In this document: positions 1 to 64,000 of the stretch, piece by piece | How the letters are laid out: each line of letters starts with the position of its first letter | Numbering within the stretch: the stretch's first letter is position 1 | Source: Megalonaias nervosa | Taxonomy: Eukaryota > Mollusca > Bivalvia > Unionida > Unionidae | Assembly: GCA_016617855.1 (NCBI GenBank) | Contig: JAECUM010031552.1 | Span: 1 to 64,000, forward strand | DNA: 64,000 nt | Reading direction: 5' to 3' | Program-made: the position numbers and the translations under genes | The notes under the pieces: model-generated | Databases searched by the model: none | What the model was told of the DNA's origin: nothing | What the model saw: only the letters and a program-made list of their open reading frames with translations

Positions 1-95
1 GAGCCACCTGGGGGGGGGGGGGTCTTTTTTGCACTGGAGAAAGATCTACCACCAAAACCAGCACAGCCAGAGACGTTTATAACTCAAAAACTTTG

Positions 96-317
96 AATGA
101 GAGGGAGTTAGCGGATAGTGGGAAAATATTGGCAAGAACATTTTATGAGGATGAGGATTAATGGCGCAAAGAGAGGATGCAGAAAATGATTATTAGGCAG
201 CAGGAAGAAGAGGCTAAAGAGAGGCTGAGGCAGGATGAAGAAGAGACAAGAAAACTGGAGGAGAAAATCGAGAAAGAGTTGTCTAGTGATACAAAAAAGA
301 CCGGATCGGGTGTATGA
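96..317 (+). pseudogene. charged coiled-coil protein fragment
   Basis: The frame reads Glu/Lys/Arg-rich sequence with heptad character (for example RQQEEEAKERLRQDEEETRK). One in-frame TAA near 159 breaks it, and it ends at TGA 315-317. No start codon is convincing, so it may be the tail of a gene that begins left of the window. Its position just before Polinton-like capsid remnants suggests a structural protein of the same element, but coiled coils are poor evidence of function. A long G run near position 11-22 lies upstream. It is not assigned to a family. Confidence 0.35.
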
Positions 318-609
318 TACCACCAAAACCCATTCGAGATCGTAACATGGTAAAAATTACCGATTGCTTCTAAACAAGCAGGTAATGTAGGTGCCGAAAC
401 CGATAACGTGATGGTGGAAACTTTAAATCATCATTTACTTTTAATGCTGTTTCAAAATCTATTCATTAGCTGATGGTAACAGTTGTGAAGAGTATCAACT
501 CTGTGTCAATACACTAAAATATCATGTCTCTCTACGATACTACGTTATTTCATTCACGCTAGGTACGTTCGACAGTACGATACAGTCAGCCGCTGAAAAT
601 ACACTAAAA

Positions 610-1095
610 TGCATCGTACGAGATTGTGCTGATTTCCGCGCAAACAGGGAACAGCTTTTGTAAAGTCACCACAAAAAATAATAAGATTTATTATTGGGCC
701 TGTGCACAAGGACAAACGATCACCATCTTTCCAAGTGATTATAACATTACCGAAATCAATAAGGAAATGTCTAGGCTGATTACGGCAAACGCACACGTAG
801 CTGCAAACATCAAAATAGAGACTAATTATTTCACGCTATGCACTAGAATCACATTATCAGGAGGTCACCGTGTTGGATTTGATATTCCCAATTCTGTCGG
901 TTCTATCCTAGGTTTCAGCGCTGACATATTGTATCAGTGGCAAACGGCGTGTATGAAAGAAATTTTCTTGCGGACATCACTGATATCAACAGTTTACTAA
1001 TCAACTGCTCTATCGCTCGCTATCATCTGCTGGCTAGGCTTCTAATGTAACTTATTCTACGGCGATTTAAGTGTCACCTAGATCGTTGATGCAAA
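610..1095 (+). pseudogene. Polinton-like minor capsid protein fragment (left relic)
   Basis: The frame from about 626 resembles the mid part of the minor (penton-like) capsid protein of Polinton relatives. It has a Thr/Ile-rich strand and an N-I-T-E-I-N type segment, then GFDIPNSVGSILGF, then after a frameshift near 950 an INSLLINCSI segment. The same family appears in element 1 at 13.4-14.6 kb, where its C-terminal part is better kept. Both ends are lost: no start is visible and the reading frame collapses after about 1090. Assignment rests on recognition of the motif order. The role as a capsid vertex protein is known for the family and inferred here. Confidence 0.5.
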
Positions 1096-1099
1096 TCCG

Positions 1100-1950
1100 A
1101 CCAAATCCATTAATTTGTTATCTATCTTGAACACGAAAGCGATATCGGGAATCATCAGTCCGGAAATGCAGTGGACAACAGCGAGAGAATCATGTACTAC
1201 CTTCAAGTGCGAAATAAAGTCGCATACAGATGCAAAGCATCTTTGGCAGCATAGATGCCCACGCCGTAAAGCAGTATATTGGCGGAAGATGCATGCAGCA
1301 TAGCCGCCAACGTCTCTAAAAACAGTAGTTGTTAAATGTATAGCATATAAGATGATCACGCACAACGGGCCTTAAAATCATAGGTGGATTTTTTTCCAGG
1401 TTATTTTCTTCGATTCGATCAGAATTTAATTGTATTGCCTCAAAAGCCGCATCCATTGCTCTCAAAAAGGCGCTGACGCTGATGCAACCATAGCAGCCTC
1501 TGCCACAGGAACTGCAGTAGGTCAAAATAACGCAAGTAAATTCATGCTACAGGCAACTCCAGCGCTGGCAGTTACGCTGACCGCACATGCAACTACGTTC
1601 CCCACACCGGAGATAACTTCTCCAGACCCCTTAATTTACCAAACTTTGATAGCTCCGTTGCCTGAGAATGTGGCGACTTTGACGACTCAGGCTAAACATG
1701 CTCTTCAAAAAGCGGTGCCAAGCTCGGGTACACGATTGCGTTTAGTGCAAATTCGGAGTAGATTTTACGGGATCTGGAGGGAAAAGTGTTTAATGTACTG
1801 CGTGCGCCAAGCACACCTACTATTGGTAACATGATCTCAGGATATGGATTAACGTACGCCGGCTTGATTTTAATCATCGTATGATTTCGAGAAATGCTTT
1901 GCATGCTTTGGTTACTGTGCAACAATTCTTATCTCAGCACCATAATATAA
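1100..1950 (+). other. broken coding-like stretch, unassigned
   Basis: Several short frames occur here, including an Ala/Thr-rich one from about 1430 and a hydrophobic segment near 1835-1870 (ISGYGLTYAGLILII). None is long enough to identify. It lies between minor-capsid and major-capsid remnants, so it is probably a degraded gene of the same element. Confidence 0.3.
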
Positions 1951-1956
1951 CAACTC

Positions 1957-2880
1957 ATGTACTCAAGATTTACACCAAATTGCCTTCGACTGAACGATGG
2001 TACTTTTTTGGACGACTCGACGACCGAATACGAACACGTTGAATACCAGGATAAGAACATTACTAATCTATATGCGAATACTCGTCGAAAAATCGAGACG
2101 GGTAATGAAGATGTGTCTTTGCTCCCACACAGAGCTTTCTTTGAAGTTCAAGGGAAAAATCCAGACGTTATCAGATGTTGAAGATTATGCTGCCAATGCT
2201 CATATCACCCTGCAGAACAACGGATTGTCATTGTAGAAGAAGGCACAGTACCAGATGAAAAATCAAACCGTTTAATAAATTAACTGTTATTTACACATGC
2301 CAGTATCATGCTTAACTGGATCATATTCACCGATGATTGCATACTATCGTTCGTACCAACATGTTGTGGTTTAGAGACACTAACACTGGTGGTGCAGTGA
2401 GTCGCGAATGTGCTTCCACTGGCTGCAGTCGGTAACACCGATGCTTTTAACGGAGGCAGTTTTAGGGCCAAATTCGCTTTCGTCCGTAATGTCGCACATT
2501 CACCGCTTCTAGTCGTTAAATTTGCATGACGCTTCCTCTCAACGGTATTTATGGAGTATGTCGCGATATCCGCACGGTGTTTAGAGGTGTCAAGCATACT
2601 CTCTTATTAGAAAGAGATTCTCCTGCACAGTACATGTACAGGGCAGGTGGAGCTAGAGCTCCTGCTGATGATCAGTTTTCCATGACATGGCTCGCGCTCT
2701 GGATGCTGAAAGTCATGCCTTCGGCAGCTCATATGCTTGGGTTAGAATCCACTCTGGCTCGAATTACTAAAACACTTTACCTTGAGCAAAACCTAATTTC
2801 CATGTAATAATTTCCTCAGGCTCAGCACACCACGTCGTGGCGAGTGGCTTCAATTCCAGGTACCGAACGTGTTTGTGGCG
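1957..2880 (+). pseudogene. Polinton-like major capsid protein, degraded (left relic)
   Basis: An ATG at 1957 opens a frame with an acidic N-terminus, then HRAFFEVQGK, which matches the start of the jelly-roll region seen also in element 1 (AFIEVQGRF near 10320). Later frames give ITLQNNGLSLF and, from about 2526, IYGVCRDIRTVFRGVKHTL followed by a segment ending FSMTWLALWMLKVMPS, which parallels element 1 at 10.7-10.9 kb. At least four frameshifts and stops separate these blocks. The family forms the main virion shell. The gene order in this relic (minor capsid before major capsid) differs from element 1, so it is not a simple duplicate of it. Confidence 0.55.
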
Positions 2881-2959
2881 TTTCATTTAGCACTACGATG
2901 TGAAAGCAAACCGGAAACAAACACATTTTCATAATCTGAAATTATTTTGCATTCAGGTT

Positions 2960-3290
2960 CGCATCAATCTAGACACTATCATCAACGATAACTCGAGTGC
3001 CATGTGAAATTACTCACGCGCATATTGATGCTGATGAAAGTCATGCAAAAATACCAGGATACGGATACTGGAAATCAAGTGTACTCTGGATGATCCAAAT
3101 TTTTGCACCAAAACTGCTTGGATCGGTATTGCATACCCTTGGTCTCGCTGCAGCTTCTGAAGCTGTTATTGGAGCTACACAAAAAAGAGGTAATGGGCAG
3201 TGGCATGAGTCAAAAAAAAGCGCGATTATTACTTGGGCGACACCGTCGCCTACAAGCGGTTATTGTAACAGAAGCCGTCATAACGAATAG
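2960..3290 (+). pseudogene. Gly/Ala-rich virion core-type protein fragment
   Basis: The frame contains IFAPKLLGSVLHTLGLAAAS followed by an Ala/Ile stretch and a Gln-Lys-Arg turn, the layout of the small hydrophobic core-type protein that follows the major capsid gene in this Polinton group. Element 1 has the counterpart at 11543-11998. The start is uncertain and the tail runs into stops. Function in the virion is inferred from family context only. Confidence 0.4.
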
Positions 3291-3326
3291 CATCTGTTGT
3301 AATATACAGAAAAAACAAGGTCTTAC

Positions 3327-3625
3327 GTGCCAGTAGGATTAGAACTGTCGCAGCAGGAAAAGCATAACATTGCTACGGCGGCCCATTTCAAAATACCAAT
3401 ATCAATTACACTTAGCTCAGTGGCATTAACAGAACTGGAGAAGCTCATTTTGACCTATCGCCAGGCTTCAGCTATCTCTAAACATGCCGCTGCCAAAAGG
3501 AAATTCGTTCTTAGATTGTCTGCGTCTCTGCTGGCAAAATAAGGAGGGTTTATAGCACTACTATTTGCAGGCCTCGCTGGGACATTAATTCCATCTATCT
3601 TTGACTTTGGAAGAGGGCTCTAGCT
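3327..3625 (+). pseudogene. second core-type capsid-associated protein, broken
   Basis: The frame begins VPVGLELSQQEKHNIATAAH and repeats a beta-strand / helix pattern, with a LILTYRQ segment. It is interrupted by TAA at 3540, then continues in frame as GGFIALLFAGLAGTLIPSIF, a Gly-rich hydrophobic tail. The same two-part plan (LTARQ segment, then a Gly-Gly hydrophobic tail) is seen in element 1 at 11543-11998. This supports membership of the same virion protein family. One in-frame stop, no good start codon. Confidence 0.45.
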
Positions 3626-3780
3626 GCCTTCAGCCACACGCGGGAAGGGAGTGTATTAGGCAAAATGAAGCTTCCTGACTGGCTGATCTCCGTAAAACAA
3701 AATCGCGTGACTATTCAGAGCTTAGCTGGCTCATGTCCCCGGAGGCAAGGCCTCCCGAGACAGGGCCACCCCTGTCCAAC

Positions 3781-3783
<3 letters not shown>

Positions 3784-3820
<37 letters not shown>

Positions 3821-3841
3821 ATTGATTGATTGATTGATTGA
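3784..3841. repeat. compound microsatellite (GA)n then (ATTG)n
   Basis: A pure GA run from 3784 to 3817 passes directly into six ATTG units up to 3841. It marks the junction between the left capsid relic and the Thr-rich repeat block. Confidence 0.95.
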
Positions 3842-3849
3842 TATTTATC

Positions 3850-6540
3850 AACCAAATCTTCTCCGGCATCTACAAGAAGCACAGAGGTTAAAAAAAGCAA
3901 ACGAAGGGACATCAGCATCGTTAAGAGGGTCAACAACACTGCCTTAATTAACAATCACGTAAACTCAAAGAACAACCACAACACCTGCCGCAACAAGAAG
4001 TTCAGTTCTTTCAGCATTCTTAAACACAACAAAGACAATTCCTCCAATTGAAAACGCCTGCAGCAGCCGCATCAGGTATTACAGCAACGTTACATAAATC
4101 ACAATGGTGTCTATTAGACTAATAACTGAGTCATCAGTGGTGGGTATCGATTCTTCAACCCAATCCAACTTAGCATTAATTAGACATGCATGTTCGCTAA
4201 AATTACGATAGTTCATGGACACTTATCTAGCTGCCTACCTCAATGACATCAATAGGTCCTGCAATAACAAGCAACTAAACCAGTATCTACAACAAGCACA
4301 CGGGTTCCTAAAATATCATCTTCTCTTACAACAAAAGCTTTGACTCCTTTGGTAACTAAAATGAAACCTAAACCAGTTACATCTACTAGACTAAGCACAT
4401 CGGCTCGAACAACACCCGTGTGCACAAAAAACAAAGAATTACCCAAACAACCACCCCACCTCAGCAACAACAGCGGCAGAGTCCAAATCTACCCCTTTGG
4501 ATTCAATGACGACCAAAGCAGCAAACTCATCAATCACATAACCTCCGAGAACAAAGACACCATGAGCAACTACTCCAACTATCACAACAGAGCCTACATG
4601 AACATCATCTCCCATAAGAACCATATCAATGACCATAAAACCACACTCTCTGCAGGAACAACCATGTTCATTACTAAAACTGCACATTAGCAAACACAAC
4701 AAACACATCGCCGCCTATAAAAACCTTTCACTAACTACATCACAGATGTTTGCTCATACATCAACATATTTGGCTTCAGCAACTCATGTTGCAACCGCAT
4801 TGGCTTCTAAAACAACCACATAGATAACTAGGACAACATATTTACCTAAAACGGTTACATCAGCATCTACAACAACCATATTTACAACCACAATGACCAC
4901 ACTGCCTCATACTACAATACCAGCTAATACAACACCCAGAACAAAGCCCACTGCAGCCATATTTGATCCTACAAGTAATGAAAATGGAATCACCATATCC
5001 TGCAGAACCCTCATACAATATTATGACAATAAAAGCACGCCGTGCAACAACCTCACAGGTATCTGAGACGAATAGAGGAGCAACCAAAACAATTACCTCC
5101 TCAAACTACAACCGAATCAGCGCCTACAACATATACGGCGGTATAACAACCACATTTGCCCCATTCAACAAGCACACTAAAACAACAGCAACCATATCAG
5201 CTCCTACAACAAGATCATATACACCTACAACAAACTAGGGACAATAACATTTTCTGCAGTGACAACAACAGCCACTGAAACTCTTATAAAACATAACAGC
5301 ATAAACAACACGATCAAAAGCATCACTTCTTCTCCTGCAACAAATGCCAAAGTGCCCCCCCCCCCAAAAAAAAAATCCACTGGTCGTTATAACGACTGGA
5401 AAATGGCATTGGCTCGTACAACATCAACACCAGTACCTACGGCAACTACACTGCTTCCAAGAGCAATCACAACACGGCTAAAACAACCACAACAAATCCA
5501 CAATAACCATATCAGTACCACAAACGCCATTAGCAAATAAGGACCTAAGCATTAGTCACAGAATTTACAGTCACTCCTATAACAAACACACTGCCCTCAG
5601 AATAAGACTACTCTTAAATTAGTAACAATGGTGCCCACATGAACCACACCAGTTTCTAAACAACCTAATATGGAAGTTCAATAAAATCAATGTCCAGAAC
5701 AACAAACACAACGGATCCTATTACATCCACATTAGCCAGTACAATAGCCTCCTAAATTCCCCCAATACTCTCATCAAAAAGAAAACACAGATTGGCTCTA
5801 ATTACAAACACATTCTAGCCAATAATATGCACGTCGCTTAAAATAACAACATTTGCCCACATGTCAACAGCTCTGGCTTCCTCTACGAAAACAATGAGTC
5901 CTGCAACCTCCGCAATATCCACAAGAATCACATTGACATCAATAACAACTACAGTGTCGCCTACAACATGAACATGAGAGGCCACATAAAACTATAGTAT
6001 TGTCCTCAATCAATATCTGCGTCTCCAATAACAGCATCCACAAGAACGTCCACAACAACTCCAATAGCTATTATAACGGTCACGCCAAAGGAGAAAAACA
6101 AAACACATTGATTCCTACAATGCCCACAACGCTTCCATTGACCACAGCAACACAATCAGATATTATAACGACAATACTAATGTAACCATATTTCCTCCTG
6201 TAACAACAACAATCATTCCAACTCCAAAATCAAAAGCATCGGCTCCAATAACAGCCATATATGCGCCCACAAAAAACAATATTAACACCATAACAACCAC
6301 ACTCTAAATCAACAGTCACATCAGCCGTTACAAGGGCGGCTATAGTGTCCACGTCGGCTCCCACAACAGCATTAATCATAACAGCTTCGCTGGATCCTTT
6401 ACAAACCATATCAACCACATCTTACTTACCATATTATGACTCTTTGATGAAGCACGGCCGGTTGTGCAACAACTTCCCCCGTAAGACCCAAGGCCAGTTA
6501 CATCAGCTGCTAATCGCCTTAAACATTTCACGCGAGAACA
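3850..6540 (+). repeat. degenerate Thr-codon-rich minisatellite block, copy 1
   Basis: About 2.7 kb consists of loosely repeated units of roughly 18-24 bp built on the theme (G/C)GCTNCTACAACAACCACAT. Open frames on the plus strand read as Thr/Ala/Ser/Pro-rich peptide, mucin-like in composition, but are cut by stops and shifts every 60-110 codons. The block could be a decayed repeat-bearing gene (a Thr-rich surface protein) or a plain minisatellite. A near-identical theme in the same orientation occurs at 24.92-27.0 kb, so the two blocks flank the stretch containing element 1. Confidence 0.75.
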
Positions 6541-6549
6541 TGTAATAAG

Positions 6550-7130
6550 AATACAAAGAGACGCAACAAAGGTAGATTTGTTTGCATTTTGGGTCTCACA
6601 ATCCATTTGTGTCAGATAGTGAGAAATCTTCGTGCAACAGCAGCACTATTAATTATTAGGATACATTTGTGGAATAAACGGGCCGAAATTGACCATATAG
6701 TCGAATATAGACGAACCCTCCTGAAGCTGTTATCTGTGCAGAAGCTGAACGTGTCAGAGTTTAAGTTACTCAGCGCATCTGGTGATCATCAAGATAATCC
6801 ACGTTGATATAAACCAAACACATATGCTGAAAATATATGTCGTGGAACTGCGTCAACAAAGAATGCAGAGTTTATAGGACGCAGAGCAGCATGGATATAA
6901 GCCTTTGAACTCAGTTATTCCAGAGGTTATGTGCGATGTCAAGGTTAATGAATCAAGTCTCATGCCGGCGTCTCCACCGCAGGCACTCCTGTTCGTCCCG
7001 CGTGTAGACGCCTTTGAAAGAACATCCAGCAATTTCAGCAACACGAAGAGGGAGACCAAGAAATTAATTCAGTATCTCTAAAAAACATAAATATTTGTAT
7101 CTTCCTTTTTTAATACGATCACTGCAAACT
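6550..7130. other. no recognisable gene
   Basis: Short frames only (for example a 72-codon frame from 6589). A segment at about 6940-7010 shares a scattered match with 32965-33020 (GATTCAAG, CATGCC, CTCGTCC spaced alike), hinting at an old dispersed repeat. Nothing else is supported. Confidence 0.3.
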
Positions 7131-7178
7131 CCGGGGGGGGGGGATATGTCGGGGGGGGGGGAATGTCTGGGGGGGGAG
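7131..7178 (+). repeat. cluster of three G-runs
   Basis: Three runs of about 8-12 G are separated by short similar spacers (ATATGTC, AATGTCT). The arrangement can form a G-quadruplex on the plus strand. Homopolymer length may be unreliable in assembly. Confidence 0.8.
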
Positions 7179-7180
7179 AT

Positions 7181-8640
7181 GTCCTGATCCCAACTCTGAA
7201 ACTTTTACATCGGTCCCTAGGCAGGTTACTTTTTCCAATTGTTTTATCCCCTCTCCTTTACTTTACTTGGTGTCTTTACTTACGAATGTTTGTATTCTAT
7301 CCATGTTGTGCATAATCTGTTATTGACCGTAAAGCGCAACGATCATATACTGGCTTTATATGTTATTGTCAATCACGCGCAATGATCTGTTGTTGGTTTA
7401 CTGTTTAGCATGAAACTACTTCCAATATTTCGTCCTGTATACATTATAAAAGGTCAGGGAAGCCGCTATTTTGTTATTGTCAGAAGGAAGCTCTTGAGAG
7501 GTTTACCTTTCGTTTACGCTCCCAGTTTGCCAACGATTTCGAATTATCAGTTCATATAATTGTATGTAGTACTATTACTTTTACAGGAATAAAATGCATT
7601 TGGTATAATAATGCTCATAATTGATGGTTTGAAAACATTGACAAACCATTGTCACATCGCCTAGACGCGAAGAAGTGCATCAAAATTACTTATTAAAACA
7701 TAGTTTAGTGTTTTAGTTCAAAACCTTAACGTACATTTTGCAATTCATAGGAATATTATCATTAAACGTTTCGTCTCAAATTGTATCCGAAACCGATTCC
7801 AGACAAATATTAACATATAATAATATTAAAAATTTAGCAAACAGTGACAAAAACAGGTAGATCGTGGTTTTTTCTTAAAAGGGGAAACCATATCCGGGAC
7901 TCAAATCCAACAAAACATTTTGCTTACAAATTAGCAGTATCTTAACGTATAATCAAGGATTATGGACAAAACATAGCTATATAATATGTGGTTTACTAAT
8001 GACCTTTGCAATCTACAATGATAAGCAAAGGTTAAACACAATGTAATCATATCTATTCTTTATTTTCACAACGTTGAACAGAAATGCTACTAATAAACCT
8101 ACTAATGCAAAAACAAGTTATATGACGCAGACAAAAAACAATCGGGAGAGTACTCATATATAACACCTTTTCAAGGTTTGTACCAATAAAGTGTATGGCT
8201 ACCGATATTTTTCCCATTAACTTTAAAAAATGTCTAATAACTTTGAGTAGGTGGAAAAGACGAACGTCGATAAGATTGAGTAGTAATATAATATAGACCA
8301 TATGTAAATCAACAAGCAATTCTTGCCAAGTTGCTTTTAACAAGGCAATAGTTGACATAGTAATTAGTGTCACAATAGATATGGTAGTGCTTTTTACAAC
8401 TTACAGTTTTGAATAATACAGATTTTAATGCTGATATGTTGTATCAAATGTATCAGCGAGTTATTGATAGCACAATCACGTGACCACGTCAATGTCAAAG
8501 CTGACAGCATAGTTGAGATCCTGGTAATTCGCTGCTGATGAAAAAATACTTTACGTTACTGTAATACAGTAAACCCTTATATATCTTTGACTTAGTGATC
8601 TCTAATTAAATAGTTGTTGGAATAATAATACTGAGTAATT
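7181..8640. other. A+T-rich spacer left of element 1
   Basis: No frame longer than about 105 codons and none recognisable. A TATA-like TATAAAA at 7445-7451 precedes a GGTCAGGGAAG stretch, which could be a core promoter (for example in a solo LTR) but has no gene attached. I see no terminal inverted repeat that pairs with the right side of element 1. Confidence 0.35.
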
Positions 8641-8651
8641 CTGCGTTTACT

Positions 8652-8989
8652 ATGGAATCCCATATAGCCAAATTAGCTCGACATCGATTTGATGCAATTA
8701 AGAAGTTTCTTCCAGTCCGTGATTCTGTCAAGCAACAGTTACAAGAACGCCAGGAAGCTTATGTGGAATTTACAGAGGGACAGAACAGTTATTCAAACCA
8801 ATTGTAGAACAAACCAAACAAAGTGCAACTGAGGCAAGACAAAACACTCTTGAGAGCTTACCAGCTGATATTGTTGGCCGTCTTCAACCACCTCCACCAC
8901 CCGAAGTAAAACCACCACCACCAAAAGCTAAAACCAAGATAATGGATGAATTTACTGAGAAAGGTATTGGAGCCATCAGTAAAGTATGA
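8652..8989 (+). pseudogene. small Polinton-group protein, Pro-rich C-terminus
   Basis: ATG at 8652 starts a basic helical N-terminus (MESHIAKLARHRF...), then a Gln/Glu-rich helix. A frameshift near 8790 moves to a second frame with KPIVEQTKQSATEARQ, then a run of prolines (PPPPPEVKPPPPK), ending at TGA 8987-8989. It is the first gene of the plus-strand cluster in element 1. Its stop overlaps the next start (ATGA). I recognise it as one of the small helical proteins found at this place in Polinton relatives, but its function is unknown. Confidence 0.5.
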
Positions 8990-9620
8990 TACGTAAACCC
9001 CGACCATATTTAGAGTTTAAAAGTCACAGATTTGGTCAAAAGTGTATATCGGATTCGTTCCAATACTCAGTAAGTCAAAATTGGCGACAAAGATTTTTAA
9101 ATCTTTAAGAAAGCAGTAGAAGAATATGCTACAAGAGTAAAATTGAGAGGGGAAACAGAGCAAACAGAATTGATGAGTCGATTTGAAAAAGTAGGAGAAG
9201 AAAGAATGAAAACTGGGTCTAAAACTACGAAGAAAAAAGAGAACAGCTGCATCAGAGGCACGCCAACAGCTCTCTCCTGACCCAGAACCATAACTACCTG
9301 AAGCAGGAACCGGAAGTGGCCTTGCCACTCGCAATAGACGTCGTAGGAAACAATGTGGTAATAGGATCTCTGAATCACCGGGGATTCAAGATAAACTTTG
9401 TTCCAATAACATCCTCGCTTATGTTGATCGATTAAAAATTCTGTCTGGTGGAAGACGAGCCGGTAACAATTCCCGCGAAATCATCAATGAAGCAGCTGCT
9501 ATATGTCACCGTTTATTTACCGGTGGCGTTATGGACAGTGGGGTATATAGGACGCTGATCGATCAAATTACCGACGATTACTACAGTGAGCGATCGGTTA
9601 GATCGGCGATAATAAAATAA
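8986..9620 (+). pseudogene. conserved Polinton-group protein of unknown function
   Basis: ATG 8986 overlaps the previous stop by the ATGA arrangement. Three frames are needed: an aromatic N-terminal part to about 9107, a charged middle (KLRGETEQTELMSRFEKVGE), and a conserved C-terminal block with VDRLKILSGGRRAGNNS and ITDDYYSERSVRSAIIK, stop 9618-9620. The block with Gly-Gly-Arg and AGNNS is a recurring signature in this element group. At least two frameshifts and one stop (near 9292). Role unknown; position in the virion gene cluster suggests a structural or assembly role. Confidence 0.45.
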
Positions 9621-9621
9621 C

Positions 9622-10072
9622 ATGATTATACATAGTGTCCAAAGTAGACCTGAAAGCGTCAGGGTGATAATTTCACGATTGCCAGTTTATAAAATCATCT
9701 ACGAAGATGGACGCGGCGATGGTGTTCAAGGATTTTTTAGAAGGATAGCCCCAAAAGCTATCCCGATTGCAAAACAATTAAATATGAAAGTCATCGAAGT
9801 TGTTCGTGATAAAGTTATTGGTTCTGTTGGTAATCTTGCTGGTAAAGCATTCTTGGCGATTAGTACGACGAAAACCACAGCCAGTAAAACTGCTCAGCAC
9901 CGAAGTAAGCATTCCAGTAAAACTGCCCAGCACCGAAGTGATGCAACCAAATGTCAGCAAAATAATAAATCAAGCTGCAAATGAGCGGTTGAAAGAATTA
10001 GCTGGAGTGCCATCACCGGCAAAACAAGCCTCAGCTGAGATAGAAGAAAACAAAAACATATCGCAAACCTAA
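9622..10072 (+). pseudogene. capsid-associated (minor virion/core) protein
   Basis: Starts one base after the previous stop. The N-terminal half contains GDGVQGFFRRIAPKAIPIAK, a Gly-Phe-Phe-Arg amphipathic helix typical of the small virion protein encoded just before the major capsid gene in this group, comparable in position and character to adenovirus pVI-type proteins. A frameshift near 9862 moves to a Lys/Glu-rich tail ending at TAA 10070-10072. A short Ser/Thr/Lys repeat near 9890-9945 (PVKL.STEV twice) marks a local duplication. Confidence 0.45.
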
Positions 10073-10153
10073 TAGCGGGTAGTGGTCTGGCCCCTCATCG
10101 TTGGCGATATTGATCGATGTCAGAACATCGTTTTAGACAAACAACGAATTAAA

Positions 10154-11535
10154 ATGTTCAAACGTGTATCTGATCCATCATTTGACACGGACGCACCAGT
10201 CCTCATAGATGAATCAGTGCGTGAATATCACTATTATTCTTATGAAGCACAAGAACCAAACCAACGTGGGCCAACCTAACTATATGTCCAAGATACATCC
10301 AGGTATTTTCTGCCCGCATTTATTGAAGTTCAGGGTAGATTTTTAATAGATAACAACAATCCATATGCTGTAAATGACCAATGTGGATTTGTTAATAATG
10401 GTGTTATGGCGTCATTTAAAAGTGCCGTGTAAATGATTGATAGTAGACAAATCGAAGAATGCCAGAATAACGTCAACGTTTCTACGATGATACTGGTCTT
10501 GCAAGATATTTCGATGATTATTCAAGGTCTGCTGGTCCATCAATGATGTTCTCAAAGGATATTAATGACCATCCTAACCATACACAGTTTGACATAAGAC
10601 GACCAAGAAACTTCGCCGGCGACGCTGACGTCGATGTAAACCCGGTAGTCCATAGCGCTAATCTAGAATTTAACATGGGATTTGTGGCACGACGATCTCA
10701 GATTCATGCTCATGGTAGATTCATCTGTGTGATACCGCTGTCGCATATCTTTAGATTCTGCAGACATGTTAGAAAAGTTATCTTCGGAGCCAAACATGCA
10801 GTTGAGTTAGGTGGAAAGTCCACTGACAACGATGCAATCTGGTGAGATACTATTGCAGCTGCATGTAAAGTAGTACTTACAAAACTTGCGTTGGGGATGC
10901 CAGCAATACCTCCATCGCTCACAGAAGAAGCTCGGTTGGCATCGTTCATGGATAATGGCGGCATGTTAACGTTGTCGTGGCTGACAATGGCCACAAACTC
11001 AATCACAAGCGCAGCAAATTTTTTTGCATGCCAGATAGCGTCTCAACAGGAAATTTCAGCGACACAACATATATTCTTTGCGTTTCAAGGTAACACAAGA
11101 TCAGAGAAGCAAGAAATAAACCGATGGTGTTTGATATATTAGTTGTGTCTACGATTTCGCTGAGGATAAATGGACGTCAGGAACCATCCGAAGACATAAT
11201 ACTGAATTTCGAGCAAAACAACGATTATAGTTTGATGAGATTTATGGGGCACAATCAGAATGTTGATTCTGGTATGTAGATATCTCACCGTGATTTCTCA
11301 ACGCTGTATCCAACTATTATTTCTCACTGGAACATCTTTGTCCAGACAGTCTGTCGTTGATATTCACGTGCAAGCAACTGTTAATGATATGCCTGCTGGT
11401 CCTTATGCAATAGATGTCATACTGTCAGAGAAAACAATGTTGATTGATGGTGTTGGCGGACGAAAGAGACTCATTGATGCGTCCGTTCAAAAAAAATGCA
11501 AGTGTTTTCCGAACATGTTATTAGATCATTCATGA
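10154..11535 (+). pseudogene. Polinton-like major capsid protein (element 1)
   Basis: Likely start ATG 10154. The N-terminal acidic region is followed, after an in-frame TAA at 10277, by AFIEVQGRFLIDNNNPYAVN, the recognisable first strand region. Later blocks are a segment ending FICVIPLSHIFRFCRHV (10.72 kb), a core with LTKLALGMPAIPPSL, an INGRQEPSEDIIL block (11.16 kb) and a C-terminal SVVDIHVQATVNDMPAG (11.36 kb). The order agrees with the family that builds the icosahedral shell. I count at least three in-frame stops and about four frameshifts. It is flanked by the minor virion protein and a core-type protein. Confidence 0.65.
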
Positions 11536-11542
11536 TGTTATA

Positions 11543-11998
11543 ATGTCATATCATCACGTTAATGTTACTCTGACACCAAGTCATATTTACAAACTTCAAT
11601 CCGCATCGAAGATGAATTCTGTGGCAAAAATAACTCTGAAATCAGCGGCGTTGCAAGGCCCAAATAAATTATCGTTGACTGCACGTCAGTTCAAAAACTA
11701 CAATGACGCCAAGAAATCAAGAACTGGCGTTCGACTTTATCTTTCTGCGAATGAGATCAGCGACACAATAAAAACCGGCGGTATATTTCCGTTTCCAGAA
11801 GAGTTACCAGCACTAATTTCAGCAGCAGCCCCAGCTGTTGCTAAAACAGCTGCACTTGGTGCTGTTGGAATAGCTGCCAGTATGGCACCTAAAACAGCAG
11901 CAGGAAACGGAATAAACACCTCAAAAAAGGGACACCGTCTAAGATTATCAGAAACTCGGTACGGTCAAGTTCTGAAACTGCCGGGGACGCTTCGTTAA
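11543..11998 (+). CDS. Gly/Ala-rich virion core-type protein (element 1)
   Basis: A 151-codon uninterrupted frame, one of the best preserved in element 1. It starts with VNVTLTPSHIYKLQSASK, continues with a LSLTARQFKNYNDAKK segment and a GVRLYLSANEISDTIKTGG turn, then an Ala-rich hydrophobic stretch (residues about 87-120) and a basic tail. Homologous fragments lie in the left relic at 2.96-3.6 kb. The family recurs beside capsid genes in Polinton relatives; a role in virion architecture or membrane association is inferred. The intact length may be chance in a dead element. Confidence 0.5.
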   Translation: MSYHHVNVTLTPSHIYKLQSASKMNSVAKITLKSAALQGPNKLSLTARQFKNYNDAKKSRTGVRLYLSANEISDTIKTGGIFPFPEELPALISAAAPAVAKTAALGAVGIAASMAPKTAAGNGINTSKKGHRLRLSETRYGQVLKLPGTLR

Positions 11999-12006
11999 AA
12001 CTCCCT

Positions 12007-12413
12007 ATGTTCAATTTTGATATACTCGATGCTGCTCGGCGATTAAAGATAAACAACTTCAGAGGTGTTTTCATGCGTGATAAATTACCGGAAAAACCAA
12101 ATCATGTTGAACCGGTATCATTAATTTCGATGGACTTTCTGGTCCAGGTATAAATTGGGTTGCATCCGTGGTTGATCCACGTGGAGTTGTTTATTTTTAT
12201 TCTTATGCATTGGCACCACCGAGATAATTTTTACGATATAGTGGCTTACCATTCTGGTATTCAACATTACCAACACAGACAATAAAGGATCCACCAATAT
12301 GCGGTCCAGAAGTACTTGCTGTACTTAACGCCGTGTCAAGGTCATCAGCACCGCCTCCGAAAGTTGTGCATGAGTATACCACTCGTCGTTTTAAACAGGT
12401 TAATAATTTATGA
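12007..12413 (+). pseudogene. adenovirus-type cysteine protease, catalytically dead
   Basis: ATG 12007 leads into INNFRGVFMRDKLPEKP, the family's opening block. A frameshift near 12105 joins to GLSGPGINWVASVV, then YFYSYALAPPR, then after an in-frame TAA CGPEVLAVLNAV with the nucleophile Cys. In this family the residue before the Trp of the second block is the catalytic His, here Asn; the acid in the third block is Asp, here Tyr. Only Cys of the triad remains. The protease matures virion proteins in Polintons, virophages and adenoviruses. TGA 12411-12413 overlaps the next ATG (ATGA). Confidence 0.65.
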
Positions 12414-13295
12414 TGGTAGATATTTACGGAAGATCTGCTAAAGGCAAGCCCCAGGGTGATATTGATTTATCCAAATATGCAACACGAGATGAACATACTG
12501 ATCTTTTGCATATCACCGATGTTGACACAAATGAGGTTGTTATTTTTCAGGATCAGCAAGGAATGTTAAAGACGAGCAATATCCCGTTGACAGATATTAT
12601 TCTGCGAGTTCCAGGCGCGACCGAAGACAACTTGGCTGTATTTACTAAACCCGGTAAGATTGAAGAATCGAGGGATTCAATTTTAACAATCACGGGAGAG
12701 ATTGCTGGACGTGTTAGAAGATTTGGAGATAAAATGTATGGCGATCTCAAAATGAGCAGAAATACAATTATCAATGTGAGAGAACCAAAATCAAACAATG
12801 ACGTGGCAACAAAACATATGTGGAAAACAACAACGACACGATCCGAACTGAGATCAGTAAGTACGTTGCTAAACCGGCGATGAAATGACTGGTTTTCTCA
12901 ACATGAACGGTAATATCATTGCTAATTTGAGAGAACCAGAATCAAACGATGATGCTGCAACGAAGAAATACGTGGACAACAACAACATGCCGATGATGAC
13001 CGCCTTAATGATAATCAATGATGAAATGACTAAGTTCAGATCTGAATATGCTAATCATGTATTCGCGTTTACAAACTTTCTTAGAAACATAAATAGAACC
13101 CTAGATAATTTCTTTGGAAATCCAACGTTTATCAACACCAAGCTCTCTCAAATTCAGACACAACTTGTTGATCTGTACAACGTTAAAACAACAATCGAAA
13201 TTATTAACAAGGAACTCACCAACATCGACATATGCGTGTATAAAAATATCATCGATACTGTCAGCGGGGTTAAACGACGGTGCAATATCAAGTAA
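12410..13295 (+). pseudogene. fibre-like protein with tail-fibre repeat motifs
   Basis: Two consecutive repeats of the phage-fibre type are visible: GDLKMSRNTIINVREPKSNN followed by DVATKHM, and GFLNMNGNIIANLREPESND followed by DAATKKYVDN. Such motifs form trimeric beta/coiled-coil stalks in receptor-binding fibres. The rest is helical with coiled-coil character (13.0-13.25 kb). Frameshifts near 12815 and 12880 split one gene into two frames; start by ATGA overlap with the protease. A receptor-binding spike is inferred; the motif also occurs in unrelated fibres, so it does not prove virion location. Confidence 0.6.
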
Positions 13296-13386
13296 TGAAT
13301 TTGATGCAATTAAGGTTATTTATTAACGGCATCACAAGAACGCAAACCTGTCAGTGCCACATTTAGAATCCGCCATATAGATAATA

Positions 13387-13836
13387 ATGGCCTCAGAAAT
13401 AACCACATGACTGGAACAGATCATCGCTAATACAACGCTGCCGACGACCACAACGATATCAGAAACGTCAACACAGCCGGAATTCGATATTGGTTTTCAA
13501 ACTCCGATAAAAGCCCCATATTGTCGGATACGTGAGATCGCATTGGCATAATTACGACTTTATTATAGTTGGTCAAATATCATAGAAAAAAGCATTTGGT
13601 AGATTAGAAAATAATAATTCGATGGTATTCTCGCATAAAACTGCCGCTGATGCAGCTAGTGGGCAAACCCCAATCTGTGGGTCATTACCTTCCCAACAGG
13701 ATCATATCAAGTTGAACAAATCAACGATGAACTTCAACGTAGAATTAAATCAATAACAAGAAAAGAATCAAAGACCGCTATCAAGGTACACATATATAAG
13801 CCGTCAGTCAGAACCGTACTGAGACTGTCCTTATAA
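13387..13836 (+). pseudogene. minor capsid protein, N-terminal part (element 1)
   Basis: ATG 13387 begins a Thr-rich leader, then CRIREIALA and LRLYYSWSNI, the typical first strands of the minor capsid protein, and after frameshifts ITFPTGSYQVEQINDELQRR, equivalent to the N-I-T-E-I-N segment of the left relic. It then stops near 13833 before the next expected strand. The C-terminal half resumes only at about 14291, so an unrelated segment sits within the gene. Confidence 0.5.
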
Positions 13837-14290
13837 CGTGTTAACTACAGAGTATGATGAGATACTCAATAACTTTCAACGTATGGATAATAAACGTCTT
13901 CAAAGAAGAAAAATAGCCAGCGAGATCACGAGGTTGTACGAAAGAGAACAGCGACAACAAAGAGAGTTTTTTGAGAAGTATATACTGGAATATCCTAATG
14001 AATTTATTAGATAAAATATCAATGTTACAATGAGACATCTAGGAGGTCTGAGTCTCGATGCTTGACGTTTAGCATCACAAATGTATGTGGTAGCCAGACC
14101 TGAAAATGATCCTGATCAACTAAATTTATTTTATGATCGTTTTAAGATCCCTGAAAAAGACAAAATTGATACGTTTAAACTATACGGTCTTGATTCTTAT
14201 AAGATGAAGCAGACTATCAATAATATACCTGACAAATATCTTCCAAAGATTGTCGCGGTATGGGAGAATATAAAAGACTCTTCAGATATT
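13837..14290 (+). other. unrelated coding-like insert within the minor capsid gene
   Basis: Two frames lie here: a Glu/Arg/Gln-rich helix (KIASEITRLYEREQRQQREF) ending at TAA near 14012, and, from 14081, a frame with VARPENDPDQLNLFYDRFKI and YKMKQTINNIPDKYLPKIVA. Neither resembles the capsid protein on either side. They could be a small gene moved in by rearrangement of the element, or an inserted gene. I do not recognise the family. Confidence 0.4.
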
Positions 14291-14641
14291 CTCCGACATA
14301 ACAATGATATAATAGGTGGTGGTCGTCATGTGTCGCAGGGTATTGTCAATATCACGTCGACGATTTCTGTAAATCTAGTGTGCGATGCAGTCGACGGTAG
14401 CTATACCTCGTCTGGGCAAGCATTAGGGTAGGCCCAGCAGTGATATGTTCTTTACAGCTTTTCTCCAAATGTCCCGCCGGGTCATTTGATTGTGTCGGCA
14501 CCCGTTAATCCTGTTGATTTACGATGTCATAATCCACAGCTGTCACGAATTCGTTTTCGTCTAACAGACCAAAACGGTAATTTATTGGACATACGTGGCA
14601 AAGAACTAACTCTTGGTTTGCATGTGAGTGACAGACCATAA
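14291..14641 (+). pseudogene. minor capsid protein, C-terminal part (element 1)
   Basis: Resumes with HVSQGIVNITSTISVNLVCD then a Gly-Ser-Tyr turn, two in-frame stops near 14432 and 14441, YSFSPNVPPGHLIV, PVNPVDLRCHN and RIRFRLTDQNGNLLDIRGKE, ending at TAA 14639-14641. This last block is the hallmark C-terminus of the penton-like minor capsid protein of Polinton relatives. It forms the virion vertices in the family. Confidence 0.6.
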
Positions 14642-14773
14642 TAGCACACTACAATAAAAAACAATAACAACAAAAAAAGTAACCAAAAAGATAACATTTT
14701 TTGTGGTTATTTTTTTTTGGGGGGGGGTATTCTCATTCTGCGGGAATCTTCAAAGTCTCCAATACGAGTTTTT

Positions 14774-15090
14774 TCATCTGTCACTTACAGCCGCTCGAGC
14801 TTCATATTTTCGAGACAAATCTGGTCGTATATTCTCAATGGCGCTTGCCAATGGAACAAATTTAGCTATATCATGTTGTTCTTGTAAATCCGCCAGCGAC
14901 AATTCCACTCGCGTTCGACTAATTTGATGAATCTGTATTCTGCCTCTAGTGTATATCTGCCCTCTTCACATCGCTGCTGTATCATCTCAAAATCATCGTT
15001 GATTTTTTCAACATGGAGTTGAACCGTGAGACCATCTAGCTGCAATTGTTCGATCGTAGAGATAAGCTCGTTAATGTTTTCTTGGTTCAT
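14774..15090 (-). pseudogene. small helical protein downstream of packaging ATPase
   Basis: ATG at 15090 (minus) opens MNQENINELISTIEQLQLDG, a helical Gln/Glu-rich protein. A frameshift near 14885 is needed to continue to EQHDIAKFVPLASAIENIRP and a stop at 14774-14776, about 103 residues in all. It follows the ATPase gene on the same strand with only about 20 bp between. Function unknown; coiled-coil character suggests an assembly role. Confidence 0.4.
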
Positions 15091-15111
15091 TATAAAAATT
15101 AATTTATTTCT

Positions 15112-15756
15112 TTAATAAAAGATTGTATCGATACCAATTCGATAACGTGTTGCTGAATCGTGTAAACTTACCGTCATGAATCCATGCGGGGTTTCCTGAG
15201 CATGTGCGAAGAAGTTTTTAAAATTACCTATGTCCGTGTTGCCGGGACACCACGTCTTATGAATATTTCGTAGCGTATGTGTGTCAACACCGTTAAAAAT
15301 AACTGAAAAACTACAGTTATCTCTGACCACTTTGGGAATCTGAGTTTACCGCTGGGTAATGTAAATAACATCTGTTTCATGTCTACCCCGTGAAAACATT
15401 TGCTGGATTTGCTTGTTTGTCAAGCATGACATTATCGTAAATTGTTGATATCCCAGTTAAGATCCTCAACGGACGGCGCTTCATCGGTGACTGTGACGAA
15501 TTCAATGACACCGTAATCGGTTGCTGAAAATTCATTAAACTCTTTAGGAACATTATAGCATCGTTGGTCATCCACGGATGGGGTTACTAAATAAAGCTTG
15601 TCCCATTTGAGCTATATCATTATCAGGTTAAGCAGCAATTGGGTTTTACCCGAGTCAGTTGGGCCAATTATAATAGATCGAATTTAATTTGGTAACACTG
15701 GATGATGCTTCACCAGTGCTTGCTCACGTGTTGTTGGATAAGTCAATCACGTTCAT
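15112..15756 (-). pseudogene. genome-packaging ATPase (FtsK/HerA type), element 1
   Basis: Start ATG at 15756. An intact Walker A (IIIGPTDSGKTQLLLNLI) lies near 15650. After two frameshifts a block with VDDQRCYNVPKEFNEF and a C-terminal block NIHKTWCPGNTDIGNFKNFF and ATRYRIG follow, matching the family's order. An early TGA (codon 11) and two further breaks show it is dead. The enzyme pumps the element's DNA into preformed capsids in Polintons, virophages and related viruses. Confidence 0.65.
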
Positions 15757-15805
15757 ATTGTACAGATATAGTATTGTTTATAATCATGAGTTTATATAGT
15801 GTTCG

Positions 15806-16293
15806 ATGCAAGACAGTCACAGTTCACAATTTCTGAGAGCAATCACGTTGAGAAACAACACGCCGGCACTTACACATAAATGTCTAAAATGCGGCACACA
15901 AAAGTATAAATTTGTGAGTATTCTTGTCGCAAAATAAGGCGGCGATATTGCTAAGGCAGTCGGGAAAACGCCTGGAACGCTATGGCCTAAGTATCCTGGG
16001 GAAAAAGATCTTCCTGGATATAATTGTTGTGGTTCTGGAACTCGCCTTGATATTAGACTTGACGAAAAAGATCAACCAAACAAGGCGAATTTCTGGTAAA
16101 TGCGATTGATCAAGCGTGCCATGTTCATGATGTCGCGTATAAAAGTCCAGATCTACAACAACGACTTATCGCGGATGCTAAGTTAATTCACACGCTGGAT
16201 TCAATAAAGAATAAAAATAGACGAAAATCACTAACAAATTGCTTGATAAGATCGGCGATGAAAGGTAAATTAGTGTTTGGAGCGGGTAATTAA
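15806..16293 (+). pseudogene. protein with phospholipase A2-like domain
   Basis: ATG 15806 gives a short N-terminus with a CLKCGTQKYKF motif, an in-frame TAA at 15935, then WPKYPGEKDLPGYNCCGSGT and RLDIRLDEKDQPN, the calcium-loop region of parvovirus-type PLA2, and after a frameshift near 16085 IDQACHVHDVAYKS, with the catalytic His-Asp pair preserved. A basic tail ends at TAA 16291-16293. In parvoviruses this domain opens the endosomal membrane during entry; related domains are common in Polinton-group proteins. One Gly-Pro-Gly position of the calcium loop reads Gly-Ser-Gly here. Confidence 0.6.
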
Positions 16294-16310
16294 ACACCAA
16301 CAATTACATA

Positions 16311-17290
16311 ATGGAGTCGATTTCTTATAGTCCAGGAGGATATTGGAGAGGTACATCAGCAATTAAAAAAAGTCGCCGATGCAGCAGGTCTCACACGAGC
16401 TGTAGCAGCAGATTGCTTTTCGCGACAGACCATATGGCAAATTTATCTTCCATGTCCCAAATCAATTCAACATGGACGTTTGACGTCAGCACACCCAAAG
16501 AAGTTCATCAGGCAGATATCTTGTTTTTACCACATGACGTACACAAACTGCGCACATACAAATACGCGTTGACTGTCGTAAATGTTGCAAGTAGATACAA
16601 AAGAGTCTGAACCGTTATATTTTAAAACAGCAACTGAGGTGGTAGCAGCGTTTGAACGAATTTTTCAACGTAGACCCCGGCCACATATTGGTCTGCGATG
16701 GCCACGATTGCTACAGGTTGATCCTGCCCAAGAATTTATCGGTGCAGTAACTACTCTGATACAACAACAACACGTTAAGACGTGGACACACCACAATGCA
16801 TCGCAATTTAATCAAACACTTGCACAGCGACTCTTTGGATATCACTATGCCCAAGAATTACTGCACATTCCGGACAGATCTGATGAATGGGTTGCGAGAC
16901 TACCTCATGTGGTGGCTGCATTAAACAACGCATTCACAATTGGAATTAACAAGACATCTGCAGATGCAATTGCGAAAAAACATATAACACGATGAAAATC
17001 ACCAGATCAGCTACAGCAACCAGTATTGGGCTGTAAAGTAACAGTGAGGTATTTATATGAAACTGGTGAACTTGAGGGTGGTGCAGCAAGAGCAACTGAT
17101 CCTGTGTGGAGTGTAAGAACGCATACAATTTTCAGCGTGGTGAGATCTACTGCGGAGCCACCGATAAACAGACTAGATTCAGCAGCTCCTTAACGTGGAT
17201 TTGTAAGTGAACAAATACAGGTAACTCCTGAAAACACCAAGTTACCATCAGATTGGATACGGCGTTGCAGACGCTAGCGATGGACTCCCC
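16311..17290 (+). pseudogene. retroviral-type (rve) Polinton integrase, element 1
   Basis: ATG 16311 begins SISYSPGGYWRGTSAIKK, the family start. After a frameshift a helix with CFSRQTIWQIYLP follows, then FDVSTPKEVHQADILFLPHD (first catalytic Asp), LLQVDPAQEFIGAV (second Asp), NQTLAQRLFGYHYAQELL and a C-terminal part with ATDPVWSVRT and RGFVSEQIQVTPENTKLPSD. The helix that should carry the catalytic Glu reads HHNASQFNQTL and lacks it. Several stops and shifts. It would insert the element into host DNA with short target duplications. Confidence 0.65.
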
Positions 17291-17465
17291 AAAAATATCA
17301 ACTAAAAACGCTAACAAGAGTTACACGCGTTGAGGAACGAAGCTCCTCTACATCTGTTACATTCAAGACACGTCAGAGAGACATTTTTGCATGTGTGGCC
17401 GTGGCTACTCTCGATTCTGTCCACGGTAAATTGTCGTACGTCAGTAGGGAAATATTGCCACAACA
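17291..17465. other. spacer between convergent integrase and helicase
   Basis: A short plus-strand frame (ERSSSTSVTFKTRQRDIFA) runs here but joins no known domain. It separates the convergent integrase (plus) and helicase (minus) relics. Confidence 0.25.
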
Positions 17466-19345
17466 TTATTGTGTTACAGCAAGCCCAATGACAAACACAA
17501 CATCCAGATCCAACTGGCGTAAACTTTTTTTGCCATCTCGCGCATAACCAGCTACTTTTTTCTTCACTGCGTTGATAATTCCTGGTGAAGCTGTTGTTGT
17601 TTGTGACAGCAGCGGGGGCAGAGCCACTGTTGCTGCCGTTGGCAACTTTAACACGACACCCCTGTGTAACTGAGATATGTTTGTTACTCTAGCTACAGCC
17701 AGATAAAATAAATTTGACGATTCGATGTGACCATGGACAATCCAGATATTTGTATCTGATATTGTTAGTCCCTGAGACAAATGAATTGTTATTGCATATC
17801 CCAGAGTCCAGCACGATGGGTTTACCGCCAACGCTTGTTGTAGAACCTCTACGGGAACCTCGACGATATCATTAAGAACGAGTTTTTGTTTCATTATTGG
17901 TATCACCAGAAATATCAACAAGTATATTTGGTCGGCGCGTATCTGTTGGTCGATAATGTAATGGAACTAGTTGATCAGGAAATGTTTCCTTGTGAAGCTG
18001 AAACAATTTACGCAGAAGTGAATCACGCAAGTTTTTCCTAGAAACAACTATTAGAAATTTGACATTGGAGTCTCTGAAATTACGGTACGCAGTATTTCCA
18101 CACTGAATTTTGTCTGGTTGTAATCTGATTAACGATTTCAGTTGTCGTAGTTGTTCATCTTGCGATCGATGTTCGTACAAAACCTCTTCATAGTGGCCAA
18201 CATAGTTGATCAACGATTCGTGTGGTGATTCACCTGTAAATGGCGGAAGCTGTCCATGATCGCCACACATGATAATTGCAGTAGATTTGGTTGATAACCA
18301 ATCAAGAAACAGTTTTAAAACATCTTTGGATCCTATACAAATCTCATCCCAGTTTATTATTCTCAGGATATATTCCTCATCCATTCGTTCGGGTGTCCAT
18401 GTATCACCTCGCCATCTAAAGAAACTATGATACGTGCATGCGCTGACACCACGTTGTCTCATATCTCTGGCAAGCCGGTGAGTTGGTGTTAGCACAATCG
18501 TATCAGAGATTTTAAATAATTCTATCGCACGTGTTGTTATACCAGAACAACCTGGACCATTCAGATAGAACGTGTTATGTCTCTTGATTGGATCGTTTAC
18601 TGATGGCGATGATGCTGGTTCTGATAAATTATCGTTGCGATAATAAATATCTGGTGTTTTAACGTCTGCGGATTCAGAATATTTAAGTATTTGTTCGTGT
18701 TTTATTTGCCACAAACCCCAATCAGTATCCGTAGTCTCCTTATAAATAAATGGCTCAAGAAAATCTATTTTACAGCGACTAATATAAAAATAATCCGTGC
18801 CGACCCTAACAGCATCATTGGAAAATATATAAATCATCGATAATAGGTTTATTGATGAGTAGGTTTACAAAATGCTCCATTATACGCTTAGCACCACAAT
18901 TTAGCAAACCTGTTTTCATCGGAACAATATCAGATATGCTTGGTTCATTCAAACGATACATTGCGTTAAAAACGTCTGTAGCAGGATAAGCGCTTTTGTA
19001 GTAGGTGTTATCTATCCCGATAAATCTTCCTGGTTTGGTACTTTTGTCCAAGATGACTAATTGATGCTGATCTTGATGTTTTACCGGATCAAGTTTATCA
19101 CGTGTAATCCACTGTAATCCATCTGGTGTTTGTTTCTCTGTTATAAATTTTGTCCTGTAAAAGTACTTCTTGTTGCCCTGTAGATGCTGTATTATTTTAT
19201 GAGCAACATTTTGATTCATTGTGGAATCTGTAAATATTCCATCACCATCTATTTTAAACATCGACCATACATGAACAGCACCATCACTGATAAATTCGTT
19301 CTTCGCCATTTTGATAAAATCATGCAACTGTAGTTCGAATGGTGG
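17466..19345 (-). pseudogene. SF1 (RecD/Pif1-like) helicase, element 1
   Basis: Three frames run right to left. The N-terminal part (to 18815) contains HDFIKMAKNEFISDGAVHVW and a segment with YRLNEPSISDIVPMKTGLLN. The helicase core has Walker A as NGPGCSGITTRA, in which the Lys is replaced by Ile, a Walker B INWDEICIGS, a motif III CGDHGQLPPF, and the C-terminal motif GYAITIHLSQGLTISDTNIW. Shifts near 18840 and 17890 split the gene. The family unwinds DNA during element replication. Loss of the Walker A Lys predicts no ATPase activity. No ATG is visible at the 5' end. Confidence 0.65.
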
Positions 19346-20011
19346 CTGTTTTTTTTATCTTTGGTTATTCTGTCAGAGTCGAACTTGGTGATGTACTTTG
19401 GTTATGTCGACGATAATCTTTTTCGTTCTCATTCAAAATAACTTGTCTCTGCTCTTCTTTAGTTCTATTTTTGTTAATCTCTCAATTTCACTCACGGTTA
19501 ATAACGATTTTATCTCACTCCGTAATTATTCTTGTGCAATTTTCGACCTTGGGAAACTTGGATTTTCACCCGATTAGACTAAAATATTATTCTTGAATTT
19601 GTTTTGCAACGGTAGAAGTAGTCATTTTTATATATAAGAACAGTATTTTCTTTAGTTGGACTCTATGCAATAATATAGTATGCATCAGGCAAAAAAATAA
19701 ATGTGATGCCTCATGATCGGATCATTCATACCTTGTGGATAAAATTATCGTGGAGAATACTGTTGATATCACATGGCCAGTGTTCGCCGTGGCAGCACGG
19801 GACCACAACCATGTCTGACGTGTGGGGTGGGGGTCAAGTGGAAGACCCAGTTATGCTTTTCTTGCGGCGGACGAAAATATCGACCGCTTAAGTGATAGTG
19901 CGAGACACAAAACGCTTCTGATGACATAAAAATAAAAGACGCAAAGGATTATCTCAAAAGTATTCCTCTGCTTAAAAACATAATATATTAGAAGAAGAGA
20001 AAATTATATAA
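19346..20011. other. spacer, no recognisable gene
   Basis: Only short frames. A 62-codon plus-strand frame at 19703 shows no known motif. Confidence 0.3.
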
Positions 20012-20223
20012 ATGGAACAAACTGAGAAAGAGATTGATCTTGACGAATTTAAGAAACATCCAATATACGATAACTACGAAACGAACCGATCTGGTGTCGT
20101 GAGACATTGTCGTCGCAAATCACCTCTTAAAATGTTAGCAACATGGGATATCTCACTATCGGTGTCGGAATTCCAGAAACAAAAAAATATTACTATGTAA
20201 ATGTCGTCGATTTTTCTAAATAA
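20012..20223 (+). pseudogene. NUMOD4-like N-terminal fragment of an HNH-type nuclease
   Basis: ATG 20012 gives an acidic start, then HPIYDNYETNRSGVVRH, the pattern of the NUMOD4 region that begins many HNH homing-type endonucleases. A frameshift near 20150 joins to GYLTIGVGIPETKKYYYVNV and TAA 20221-20223. The HNH part that should follow on the same strand is missing; a matching HNH fragment lies on the other strand at 20.6-20.99 kb. Function as nuclease is inferred from family only. Confidence 0.45.
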
Positions 20224-20616
20224 AATTTGTGTAAATATGCATTATTAAAATAAGGGAAATAATGGTATTTTCGTTCATTCACAGAAATCTTAACTTGCTG
20301 CGGATCGGATTTTAGGTTTATATATTAAATTTGTTGCTTGCTACAAAAAAAGTTGGATTATAAAGGTTTTAAGTTTTGTATTCTTGTCTTCTGGGTAACA
20401 TTAAAAGTTCGGTTAAAATTCTGGTATTGAACATCTTTCCCAGACGTCATGTAGGAATATTGCCGAATTATTATGCTATGTTTAAAAACGTATAAACAAG
20501 TTAATACGCTTTGTTATTGCTCAGAAGTTTCTTTATTAAATTTTGCCGTTGACTGGGGCAAAATTTTGGCTTTGGTTTAAGAGAGGTTATTCAGTCGTTT
20601 GAATAAGTACTTTTAC

Positions 20617-20990
20617 TCAAAAATATCCTGTGTTATTTATTTTTGTTTGTATGTTTCTGATAATAACTTTTCTGCTAGCTTCGTAAAGATCGTAGACAGA
20701 ATGTGATTTAAACTCCTCTTTCAAAGATAAATTGATGATATTATTATCGGTGATATGTCCATAAATATGATACACTTGCATTCCAGCAGGAATATCGTCA
20801 TTGAACTGCGCATAAATAAATTCGTGTAAAAACATGTCAGTGTACTTTGTATCATCTTCTGCTTTTACTATCATCTTGTAACCATCAGGTGTTAATACTC
20901 CGACATCATTATTATTTTTAATATTGATAACAACTCCAAGTTCATTGCCGGCAAATAGGTTATATTTTAGATGACATCAGAAAATCTCCT
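20617..20990 (-). pseudogene. HNH-type nuclease fragment
   Basis: Reading right to left, a NUMOD-like strand region (GNELGVVINIKNNNDVGVLT, then DGYKMIV) precedes FLHEFIYAQFNDDIPAGMQV and YHIYGHITDNNIINLSL, which has the spacing of an HNH core (His ... Asn-Asn). It is followed by a Lys/Ser-rich tail with SVYDLYEASRKVI. The N-terminus lies beyond a break near 20990. Possibly the second half of the same or a sister gene as 20012-20223, inverted. Such genes are frequent passengers in large DNA viruses. Confidence 0.4.
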
Positions 20991-21119
20991 GGCACCATGC
21001 AAGACTTTAACGATAATAGATCGTTGATATAGATTTTTCATGATATACTATAGTGTTTTTCAAATCTCTAATTTACAATTTCATATCACATTGAGCTAAA
21101 TATAAAACAATATAATATA

Positions 21120-24100
21120 ATGCTGAAACTTGTTCGTAACAAAATATCAGCCCGAAAAAAAATGCACTGCATTTGCCGGATTCGATAACAGATGGAGATT
21201 TGATAATCAACTTTTACTAACCAATTTTTCTGCAATAAATCTGCTTCATTTGCTACAGCCAGATGTAAAATCTGATCTTGCAAAGAATAGCGGATTGAAG
21301 GTCATTGTGCAATTTCATTTAAGTTTTCAAAGGTAAGTATCTCATCTAGTATTTAAGAATACAATCGGTAAGCTGCTTTTATGCAAATGTCTCAACAACT
21401 CAACTGCAATTCGAAGAACTTACCGATCCGTACATTGCATCACTATTCCGTCAAGTTTTAATTGGAACAAATTTGATGTCATTATCCAATGATACATTTC
21501 AAGAGATACACACAGCAATTGATGAAAATACAACATCTAGATCGGGCTGGAGATTTGATAGAATAACGGAAATTTTGTTTCACACCATGAAATATAATCC
21601 ATTGCGAGATAACTCCTATGTTGAGTCGCCAGCTAAAATAGAAAAGCTCAAAATGTTCTATCAATGTCAAAAACAACGACGACAAGGGTTTTTTAGTGAG
21701 AAATATTATCAGCGCGTTTTCCAGTTGATAAACACTCTGATCGAGTATCAAATTAAATCTGTCATTCCAATGATATAAACTTTACTGAAATAGATCTAAA
21801 AGTCAAATTCCAAACTTTGAGAGACAAAACACTTTACTTTTACCAGAAGGTATTAACGTGTTTGGAGTCGATTATAATACACAAAAATCTATCCGAGATA
21901 TCAGCTATCGAGCTAAACAAACGACAGTAAATTTGCTGTTCTATATAAACCACTACGCATGGATCAAAAACTTTAACGGGTTAGTTGGTGGGCAGTACAG
22001 CAAACACAAATAAAAGAAATATTTCTGAGTCAGATGCTTGCAGGGATGTAAGTCGCAGCTGGTATTAGATCGTCATCTGGAATATTGTTCTGATGTACAA
22101 CGAATATCTATGCCAGGTAAAGATGAAAATATATTACAGTTTATGAATTACAGACACAAGATGAAAGTTCCTTTTATAATCTACTACAATTTCGAGTATA
22201 TTTTACTTCCAGTATCAGGAGCAGAAAATAACCCTAATAAATCTTCTACAAGAAAAGTACAAGAACATATTCATTGAGAGTATAGCATATAAGGTTGTAT
22301 GTGCTGTTGATAAAAGTTTATCAAAACCTGTTAGACTTTATCATGGTGACAATCCTGCTCTGTGGTTGCTGAAAGATCCTCTCAACGAGGTTGATGCCGT
22401 CATGATGTTGCTCGGGTAGGACGAAGAAAATGAAAAATCTTGCAATAAAACAAGATACTGAATTTGCTTCAGCAAAAATGTCATATCTATGAGAGCAGTT
22501 TATGACTGAGCATGGATCTGATCGAGTAAAAGATCATTGTCATATTACTGGAAAGTATCACGGTCCAGCTCATGACAAGTGTAATTTAAAATATACCGCA
22601 CCAGATTTTGTTTCTGTTGTCGCCCATAATTTTAGGGGATATGATTCCCATATTATCGTAGAAGCATTCGACAATAATGATATAATAAACCGTCTAAAAA
22701 TCAATAACAACGACAAAATAAAATGCATTCCAAATAACACTGAAAAAATATATGTCAGTGACACTAGTTAAGTTTACAGTTTACGGCAGACTCGTTAGAC
22801 GAACTCGCAAAAGGATGTGGAATGTTCGATAATTTGACTGGACATTTGGGCGAAACTGCAAGCATTTTATTGACACGAAAGGTGTGTTTCCATACGAATA
22901 TCTTGACGACTGGAGTAGATTTAATGAAACAAGATTACCTGACCGGGATAAGTTTTATTCTTGGTTAAATCTTGAAAGTGCCAGCGGTGACGACTATGCT
23001 TTCGCTAAACAAATTTGGAATGAATTTTGCAAAATCTTTGCAGATTATCATGACCTGTATCTGATCACAGATGTATTGTTACTCGTGAATATATTTAAAA
23101 ATTATATAAACGTCAGCGCTGATAACTATGGACTGGACCCAGTTTTGTGTTACTCAACACCAGAACTATCCTGGGATGCATTACTCAAGCACAGCAAAAT
23201 AAAATTGCAGTTGTTAACAGACTCTGACATGTTCTGTTTCATTGAGAGTGGAAACAGAGGTGGAATAAGTGTAATAACAAAACAATATGCTAAGGCAAAT
23301 TATATGTACATGAGAGACTATGATAAGACCTTACCATCAAGTTCTATAGTTTATATTTACGCGAATAATCTTTATGAATATGCAATGTCTGAGCCGATGC
23401 CATACGGTGGTTTCAGATGGATCAGTAAATAACAGTTTTTCAAAGAAACGGATAAAACTATACCTGATGATACTGGTTACTTTGTTGAAGTTGATCTAGA
23501 CTATCCTGTTAAGCTTCATGATGCTCATAACGATTATTCATTTTGTCCAGAATCAATATTAATTGACTAAAATTTATTATCTGATAAACAAAGAGATTAT
23601 TTACAAACAACTCTGTTGTTCATAGATTAGTTCCTAATCTGCTTGACAAATAGAGATAAAATTTACACTATAAACGTCTTAAACACGCAGATGATTATGG
23701 TCTAATATTAAGAAAATTTCATCGAGTTATAAAATTTAATCAATCACCGTGGACGAAAAGTTATATTGACTCAAATACGGCCGGAAAAGCCTCTGCAAAA
23801 GCAAAACTCGAAAGTGACTTTTTCAAGCTAATAAATAGCAGCCTATTAGGCAAGACTATGGAAAATATACGAAAGCGAGTCAATATTGAAATTGTTAATA
23901 ACATTCAACGTCGTAATAAGCTTGTTGCATCTGATGATTTTGTTAGTATGAAAATTTTTAATGAAAACGTTGTCGCGATAGAACGAAGAAAGACAAAGTT
24001 GAATAAACCAGTTTATGTTGGTATGGCAGTACTTGAGATATCAAAGACGTAAATGTACCAGTTTCATTATGATTTTCTTAAGGTTAAGTGCCCTGATGCA

Positions 24101-24628
24101 GAATTATTGCTTACTGACACTGATTCGCTAATGTACAAGATAAAATCTGATGATATTTATCAAGAATTTTTACGAACACCGGGAGGTGTTTGATCTTTCA
24201 GATTATAAAAAACAGTGGTTTCTGGTGCGGTGATAATAAAAAAAGTAATAGGAAAGTTTAAAGATGAAGTAACTATGAAAATTATAAAATAGTTTGTTAG
24301 ACTGCGCAGTAAAATGTATGCGTATCAGCTAGATGATAACAAGGAAAATGAAAAAGCAAACGGTATAAAAAGAAATATAGTCGGTAAAGTAATCGGATTC
24401 AATGATAATAAATCGGAGTTGGATGGCTTTAATGGCCATGTTGAAATGATGGCAATCAGATCATATTGTCATAAAATTGAGACGGATATTATAATAAAAT
24501 ATGGTCTGTGAAATTTTGATGATAAGCGATATTGTTCTGATGGGATCAATACATTTGCGGTAGGATATAAAATATTTGAAAGTATTGATTTTTGCAAAGT
24601 ACATTTTTTAGATTGGATATTACAGTAA
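21120..24628 (+). pseudogene. polB: protein-primed family-B DNA polymerase, element 1
   Basis: Probable start ATG 21120, with TATAAAA just upstream at about 21101. Blocks in order: WRFDRITEILFHTMKYNPLR (21.55 kb), a Cys-rich segment (22.04 kb), exonuclease region IIYYNFEYILLP (22.18 kb), an HNH-like DHCHITGKYHGPAHDKCN (22.53 kb), Exo II VVAHNFRGYDSHIIV, KQYAKANYMYMRDYDKTLPS then YANNLYEYAM (Pol A, 23.36 kb), LINSSLLGKTMENIRKR (Pol B, 23.83 kb) and LLTDTDSLMYKI (Pol C, 24.1 kb), stop 24626. The Exo I Asp is Asn and the Pol A Asp is lost; the Pol C DTD remains. About ten frame breaks. Confidence 0.75.
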
Positions 24629-24919
24629 CCCTCCAGCAATCTCATATATAATTTTGTGTAAAATATCAAAAAAACGAAATATAAATTGATAGCAATTTCA
24701 AATAAAATTTTGTGTGAATTATATAGTAGTAGATATAAAGGGGTGTTTCTAACTTAAACAATAATTTTGTTTTACGACGATGATGATTCAATAACATTTC
24801 CTCACATTGTAATCAATAATGAAATACATTTTGTTGCCTCAACAAAGATTTTTTCATATTTATTTAAACTTACTTGAAGGGGCCATGAGAGGGAAAGAAT
24901 TGTGCTGTCGTCCTAATAT
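24629..24919 (+). other. downstream flank of PolB with TATA-like site
   Basis: TATAAAG at 24734-24740 precedes GGGGTG and an ATG at 24819 that opens a 143-codon frame running into the Thr-rich block. This may be the promoter of the Thr-rich reading frames. An AT microsatellite lies at about 24917-24930. Confidence 0.35.
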
Positions 24920-27005
24920 ATATATATATAATATTGCCTGGACCAGAAACCACCTTATATCTGCTACTCACACACGTTCAACGAACATCCAATACACCGG
25001 TTACAATAACCACACCGGCTTCTACAATAACCTTAACAGCATCTACAACTCCAAATGCTATGATGGAAACTACAACATTGGATATTATTTCAACAGCACT
25101 GCCTTTAGCATCTTCAAAAGCTCACAGGAAATAACAAAAATAAAAGGATCACCTACAACAACCATGAGAGAGCCTTCAACTACCATATCATTGCCAACAA
25201 CTAGCAACTTGGTTCCTGCTACAAAAAAGCACTTCCTTCCAAAACAATAACACTGGCTCCTACCACAACAAACATCAGTGACTGCAGCAAACGCGTCGGC
25301 TCATGTAAACATTACATTGCCTCCTAACATATCTATATTGATTCCAGAGGCTACTATAACATCCACGTCGGCTCCGACGAGACCCATGGCAGCAACCACA
25401 TCATCAATCGCAGATACTCCTACTATAACCACAGCAGCGATTACAAAATCCAAAATAGGACACTCAACAGCCAAATCATTACCCACAACTATCACATCCG
25501 CAATTAAACCTACCGCATCCACACTTCCATCGGTCTCATCGATCGCATCCACGATGTCTATTGCATCAAACCACAAACACGAAAGCTCACCGAAGAGCCA
25601 AAACACCAGTGATAGCAACCACTGCTATAATAATCACAACAGCATTCACACCTCCACCGCCATTACAACTGTCACAACAACTACATCGGCTGCTACAAAA
25701 ACTGCAATAGCCTAAACACTTACACAATGCCCATAAGAACCACATTGGCTACAACTATAACCACACTGCCTCAAGCAACAACCACAACTGCAAACTCAAC
25801 AATCACAGCACCGGTCACAACACCTACATCCGCTGCTACAACAACCACCTGGCGTCTGCACCGTCCACAGTACCCTCATCAATATAACATAAATCACTGC
25901 CTCTAGTACAACAAGCACTGAGGTTCCTGCAACAAATTTGCATGAGTCTACAACAAAAATACCCGCTCACACTACAACCACATCACCTAGTACAACTACC
26001 GCACTGGCTTCAATGACAAACGCATTCCCTCCTTCAAAAGCTACACTGGCTCCTGTAGCAATCACCTTGGCTCCGACATTAACCATATCGGCATATTCAA
26101 CAACAACACACAGAACTTTCAGCAACAACCACAGCATCAAATATGGAATCCATAAAGGGCCCTCATTAACCATACAATTACATGCAACTACCACATCCGC
26201 ATATGCAATAACCAAAACAACATCCACATAACCATCAGTCTCAATCACAACAACTTCACGGCTATTACAATATGTATGCTGCCTCCAGCAACAACCACAG
26301 TCTCACGTAAGAACCGTAACACCGGTTACCGGTAATAACAACTACATCGGCTGATACAATAACCTATATTTGCACTGAAGACAATTGCTGTTACTATAAT
26401 CGCACTACCTCAAATAACAATCACATGAGCTCAAGAAACAGCCACAATATCGGACACATTAACCACATCAGCTGCTGCAACAACCACCTCTTTATCCACA
26501 ACACCCAAAACTACACTGGCTTCTGCAGTGTCTGCAGCGCCCTCATCAGTCTGAACATCAATCACTGCGTCTAGTGCAACAAGCACTGAAGCTTCTACAA
26601 CAAATACACTAGTGCCCACAAAAATAACACCGGCTCGAAAGACAACTACATCAGTGCTAACAACAACCGCTCTGACTATTAGAACTACCTTGACACCAGC
26701 ATCTCCTGTAGCAAAAACATCGTCTCCGAACAGACCTATTCCCGGCAAATATAACAACAACCACAGAGGCTCCTGGAACAACCACATCAGAGATTACGGT
26801 ATCCACAGGAAAACCCTCAAAAATGATATCAATTCCCACAACACCCATATCCGTTTGTGCAACAGTCATAACAGCATCCACTCCTCTATTGGTCTCACCC
26901 CCAACAACACCGACAATTGCCACAACCATACAGCCTCCAGCAACAGCCACACGGGCTTTACAATCTGCCACAACACCTGCCAAAACAACCGCATGATATA
27001 CATGA
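24920..27005 (+). repeat. degenerate Thr-codon-rich minisatellite block, copy 2
   Basis: About 2.1 kb built on the same 18-24-bp theme as 3.85-6.5 kb (CGGCTNCTACAACAACCACA), in the same orientation. Frames from 24819, 25278, 25938 and 26612 read as Thr/Ser/Ala/Pro-rich, mucin-like peptide (PTTITSAIKPTASTLPS is typical), each cut after 65-145 codons. It could be a decayed Thr-rich surface protein gene belonging to element 1, since a TATA-like site and ATG precede it. Confidence 0.75.
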
Positions 27006-27009
27006 TATA

Positions 27010-28160
27010 ATTAAAGATGTATGCAATACAATATAATTATAAATATAGATTATATGGGGACAGGCCAAGTCTGCCTCAGTTCATCAAGATTGTTTCTTTT
27101 CTCTTCAATGTAGCAAAAATATAGAGACCGAACGTGTGAAACGTCTGACAAGAGATAGTTATTGTACAAAAATGTAATATTCTTTAACTGTGATATTTAA
27201 AACATATGTGCGTGAATGGATTTACATACATCTGTATGTATATTGGTGTGACGTGTATATGTGAATGTGCATATATGTATATAAGTGTATAAGTATGTTT
27301 GTCTAAATAGGTTTACCGATATTTTTGTACTATGTTTTGTATGAAATGCTAATTTTGCATTATATAAGGATATTTTATCTTTAAAACAACTACATGTTAC
27401 CAATTTTTCTTTTACTTGTCTCCATTTTCTCTGTCTCTTGACTTTCCTTTCATTTTATAATGACAATTATCTAGAAATACATTCATTGTTGTCTTTGGAT
27501 TGAAATACGGTAAAAATACTTTTGTATTACAATTGTGTATCACAAGTCTTTATGTCTTCATTTTCTCCCATAAGGCATGAATCTCTACATATCAATATCC
27601 CCTGTTTAATATGCATTCATCTGATTAAAATATATCACACTTCTAGTATATACCATGTTCCCAAAGTAGTGCTTTTATACAGGGGAGGCAACTGTTTTGC
27701 TGACAGAACAGTCAAATGGCAGGGCATATTGCTGAGCAAGCGTTAAAGTATAAAGATTTATTTCATATTACACCGCAAGCAATTTTACCATCATGCATGA
27801 CATTCCATTGGAGGGTTCTCAAATCATTCTGCACGTACATACACTTATACATGGACATAAGATATTGCTTCAAGAGGAAAGGGTGAATAGCCTTGTTGCT
27901 AAAAATTGATGTTTTAACAATTCTAACGCTATAGATCATTCTAACGCCTTTTTGCCATTCTATGTGTACTTTTCAGTCCCTTCTGTCAATGTTGAAGGAT
28001 ACCTCCAAATAATAACTATGTATTAATAGATAAAATCAATACCTAATATGAATTTCCAAATGCAATGTGTTTAATGACATATACTGTGCCTACCCTCGCA
28101 CTTCAACATTTTACCATAAGATGTTTCTTTTATTACTTTTGTAGCAAACCAGATTTGTTG
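27010..28160. other. A+T-rich intergenic spacer
   Basis: No supported gene. A locally TG/TA-rich stretch (27.2-27.3 kb) and short unrelated frames only. Confidence 0.4.
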
Positions 28161-28162
28161 TC

Positions 28163-30579
<2,417 letters not shown>

Positions 30580-31690
30580 CTTTTCTGTGCTACTCCTTCC
30601 ACAGAATCTGTACCACGTCTTTATAGATTTTAGAAACGCCTTTCATAGGGTATGGCATGCAGCCTTATTGGCAACTATGAGGAAGTAAAACATCAGCTCA
30701 CACCTGGCGCAGGTTGTTGAACACATCTATGACAAAGCCACCAGTACTGTCCTCATCAATGGTAGCAGAGGATATTGGTTTCGAACAACAGCTGCAGTCA
30801 GACAGGGATGTATACTGTCACCTACACTCTTCAACATTTTCCTGGAAAGGATCATGGATAATGTCTTGCATGACCACAAGGGCACTGTGAGCTTCGGAGG
30901 AAGGACAATGAAAAAAAAAAACCTGGCTTACTTGGTTGAGCGCCTCGACACAACCTCCAGAGCATACTGTATGGAGATTAGCGCCGAAGAAACCAAACTG
31001 ATGACAGACAACACCAATGGCATCAGTGCAGAAATAAAGGTCAATGGACAGAAGCTGGAAAGAGTCACAAGCTTCAAGTACTTGGGATCAATTATCATAG
31101 ACGAGTGCTCCAAACCAGAACTACTTTGCAAGATTGCCCAGACAACAGCAACAATAACACGGTTGAGACCAATATGGAAAGATACGAACATTGCTTTTGG
31201 TTCCAAAAAAGGCTGATGCGCTCAATTGTCACATTCATCTTTCTGTATGCTTGTGAAACATGGAGGCTCACATCATATCTACAAAGAAGGATTCAAACCT
31301 TCGAAATGAGCTACTACCGCAAGATCTTGGGTATCTCATACATTGACCATGTAACCAACGAAGAAGTCCACAACAGGATGCAACGAGCTATCGGATCCTA
31401 TGAAGACCTCTTGACCACTGTAAAAAAGCGCAAACTGAAGTGGTACGGTCATGTCTTAAGATCATCTGGACTGGCAAAAATGATTTTGCAAGGCACAGTA
31501 CGAGGGTGCAGAAGAAGAGGCAGACAGAAAAGGAGGTGGGAAGACAACATTATGGAGTGGACAGGCATGGGATTTGGAGATTCCCAAAGGGCAGTAGAGA
31601 ACAAGGAAAGATAGAGAGAATTGGTTGTAAAGTCAACTGTGGTGCACCAACGACCTCTTGGATTGATGATGATGATGATGAACCCCTTGT
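30580..31690 (+). pseudogene. 5'-truncated LINE: reverse transcriptase C-terminal half
   Basis: The sequence enters within the RT palm (YGFR-like DFRNAFHRVWHAALLATMRK, then VRQGCILSPTLFNIFLERIM). A stretch containing the catalytic Asp-Asp motif appears lost before 30945. Later come KVNGQKLERVTSFKYLGSII, LYACETWRLTSYLQRRIQTF, RKILGISYIDHVTNEEVHNR and KKRKLKWYGHVLRSSGLAK, the common C-terminal signature of invertebrate non-LTR elements, and a basic tail. It ends in a GATGATGAT tract at about 31664-31681, a typical short-repeat 3' end. Frame breaks near 31215, and no endonuclease domain. 5' truncation is the usual result of LINE insertion. Confidence 0.8.
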
Positions 31691-34600
31691 CTGTGTGAAC
31701 GTTTCTGTGCTAACACGAGAACGATCGTTTCAGAAACTATTCAGGTGATTGATTTAGAGGCAGTATAAATCGAATAACTGTTTGACAGTGTATATCAATC
31801 TTCCCAGTAGTATATTGGCCTAACTGTGGTATCCAGCATTGTAACCTCACATTTTGACGTCCGCGGTGTGGGGAATGCTCGGCCCGGATACGCACACAAT
31901 TGCGTAGAACGTGTTATTCGAGGCGACGTCAAGGTTAATAGGTGTATTGTCCTATCAGTAACAATAACACAAATGTGGGTAACTTCCCACGTGATATTCT
32001 TGCCTTATATATTATAAGGACGGCCTCTTTCAATGTGTAACATTAATGATAATCCATAAAGCTTAATGATGACTGGTCTTGAAAAGTACATGAACTTATG
32101 CCATGTACATATGAATATCCTCGCCTTTAACTTAGCTTGCCAATTTGTCCTAGGTGGCATTTATGAGTGCACTCCTCGTCAGTTGCAACCCGATCGGTAA
32201 AAAACATTACAACTTCGCACTTGGAATTAAGTTCATCACGTATTAAAAAAACGGCACAGTTGGAAAGGTGCAGATTCGCATGTCATCAACCATTTTTATC
32301 CGCGTCTTGGCGAAGCGGTTGGCCATTCTACGACAATTATTTTATTCACTTTCATATCCAAGGAGGTGGATATAAGGTCCAGTATGCTGCAACACCCACT
32401 TGATCAGCATATGACATAGCCACGGCGTCTTTTAAGCCTAGAGACTCCCTTTCCCATCCATTATGTTGTTGTCCATAATTTAAGGACTGATATCGTATTG
32501 TGGCGCTTCTAGGTTGAACGGAAGGGTCAGCAACGAGTAGAGATTAACACCGGAGGCCTTCGGGTTCCATATGTTATCAAATACAAGTTCGTTCTGGTCT
32601 GAGGTTCCAACCTAGTTACTCTCGGTTTTCGCAGACAAGATTGATGGCAGAATAGGCAAGTTCCGCCGGAGCCCAGAGTACCACCTTTAAGAGAGTGACT
32701 GGTGCGTCTGCAATTATTTCTAAACGAACCAGCGGGTCAGCGAATGCCACGCATGTAGGCGCGTCGGATATCGATTCAATGAATCATTGATCTCAATGGA
32801 TGAGTATCCGCATATAGCAAGTCACCATTCTTCCTGGACAGGGAGGGTATAATTGGATTTTTATATGGTCAATTGGTCCATACAGACAGAGGTACGCAAT
32901 ACTAATACGTCAGACGTCGTTCGGAACTCCACTCAATAAAACCTACGGCTATGCGAGGTTTCGTGGTTAACGATTCAAGCCCCATGCCCGCTCCTGCTCG
33001 TCCAGAATGTGGACACCCGTGAAGTACTTCTGTCAAGCCGAGACAGGCCAAACTGGAAAGCACATTCACCACAGTCCGATGGATTACCTCAGCTGGCCCT
33101 GGTGGCATTTGATGCTCTGGCTCATTTCCGTGACTCCTGTGAAAGTTCGTAGTATTTTCTCCTCGTTAACCTCACTATTCGAGAGTAAATGGGGTGAGGA
33201 GAGTTCCTGAGTGCGTCGATGCCCTGCTGGACGATAATTTGCCAGGACAACTGTCCAAAGACCGCGCTCTTATGTGTATTCGTAGTCATGTCATGGAAGT
33301 ACAAATTTTCCTCTGCTCTTCTCGCACGTGGTTCGACATGTTGGTCTCCAAATCCAGTACTTTCTTTACTGCAGACAATCACTGTTAAGCCATCTAGAGC
33401 TGACCTTGCCTTTATCAGCAACGTCAAAATATGGCTCCAACGTCGGTGATTGTGCACGTCTCGTCAGAAGCCAAGGATATGAGTCAGCCTGATGACGCAG
33501 GTAAAAACGCTGCCACTTCCGCTGCATGAAGACCAGGCTTATGTTGGCGTTGACAGAGCCCAACACTAGGACGGTTGCGAGGTCTCCTTTGGCGGGATGC
33601 TGTTTCCTTGAGTATTATATTATGCTGGCCATCGTCGCCATAGTCTATTTTATCCTTAACATATATCATCGTTGGCCGCGAAATGTGGTCTCATTCAACG
33701 CTGTGGCGGGCTAAATCAAAAATGGTCCTGCCAATATCCACATGCTCGAAGTTGGCCCCCACCTATTAGTTGTCAATGTGGTTGAATGTCCTTTAAAACC
33801 GCACCCATATTTGACTATGCCGATATTTTTGTTGCATATAAGATACATGCAGTTGAGCGTGGAGAAATTAGCGGAAGGTGTCCTGAAACTCTATGTCCAC
33901 ATGACACTTTTGGTTCGAACAGAATGCTTCATATGAGTAGAACTGCCTGTCGTGCGAACACTGGCACCTCATGTCAAAGACAAGCGGTTGGTGATCATGA
34001 AGGAAGTCATCGCATCGGCTTTCCTTCCGTCAGCTATATTAAGGATAGCAGGGTAGATATGAGCGCATCGGTATCTTTGCAGCAAGGGCATCGCGTGCCC
34101 CTTTAACGGATGCGGTCGATGATGGACCGATGGTGTGCGTTTCATATCGGAGGTTCAGCAGGTATAAGTACCCGTCTGTTAGAGTTAAGCGCTTGCACTA
34201 AAGAGCAATGCAGGTAAATGAGCAGCGTCAAAATGGAATCTATATTCCCCGCGTCGGAGTAAAACGCAAGCAGGTCACTGCCCTGAGTACCACCAAACAT
34301 CTCGGCAAGGATGCTTGACCAGCTGTAGTAGACCAGCAGCTACGCCAACGTGACCTTAAGGACGCAACTACTAGTAGTCTGAAACGGAGTTTGGAAAACA
34401 TTGCTATCCGGGAGCTGCTTCACGCTCGCAGACAATCTGACTTGGACGCAGAACAGTCAATTCCTGGATCATTCGCAACTGCGTCGACACGTTTTCATCG
34501 AGACCATGGAGAGGGCTCCAGATGTTGTCAAGTTTGAGCGAATCACAGACATCATCAAACATCTCTCAAATCAACGATTGGTACGTGTTACTGTACATGT

Positions 34601-35330
34601 CGTTTGCGATTCTGAAAAACACATTCCTCATTTATGTGCAAATTTGCTTTCGTTCTCATTCTTCGGGGACCAATCACCATCTCTTCAGAAGGCTCAACTG
34701 ACGCCTCTGCCACTTGAACCCGCACTCCATCAGTATCCTTTTCGGGTTCACGCTGCGTCTCCAACGCATTCATCCTCCAGACGGCCTACACAATTGAAAT
34801 GTTTACTTATTGGTGGACATTCTGGACATGTATACGAGCAAGGAATACTGAGTCTAGATGGTGGCAAATAGCTTCTCTGAAAATGTCTTGACTGTCTCTT
34901 CACGCATCTCTCAGATGGCCTATTGCACGCCATTGACCTCTTTTAGAATTTCTTCGGCAGCTTACGCAATCGCTTTTACAAAGTTGATGACGGCTGCGAA
35001 CTTTATTTCAACTACGAAAATCGTCTTTTGCTGCTCGAGGTGCTTGACGACAAGCTTGCCGCGTAACATATTCGGAGCTCCTCTGTTTCTTAAACAGCAT
35101 TGCGTCCGGGTGAGGTAATTTGCGACCAGGTAGCTGCATGTTGCGAGTAGGTTGTGGTAAGGTTGTAGACAAATTTACTGAAAGATTGTTGTTCACAGGC
35201 ACATTCTAATTAGATATTTGCGGACTGTCCAGGACAGCATAAAACTTGGGTGGGTCGCATCTCAGTGGTTGTTTAGTGATACGCAAAGGCCAATAACCCC
35301 ATGTGCCCCTCTCTTCATGTTGATAACTAG
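31691..35330. other. more G+C-rich unassigned stretch
   Basis: Base composition is clearly richer in G+C than its neighbours (roughly 45-50% by eye against about 35%). Many medium frames occur on both strands (up to 156 codons at 34401, 111 codons at 33457-33122) but none carries a motif I recognise. The composition and overlapping broken frames suggest an old inserted element. No LTRs or inverted ends were seen. Confidence 0.3.
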
Positions 35331-38039
35331 TAGCGTGTGCGTGTGAGTGTGCTATGATAAAAGGTGGATATGGAATGCTACTGAAGCGAAACTCCTATTT
35401 TGATGCTAGTTGCTATCAACTATGAGTGGAGCGTTACCTGCATAGGTAAATAGATAGAAATCAATGGTCCCCTTAAGGCTATGTTAAAGGGACCTAACTG
35501 ACCTTCGTTACCTGAGGTGAGTGTCCCGTCCGCCTAATGTCAGTGGTAGCTGGTGCATCTCAGATTGGATGCCGTGAGTCTTGCCTTCTCTACAGATACG
35601 CATTTAGAGGCATGAGTGTCATCTTGTCACCATCTAGACACTAAAGTGTCAGGATACTGTTGAAATGGGAATATCTTGGGTCATTTAAGCTTTAAAATAA
35701 AGTTTTTATCTAATAATGATGGCGTTGGGACAGTTTTGTACTTCATCTTTTCATTAATTAGGTTTGCCATTAATCAATAATTACATTTTTGATACTCCAT
35801 ATCAGGACGGAATTGGTATTACCTGTATTAGGATAAGAACATGATTTAAAATACAATATCTTGCACACAGAAATATAACTCTCCAACTTCGGAAGTTTAT
35901 ATATAGCTTTGCTTTAACTGATTCTGATTAAGTCCTTTGGACTTCAATGAAATCTTGAAAACACATAGTCTGAAGCGTCTCCAGCACATGTTTAACCTCC
36001 TACCATCTAGCCCTCACACCCTTATTATCAGTTTAATTTATGGGGTATAATTCTTACGTTTATGTCCATTTCAGTGACATTTTCTCATACACCCATTGAT
36101 ATTGAAAAATCCATGGCAACGTAGCACATCAACTGCGACAAACCTGATTATTGAAAGAACTTTTCGCGCTAACATTTAACACACGGACCTGTTAGATCTT
36201 TCAACCCTCTTTAGCGACAGCAGCATACGTTTTGCAAGGATTTAACTCATAATATTTGCGTTGATATTAAAAAGAGAAAATGAAACGTTGTAAAGTTTGA
36301 TCTTATACAAGAACAAGTCCAGTTGGAACGAGTTTAATTTGGTTTGATATATATTGCTACTGGTCATGACTATCAATCAGTCCATGAACATTTCTTCATT
36401 GAAATGGACCAGTTATAAATTATCGTACAAAGGAAGAGACACAACCGAAAAAGGAGCATTGTTGGCGATCAACCTCTCTGCATGGTTAATAGCCGCAAGC
36501 ACTCTTCATCATGGTAGTAGTAAAAATACATGCCAGTTAAGAAGGTAATTACTATAAATATGTATGTGAACTTGACATACTGGAAATAGAACAGCTTGTT
36601 CGTTGATTGCAAAAAGATATTTATAATATACAAGATAAAATCAACTCTATTATGAAATTTGTACAATACATAAACAATTAGAATATCCCACATTCGCCAA
36701 GACATAATCGTAGTAAACCTACACACTTATTTCATGAAAGGGCTATATAATTTTTAAAACATATTCCGCAATACTCCTAATGCACTCATATAACATTATT
36801 ACTTCTAGAACGATATATACCAATGTAATCACAATCTATTCTTTGGTACTTTGCCCGTACCTTTCTGTGACGGTTTCCCTCGATTCAAATTTAAGCAATG
36901 TTTGTATTGATGAAAAGGAAATTGTTTGCTCTTTAATATTTCAGCATTATGTTATGATTGTCTGGGTATATACTGGCGAAAAAGCACAGTGAGCAATCTA
37001 ACATTGACTTGACCTCAGAAACGAAAAATGTGACCCATTACAGGTTTTATTTACAGTTCAGCTGTTCAACAAAATGCAGCTAGCCTAGGACAAGCACTTC
37101 ACTGTGAGTTCATCTTTGAATATACTGTAGAGTAATATATTATTTATAGGATTTGGATACAAAGGAAAGTTCCCGACTTCCAAACATAAGTAGTAACTAT
37201 ATAAAACACGTAATTATATAAGATCACTTTCTTGGATTTGAGGCGAAATTCACCGCCAGCTATTTAGCATATGTATTTATTTTAAATTGTTGCTTTTCCC
37301 AAGTGACCGTTTGACCCACACAGCTGGTAAAACCACAATCATCCTGTACAAATGACGACGATCTGAGTGTTTTGATTACGCCGAGGATCATCGGATATTT
37401 TGCTTTCGGATTATTTATTGACCTCTGTCTTGTTCAGAGGCGAGGTCAGTTAGACCTAGAACCATAAGCATAAGTACTGATAACAAAATTCTCCATACCA
37501 AGGAACGCACTCATCAAACATTTTTAAATACTTCATGAATATATCTTCGCATTTCAACCATGCATTACAAATTCGCTAATTATACGTTAATAATAATCGA
37601 GGTTTTGTATCTACTTTCTCGGGAGTGGTGGGACCTCTGTCATGGCTGTCGGAGTCATCATTGCGGAGATCTGTAACAACCATACTTTGCAAAACAATGT
37701 GTGGTTGGATAACTGGACAGCCACTTGTCTTCCACCTATACTTCCGCGCTACAGCTGGATGGCACATTGCCTTGAAATGTCTCCATTACATTCCATTTTC
37801 TGTCTTCTTACTTCATGACCATCTTCGTCATCAGGTAAATTCTCCCTGTCAGGCCTGGTTTAATGTTCATTGAAAGAACTGGTATCATCTGAAACATTTT
37901 GTTTCACCGGGGCGAGGAGGACACCAAGATTCTGCTGTATGTCTGATCTGTTCCAGTATCTTCATTGCTTTCGGGTTGGGTGGGGTCTAAATTGTCAGAC
38001 ACTGGTGAAATGTGAAACATTGTTTAAAAAATGTGACAA
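35331..38039. other. intergenic spacer, no recognisable gene
   Basis: A+T-rich with only short frames (longest about 85 codons, at 36469-36726 minus and 37625-37873 plus). Nothing supported. Confidence 0.4.
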
Positions 38040-38335
38040 AGTCAAACTTTCTCAGAGAAAATGACATTGTTCAAGCAGATATATCACGGTCAGAAACAGA
38101 TGAAACTATTTTTGAAATATTACATGAAACTATCTTCGAAATATTACAAAGTCCAATTAACTTTGCAAAATGACAAAACTAAGTCAAACTTGGATAACTA
38201 AATGGTAAAATCCAAGTTTCACAGAAAAATGACAATGTACAACTTTCTGTGATAAATGACGTAGTCCAAATTTGTTAGAAATATTACAACTTTCTCAGAG
38301 AAAGTTGCGTAGTCTCCTCTGAAATATAACATATT
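38040..38335. repeat. degenerate short tandem repeat at left edge of element 2
   Basis: A theme of AAATGACA-NN-GTCCAA(A/C)TTT and TTTCTCAGAGAAA recurs about six times with variable spacing (for example 38051, 38168, 38226, 38256, 38295). It ends right where the minus-strand genes of element 2 stop (TAA at 38336-38338). Confidence 0.55.
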
Positions 38336-38790
38336 TTATAACTTAGAATATTTTATACGTCCAGTGGGTGGTTGTGAGGGCAGAGGCCTCTTGAGTGGCT
38401 TCTGAACTCCAATCTTCAGTTTCTGGGATTCTGAAAACTTCCCTCTGTCTTCTTTTATTCCTCCTGTGGCCTCCTTATCTCCTGTGCACGCAACTGTACT
38501 GGTACTGGCTGTGGTGCTGGTAGTGGCTGTGGTGCTGCTACTGGTTGTGGTGCTGGTTGTGGTTGAGGAAGTGTCCTCACGTCAGGCTTCACCTTACACA
38601 CTGGCCTTAGCATGAGGTGAGGCAGGATCTGTTGTTTATTTACCTTCTCCTCTTCCTTCCTTTTCTTCTCCTCCTCCTCTTATATTCTGGTTGACTCTGC
38701 TATGGCCTCCATAGCCATCTCATCTAAAATGCGCCTGGAATACTCCAGGTGCATTTGGAGTTCCAGCGATTTAGCAATTCTGTTACTCAT
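38336..38790 (-). pseudogene. Pro/Gln-repeat protein of element 2
   Basis: ATG at 38790 opens MSNRIAKSLELQMHLEYSRR, a helical N-terminus, an in-frame TAA after about 36 codons, a Glu/Lys-rich linker, then a repeat of Pro-Gln-Pro-x-Pro-Ala-Pro-Gln (38.49-38.58 kb), an Arg-rich helix, a second stop, and after a frameshift a basic Pro-rich C-terminus (PLKRPLPSQPPTGRIKY) ending at 38336-38338. It is the leftmost gene of element 2. Function unknown; the layout is like scaffolding or tegument-type virion proteins, but that is a guess. Confidence 0.4.
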
Positions 38791-39069
38791 TCTTCGTAGT
38801 TGACGAATCAACGACGGGTAGCCAGACTGACGAACGCTGTACTTTATATCCCTGAAGCACGGACGTGAAGGAAAACACTCCTTACAAAAAACTCACAGTA
38901 CCACTCCACTATTCATAACATGGAACGTGCGGGCCTAAAAGAAACACGTTGACTTTTTACTTACAGACACATACATATACTATCTGACAAGACAGAGCAA
39001 CATAGTGCTTATAGACACACTTCTATTTTTTTAACTACAAACACAAAGTTTGGCAATTTGACTAGTATC

Positions 39070-39105
39070 TCTTTTCGAGAGGGTTGGGTACCCCTGAAAA
39101 GAACT
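39070..39105 (-). promoter_or_regulatory. histone-type 3' stem-loop with U7-like downstream element (degenerate)
   Basis: On the minus strand AGTTCT-TTTC-AGGGGT (39105-39090) has the six-base stem, four-base loop and the following ACCCA of a histone mRNA 3' end, with two G-U pairs and one mismatch. About 7 bases further, CTCGAAAAGAGATA repeats almost exactly the element found after the better stem-loop at 54.8 kb. It lies about 117 bases after the stop of the gene at 39502-39222. Confidence 0.55.
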
Positions 39106-39221
39106 ATTTTTGTTGACGGGGAGTTATGGTAATCTTTTATATTCTAAGATTGCGTCCCCGTCTGGCTGCAGGCTTCCCTACAGGATAGGGTCTGCTTCAT
39201 CGGAAAGAAAAGAATAACTCC

Positions 39222-39502
39222 TTAGTGTGCACATGGCACTCGAGAAACCTCTGTCTTGCTCCTTCTCCTGCTGCTGCTGATGCTGTTGTTGCTCTCTCTC
39301 TGCTTCTGAAGTCTATACTTATCTGTCCATTCTTCTTGCTCTTTCTTGATTTCCTATCTGAAAAGCTCTTCTATCAGCTCTTTAACCACTTTCAACATCC
39401 TGATATTCTCTATCTCATCATGCTTTGGTATCAGGTTTGCCTGACACGATGTAAATTCACGTAGGCTTCGTTCAGCTTGGCTTGTCTTGAAGGCGTCTTC
39501 AT
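39222..39502 (-). pseudogene. small coiled-coil protein of element 2
   Basis: ATG at 39502 gives MKTPSRQAKLNEAYVNLHRV; a frameshift near 39440 continues with IPKHDEIENIRMLKVVKELI, an in-frame TAG, then EIKKEQEEWTDKYRLQKQRE and a Ser/Arg-rich tail ending at 39222. About 93 residues, strongly helical. Not assigned to a family. Its downstream region carries the histone-type stem-loop. Confidence 0.4.
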
Positions 39503-39706
39503 AGCAGGGTGAGTCTACAATGGATGGTCAGACTGGAGACTGCTTCGCTTTATATGTTTCAAGCGTGGATTAGACAGAAAACACCCTACGATTTTTGTTG
39601 GGTAGGAACGCTATAGAGCTGATCTCTCTATGAGGGAAAGAGCATGCATAATGATAAAATTTTTGGAAAACAAACGACAGACACATGTTTTCAAAACACA
39701 ACATTT

Positions 39707-39712
39707 TTTATT
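39707..39712 (-). terminator. possible poly(A) signal for the capsid gene cluster
   Basis: AATAAA on the minus strand, about 175 bases after the stop of the Cys/His protein gene, followed by a GT-rich stretch (TGTTGTGTTTTG). This contrasts with the histone-type ends of the outer genes. Confidence 0.4.
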
Positions 39713-39886
39713 TAACTCACAAACAACAACTAACAATTCATATCACATCAACATAAGCTTGATGGTCTTGAGATTTGCGGCGAGGCAGTGCTTTAGCACA
39801 CACCACAGGATTCCAGGAAGAGGTATACGAACTCTTGTTCAAAAGCTGATAAAGTTCCCAGGTATCTGTTTCTTATTTTGTTGTTT

Positions 39887-40370
39887 TCACAGGTAATGAT
39901 AAGTCATCAATTCAATTCTGACTTTTTGCTTAAAAATCTCTGACAAGTAACCGTTTCTTCGCTTCGTCTCCTCACTCTGGGCCAAGAGAGTTTCAATGCG
40001 ATAGATTTCCTGAGTAGTCAGTGGAGGAGAGGAATGATCATGCAGACCGGCTTCTTCCAAAATGAGTCTACTAATCGTCCTCCAGATATTCGTCCAATTT
40101 TTCTTCTTCGCTCACCATCAGACACTTATCGTGTTGAATTTGACTGGAATGATCGTTTTGACATCCATAGCAATCTTTCTTAGTCAATTCAGTATTTTTT
40201 TCTGCCAGGTGTTTAGCAAAACAGGAGACTAAATGTTATTCTTGTTCAGGCCTTCTGGACATGACCACTGCGTCCTCTTCGTCTTTGTCTTTGGGTTCTG
40301 CTTCCGCGTTATCCTCCCATTCCATTTCCAAAGATTCTTCACTGTTCACACAGTGATAAGAGTCTTTCAT
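39887..40370 (-). pseudogene. Cys/His-motif Polinton-group protein
   Basis: ATG at 40370, ten bases after the major capsid stop. An acidic N-terminus, one in-frame stop, then KKDCYGCQNDHSSQIQHDKC, a compact Cys-x2-Cys ... His ... His/Cys arrangement that recurs in an uncharacterised protein next to Polinton capsid genes. After a frameshift near 40075, a helical C-terminus (TTQEIYRIETLLAQSEETKR) ends at TGA 39887-39889. About 160 residues in all. A structural zinc site is likely; function unknown. Confidence 0.5.
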
Positions 40371-40379
40371 AGCTTCTAA

Positions 40380-41690
40380 TAGTCTAGTATAACTTCTCTC
40401 AAACTGTTTATTTCTATCGCATTGTCAAATTCAGTATGCATGATGACGTTCACCGTCTAAGCGAGAGCTTCTGCAAACTGAAGTTCCCCACGCACTTGAC
40501 CGGATTTTATAAGGTGGAAATGTCCCTCGTCGCTGCCTTGGTCTGGAGTGATATCAAAGGCCCACAAAGTGTAACCTCCTGCATAATCTTCGTACGAAAT
40601 GCCGTTACTGGTATTGGTTCCTAGCTGTCCGGTAGCTTCGTAAAGGTACAAGTACGATCTCAAGTAATTCTTCTGAGCAAAGTTAGGTTCGAAGGGTCTG
40701 GTACACAAGGTCTTGCCATCGCGTCTGACTTCGATCTTGGACACTCTGTAGCGCTTAAACTGAAAAGGATTGGAAGTGACGGCTCCGTTGAGGGCTGCAT
40801 TGCTGACGATGCCAACGATTAAACGTTTGCGTAATTTTCCTTGGAACAGATGATCTTTGATCTTGGATCGGAGTTCAGCGGCAATGGTGAAATTTTCACT
40901 TCCACCTGTCGTATCGGATACTTGGCAGTCGATCTGCTCAACGTGTAACTGATGTCGTTTCCCGCTTTATGTAGCACTTCCACGCGGCGCAAGTAAAATC
41001 TGGCTTCTTGGATGATTGTTTTGTACTCGTTAGCACGGGCCATCAAATGGAAAAAGTACTGCTGCGATTAAAGTCTCAGGCGGATATCCACTCCGTTCAG
41101 CAAATACTTGACTTACAACCACATGTCCAAATGCAAACAATCCATCAGTTCTAAACTACGTCCTTGCAGGATTTACTTTCGACGGTTGTTAAAGCCTACG
41201 TTGTGAGGATCGCCATCTTCTGTGAAGACTGTGTCGGTAAACCTGTCCTTGCCTGCTGTGTCAGGTTTCCATACGACGCAAGCATCCAGATGAGTGTTCT
41301 TGGCCTCTTTTCCGTACATCATGAGATTTTCCATGTACACTTGGTAAGGGTAAGTATTCATGCTACAGCTGACCAGATTGTTATTCAAGTACAATCCACT
41401 TTGCTGAACAAGGAATGCATGAAATTGTTGACAGGAGCTACTCTGGCATCGGATCCTGGAGCGCTGTCGTCCGTTTTGACCACTTTGACTTTCAAGTACA
41501 AGTAACTGCTATTCAGATCGAAGTAATCTTAGGGCTGTCCTTTGATTTCAAATTCGATGGTGGCTGAATCCGTCAAAGAGGAGATGGGATGAAATTCGAC
41601 CCATTGGGATTCTTGCATCGTTTTCTAAGTGGGTGGCATGGCAAACAGATCCAGTTCCGACTTGGAACATGTGCAAGACTCTCAGAGCAT
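40380..41690 (-). pseudogene. double jelly-roll major capsid protein, element 2
   Basis: Start ATG 41690. Motifs in order: CSKSELDLFAMPPT, QESQWVEFHPISSLTDSATI, DYFDLNSSYLYLKVKVVK, NTYPYQVYMENLMMYGKEAK, WKPDTAGKDRFTD, (after a gap) FYLRRVEVLHKAGNDIS, AKYPIRQVEV, TRPFEPNFAQKNYLRSYLYL, GGYTLWAFDITPDQGSDEGH and VNVIMHTEFDNAIEIN, stop 40380-40382. This is the widespread metazoan Maverick capsid protein (often labelled F54H12.2-like). Stops at codons 3 and about 18, another after KGQP, and at least three frameshifts; a few dozen residues around 41.1 kb are poorly kept. Confidence 0.8.
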
Positions 41691-41715
41691 GATTTTTTTA
41701 TCTTCCTCTGTTTGT

Positions 41716-42105
41716 GATTTAATAATCAAAAACATCTAAGTCTCGGACGGTTTTTCTTTTCGTAGTCTTTCTAGCCCTGGGGGTACGAAGTCCTCTGGAG
41801 GGGTGTCTTCGTCGCCTCTCTCTGCCTTGTCCTTGCTGTGGCGTCAGTGAAGCAGAAATTGATGGCTCAGCAATGTTCAGGGCATTAATAGCAGTTTCTC
41901 GTCGGCCCAAAATGTATTTGCCAGTTTGAAGCAAGACATTTTTGCCTGCTCTCAACAAAGCTTCTTCGGGGTTTTGTTTGTCGATGATGACATTTTGGAT
42001 AAATTCTTTGCCTTGCGTCAAAGCTGCATCATTCAAGGTGTGCAACCCTCGTGTCACTATCGGTTTCAAAACGGGGGCCACAGAACGAAAGGCCGATTTC
42101 AGCAC
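41716..42105 (-). pseudogene. pVI/core-like basic virion protein
   Basis: A 128-codon frame: helical N-terminus (FRSVAPVLKPIVTRGLHTLN), a middle with EEALLRAGKNVLLQTGKYIL and a very basic C-terminus (RERRRRHPSRGLRTPRARKT). Size and layout match the pVI/pX-like protein beside the major capsid gene in adintovirus/Maverick elements. The frame opens with GTG; the nearby ATG is out of frame by what looks like a 2-base insertion (ATGTGCTG), so the start codon is broken. DNA binding or membrane activity is inferred. Confidence 0.5.
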
Positions 42106-42178
42106 ATCTCCTAAACCATGTCATCGTTGTCAAGCGACTCCTTGGTACACAAGATACATGACTTACAAGTGGTTAGAG

Positions 42179-43083
42179 TTATCGTTTTCGAAAATGGACT
42201 TTCTCCGTGACTATCCCTTTAGCGAATGGAATATTTTGTCCTAGATCTCCGTTTATAGTAATGTTCACAGTGTCGAAATACGCCTTACTGACAAATAAAT
42301 AGTGAGTATGTACAAATTCGCGGTGAGCGTGATAGGTGTTTCCACCTTCCTCGTCGGTGCTCGCGGCAGAATCCTCTTTGAAAGGAATGACTCTCAGTAA
42401 CGGCACAAAGTTGTGCCCCACCACGTTGAACTCCACCACATCGGAGTGTACAAAGATCAAATTGAGTCCTTGGTTCAGTTCTACAGGGAATCGAAAATAT
42501 TTAGCACAATCCAATTTGCTGGTAATAGCTCGTATTTAGTTTTTAATCCTCACCATCTTGGGGTCTCCACCCAAAATGTCATACAATTCAGGACAAAATC
42601 TAATGGCCAACACTTTGTTCTCTGAAAATTTCAGCAGTAGGTGACGAGTTATTTTATGGCACTCGATCATGACACTTCGTTTGGTTTTGTCCAAGGCTTT
42701 GCCAAACATTGCATTGAACCTGGTAGCAATCGCGTTCACCAGATGTTGACCGCTAAAATAATAACCTGCAGGAATGGTCAACAGATAGGTGAACTGTTTA
42801 GTTTTGGGGTCTTGTGTTTTCATAGAGTCACCTACAGTGACGTATTCATCCAAGTGTTGTTGCACTTTCTCGTCATGAACTTCCACCGTAGAAGTGCTTG
42901 ATTTACAACGATGTTTTTGATTTGTGTAGGGTGAATAATTTCCACCATAGCCACTTCACAATGGGCTTCGTGATCCAATTGAATGGCCTGAGGTAATTTG
43001 GCCGTGAAACAGAACAAGGTGTTGTGGGGAAACACCTCCATGGAACTGGCATTGGGTAATGTTAAGTAAAATTGGTTATTCAT
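42179..43083 (-). pseudogene. minor capsid (penton-like) protein, element 2
   Basis: ATG 43083 overlaps the previous stop (ATGA). The N-terminus NQFYLTLPNASSMEVFPHNT, then FCFTAKLPQAIQLDHEAHCE and VAMVEIIHPTQIKN are the family's hallmark. Frames shift near 42900 and 42530; a block YLLTIPAGYYFSGQHLVNAI and a C-terminal NLIFVHSDVVEFNVVGHNFV, PLLRVIPF and PFAKGIVTEKVHF follow. The order is the same as in Maverick elements of cnidarians and molluscs. It lies next to the major capsid cluster, fitting a vertex protein. Confidence 0.65.
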
Positions 43084-43283
43084 AATTCCAGCGTTCTGTT
43101 GTCCGAGGGGCTGCTGGAGGTGACAGGATTGTCTAAAAGGGGATTGTTGTTGGGGTTGTGACTGTTGGAAGGGTGACTGACGTTGGGCGCAAGGCTCCCG
43201 TTGTTGTTCCCGTTAGAAGGGTATTTCAGGGACGGATTATGAAGAAGGTAACCGATGCAACTGCTCAGTAAAATGGTCCACAA
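43080..43283 (-). pseudogene. small protein with N-terminal hydrophobic segment
   Basis: WTILLSSCIGYLLH is a short hydrophobic segment followed by an Asn/Ser/Pro-rich tail of about 50 residues ending RTLEL. The expected ATG reads TTG, so the start is lost. Its stop overlaps the minor capsid start by ATGA. Possibly a small membrane or virion protein; no family recognised. Confidence 0.35.
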
Positions 43284-43286
43284 TTC

Positions 43287-43490
43287 TTAGTCTCCTTGTT
43301 GCAAACTCAAATTGGCAATAGCATCACCGATGACACAATGCACCACAAAGATTTGGCAGAAAAAGACGATTTGTGTTTTATGCACACGTTCTCCACACCA
43401 CACCCACAAGGGTTGCTTTTGTAGATCTTGCACAGAAGAACTGGGTGAAGGTGTGGCCGCTGTGGTAGCTAAGGCTGTGTTGAAGGGCAT
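43287..43490 (-). CDS. small putative membrane protein
   Basis: From ATG 43490 a 68-residue frame runs to TAA 43287. A Ser/Thr/Pro-rich N-terminus and WVWCGERVHKT precede one hydrophobic segment (QIVFFCQIFVVHCVIGDAIA), a plausible transmembrane helix. It overlaps the end of the integrase gene by a few bases and nearly abuts the next small gene. It is uninterrupted, but short enough for that to be chance. Confidence 0.35.
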   Translation of the reverse strand: MPFNTALATTAATPSPSSSVQDLQKQPLWVWCGERVHKTQIVFFCQIFVVHCVIGDAIANLSLQQGD

Positions 43491-43495
43491 GATGG

Positions 43496-44610
43496 TCACT
43501 TCTTTTTGTAGTCGATCACTAGCGAAGCGTTGATCCAGGAATCAAAATTGGACCAATATCCTTTCCGACGTACTTTGACTTTTTTGACACGTCTTTTTCC
43601 CACATTACGGGTTCTTCGTTCCAGAATGCTTTCTTCTTTTTTAGTTAAACGTTGTAACTCGGGCAAGTAAAACGTTCCGTTTAACACTTCCCCGTTCATG
43701 TCTTCCAATTTATAGACGGCAGGATTAAGGCCACGCACTGGTCTAGTGACACGAAACAATTCGGTGGTACAGTTGGGTAAGTAACATTTGTCGAAAGTGC
43801 GTTTGGTTTTGCCAATGCACACCCAATCTCCCATCGTCAACACTCCACCTTTCTTATGGACAGTCACCGTTGCGGACGTACCAAACAGACGCTCAGAATC
43901 AATCACTTCTTGGGGAGCACGTCCGATACTCCGATGGCAAGATTGGTTTTACGTTTGGACTAGGTGCGGCAAGACGTCGATGTACTTGAGAGTGTGTTGA
44001 TGCATAAAATATTCCCACATGCGTTCTTTCAAATTGCGTTGAATACGTTCCACGATGCTAGTTTTGGTTTCTTAGTGGTGAAAAAATGAATGTTTCGTTT
44101 CCTCAATTCTTTTCGGAAAGCTTGGTTCAGAAATTCAGTGCCTTTGTCGGTTTGCCATCGAAGAGGGTGACGACCACTTTGTTTCAACGCCAGTTTGAGG
44201 GCTTACACTAACTCAGTGCTCGATTTGGAAGTCAATGGCACGACCCAGGCAAATTTAGAAAAGACGTTCATGACACAAAACAAATATTTGTAGCCACGAT
44301 TGTAGGTAGCCAAATGAGAGACATCGGCTAAATCCGCTTGCCATTGATGACCGATGCCCTCCACTCGGGTGCGACTTCTGGAACTTTTTCGTCGAGTGGC
44401 TTTGTGTAAGGTGTATGTGGCTTGTTCTTGTAACTATCATTGCACTTGAGGTAAACGGACACTTTTTAGTCGGGTTTTGAGAGCACGATACAATTTCTGA
44501 ACTCCTCCGTAACCTGTAGGATGGGCTGGATAGTAGTAAATGCTGGGTAACACCTTCTCTGTCAGGAATTGTTTTTTAAAAAGTCACCCACTCTTCACGA
44601 ATGCTACTGT
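43496..44610 (-). pseudogene. retroviral-type (rve) Maverick integrase, element 2
   Basis: Reading right to left: KVLPSIYYYPAHPTGYGGVQ (start region), RVEGIGHQWQADLADVSHLA (first catalytic Asp) and YNRGYKYLFCVMNVFSKFAW, then RWQTDKGTEFLNQAFRKELR (second Asp). The Glu-containing helix near 44.06 kb is damaged. The C-terminal SH3-like part is a clean 136-codon frame from 43906 with GDWVCIGKTKRTFDKCYLPN and a Lys/Arg-rich tail. At least four breaks. It would join the element to host DNA. Confidence 0.7.
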
Positions 44611-45259
44611 GGATGGGACGAGGTGTTGGTTTGGAAACGGCTTTACATGTCCGATGCGCCTCAGGAGTGGAAGTCTAGGGTAGTGGTGGTGGTGTTGATG
44701 GCGGTGGTAATGGGATTGCTTTGGTCCTGTTTTCTTTTTCACTTCTTGTTTCCCTTCTTTCTTTTTGACTTCTGTCGAAAGAGGAGTGGACATCATCTTC
44801 TTAACATAAACTTTGAGTTCTTTTCGTTGAGGTGTAGGGGAAGGGGTCAACAAGGACGCTGCAATCTTTCTAGAGATTGGAGCTGCTGACAGTGTTTGAA
44901 AGACTTCTCGTGCCTCTTCTTCCTGACGCATCCGTGGGGCTGCGTCTGTTTTCTCCGCAGGTGGTGGTGGTGGTGGTGATGATGGACTTTTCATCAGGAT
45001 CTTTCAGAGTTGGCAGAGCTGTTTCGTCTAAAGCTTTCTGGTGAAAGAGTTGCAGTCGTTGCAATAGCTGACCGTACCTTTGCAATTTTTCCGTTTCTGA
45101 CAAATCGCTGCGATGGTTCAACGATTGCAATTCGTGCTGTAACTGGAATATTTCGGGCAAATGAGGGTTGGGAGGTAAATGCGGTGTCCGTTGTTCTTCC
45201 CAACGATGGTATTCCATCCACTTTTTGTAAGGCACTAAAGCCAGTTTTCGCCCCTCCAT
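44582..45259 (-). pseudogene. conserved Maverick structural protein of unknown function
   Basis: ATG 45259: MEGRKLALVPYKKWMEYHRW is the recognisable start of a Maverick protein found between capsid and integrase genes, followed by SDLSETEKLQRYGQLLQRLQ. A frameshift near 44995 passes into a poly-Pro stretch (PSSPPPPPPAEKTD), a Lys-rich middle, a His-rich patch and a stop at 44584-44582. An A+T-rich TATA-like site (ATAAAA) lies about 45 bp upstream. Assembly role is inferred only. Confidence 0.45.
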
Positions 45260-45265
45260 TAGATT

Positions 45266-45517
45266 TCAATGGTCATGTCTGAGATCTTTTGATTCCAGAG
45301 AGCCTTTTTATCCTTTCAAGACATTCAGACAACATTCGCTCACGGTATCGACGACGTCTTTGGAGGCTGTTTCAATGAGTTGTTTTCGCATTGGTGAAGG
45401 GGCTTTAGACAGGACGGACAACATGTCTCAATGTTTGGCTGAACGAGGAAGCAGTCCCTGCCTTTTCTTTCCATTTTTGGCAAGAGAGTGGTGGTGTGCA
45501 CTTCTTTTAGGGGACAT
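45266..45517 (-). pseudogene. small NVLKG-family Maverick protein, N-terminal extension copy 2
   Basis: ATG 45517 opens MSPKRSA, a basic start duplicated at 45823. After a stop, the same frame reads MLSVLSKAPSPMRKQLIETA and DTVSECCLNVLKG, the core of a small protein family common in Mavericks and related viruses (helical, ending NVLKG). An in-frame TAA follows directly and the expected C-terminus with a Gly-Gly tail is missing. A fuller relative is at 46773-46452. Function unknown. Confidence 0.4.
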
Positions 45518-45688
45518 CTTTTTTGGTTCAGGTGCAAAAATACACTAAGTACATGGCTTGACACGCGTCCTTTTATCTTATTTTTGGGCTGGTGGTAATG
45601 CATCAAGAAAACTTCTGACAAGCTGTGGTAACGAAACAGGCATAACAAAGCCTCCCCTTTGGTCGTTCCTCTTTTTATTTGAACGATG

Positions 45689-45823
45689 CTATCTTTTCTG
45701 GGGTAGATGTGAATGCTTAGCTAAGCGCTTTTCCGGATGACGAGACTGTCCTTTATTTTTTCCTTTTCTTTTTTGGACGGAAAAACTACGATGGTGAAAG
45801 TGTGCTCTTCTTTTAGGGGACAT
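45689..45823 (-). pseudogene. tandem copy 1 of the MSPKR start
   Basis: ATG 45823 gives MSPKRRAHFHHRSFSVQKRK, then a basic tail to 45689. Both this ATG and the one at 45517 are preceded by similar sequence (TTTTTG...CCTGAAC...AAAG-ATG), so about 60 bp including the 5' leader was duplicated in tandem. A TATAAAA at about 45880 lies roughly 55 bp upstream. Confidence 0.45.
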
Positions 45824-45891
45824 CTTTGGGCGTTCAGGAGCACAAAAACACTGATCCCCATCGTTTGCCTCAGGTTCTTTTATACTGATTG

Positions 45892-46143
45892 TCACTGATT
45901 ATCAGTCCGTCGTATCATTTTTATGGCAAGCACCACACGTCGTGGAAGGGTTCGCAACGGACTAAATCGGGACAGTTCGTGCTTGGACAAATCCAGTAAA
46001 CTCCGTAACATGCCCGTTTTCTCATGAACTTTGATTTTGGGAGCAGGTACTCTGTGAGCAACTGCTACAGCAGCTAATGAGGTGGAGGATGTCGCCGGTT
46101 GAATAGACGTTCCTGGAGACACGGATTTCCATTTTTTCATCAA
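45892..46143 (-). CDS. small basic protein, unassigned
   Basis: An 83-codon frame: KKWKSVSPGTSIQPATSSTS, an Ala/Val-rich middle and a basic C-terminus (KHELSRFSPLRTLPRRVVLA). It lies in the small-gene cluster between the ATPase and integrase. It may be a core-type protein; I recognise no family. Confidence 0.3.
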   Translation of the reverse strand: MMKKWKSVSPGTSIQPATSSTSLAAVAVAHRVPAPKIKVHEKTGMLRSLLDLSKHELSRFSPLRTLPRRVVLAIKMIRRTDNQ

Positions 46144-46149
46144 ATTAGG

Positions 46150-46452
46150 AAAGACGTGTCAAATCGGGTTTGGCAGGCATCACCAGCAACGGAGAAGTGA
46201 AAGAAGCTGAGACTACTGGAGACGCGGTCACCGTCGCTGCAAGTCGTGGCTTGCGGAAGGAAGGTTGCGTCCTGGCCGTAGTACCTCTATTGTCTGTAAA
46301 AGCTGTTTTCTGTTTGCCTTACTTTTTCGGGGACTTTTCTTTTCTGTGGCTGTGACCTCGTCTTGGCACCACTGCTCTTTCTCTTCTGGGTACCTTTGGG
46401 TCGGGTATTGGCTTTTTTCTTTGGGAGGACTTTGGGGGCATTGGGATCTCAT
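46150..46452 (-). pseudogene. Lys/Arg/Pro-rich core-type protein
   Basis: ATG 46452 overlaps the previous stop by one base (TAATG). One frame reads PPKEKSQYPTQRYPEEKEQW; another reads a more basic KRKSSGAKTRSQPQKRKVPE, suggesting an early frameshift. The composition is like DNA-condensing core proteins of adenovirus-related viruses. It is broken before 46150. Confidence 0.35.
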
Positions 46453-46773
46453 TATAAGAGGAAGCGAATGATGACACCTCCTAGAGAATCGCTACCTCCA
46501 GGTTTCAAAATGATTTGCTTTTTGGTTTGAGTGTTGATGCGAGGATCTGCGAGTTGCGTCAAGGCTACTTTCTTTCTTCTCAAAAAAGTTTGGTTTGATG
46601 TGGAATGTGAATGATGCCTTTCAGTAATTGACGTACTGTCACCATAAACTATCGTAAGACTTCTTTAAGACTGGCTTCTAAGACACGAGCACGTATTTGT
46701 GGATTTTGTCGCGACTGATGCTTTACAAGGTATGAATGAATTTGACGGAAAGATCAGACTGAAGGAACCTCAT
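46452..46773 (-). pseudogene. NVLKG-family small Maverick protein, longer copy
   Basis: ATG 46773; a TATAAAAA at 46811-46818 is about 40 bp upstream. Blocks: QNPQIRARVLEASLKEVLR, a stop, VTVRQLLKGIIHIP, then after a shift RRKKVALTQLADPRINTQTK and LKPGGSDSLGGVII, ending TAA 46452-46454. The helix - (V/L)LKG - basic - Gly-Gly layout is that of the small protein family also seen at 45.4 kb. Two frameshifts and one or two stops. Its function is not known. Confidence 0.45.
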
Positions 46774-46847
46774 GTTGACGATGTGTGAGACAGACCCAAA
46801 ATGAACGAGGTTTTTATAGATTTTTTTTCTTTTTGTTGTTGTTGTTG

Positions 46848-47553
46848 TTAAGTGGACGACGGGGACGTGTACACGACAGGCCATCCGTCTTGGCACCAGT
46901 GGTGAAACAGATGGGTACGAAATCGCAAATTATCGGGGGTAGTGGGTTTTAAATCCACGAGTAAATAGGTGTGTGGTGTTTGAGTGGCATCGTCGTACGC
47001 ATGAATCAGTCAAGGTATTCCTAATTGTTTGGCTAAGACTTGCACTTGCGATTTATCTCTAGGGCTTGTAAACAAGACCACGTAATGAGCACTGAGACTG
47101 ATGGTGCTATTTTTGGGTGATGTAAATGACACTTGCATTACGATGATACCCTATGCGCCAAAATCAGAGTTTAATTTCTTCTTTGTCTTCTCCTAACATT
47201 TCGTCGAAGATGACCAGATGGATTTGACTGGGGTCAGACACGATCCCGTCGTCTTCGCCAGGAATGACTTCCACAAACACGATAAAATCACCTTGACTTT
47301 CTCTCAGGAGGCTGTACGCTGATTGATACTCTCTGTAACACCACACGATCCGTTGAGGTGGACGATCGATCAAATAATGTTTATGTTCGATCAAACGTTT
47401 GACAAATTCAGTTTTGCCTGAACATCTGGGTCCGGCAATTAACATGTTAAATGGATGGCGAAGATACAAGGCCTCCTAGCTGGCACGGTCTAAGTTTTCG
47501 TCGATGCCTTTGAAAGTGGAGAAAGAGGGAGCGGAGACAGCAGAAGTAGCCAT
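46848..47553 (-). pseudogene. genome-packaging ATPase (FtsK/HerA type), element 2
   Basis: Start ATG 47553; TATAAAAA at about 47600 lies 47 bp upstream. After an in-frame TAG, LYLRHPFNMLIAGPRCSGKT has an intact Walker A and IHLVIFDEMLGEDKEE an intact Walker B. A shift near 47160 leads to a C-terminal part with HYVVLFTSPRDKSQVQVLAK-like sequence (47.05 kb), PHTYLLVDLKPTTPDNLRFR and a stop at 46848-46850. Motor for loading DNA into the capsid. It is the best kept enzyme of element 2, with one stop and one or two shifts. Confidence 0.7.
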
Positions 47554-47945
47554 AGTGCAAGGAATGTCACTTTTGACACTAAGACAGACAAGACAAGAGT
47601 TTTTATACTTTTTTTCAGAACACGTTTACTTCAGGTTAAAATGGAAAAACACGAAAGACAAAAATACACAAAAGCCAAATGGTTAAGTACATGGATAAAA
47701 TACACATCAAAACGATCAAAGTGGAATATAAACAAGTCTCTGTACAACATTTGTTCTGACGAAGGTGTGGTGTCCTAGGGACAGTGTAATGTTCTTAGAG
47801 TCTCTACACCCTTTGGCACAGTCACACAGGGGTCCTCCCTGAATGGTCTTTGGGGGTTGTCCATGTCGATGACAGTCATACTTCTGGCACTGCAGTTAAC
47901 ACAGGTTTAAAAGTTACTTTTTTCACTGAACGTTTCAATTTATGA

Positions 47946-48359
47946 TCACAAATCTTTGGCATAGTCAGCCACTTCTATTGTCCAAGCCACGAAGCCCAAA
48001 TGTTTCCAGTCACGTACATATTCAGTGCCTAAAAGCTGACGAATCTTGTTTTTCGGTAGAGGCCGAGAAGCATCGAGATGAAAGCGCAAGTCTTTTAACA
48101 GAAATGAGTCTCTAATGGACATTTAAAGGTACCACTTTCATGTTTTGTGTAGTATGTACTGTTCGTAAAGAGTCCACAAGGAATCAGCTGGTAAACGAAA
48201 TCCCAGAAAGCAAGTCACTAAGACACACACCACTCATCGACCCCAATTTGATGGACACATCTGTCGTAATAAGTGTTCGTAATCCTCCACAGTTTGGATA
48301 CTGTCATTGATTTCCTTCCACGATATCTGTTGTATCACGAATGATAAGGGTCGCGGCAT
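47946..48359 (-). pseudogene. unassigned helical protein of element 2
   Basis: A single frame from ATG 48359 with three in-frame stops: VIQQISWKEINDSIQTVEDY, VVCVLVTCFLGFRLPADSLW, LKDLRFHLDASRPLPKNKIR and TEYVRDWKHLGFVAWTIEVA, ending at TGA 47946-47948. TATAAAAA lies only about 10 bp upstream of this ATG, so the real start may be an inner Met. It sits between the BIR genes and the ATPase. Helical pattern with conserved Trp; a death-fold relation crossed my mind but is not supported. Confidence 0.35.
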
Positions 48360-48424
48360 GGTAGTACGTTTTTATACCTTTTTTTTTTGTCGGAGGTAAT
48401 AAGTGTACTTTTTCCACAGAGCTA

Positions 48425-48979
48425 ATCGTACTTTAGTGGCGAATTTAAATTTTTAATCACTAGTTCACACACCAGACACTGCACAGAATTTTCCTCTACA
48501 GACAACATTTGATAGCGTAAAAGATTTTGGTAACTCTCTAACTCTTCTACTGGAATTCATTGTAGTATGGCCACCTTGTAGGTAGAAAGATGAGCAGCAA
48601 CCAAAGCCTTCTGATCCTCATCCAGTTGAACAATGTCTGACCGCTGGAACGCTTTAACATGAATGAGTCCTCTTATAGCATTCACGTACCAGTGATTCCA
48701 ACAATGGTGACGTAACGGATGCAATTGTTCTTTGCGTGGAACTTGTATTTTGACAAACTCTCGGTAAATATTTTCTCCAAACTCAACAGGCAAAGCACGA
48801 ATGTTTTCTTGTAAAGTATCCATTATAGAATCAGGAATCACTGGGGTCGTGGGGTCTCGTTTATATTTGTGACTGAAGTAGTGTCCTCCCATAATCAATC
48901 TTCGTTTCCTCTGGAAAAGAGCATAGTTTAAAAATGGAGAAATGATTTTGAGTTTGCGTTGCACTTGGATGTTGACCAA
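48425..48979 (-). pseudogene. protein following the BIR gene, with duplicated segment
   Basis: A 140-codon frame with IMDTLQENIRALPVEFGENI and YREFVKIQVPRKEQLHPLRH, then HHCWNHWYVNAIRGLIHVKA, continuing in frame past a TGA to EELESYQNLLRYQMLSVEEN and a CLVCELVIKN motif. The segment YSLQENLRGLPVE ... YRELVNIQVQRK at 49.05-48.95 kb is a second copy just after the BIR domain. The Cys-x2-Cys could belong to a zinc site. Family unknown; position suggests a partner or extension of the BIR protein. Confidence 0.4.
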
Positions 48980-49059
48980 CTCTCGGTAAATGCGTTCTCT
49001 CTACTCCACAGGCAGACCACGAAGGTTCTCTTGTAAACTATACATCCAGAGATTATTAC

Positions 49060-49658
49060 GGTCCCACTAAACGTACATAGTGACAGTGTAGAGACCGTCG
49101 AGCATGTGCCAGGTAAGCGGAATCTTTCTGCTTCCACTGGTGAAGTGACACATCGCAACAGAAGCACTTGACTTTATCCTCTTCGCCCAAGTAGATAAAT
49201 CCGGCTCTGGATAATTTAGATATTTAGGCCATTTTCCTTGGAAGGTCTGGAATAGACTTTCCGAGTCGCACAGGGAACGAATATTCTTCTTTCACAGGTT
49301 CATTTCGATGAGGGTACGGTGCAATCCACTGGAGTTTGCTCAGGGTTGGATGACATCCGTAGGGTGGTAGAGGCATGGTTTCACGTGGAGGATGCCACTG
49401 ACGATGAAAACCAGTAAAGTGAAAAGGTGTACGATAACGAGTGGCATCGCTCTCGCATCTATCAGGGTTGACACGCACAGCATCACTTTCCATCACTATC
49501 GTAGTAGTAATCATAGCAAAGTTCCCATGATGTGGTACTGAATCGCTGAGGTCACAACGTACGGCATACTTGATATCGCAAGGCACAGCATCGCACTCCG
49601 CTAGAGAATCACCAAACTTGAATGGTGTGGTCTGTTTAAAAGGATTCATCTTTCTCAC
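49060..49658 (-). pseudogene. BIR-domain (IAP-like) protein with intact zinc ligands
   Basis: ATG 49658; TATAAAAA at 49705-49712 is about 50 bp upstream. A 145-residue N-terminal part is rich in Asp/Cys/Pro and has no known domain. The BIR follows: TFQGKWPKYLN in one frame, then RAGFIYLGEEDKVKCFCCDV, SLHQWKQKDSAYLAHARRSL and HCHYV in another, with Cys-x2-Cys ... His ... Cys ligands present. One in-frame stop and paired frameshifts near 49.22-49.26 kb. BIR proteins bind caspases or related partners and block apoptosis. No RING finger is visible. Confidence 0.6.
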
Positions 49659-49809
49659 ATGATGTTGGAAGTCACAATGAACTATCGGTCTTGGACGTAT
49701 TCCCTTTTTATACTGGTCGTAATGAAGTCACAAGTTTGTACATCTTTCCTTTTTTATATATAGTTTTGGAAGTCTTCCTTTTTCTCTTACTGGACAACAG
49801 TACTACCTT

Positions 49810-50187
49810 CTATAAGGTACCGTCAGATCTGAACAGTGTTGTGATGGGTGGAAAGGCCATAGAAAAGTAAGGACAGTATGGAGACCATTGAGTATGTTCC
49901 AGAATAGCTGAATCTTTATAGATATATTGATCTATACGCAACCTCAGACCATAACTGAAATACTGTACTTCGTATCCCAATCCATTCTCAGGTCCCAAGA
50001 AGACAAATCCTGTTCTAGCTAAAACAGTCGCAGTAGGTAATCCTTCCCTTTCCGTTGGCCATTTCTGAAACGTTTCCAATCGACTGGCACAATTACAAAA
50101 GTCAGGCGAGAAGACAGAAAAATGGTCTGGTTTGAACTTGGAGTTCTCAGTGGGTCTCTCACTCGATTCTTCCAGTGTCGAAGTCAT
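49810..50187 (-). CDS. BIR-domain (IAP-like) protein lacking two zinc ligands
   Basis: An uninterrupted 125-codon frame from ATG 50187, with TATAAAAA at 50221-50228 inside the 3' end of polB. The BIR pattern is clear: RLETFQKWPTEREG, LARTGFVFLGPENG, a strand reading VQYFSYGLRLR, and ILEHTQWSPYCPYF. In a BIR the two residues spaced as in YFSY are the Cys-x2-Cys zinc ligands; here both are Tyr. The His and last Cys remain. Zinc binding is therefore doubtful. The changes are compatible with G-to-A mutations. Confidence 0.6.
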   Translation of the reverse strand: MTSTLEESSERPTENSKFKPDHFSVFSPDFCNCASRLETFQKWPTEREGLPTATVLARTGFVFLGPENGLGYEVQYFSYGLRLRIDQYIYKDSAILEHTQWSPYCPYFSMAFPPITTLFRSDGTL

Positions 50188-53100
50188 CCTTCTTGTTGGT
50201 GACTATCGTCTTGGAACCATTTTTTATATCAGTGTGGCCGTACTGTAAAGTGAAGTGATTGGGACGCCGCACTCGCTTCTGGTACACGATTTGATAGACA
50301 TTTTCCAAAGGCCGACTGACGATTTGGTGTGTAACTAAACGTACAATCTTGTGAGGTTGGTAGGTGGTCACTTTAAAATCGCGATCCTTTCCAGACTATA
50401 AGGCTTCTTTCAATATCCCAAAGCACACCACTTGACTGATGCGATAATTGAAAGTCAGTGCGTTCACTTTACACTCCGCGTGTACTTCTCCTTCTTTGTC
50501 CCGATATTCGTAGTCGTAATTTTTAGGACCGCCACAAGCAAAACTTACAATCTTGTCGTCGTGGTTCTCGTCCGTCCAGGCTCCTTCACGGTCTCCTTTG
50601 ATGACAGGGTGACGTTGATCAGGGCGATCGATATAGATGCAACTGTCCGTGTCAAAATACAGCACACGATTTCTTAATTGGTGTAACGCTTAGTACAATT
50701 TTAAGCGAGCATGGGCTGTCACGTAGGCCGCAATGATGACATTTCCAAATTCTTCGGCCTCTACAAACTCCATTTCTTCTTCGTAAATGACTAAGATCAA
50801 GTCCTCACGAAGGACGACCACGTGTTTCATGTATTTAGTTTTGTCGTGAATCATCTGGAAGTAACGGGAAGGTTCTGCCAAATATTCCGTCTTGGGTAAA
50901 CAAGGTCGATGTGACATTTTGCCCCACAAGGAATTCAAGATCACTTTGGCGAACGATCGCCTTCCTCTGTTTTTGCTCCCGGTATTTCTCTTTGAATTTC
51001 TTTTGGTCTTCGGGAGTGTGGCACAAGGAAGGATAGCCGCTGGCTTGTTGTTTCAATTTCAAAAAAGGCATCCACATAGTCTGCAAAAATGCCTTTCTGA
51101 GTTTGGTCGCCCTTGTGGTATTGTTTTGTCTTGGGAAAGAGGTAAATTTCGTACACGTCTAACAATTGGTATCCCATATCCAGAGCTGTAAACAATTACA
51201 TGCTGACCCACGTTCCTCTCCAGGCGCGTTTTTCCTGGGTGTGCTGACAAGGTCGGTCTTGGTTACACGTTTCGGCACAAGTACGGCACAAGGGAAGCAT
51301 CAGTTTTCCTTGGAAATGGTGAGGTAAAACAGGATGGTACAAGTACGTGGGAGGCAAGACTTTACATTTAATCAATCCTTCGTATTGTCGAATGTTGTCC
51401 ACGTCGATGTGTTCCGTCAATAATTGTGGGTGCCCTACGGGAAAGTGACAACATTTGCACACGTAAGGATACAGAGAACACACGTCCAAGTATTAGATTT
51501 CTTCTTCAATCTCCTCGTTTGCGTGGTACAGCAAACAGGTGGCATTCGTCCGTCCTCAGTACAAATTGCCCCGCAGGTTCAGAGGGCCCACCAGCTTGTA
51601 ACTTTCCACGATACGTTTAAACTCGGGATCTTTTTTCAAACGGTGATCGTACTCGTGTTCCCAAATTTCCACCAACTGGTATCCTTGCTGTTCTAACTTC
51701 AGGCGCCGCTGACAAGTGGCCTGGTACAAGTCTTCCGTGGTACGTTGTAAAACTTGATATTCAATATTCACGTTGAGGGTAACAGGAGGGACCTCCGTCA
51801 GATAAGCACCCGTTAAACTCGTACACGATCTTGGGGTTTTCTAAGTCCCAGCCATCCACTGAATACGTTCCGATGGTCTTTTCGCCTCCTCCATTGCGGG
51901 CGTGTTGGATCCATTTGTCTTCCTTGTCGCACAAGTAATGCAACCAGCGTAAAGATTTGACCGAGTATTGAAGTTTGACAAAGTTGGTCGTTTGATGACT
52001 TATGACAGCTAGGGTGTTTTCGGGTATGATTCGTTGGCGGTACTCTAAAGAACACGCTTTGGCAATGGTGCAGGCTTCCTTCAAAGGATCGATCCCTCCA
52101 TGTTCAATCAACAGTTCTCTAAATTTTCCACAGCAACGCTATAAAATGTCGACGTTGGAACGGCGATACTTTAACATTTCTTCCTGATAGTCGAAGGGGC
52201 CCGAGGCGTGAGGGTGGTACCAAGCATAGAAAGCTTCTCGTTGTTCGGTGCGCATGTTGTCGGGGTCGTAGTAGTGAGCTTCAGGCAAATAGTCTTTGCT
52301 CATTTCTCTCATTGCAAACGTTTTAGGCATTCGACTCAAATGCATGGCCAAGTAACTCATTGAATCTTTAAACTGAACTTGTCCCACTTCCATGGAAATG
52401 ATTTTGACTCCATTCCAAGTAACTTTAGGATGTTTGGTGCTTTGGTCTGTATAGTATCTAAGAAGAAATTACCCATCGTATTCCGAGAAATTGTGAGCCA
52501 TCAATGTGGCACTGCGATGACAATCTCCATAACCCCGCTTGCTGTAAGAGGAGTTCTGCTTCTCTTCGTTGTTTGGCTCGGTCTGACTGTAACAAGATAA
52601 CCGAGTTGTGATTTCGGATTTACAACAGAATACTTCTGATGGTGATACAAATACAATGTAAAAATGATGTATTCACTCAACTAGTGAAAATGAGATATTG
52701 TTTTACTCAAATAGTAAAATGATGAATTGATTGGAGAGATATCATACAAAATATCTTATACACTCCCAAAATAATGGGTATAACAAAACCCCAAAATTAG
52801 CCCACGGCTACAAGATTACATACATGGAGTAACACAAAATACACTCCGTCAAAATCACACTTGGCTACCAGTCACACCGGTCAATCAAGTAAGTATCATT
52901 ATAGGTAGTCACCGACCACCATTCAATTCCTTGGTCATTCAAGCAATCACCGCCCACCAATCCGGTCTGCAACGCCCAATCATCCGATACTCGACCAGCA
53001 ACACTGTTCACTCAGCTCTACGGCTGCTGTGGTTAATTTCTATGGTTAGCTCTATAGCTGGTACCACGACTACGATCACCATGGATCACTCTAGTCACTT

Positions 53101-54014
53101 TGGTCAGCTCTACAGCTCTACAGCTGGGTCACTCTGGTCAGCTCTACAGCTCTACACTATGGTCACTCTGGTCACTCTGGTCAGCTCTACAGCTCTACAC
53201 TATGGTCACTCTGGTCACTCTGGTCAGCTCTACAGCTGAAGATGTGCAAGTCCCTAAGTAGACTGCTTACTGACAAGACGTTCCGTAATGTGAAGATATC
53301 ACTTTACGGTGAGGCATTTATACACAGACGATGTAGCCTACATCGCTCGTTCCACCACGATGGCTCGGGCTAAACACATATGGTCTTGAAGGTTGTTAAT
53401 TTGAACGATGCTGCGCTTTATGATGCGAAGTTCGTCCACCAATAACACTTTTCTGCATTGTCCGGTCCCTTTGGAAAGAGAAACGTGGGCCATGAACAGT
53501 GTTGCTTTTCCATCGGTGATGCGAAACTAATCGTTGGATTGTTGCACGTGTTGAATCTTGTCGATGACTTTGGAAACTCGATCCAAACAGGGGACGTCAG
53601 ACTGTCGTGATAAATGGAAAGTCTCAAGCGATCGTCTTCTCTGGCTTTATATTGTTGTTTCAGTGCGGTTAACAAATATTCCCACACATCGGTGATGAAC
53701 TCTTCTGCTTTCTCCAACGGTACGTCGGACTTGAAATCTTTAAATTTCACCGTGTACGTGTAGGCTATGGTTCTAAATTTTCTAGAGGAGCTTTTATCAG
53801 TCTCTTGAATGTGGTAGTATTTTTCATGGTTTAGTGGTGGTGGACCTTGGCTTGGTGTAGACTCCCTGGGCCTGGATTCTAGCTTATTCATGTCATCTTC
53901 AAAATCGCTGGCATGGATTTGATCCAAGACTTCAGCTACTGTGCGAGGCGATAGGTCCCGTTTCTGCCTCTTACTTTCTTCTCCTTTCGCCACGAAATGA
54001 CGCGATCGTTTCAT
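50159..54014 (-). pseudogene. polB: protein-primed family-B DNA polymerase, element 2
   Basis: ATG 54014; shared TATA at 54.09 kb. N-terminal part: FRTIAYTYTVKFKDFKSDVP, CRKVLLVDELRIIKRSIVQI and HMCLARAIVV (53.35 kb). The middle is replaced by a 0.7-kb insert (52600-53285). It resumes with TLMAHNFSEYDG (Exo II), then FAMREMSKDYLPEAHYYDPD, TIGTYSVDGWDLENPK, LYVDVCSLYPYVCK-like Pol A (MDVCSLYPYVCKCCHFPVGH, 51.45 kb), CRTCAETCNQDRPCQHT, ILNSLWGKMSHRP (Pol B), MLYFDTDSCIYIDRPDQRHP (Pol C, DTDS intact) and C-terminal VYQIVYQKRVRRPNHFTLQY. Typical Maverick/adintovirus polymerase; many frame breaks. Confidence 0.8.
52600..53285. repeat. repeat-bearing insert interrupting polB
   Basis: The stretch has no polymerase coding and replaces the expected zinc-rich and Exo I region. 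Its right part holds about 2.8 copies of a 43-bp unit (GGTCACTCT twice, then GGTCAGCTCTACAGCTC...), 53117-53238, preceded by a partial array. The left part is A+T-rich with ACTCAA(A/C)TAGT repeats. No clear terminal inverted repeat or target duplication was seen, so insertion with deletion, or satellite expansion, are both possible. Confidence 0.6.
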
Positions 54015-54092
54015 CTTAAGTGCAAAAAGATAAATGACTACATTTGAAACGCCATGGTCCCCTTAATATCAATGTCAGGACAGTGTCTTGCC

Positions 54093-54100
54093 TATATAAA
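54093..54100. promoter_or_regulatory. shared TATA box between polB and zinc-knuckle gene
   Basis: TATATAAA within CCTATATAAAGG, readable on both strands. It is about 50 bp upstream of ATG 54150 (plus) and about 79 bp upstream of the polB ATG (minus). Confidence 0.55.
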
Positions 54101-54149
54101 GGGTCAGTGTCTTCCCTCCAAGTATTTCATTCTCAAGCCTACCAGAAAG

Positions 54150-54595
54150 ATGGAAGAGCCCACACAGATCGAACTTCTCACCAGAGCTTTGCGAGGTGTC
54201 ATAAGACGGTTTTCTTCAGACAAGCCGACAAACTATTCCCCTTCCTTTCTAGATAAAAGTCAAGATACTTGCTATATCTGTCAAAAGAAAAGGCATTGGT
54301 CTTTTGAATGCCCAGACCGTCAAAAACAGTCAAAAGAGACAAAAGTCAAGATACCTATTATCATTGTCAAGGGAAAGGACATTGGTCTTCAGACTGCCCT
54401 AAGAAACAACAGGAGGAAGAGTGGAGTTCAGAACAGGAAGAAGAGGAAGAACCCAGACAGGTCCAGAAAGAGAAGAAAGAAAAGAAAAGAAGACGAGAAG
54501 AAAGTGAGGAAGAAGAGGAGGAAAAAACTGTGAAAGTGAAGAAATTCAAAAAAGGAGAGAGTGAAAAGACACAGAAGAAGTCTATGAACTTTTAA
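54150..54595 (+). pseudogene. twin CCHC zinc-knuckle protein with acidic/basic tail
   Basis: Start at ATG 54150 chosen by its distance of 50 bp from the TATA box. A helical start (EEPTQIELLTRALRGVIRRF) is followed by a knuckle CYICQKKRHWSFEC and, after a one-base shift near 54320, a second copy YYHCQGKGHWSSDC. The two lie in duplicated segments (DKSQDT precedes each). The first Cys of the second knuckle reads Tyr, and the Gly of the first knuckle reads Arg. A Glu/Lys-rich tail ends at 54595. Zinc knuckles bind single-stranded nucleic acid. On the opposite strand to most genes of element 2. Confidence 0.55.
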
Positions 54596-54720
54596 GAGTG
54601 TTGTGTTGTGATATTGGTTTGTAAATTTGTACCAGAATAGACCAAAAAGAAAAACGTAAGTGTCCCTTGGTTTTGATTTTTTAGAATAAGGACCTACACT
54701 CATGCACTCACATACGTACA

Positions 54721-55458
54721 TCATTGGGTAAAAAAAGGATTTTGAGTTTTAATTGATTTTAGCAAGATGAATACTATCTCTTTTCGAAAGAAGTGGGTGG
54801 CCCTGAAAAGGACCATTGGGTGTTTGTTTTTTAACAAACTCAGGAACGAGAAATAATCAGCTTTAACTGCCTTAAGCCTTTGCCACGACCAAGTAGGGCC
54901 TGCTCCTGTCGATGATTTGGTAGCAATCACTAGGGTGAGTATCTCAGGCGTAGTAACAGGGTTGGGCTGTTTGGCTCTGGAAGGTCTTTTCCCCTTGGGT
55001 CGTAATAAAGAAGTCTGATACATTTGTGTCAGACTCCTTAACTCTGCCAAAATGTCTGAGAGTACCGTCACCGTTTGACTTTCACCATCCTCCTTTTCTC
55101 CTAGACCTTGTTTCTTCTCTGCTTCTTCTTCTTCCTGTCGTTTTCTTCTTGCCTCTTCTTCTTCTCGCTGTTGCTGTTGAAGGAGAAAAACTTGTTCTGC
55201 TTCTTTCTGCTGTTGTAAAAATTTCTCCAATTCTTCTTTCTGTCTCTGTTTAAAATCCTCGACGTGTGGTAAAGAAGGAGAAGGTGCTGGTACCGGAACA
55301 AATTCTTGTGAAGAAGAGTGAAAATCTACTAAATCCCAATTAAAATCGACCTCTTCTGGAAGTAGGCTCGGGTTGGTTTTGGTAGCCGCTGCTTTGCCAT
55401 CACTTCTCGTCTCCACGGCCGATGCACCCCAATTCATCATTTTCTTAGTTTCCGTCAT
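54721..55458 (-). CDS. coiled-coil protein of element 2
   Basis: A 245-codon frame without stops, ATG 55458. Acidic N-terminus (EEVDFNWDLVDFHSSSQEFV), then a long Glu/Gln/Lys coiled coil (residues about 90-150, FKQRQKEELEKFLQQQKEAE), a short helix LSDILAELRSLTQMYQTS and a basic stretch KGKRPSRAKQPNP. The last 40 codons run through a histone-type stem-loop, so the true stop is probably earlier (a TAG in the next frame at about 54872) and the end has shifted frame. Function unknown; perhaps a scaffold or regulator. Confidence 0.5.
   Translation of the reverse strand: MTETKKMMNWGASAVETRSDGKAAATKTNPSLLPEEVDFNWDLVDFHSSSQEFVPVPAPSPSLPHVEDFKQRQKEELEKFLQQQKEAEQVFLLQQQQREEEEARRKRQEEEEAEKKQGLGEKEDGESQTVTVLSDILAELRSLTQMYQTSLLRPKGKRPSRAKQPNPVTTPEILTLVIATKSSTGAGPTWSWQRLKAVKADYFSFLSLLKNKHPMVLFRATHFFRKEIVFILLKSIKTQNPFFTQ
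54774..54814 (-). promoter_or_regulatory. histone-type 3' stem-loop plus U7-like element
   Basis: On the minus strand GGTCCT-TTTC-AGGGCC (54814-54799) forms a six-base stem (one G-U) and UUUC loop, flanked by CCCAAT upstream and ACCCAC downstream, as in metazoan replication-dependent histone mRNAs. Nine bases further, TTTCGAAAAGAGATA is a purine-rich element like the histone downstream element that pairs with U7 snRNA. It ends the transcript of the coiled-coil gene. Confidence 0.75.
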
Positions 55459-55506
55459 GTTTCAAAACAATGTCGCATATATTCTCTGCGCACAGAAGCT
55501 AGCGCA

Positions 55507-55516
55507 CCTATATAGG
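55507..55516 (-). promoter_or_regulatory. palindromic TATA box of the coiled-coil gene
   Basis: CCTATATAGG is a perfect 10-bp palindrome 49-58 bp upstream of ATG 55458 on the minus strand. Confidence 0.55.
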
Positions 55517-55626
55517 GAATGTGGCGTCACAGGTAGCCGTCTTGGAAGACAGACTCTGCGCTGTGACTAAAGTTTGTAACGCGTGCTGGGATTGGTGAAA
55601 GGAGTCAATCCGTCTCGCTCTTCCAC

Positions 55627-55634
55627 TATAAATA
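55627..55634 (+). promoter_or_regulatory. TATA box of the rightmost gene
   Basis: TATAAATA followed by ACCGC, 43-50 bp upstream of ATG 55677. With the box at 55.51 kb it forms a divergent promoter of about 220 bp. Confidence 0.6.
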
Positions 55635-55676
55635 ACCGCAGTTCACTTCATTCCCTTCACCTGCTCTCGTCACAAG

Positions 55677-55908
55677 ATGTGCTCAAGCGTAGAATCATCT
55701 ACTCTCGTATTGTCAATGCTGTTCCGCACTGACTTACCCATGTATATTAAATCATCATGGACAATCATCCAGATCACCGATACGACCGTTTGGAAACGAA
55801 GGATCTATGTGGAAAGACAAGGCAGTCTGAGAAGATTGTTAATCTACGGTCCAAAGGTCAGACGAGGTTTGAGGAAAAAAGAAGATCCGTGCGATTCGTT
55901 CTATGTTA
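55677..55908 (+). pseudogene. small basic protein ending 28 nt before a histone-type stem-loop
   Basis: ATG 55677 (CACAAG-ATG) begins CSSVESSTLVLSMLFRTDLP. A shift near 55757 leads to DNHPDHRYDRLETKDLCGKT and a basic stretch KGQTRFEEKRRSVRFVLC, TAA 55906-55908. About 77 residues if joined by one shift. Alternatively the uninterrupted 105-codon frame to 55994 is the product, but it runs through the stem-loop. No family recognised. Charge and expression signals recall a small basic nuclear protein. Confidence 0.4.
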
Positions 55909-55935
55909 AGGGAATGATGTTAACAAAAAAACAAA

Positions 55936-55951
55936 GGCCCTTTTTAGGGCC
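55936..55951 (+). promoter_or_regulatory. perfect histone-type 3' stem-loop
   Basis: GGCCCT-TTTT-AGGGCC is a perfect six-base stem with a four-U loop, flanked by AACAAA on the left and ACTCCA on the right. This matches the histone mRNA 3' stem-loop consensus, and it sits 28 bases after a stop codon, the usual distance. A purine-rich downstream element is not obvious. Confidence 0.75.
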
Positions 55952-56085
55952 ACTCCATTGCCTCGAACAGATTTATTCAAAATTTGCCATATAAGTGTGT
56001 CTTTGTTTGGTGTTTCTATTTGTGTTATGTTTGTGTCTTTGTTTCTTTGTCTATGTCTATCCAGTCCCGCCAAAGACCCCATAAC

Positions 56086-56180
56086 GACCCAGAATAATTT
56101 TGTCACTATACTGACCCAGATTAATTTTGTCGCTATACCGACCCAGAATAATTTTGTCGCTATATCGACCCACGATCTTT
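56086..56180. repeat. 27-bp tandem repeat at right edge of element 2
   Basis: Three units of GACCCAGAATAATTTTGTCG + CTATACC (56086, 56113, 56140) and a partial fourth. Related CTATACCGACCC recurs at about 56200. It may be part of the terminal region of element 2. Confidence 0.85.
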
Positions 56181-56249
56181 TCGACTGCATTTTCCACTCT
56201 CGCTATACCGACCCCTTTCACTACTCCCGTCTTAAGCATAAACCATAAA

Positions 56250-56459
56250 TTACAATAACGAGATTCGCTTTTTTTACAATCTTCATTAAAAAATGTCTAT
56301 GATCGCTGGCCCTGGATGGACTTGTACGTTTTCATTAACTTGCAATGAAACAAGTGAATACTTAATAATTTAAGTTGAATGAAAACCGACATGACATTAT
56401 ATACGTAACTTATATCACAATGGACTTAAACATTTTTCAAATGCAAACTTATTAATAAA
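56250..56459. other. A+T-rich spacer
   Basis: Nothing recognised. Confidence 0.4.
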
Positions 56460-56512
56460 AAAAAACTGTTACTTTCCTATATGATGCAAGTAGAAATCGA
56501 TCTGTACATTTT

Positions 56513-57404
56513 TGTTACGACCATGTAATTTAATTACTTGTGTGTTAAAATTTGAATTCTTTTTATTCCATTTTTGTATCATTGTATATTATTATGATGA
56601 TGATTATGTTCACGGGATCTCATATTTTTGAAAGAAACATTGTGTTTATTTAGAACGTAACTATGACTCTCGGATTGCGCAAGCATTATTTTAGATTGCC
56701 GACTGGATAAACAACCGGCGTAAACGATTGGTTGTGGCCAATGTCATTTTCTAAGTATATGTGATTACATCCTGTACTGCGATTGTTAGATGATGAAATA
56801 ACCACTTCTTCGTGCGTGTGCATGAAATGACGTCTTAAATCGGTTTTAAAACACTTAGGTCCCTGTGAAATAGTCAAAGTCGTTCTTATACCTTGAGAAG
56901 AAGGTATTAATTTTCTTGTGCTGGAAAGAGCTTATTTTTCTTTACATCTGTAGAGCTCGAGATGTGTCTTGTTATAGATGACAGCTATAGGAGTTCATCT
57001 ACTTTTTAAATAATAATTTTTTCCCTGGAGAACTACACAAGTGGTTTAGGGCAAAGACATTCAGTGAAATTCATTCTAAATTGGAATAGTACAGTACAAA
57101 TTGTGGTTCAACGTGAAATTCTGGATATTTGTGTAAAGACTTCACCTGACGTCATCATTCTCCATCTTAGAACCAACTTGAGATTCAAACTAGATTCAGT
57201 TCGAACTGTTTGTTGGTAGGACGTATGCACTTTCACAATTCTAGGATACATGTTAGGATTTTCTTCACAAACCGTAAGTCCTATTTCATATTTTGACCTT
57301 TTCACCGTGTTTTCTAGGGAAATAAATTATTTTTGTTAAAACTTACAAAGCTTGTTGTCTTCACTCTTTTTTCTTGTTATTATTGTACGAGCCTAAACGT
57401 AACA
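56513..57404 (+). mobile_element. solo LTR of a Gypsy-type element
   Basis: Begins TGTTACG and ends CGTAACA (inverted ends, 892 bp). It aligns along its length with the reverse complement of 60257-61146: shared start (CATGTAATTTAATTACTTGT in one, TATG in place of CATG in the other), and shared end region with AAGCTTGTTG and CTTCAC. No pol or gag follows on this strand, hence solo. A 4-bp TTTT flanks both ends, and a ~50-bp near-identical sequence lies on either side. Confidence 0.75.
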
Positions 57405-58630
57405 TTTTAAAAAACTGTTATTTTCCTATCTGGTACAAGTAGAAATCGATCTGCACATTTTACAAGAATGATAGTCCTTGGAATAAAACAATTTAAGTGA
57501 TTAATTAATGTCTTATTACATTACAAAATCCAAGAATGAACGTGTATCCTTACATTACAATACAACACTTGCGAAAAATATCTATGAGTATTTTGTCCTT
57601 GTTTGTGGGAAACTCTTAGTCCGTCCGAGCACATATAGCTAGTTAAACATTTAGGGATGCTCCCTTATGAGTACCTAATGGCGTTATCGCACTGTTTTAA
57701 AAGTCCGTATTTGGTGGAGGTTCTTTATTTTCCCTACTGGGTCAAGCATTTTGACCTTGGGGTTCAAATTCAGTACTCCCTTCCTTCAGACATTAGTCTG
57801 TTGGGCGAGTTTTCCTCCCTTGGCCCCACAAGACGATTTGCGAGCGACCCCTGCCCTGGATTATATAATTAGAATTGTAGCTCTTGTCTAACGTTATACC
57901 ATTTTGTACCCTAACATTTAGTTGGGCTTACACCAAGTATATGATAGTTGTCTATCTTCGTGTTAGGGTGTGTGTGAGTACTCCCATTCTCTCCATTTCT
58001 GTCTCATATTTAAACTGTCCCTTTTAGATATGTCACTGCATTCGAAAAAGGTCTCCTCTAACTCCTCATCTAAATTAAATTTGTAGTAACTCGTCCCGTC
58101 TATTTCCTCTTCTTCCTTCTTCTTTCGTTTCTTTTCCATTTCTTCTCCCTTTCCTCCGTTTTGTTCCGACACCCTCCATGCTCTTTTGTTGTACTCCATC
58201 CTGTTTCTGCTCTGTTTTGTATTTTCTTCTAACTATCGTCTTTGGTCATAAAATAATTTTCTTCATCCATTCCATAAAGGGTTCCTGTTGGTTCTTGTTG
58301 GTTGCACTTATTATTGGATTCCGTATCACTATTTTCTGATGTGTATTCTCTGTAATCCTTACATTTGTTTGTTGACCTGTGTCATCCCCTTGTGCAGTTT
58401 ATTTCTCCAGATGTATTTGTGGGATGGTAGTACCCATCTTTGTTGGGGGTGGAATTGAGAAGAAAATATCATTCCTTCCTTTCTTCTCTCCATTGTAATA
58501 CTTTAAAATAGATATTTCTTAGAAGATGCATAAAGTTTTGAATTTTATATTCCATATTAACAGGCTATACTTTATTATTATATAAGTATTCGGTTATTTA
58601 TATATGAACGTACATACAGTCTGTAACTAA
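57405..58630. other. spacer with short frames
   Basis: 57405-57460 repeats the sequence left of the solo LTR. A 78-codon minus frame (58199-57963) is Lys/Glu-rich (GKGEEMEKKRKKKEEEEIDG) and unassigned. No other gene. Confidence 0.35.
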
Positions 58631-58639
58631 GCGCCATGC

Positions 58640-60250
58640 AAAACACGAAAGGTAGACCTTCACCGCTGTTCAAAATAACACGATATCGATTTCGGGATTT
58701 TTGATGTACGAAATCGGTCTGTAACAATAGATTTAAGTAAGAATGGAACATAAACATAATTTTTACTTAATATCGCTAGCGACTTTACTGATTTTCATAT
58801 CCTTGCTATATGTCTCTATTCTTAAATGTTTCCCACGATGACTGATGTGTTTTGTGCTAATGTCACAGATTAAAGCAGAGAATTAAAGCTGTACAACAGT
58901 ATAAAAGGTTTATGTATCTTTTTAACCCCGTCTTTTTTATGTGTGAGCGTACACCTAATGCCTTTATGTAAGGACGTTTTACATACAGGCAAATAAGTCA
59001 CAAAAATCGTAAATCAATATCTGTTTGTAGGTTTCTCATAGGTCTCAATCGGTCTGTGACAATAGATTGCGTAAAAATGGGAGACAAAAAAGAATTTTTT
59101 ATTCAATATCGCTAGAGACTTGACTGATTTTCATATCCTTGCTATATTCCTCTAATATTGAATTTCTTCGACTGTGAATGTTATTTTTGTGCAAATAAGT
59201 CACACAAATCATAAACCTTTACCAATTTTGACAAATCGGACATCGATTTATAGGTTTGTCATAGGTCTTTATCGGTCTGTGACAATAGAGCTGTGTGAAA
59301 ATGGAACAAAAGTGTGTATTTTTGACTCAGTATCGCTACTCTTGACTTTTTGCGATAGTGCGACATATTTTGATGCTAATAATCTAACTTTAAAGCAGAG
59401 AATTAAAGCCATACAACAATATATACAATTTATATGTATCTTATTAGGTACAACTTCATTTGTATCTGTCCGCGCGCATAATGCCTTCATACAAGAAGGT
59501 ATTCATGTTGACAAATAACTCATAAACCTTACCGATTTCGATAAATAAGATATCGATTTATAGGTTTTTGAAATCGGTTTGTCGCAATACAACGGTGTAA
59601 ATATGGAAACTGAAAATGTTAGTATTTTCAAGCCTTTATCCACTCCCATCTGACTTATTAAAAACAAGAACTTCACAGGTTTCTTACAAATTAAAAGATT
59701 TCTATAAATAAGATATGGCTATATATGTTTATTTTAATAATTTTAAAAATATCGGTGCAATCAAAATGAAGTCAATGGTAACTAAAAATAAGTTTAAATG
59801 TTTGCTTAGTCCAGATTATTGCAGGATGTTTTACCTATATTTCCTAATTATGCGGGTTTAGCTATAAAGTGCTGCTATTATAACACGGTTTGAGCCTTAT
59901 GGCACAATATGTTGCAGATACCGGTGAGGAAATCTCCAAATATGACCTTATGTGGCAAGGATATGCAGTTAATCGAATACTTAATCCCAAACTATCAATA
60001 AACTAAAACTGCCCTTTCAAGGCCCCCAAATGTATGTATGAATCTATGTATGTATGTATGTATGTATGTATGTATGTATGTATGTATGTGTGTGCGTTCA
60101 TGCGTGCGTGGTTGTATGTATGTATCATTTTTGTCTGTCCGTACGCATGTTTTCATATAGCCAAATAAGTCAACTAAACCTTAAATCTGGACAGATTTTC
60201 AAAAATACTCTACCGATTTTTAGAATTTTCAGAGCAATAAATCCGTCTGT
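58640..60250. repeat. degenerate ~330-bp repeat array
   Basis: Units share AATCGGTCTGTGACAATAGA (58707, 59045, 59270, 59568, 60243), CAGTATCGCTAG...GACT-GATTTTCATATCC, and TTAAAGCAGAGAATTAAAGC (58871, 59391). At least four partial units, strongly diverged. The 3' LTR at 60257 begins inside the last unit. Frames inside (for example 59174-59518) are not supported as genes. Confidence 0.7.
60030..60089. repeat. (TATG)n microsatellite
   Basis: About fourteen TATG units, with one interruption near 60043. Confidence 0.95.
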
Positions 60251-60256
60251 GACAAT

Positions 60257-61146
60257 TGTTAAGTGTAGACTAGTACGAAAGTAACAAAAGAAAAAAGTGA
60301 AGCCAACAAGCTTTGTAAATTTAACAAAAATGATTTATATCCCTAGAAAACAAGATAAAAAATATGAAATAGGACTTACGGCTTGTGAATATAATCCAAA
60401 TATTAATCCTAGAATTTAAAAATATAAGTCCCATCACTAAACAGTTTTAATTGATACCATGTTCGAATCTGGATGACGTTCCAATATGGAGGAGATGACG
60501 TCAGATAAGGTCGTTGTACTGGTGGCAACATATCCTCGATTGAATCAGTTTATAATGTTTCCGTTTAGAATTCCAGAATAAATTTCCACTCAAAATCTTT
60601 CTCCCAGAACTTTTATAAATATCAAGCACTTGTGTAGTTTCCTAGAGAATGAATTATTAAACTCCAAAAAATAAACGAACTTCAGAACAAGCTGGCAACA
60701 ACAATAATAACCTCTTGAGCCCTTAAGGTTTAAAATACAACTCAATAGATCTAGTAGAAAATGGCTGTTTTAAGCCTCGATTTTAGATCACATGGTGTCT
60801 CACGTGACAGGCGACGTTACCTCTAATTTGAACTAAGAATCAAATTCTCACACTGGAAATAAAAACAAAGAAAGACTGTTTACAATTAAGCTAACACGTG
60901 GGCCGAAAATGACCTTGGTAACAGCTAATCATATTCACCGATGTTTACAAGATATACGAACCAAGATGAGCTAAAAAAAAAATAGTGCTTAAGCAACGGT
61001 TACATTCTAATCGGGTCAAGCCAATTTTCCGAAAAGAGACTCAAATCCAATGAAAATTATCATTACAATAAAATGTAATGAAACAAAATTAAAATTTAAA
61101 GAATTTAAAACTAACACACAAGTAATTAAATTACATATTCGTAACA
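60257..61146 (-). mobile_element. 3' LTR of minus-strand Gypsy element
   Basis: On the minus strand it starts TGTTACGAATATG at 61146 and ends CTTAACA at 60257, about 890 bp. It directly follows the polypurine tract and lies about 137 bp after the pol stop. It is homologous to the inverted solo LTR at 56513-57404 but clearly diverged from it. The partner 5' LTR would lie beyond the right edge of the window. Confidence 0.75.
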
Positions 61147-61165
61147 CTTCCCCCCCCCAAAAAAA
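61147..61165 (-). other. polypurine tract
   Basis: On the minus strand TTTTTTTGGGGGGGGGAAG ends exactly at the LTR start, the normal primer site for plus-strand DNA synthesis in LTR retroelements. Confidence 0.7.
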
Positions 61166-61282
61166 GAAAGATGTATGTAATAAAACTTTCTTTTTACCAT
61201 ATGTAAATTATACATGAAATAAAATAAAAATTACATAAGAAAACTCTGATAAATTATACAAAGTGTACATGAAATAATATTT

Positions 61283-62700
61283 CTATAAACGAGAAAGTGC
61301 ATCTGCAATCAAATCATCTGTTCCTTGGATGTGCCTGATGTCAAGATTATATTCTTGCAAAAACAAACTCCACCTTAATAATCTTTGATTATATTTTTCA
61401 TCCTGTCGATGAAAGTAATGGGGTTGTGATCACTATGCACAACAACCTGAGAAGGAGCTGAGCTAATGTAAACTTCAAAATGCTGTAATGCCAATATTAA
61501 AGCCAAACGTTCCTTCTCGATTGTTAAGTAATTCCTTTGGTGCTTATTTAATTTCTTAGAGACATAGCACACTGGGTGATCAACACCATTTCTATCTTCT
61601 TGCATCAATACTGCTCCAACCCCAACATCACTTGCATCAACAGATAACTTAAAATATTGATTCAAATTTGGAGCTTAAGAACCGGCTCACTCTTGAGTAT
61701 GGCTTTTAATCTATCAAAAGCTTCCTGACATTTTCTAGTCCAAAGAAACTTGTTTATTTTACTTAAAAAGTTTGTTAGTGGTTCAGGAATATTAGAAAAA
61801 TTAGAACAAAACTTTCGATAGTATCCGGCCATACCCAAAAATCGCATCAGTTGCTTTGTACTGACTGGCAAAAGGAAATCAAAGATAGCCTTGACCTTAG
61901 CATCTATAGGTTTGAATTCACTATGTCCCACAATATGTCCTAGAAAAGTTACACAAGCAAGGCAAAACTCACTGTTAGATAAACTGATTGTCAAATTTGC
62001 ATCAGTGAGCCTGTCAAAGAATTTCCGAAACGTTGCAAGATATTGTTTCCAGGTGTCGTTGTAGATGATGACATCATCGACGTAAGCATCACAATTATCT
62101 AGACCAGAGGTAATCATATTCATCAAGCGTTGAAAGGTACTTCGGGAACCCTTCATCCAGAACGGCATTACTTTATATTGATATAGTTCATCTGGAGTCA
62201 GAAATTCCGAAATTTCCTTTGCTCTTTCAATTAGTGGAATTTGCCAAAATCCTTTCAGAAGGTCAGATTTGGGGACGTACTTGACATTTCCAATTTTATC
62301 AACACAGTCATCGATTCTTGCTAATGGAAGTGACTCTGTTTTTGTCACACTGTTCACCTTCATATAATCAGTGCACATACGGACAGTTTTATCTGGTTTC
62401 GGAATAAGTATATATGGCGAACTCGTCACTTGTACAGGGCTCTATGAAATTGTTCTCCAGCAAATACTGAATACCCTTTTTCAAGTATTCCTGTTTGAGA
62501 GGGTTCATCCTGTATGGGTGTTGTTTCACAGGTTTTGAATCTACAATTTCAACGTCATGAAAAATTATCTTTGTCCTCGTAGGAATATCTGGAAACAAGT
62601 GCTCATATTCGAATAATAATTGTTTAAGTTTATTCCTTTCTTCTTGTTGCAAATGTAAAAGTTTCTGGTCCAGTTTATTCATAATTTCCTAATTTCCGAT
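61283..62700 (-). pseudogene. pol: Gypsy pol: reverse transcriptase and RNase H
   Basis: A linker (LLFEYEHLFPDIPTRTKI, then VKQHPYRMNPLKQEYLKKGI) leads to RT: PKPDKTVRMCTDYMKVNSVT, VPKSDLLKGFWQIPLIERAK, and the catalytic block CDAYVDDVIIYND, intact. The thumb has LMRFLGMAGYYRKFCSNFSN. RNase H follows with KLSVDASDVGVGAVLMQED and VVHSDHNPITFIDRM; after a TAA at about 61374 the frame ends WSLFLQEYNLDIRHIQGTDD and ALSRL, stop 61283. One frameshift near 62420 and one at 61665. No integrase follows; it lies upstream. Confidence 0.85.
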
Positions 62701-62890
62701 TTAATTTCTTCACTTAAATCCTCTTTTGGTGGGACAGGTACAACTAAATTAATTGCATGATTTACTTGGCAATCTCTTACAATATACTGGTACTCCATTA
62801 ATTTATTTAGATCAAAGTACTACTATAATTTAACTCATTCATTTTCTTCTTTACCTTGTAAGGTCCGTAAAATCCAATTTGAAGAAAATT

Positions 62891-63960
62891 TTAAAGAATG
62901 AGCAAGAGAGAATGAACTCTATTGCAAGGCTCAAAAGTTCTCTCAAGTAAAGTTCTGTGAAACCATAATTTCACTTTTGACTTGAATTGCTGAGTGTCAA
63001 ATTCAAGCATAACAATCTGGAAAATTCCAGTCATCAAAGTTGACCCTTGACCAGAGTGAATAAATTTAGGAAGGCCAAATAGAGTAAAAAACTTTTTCAA
63101 AGCTTTTACTATGGCTTTTATTTTAATATTCCTCAAAGGAATTGCCTCTAGGAATCTTGTTCACGCACACATAATGGTCAAAAAATATTGGTTGCCTGAC
63201 TTGGCCTTAGATAAGGGACCAACACAGTCTACCATAATTCTGCTAAATGGTTCGTCAAATGCAGGAATAGGTTGCAGATGAGCCTTAGTTATCTTCTGAT
63301 TGGGTTTTCCAACCATTTGACAAGCATGACAAGATCTACAAAATTTACAAACATCACTTTTGATTTTTGGCCTATACAAGTGAGTCCAGATCTTGTGATA
63401 AGTTTTATTTCTCCCTAAATATAGACAGAGGAGTTTCATGGGCCAAACTAAGTATTTCCTGTCTGTAAGATTTTGGAACTACAATCTGATAGTTCACTAA
63501 CCACTCGTCACTAGCTGGTATCTCGAGAGTTCTCCATTTTCTCATAAGAATTCTATTTTTAATGAAATAACAGACAGGTGCCTCAGTTTCTTCAGTTTCA
63601 CTAATGGCCCTCTGGAAAACACAGGAAATCTCAGGATCTTTTTCCTGTTCGACGACAAGTGATTGTCGCTTATCACTCTGATTAGAAAAAAGAGAATGGG
63701 TATTTAAAAGAGGATCACTGTGATCAATACCTTCTGATTGATCCAAATTAGAAGTGAAAGTGACCTCATGAAAAGCCTGACCAATACATGTGTCAGCTAA
63801 GGGAATATTTTCCTTATCAAAATCATTCTCAAGAGCGTTCTGCCATAGCTCTTGTAACTGCACAAGCTCGGTGTAAATCAGGGTATTCTTTTTCAATACG
63901 ACCAACTTTCTGATCCAAAGAAGGCCTGTCAGCTAAGAGTCGATTAACCACAACCTTGTC
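62891..63960 (-). pseudogene. pol: Gypsy integrase, upstream of RT (GMR1-like order)
   Basis: N-terminal region (63905-63405) ends VPKSYRQEILSLAHETPLS; the zinc region has HKIWTHLYRPKIKSDVCKFC and RSCHACQMVGKPN (His-His-Cys-Cys). The core has RIMVDCVGPLSKAKSG (first catalytic Asp) and, after a gap, FGLPKFIHSGQGSTLMTGIF, where the second Asp reads Gly. The Glu region is degraded. A frame break occurs near 63420 and 63150. Because the whole lies 5' of RT on the same strand, the order is IN-RT-RH. Confidence 0.75.
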
Positions 63961-64000
63961 TCCAGCTAGGTCGTTGCGTAGTAACAAATGAATGCCCTCA

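Follow-up and report, generated by a model that had tools for sequence, protein, structure and literature searches.

Animals finish their histone messages with a 3' stem-loop signal and without a poly(A) tail, and the locus described here raises the question of what such a signal is doing at the end of a gene that is not a histone. The gene, which we call gene A, lies in the window (the whole 64-kb stretch of DNA that was analysed), for which the initial annotation had noted a perfect stem-loop flanked by AACAAA and ACTCCA and had proposed that a virus-like element uses the histone 3'-end pathway.

A histone-type stem-loop follows gene A

Stem and flanks proved to be as described, and the features of gene A are as follows:

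55627-55634, forward strand: TATA box (TATAAATA), read from the sequence
55677-55909, forward strand: gene A, which encodes 77 aa where it is intact; in the window it carries a frameshift near the 3' end
55936-55951, forward strand: histone-type 3' stem-loop, GGCCCT TTTT AGGGCC, with AACAAA before and ACTCCA after
55952-55988, forward strand: region past the stem, with a CA ending at +6, a decayed purine core GAACAGA at 55965-55971 and TTGCC at 55984-55988

The covariance-model search of the window that had been suggested as a check returned a match to the Rfam Histone3 model (RF00032) at 55931-55977, with 35.1 bits over the cut-off of 34 (E 1.8e-6), and this was the sole Rfam match above cut-off in the 64-kb window. 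The stem-loop has a folding energy of -12.2 kcal/mol (z -2.97 versus shuffles), and its TTTT loop is unusual, TTTC being found in 96 of the 98 distinct sites described below.

The description of gene A as TATA-driven likewise stood, as the box begins 50 nt ahead of the first ATG (55677), and a TATA at -50 recurs in 15 of the 20 loci that hold a related ORF of 75-77 aa (family A, see below). The statement that a stop codon lies upstream of the stem held in part: TAA is present at 55907-55909, with 26 nt between it and the stem, but it is out of frame with the first ATG, whose frame passes from 55677 through the stem-loop to 55994 in the window copy. In other copies the 77-aa gene A ends in ..CPLC-stop or nearby, 26-35 nt ahead of the stem (mode 27 in the 19 copies with the usual end), and a second frame of the window gene ends in ..RFVLC-stop at the place of this usual stop. 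Because the two positions coincide, the TAA is probably the ancestral gene A stop and, since the stop position of intact copies is matched by an out-of-frame TAA, the window gene appears frameshifted near its end. Gene A seems to be under purifying selection, with an omega of about 0.34 over 13 copies that is rough because all pairs were counted and copy pairs are not independent. A structure predicted for its product from 4 sequences had a mean pLDDT of 39.5 and was not used.

The gene lies in a decayed, probably Polinton-type element with three sites

A further statement of the initial annotation, that the element is Maverick-like, agrees with the presence of a DNA polymerase B (PolB) gene and a weak integrase match. 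The element, which in the window is an old, decayed copy, has the following further features:

54721-55458, reverse strand: gene B, which encodes about 210 aa where it is intact; in the window it has a frameshift at its end, and its open frame crosses the stem-loop
54799-54814, reverse strand: second histone-type stem-loop, at the end of gene B, GGTCCT TTTC AGGGCC
54778-54785, reverse strand: purine core GAAAAGAG, a candidate U7 pairing site, 13 nt past the gene B stem
50396-52468, reverse strand: DNA polymerase B in broken frames, two open pieces of which match PF03175, one with E 3.3e-8 and the other, just under cut-off, with E 1.5e-5
47164-47475, reverse strand: packaging-ATPase-like piece, with weak AAA/FtsK/A32 matches, all under cut-off
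44203-44433, reverse strand: integrase core piece of a broken gene (PF00665 rve, E 5e-4, under the curated cut-off)
39707-39712, reverse strand: AATAAA followed by a GU-rich stretch, downstream of a neighbouring gene (40457-41067 region)
39085-39110, reverse strand: third site, a decayed stem that follows a broken reading frame, with an intact purine core GAAAAGAG at 39076-39069

The polymerase is of the organellar and viral type, which together with the weak integrase-core and ATPase matches and the numerous dispersed, often decayed copies resembles Polinton/Maverick elements and adintoviruses. PolB was also present at the predicted distance from gene A in all four other copies that we fetched (tblastn). 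We regard the element as likely to be a Polinton/Maverick; this filing is incomplete because capsid genes gave no Pfam match in the window element and a blastn self-comparison of the window (pieces of at least 45 nt) revealed no inverted pair bounding 39-57 kb that could serve as terminal inverted repeats, a result to be read with the caveat that the element ends may be lost or diverged.

The initial annotation had described a single site; that site is real, but the element has three, two of which had been overlooked. Genes A and B are divergent and their stem-loops stand at the outer ends of the pair. Gene B has a TATATA about 50 nt ahead of its ATG (read from the sequence), and its stem-loop was matched by RF00032 under laxer settings at 54774-54819 on the reverse strand (30.0 bits, E 4.5e-5, under the curated cut-off of 34) and folds with -9.4 kcal/mol (z -2.0). 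A weight matrix built from the sites of the other copies, when run over the window, scored the gene A and gene B sites at 37.3 and 43.0, and the third site at 12.2 versus at most 6.8 in five shuffled windows. The stem of the third site no longer forms when its sequence is tested for folding, and over 60 nt its 3' end and that of gene B are 78% alike.

By its looks, the AATAAA at 39707-39712 would be an ordinary poly(A) signal. Since it follows a neighbouring gene, which is capsid-like by position only, the element appears to use both kinds of 3' end.

Sites of this type recur behind three unrelated gene families

In the genome searched (2.19 Gb), the Rfam search scored 75 of 423,121 first-look candidates, and 66 of the 75 exceed the RF00032 cut-off; the 75-locus list is a lower bound, as neither the site in the window nor a 37.8-bit site of a host H2A gene is on it. 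Each of the 75 loci was read (they are 1.2-3.0 kb long, and L009 and L010 are identical in sequence). Matching with a regular expression then gave 102 sites, spread over the window and 74 of these loci, L022 being without a match. Single-linkage clustering of the upstream frames placed 97 of the 102 sites in three mutually unrelated families, A (40 sites), B (34) and C (23, a family that may hold more than one gene), and left five singletons.

Rfam labels these sites histone 3' ends, as would be expected if they were displaced or pseudogenised host histone genes and not the element's own. To this reading we give virtually no credence: a crude word check found no histone motif in the 75 loci, inspection by eye revealed no histone in the singletons or L022, Pfam recognised none in the single copies examined from the three families, and the genes upstream are families A, B and C, with PolB alongside in the four copies fetched. 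Histone genes as the source of the sites were ruled out on the motif check, the upstream families and the singletons seen by eye, in keeping with the original remark that the gene is not a recognisable histone.

Wherever A and B occur together, they lie on opposite strands (26 of 26 places, namely 25 loci and the window). Gene order varies otherwise, with A and C in tandem on one strand in L032. Other parts of the element also turn up: in L048 a family C site is preceded by part of the gene which, in the window, stands ahead of the third site, and pieces of the integrase or of the 53418-54014 open frame lie near sites in L064 and L070.

Among database proteins, three match gene A and 19 match gene B at 55-70% identity, all from contigs of at most 2.3 kb. 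One protein of each kind (P0001 for A, P0017 for B) may share a contig, as their contigs are equally long and their sources identical. Two others (P0002 and P0018) extend past the usual stop, with residues that fit a part-changed stem, purine core and TTGCC region, as judged from the proteins only. Two pattern scans of viral contigs gave zero matches, and two protein-guided scans of viral contigs matched 1 and 26 stretches, none of them a relative; for gene C, the protein database yielded 105 candidate relatives, none of them scored.

The 3' ends have the anatomy of a histone 3' end

Site statistics were taken over 98 distinct sites, with the proviso that the regular expression itself demanded stem pairs 1 and 2 and part of the loop. 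The closing pair is U-A in 98 of 98 and, with G-U allowed, the stem is fully paired in 36/38 A, 27/32 B and 21/23 C distinct sites. No compensating base-pair changes were found over the 98 sites, in which pair variation is one-sided. The stem is preceded by CCAAA in 50 sites and CCAAC in 27, and followed by a CA ending at +5 to +7 in 96 and by an AAAAG-type purine core starting 12-15 nt past the stem in 91. AAAGA[GTA] follows the CA in 90 sites (34 of 38 in family A), and the literal AAAGAG, which an excerpt of PMC7026596 names as the core of the histone downstream element, occurs in 29/32 B, 2/38 A and 0/23 C sites.

We also noticed a TTGCC 25-39 nt past the stem in 66 of 95 element sites (25/39 A, 23/33 B and 18/23 C), against a background in which 150 of 3072 windows of 75 nt hold TTGCC anywhere. 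In this host, TTGCC may be a component of the 3'-end signal that has so far gone unrecognised; that it would pair with the 5' end of U7 is a guess. Some sites have a poly(A) signal close by: AATAAA occurs in the stem or within 60 nt before it in 6/39 A, 2/33 B and 0/23 C sites, and within 200 nt after it in two A sites, three B sites and one C site.

The element is a DNA virus-like unit, and inverted repeats can have roles in such units, so that the hairpin might act at the DNA level or in a different RNA process (as a replication origin, in packaging or in transcription pausing) and merely resemble the histone element. The letters outside the hairpin make this extremely unlikely, as they fit the histone signal and match the host H2A gene: CCAAA or CCAAC before the stem in 77 of 98 sites, the CA at its set distance and the AAAGA beyond.

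The likeness extends to the metazoan replication-dependent histone mRNA as a whole. The six-pair stem, the UUUC loop and the A-rich 5' flank are shared with it, as are the CA about 5 nt past the stem and the purine core that follows (in the layout of the host H2A gene), the uninterrupted TATA-driven frames and the short 3' UTR. Unlike histone messages, these come from genes that do not encode histones and that sit in a virus-like mobile element.

The host has a matching H2A gene and an SLBP domain

A Pfam histone search of the genome gave 11 matches. One of these loci (L079) is an apparently intact host H2A gene with the stem GGCCCTTTTCAGGGCC, GAAAAGA 12 nt past the stem and TTGCC 32 nt past it. 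A second (L076), an H2B-like frame that reads into its stem, has the stem of L079 plus TAAAAGAA. Rfam scores were 37.8 bits for L079, 30.7 for L076 and 24.5 for L081. The comparison with the host thus rests mainly on one gene.

The RNA-binding domain of SLBP (PF15247) is present in the host, where a single contig carries it as two pieces (best E 1.9e-15). For the U7 snRNA, an Rfam search of the host genome reached 25.7 bits at best against a cut-off of 34. A U7 pattern, TCTTTTC-N0-9-AATTTGTCT, gave 186 matches versus 114 for the reversed control, an ambiguous outcome, and the six that were read among the 100 places listed held no convincing U7. In one match, from contig C5352, a stretch of 11 nt could pair with the purine core of H2A, and about one such match is expected by chance among 186 (an estimate). 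We note that the word TCTTTTCCAAATTTGTCT, which resembles a U7 core plus Sm site, recurs often among the U7-pattern matches listed and is perhaps part of a repeat.

The 102 element-type sites stand against three stem-loops in the 11 host histone loci (both lower bounds), a ratio that would suit a decoy, in which the main effect of the stem-loop transcripts is to sequester SLBP or U7 and thereby alter the host histone supply. We consider a decoy unlikely. The sites lie at a short, near-fixed distance from the stop codons: to the gene A gap given above can be added that of gene B, which is 17-46 nt in 17 copies and 47 and 50 nt in L026 and L053. Such a distance, after genes of which at least A seems to be under purifying selection, is as expected of a 3' end that serves its gene and is less well explained by a decoy. 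The corresponding omega values obtained with the ends of gene B are 0.62 and 0.89 (5 and 7 copies), from pairs that are again not independent.

The stem-loop is conserved at gene ends that were not chosen for it

Since it was the stem-loop that led to the 75 loci, and the regular expression added its own constraints, conservation measured over the whole set is biased. In the partner test, the gene B end was examined in loci chosen by their gene A site, and the reverse, so that there was no selection on the examined site. This was feasible in 15 of 23 A-selected and 20 of 23 B-selected loci; the rest had no partner gene and were left out. A stem (at most 4 mismatches of 16) was present at 33 of the 35 partner ends, namely at all 15 B ends (14 distinct, as L010 repeats L009) and at 18 of 20 A ends, those of L015 and L052 being without it; over 50 shuffles per end, the smallest number of mismatches was 4-7. 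A simple test detected the purine core at 14/15 B and 17/20 A partner ends. Related elements thus carry the stem-loop as well, with stem, CA and purine core recurring after three gene families, and it was their lack of it that the initial annotation had named as evidence against its proposal.

Identities at the partner ends differ between the two sets. In partner set A (n = 20), mean identity reaches 0.92 for the stem-loop and 0.95 for the purine-core segment, versus 0.75 at fourfold sites, with 0.86 in the spacer after the stop and 0.56-0.62 downstream. In partner set B (14 copies) the contrast is weaker, with 0.865 in the stem and 0.858 in the purine core versus 0.79 at fourfold sites, 0.725 in the spacer after the stop and 0.69-0.80 downstream.

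These values bear on the idea that one ancestral histone 3' end was captured by chance and copied between genes, functionless ever since. Near-identical stems, a TTGCC common to the host H2A gene and many sites, numerous decayed copies and a set B stem that is little better kept than fourfold sites would all be in keeping with such a history. It is nevertheless very unlikely, because in set A the stem and purine core exceed fourfold sites and far exceed the downstream sequence, and because three unrelated gene families have retained both stem and purine core.

Proposed use of the histone 3'-end pathway

That the element uses the histone 3'-end pathway, as first proposed, is supported by the recurrence of the sites, by the partner ends and by an architecture like that of host H2A. 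What we observed directly is the set of sequence features and how well they are conserved, together with the association of A and B with PolB and the likeness to the host H2A 3' end. We judge it highly likely that a Polinton-type element gives at least three small, unrelated, non-histone gene families complete histone-type 3' ends, from which we infer use of the SLBP/U7 pathway.

By analogy with that pathway, host SLBP would bind the stem of the A, B and C messages and the U7 snRNP would pair with the purine core and cut past the CA, leaving messages without a poly(A) tail. Such messages would be made, translated and kept only during DNA replication and would decay once replication stops. Genes A, B and C would then form an S-phase-gated set, beside at least one neighbouring gene that seems to have an ordinary AATAAA signal; the 3'-end signal suggests that the element times these three genes to DNA replication. 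In a wider reading, which we consider probable, animal DNA virus-like elements of one lineage route a whole set of their non-histone genes through the histone 3'-end pathway. The resulting messages, S-phase-gated and lacking poly(A), would be the first non-histone animal mRNAs with a complete SLBP/U7-type end, selected across many copies and, as the database relatives of genes A and B would suggest, probably across hosts.

If this is true, genes other than histones can enter the pathway by acquiring its signal, the element offers naturally occurring substrates on which SLBP and U7 could be tested, and there is a suggestion of how a DNA element that depends on host replication could follow S phase.

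Among virus-related arthropod systems, bracoviruses touch on histones through their viral histone H4 genes. There the gene itself is a histone, whereas the element's genes are not related to histones and resemble them at the 3' end only. Histone messages are the only known eukaryotic mRNAs without poly(A) according to an excerpt of PMC7026596, and an excerpt of PMC6303110 makes a similar statement for metazoan mRNAs with a 3' stem-loop, naming histone mRNAs only. At the level of titles and abstract beginnings, the literature on Polintons, Mavericks or adintoviruses in combination with the histone stem-loop, SLBP or U7 gave no report of histone-type 3' ends, in agreement with the initial annotation, which knew of no description in Polintons; titles and abstract beginnings on viral or transposon uses of the histone 3'-end pathway gave no such report either. 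RNA-seq of poly(A)-selected material would miss transcripts of this kind, which may be part of why none surfaced among these titles and abstracts.

Other features of the window

Several further features were seen within the element. The TATA-driven stretch at 54054-54595 (forward strand), beside gene B, holds two zinc-knuckle-like repeats, which are a repeat in the DNA too; one of them is a weak zf-CCHC match under cut-off. A 198-aa open frame at 53418-54014 (reverse strand) is without a Pfam match and has relatives in six of the stem-loop loci. A gene with a BIR (inhibitor-of-apoptosis) domain lies at 49810-50187 on the reverse strand (E 9.9e-9).

Elsewhere in the window, a second and different element at about 17466-23432 has a helicase-like AAA match at 17872-18837, and the weight-matrix scan found no histone-type stem-loop in it. 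A retrotransposon reverse transcriptase (E 6.9e-20) occupies 61662-62429 on the reverse strand. Finally, 57135-57407 and 60254-60515 form an inverted pair of about 270 nt, 76% alike and with inner direct repeats, which is perhaps another small transposon.
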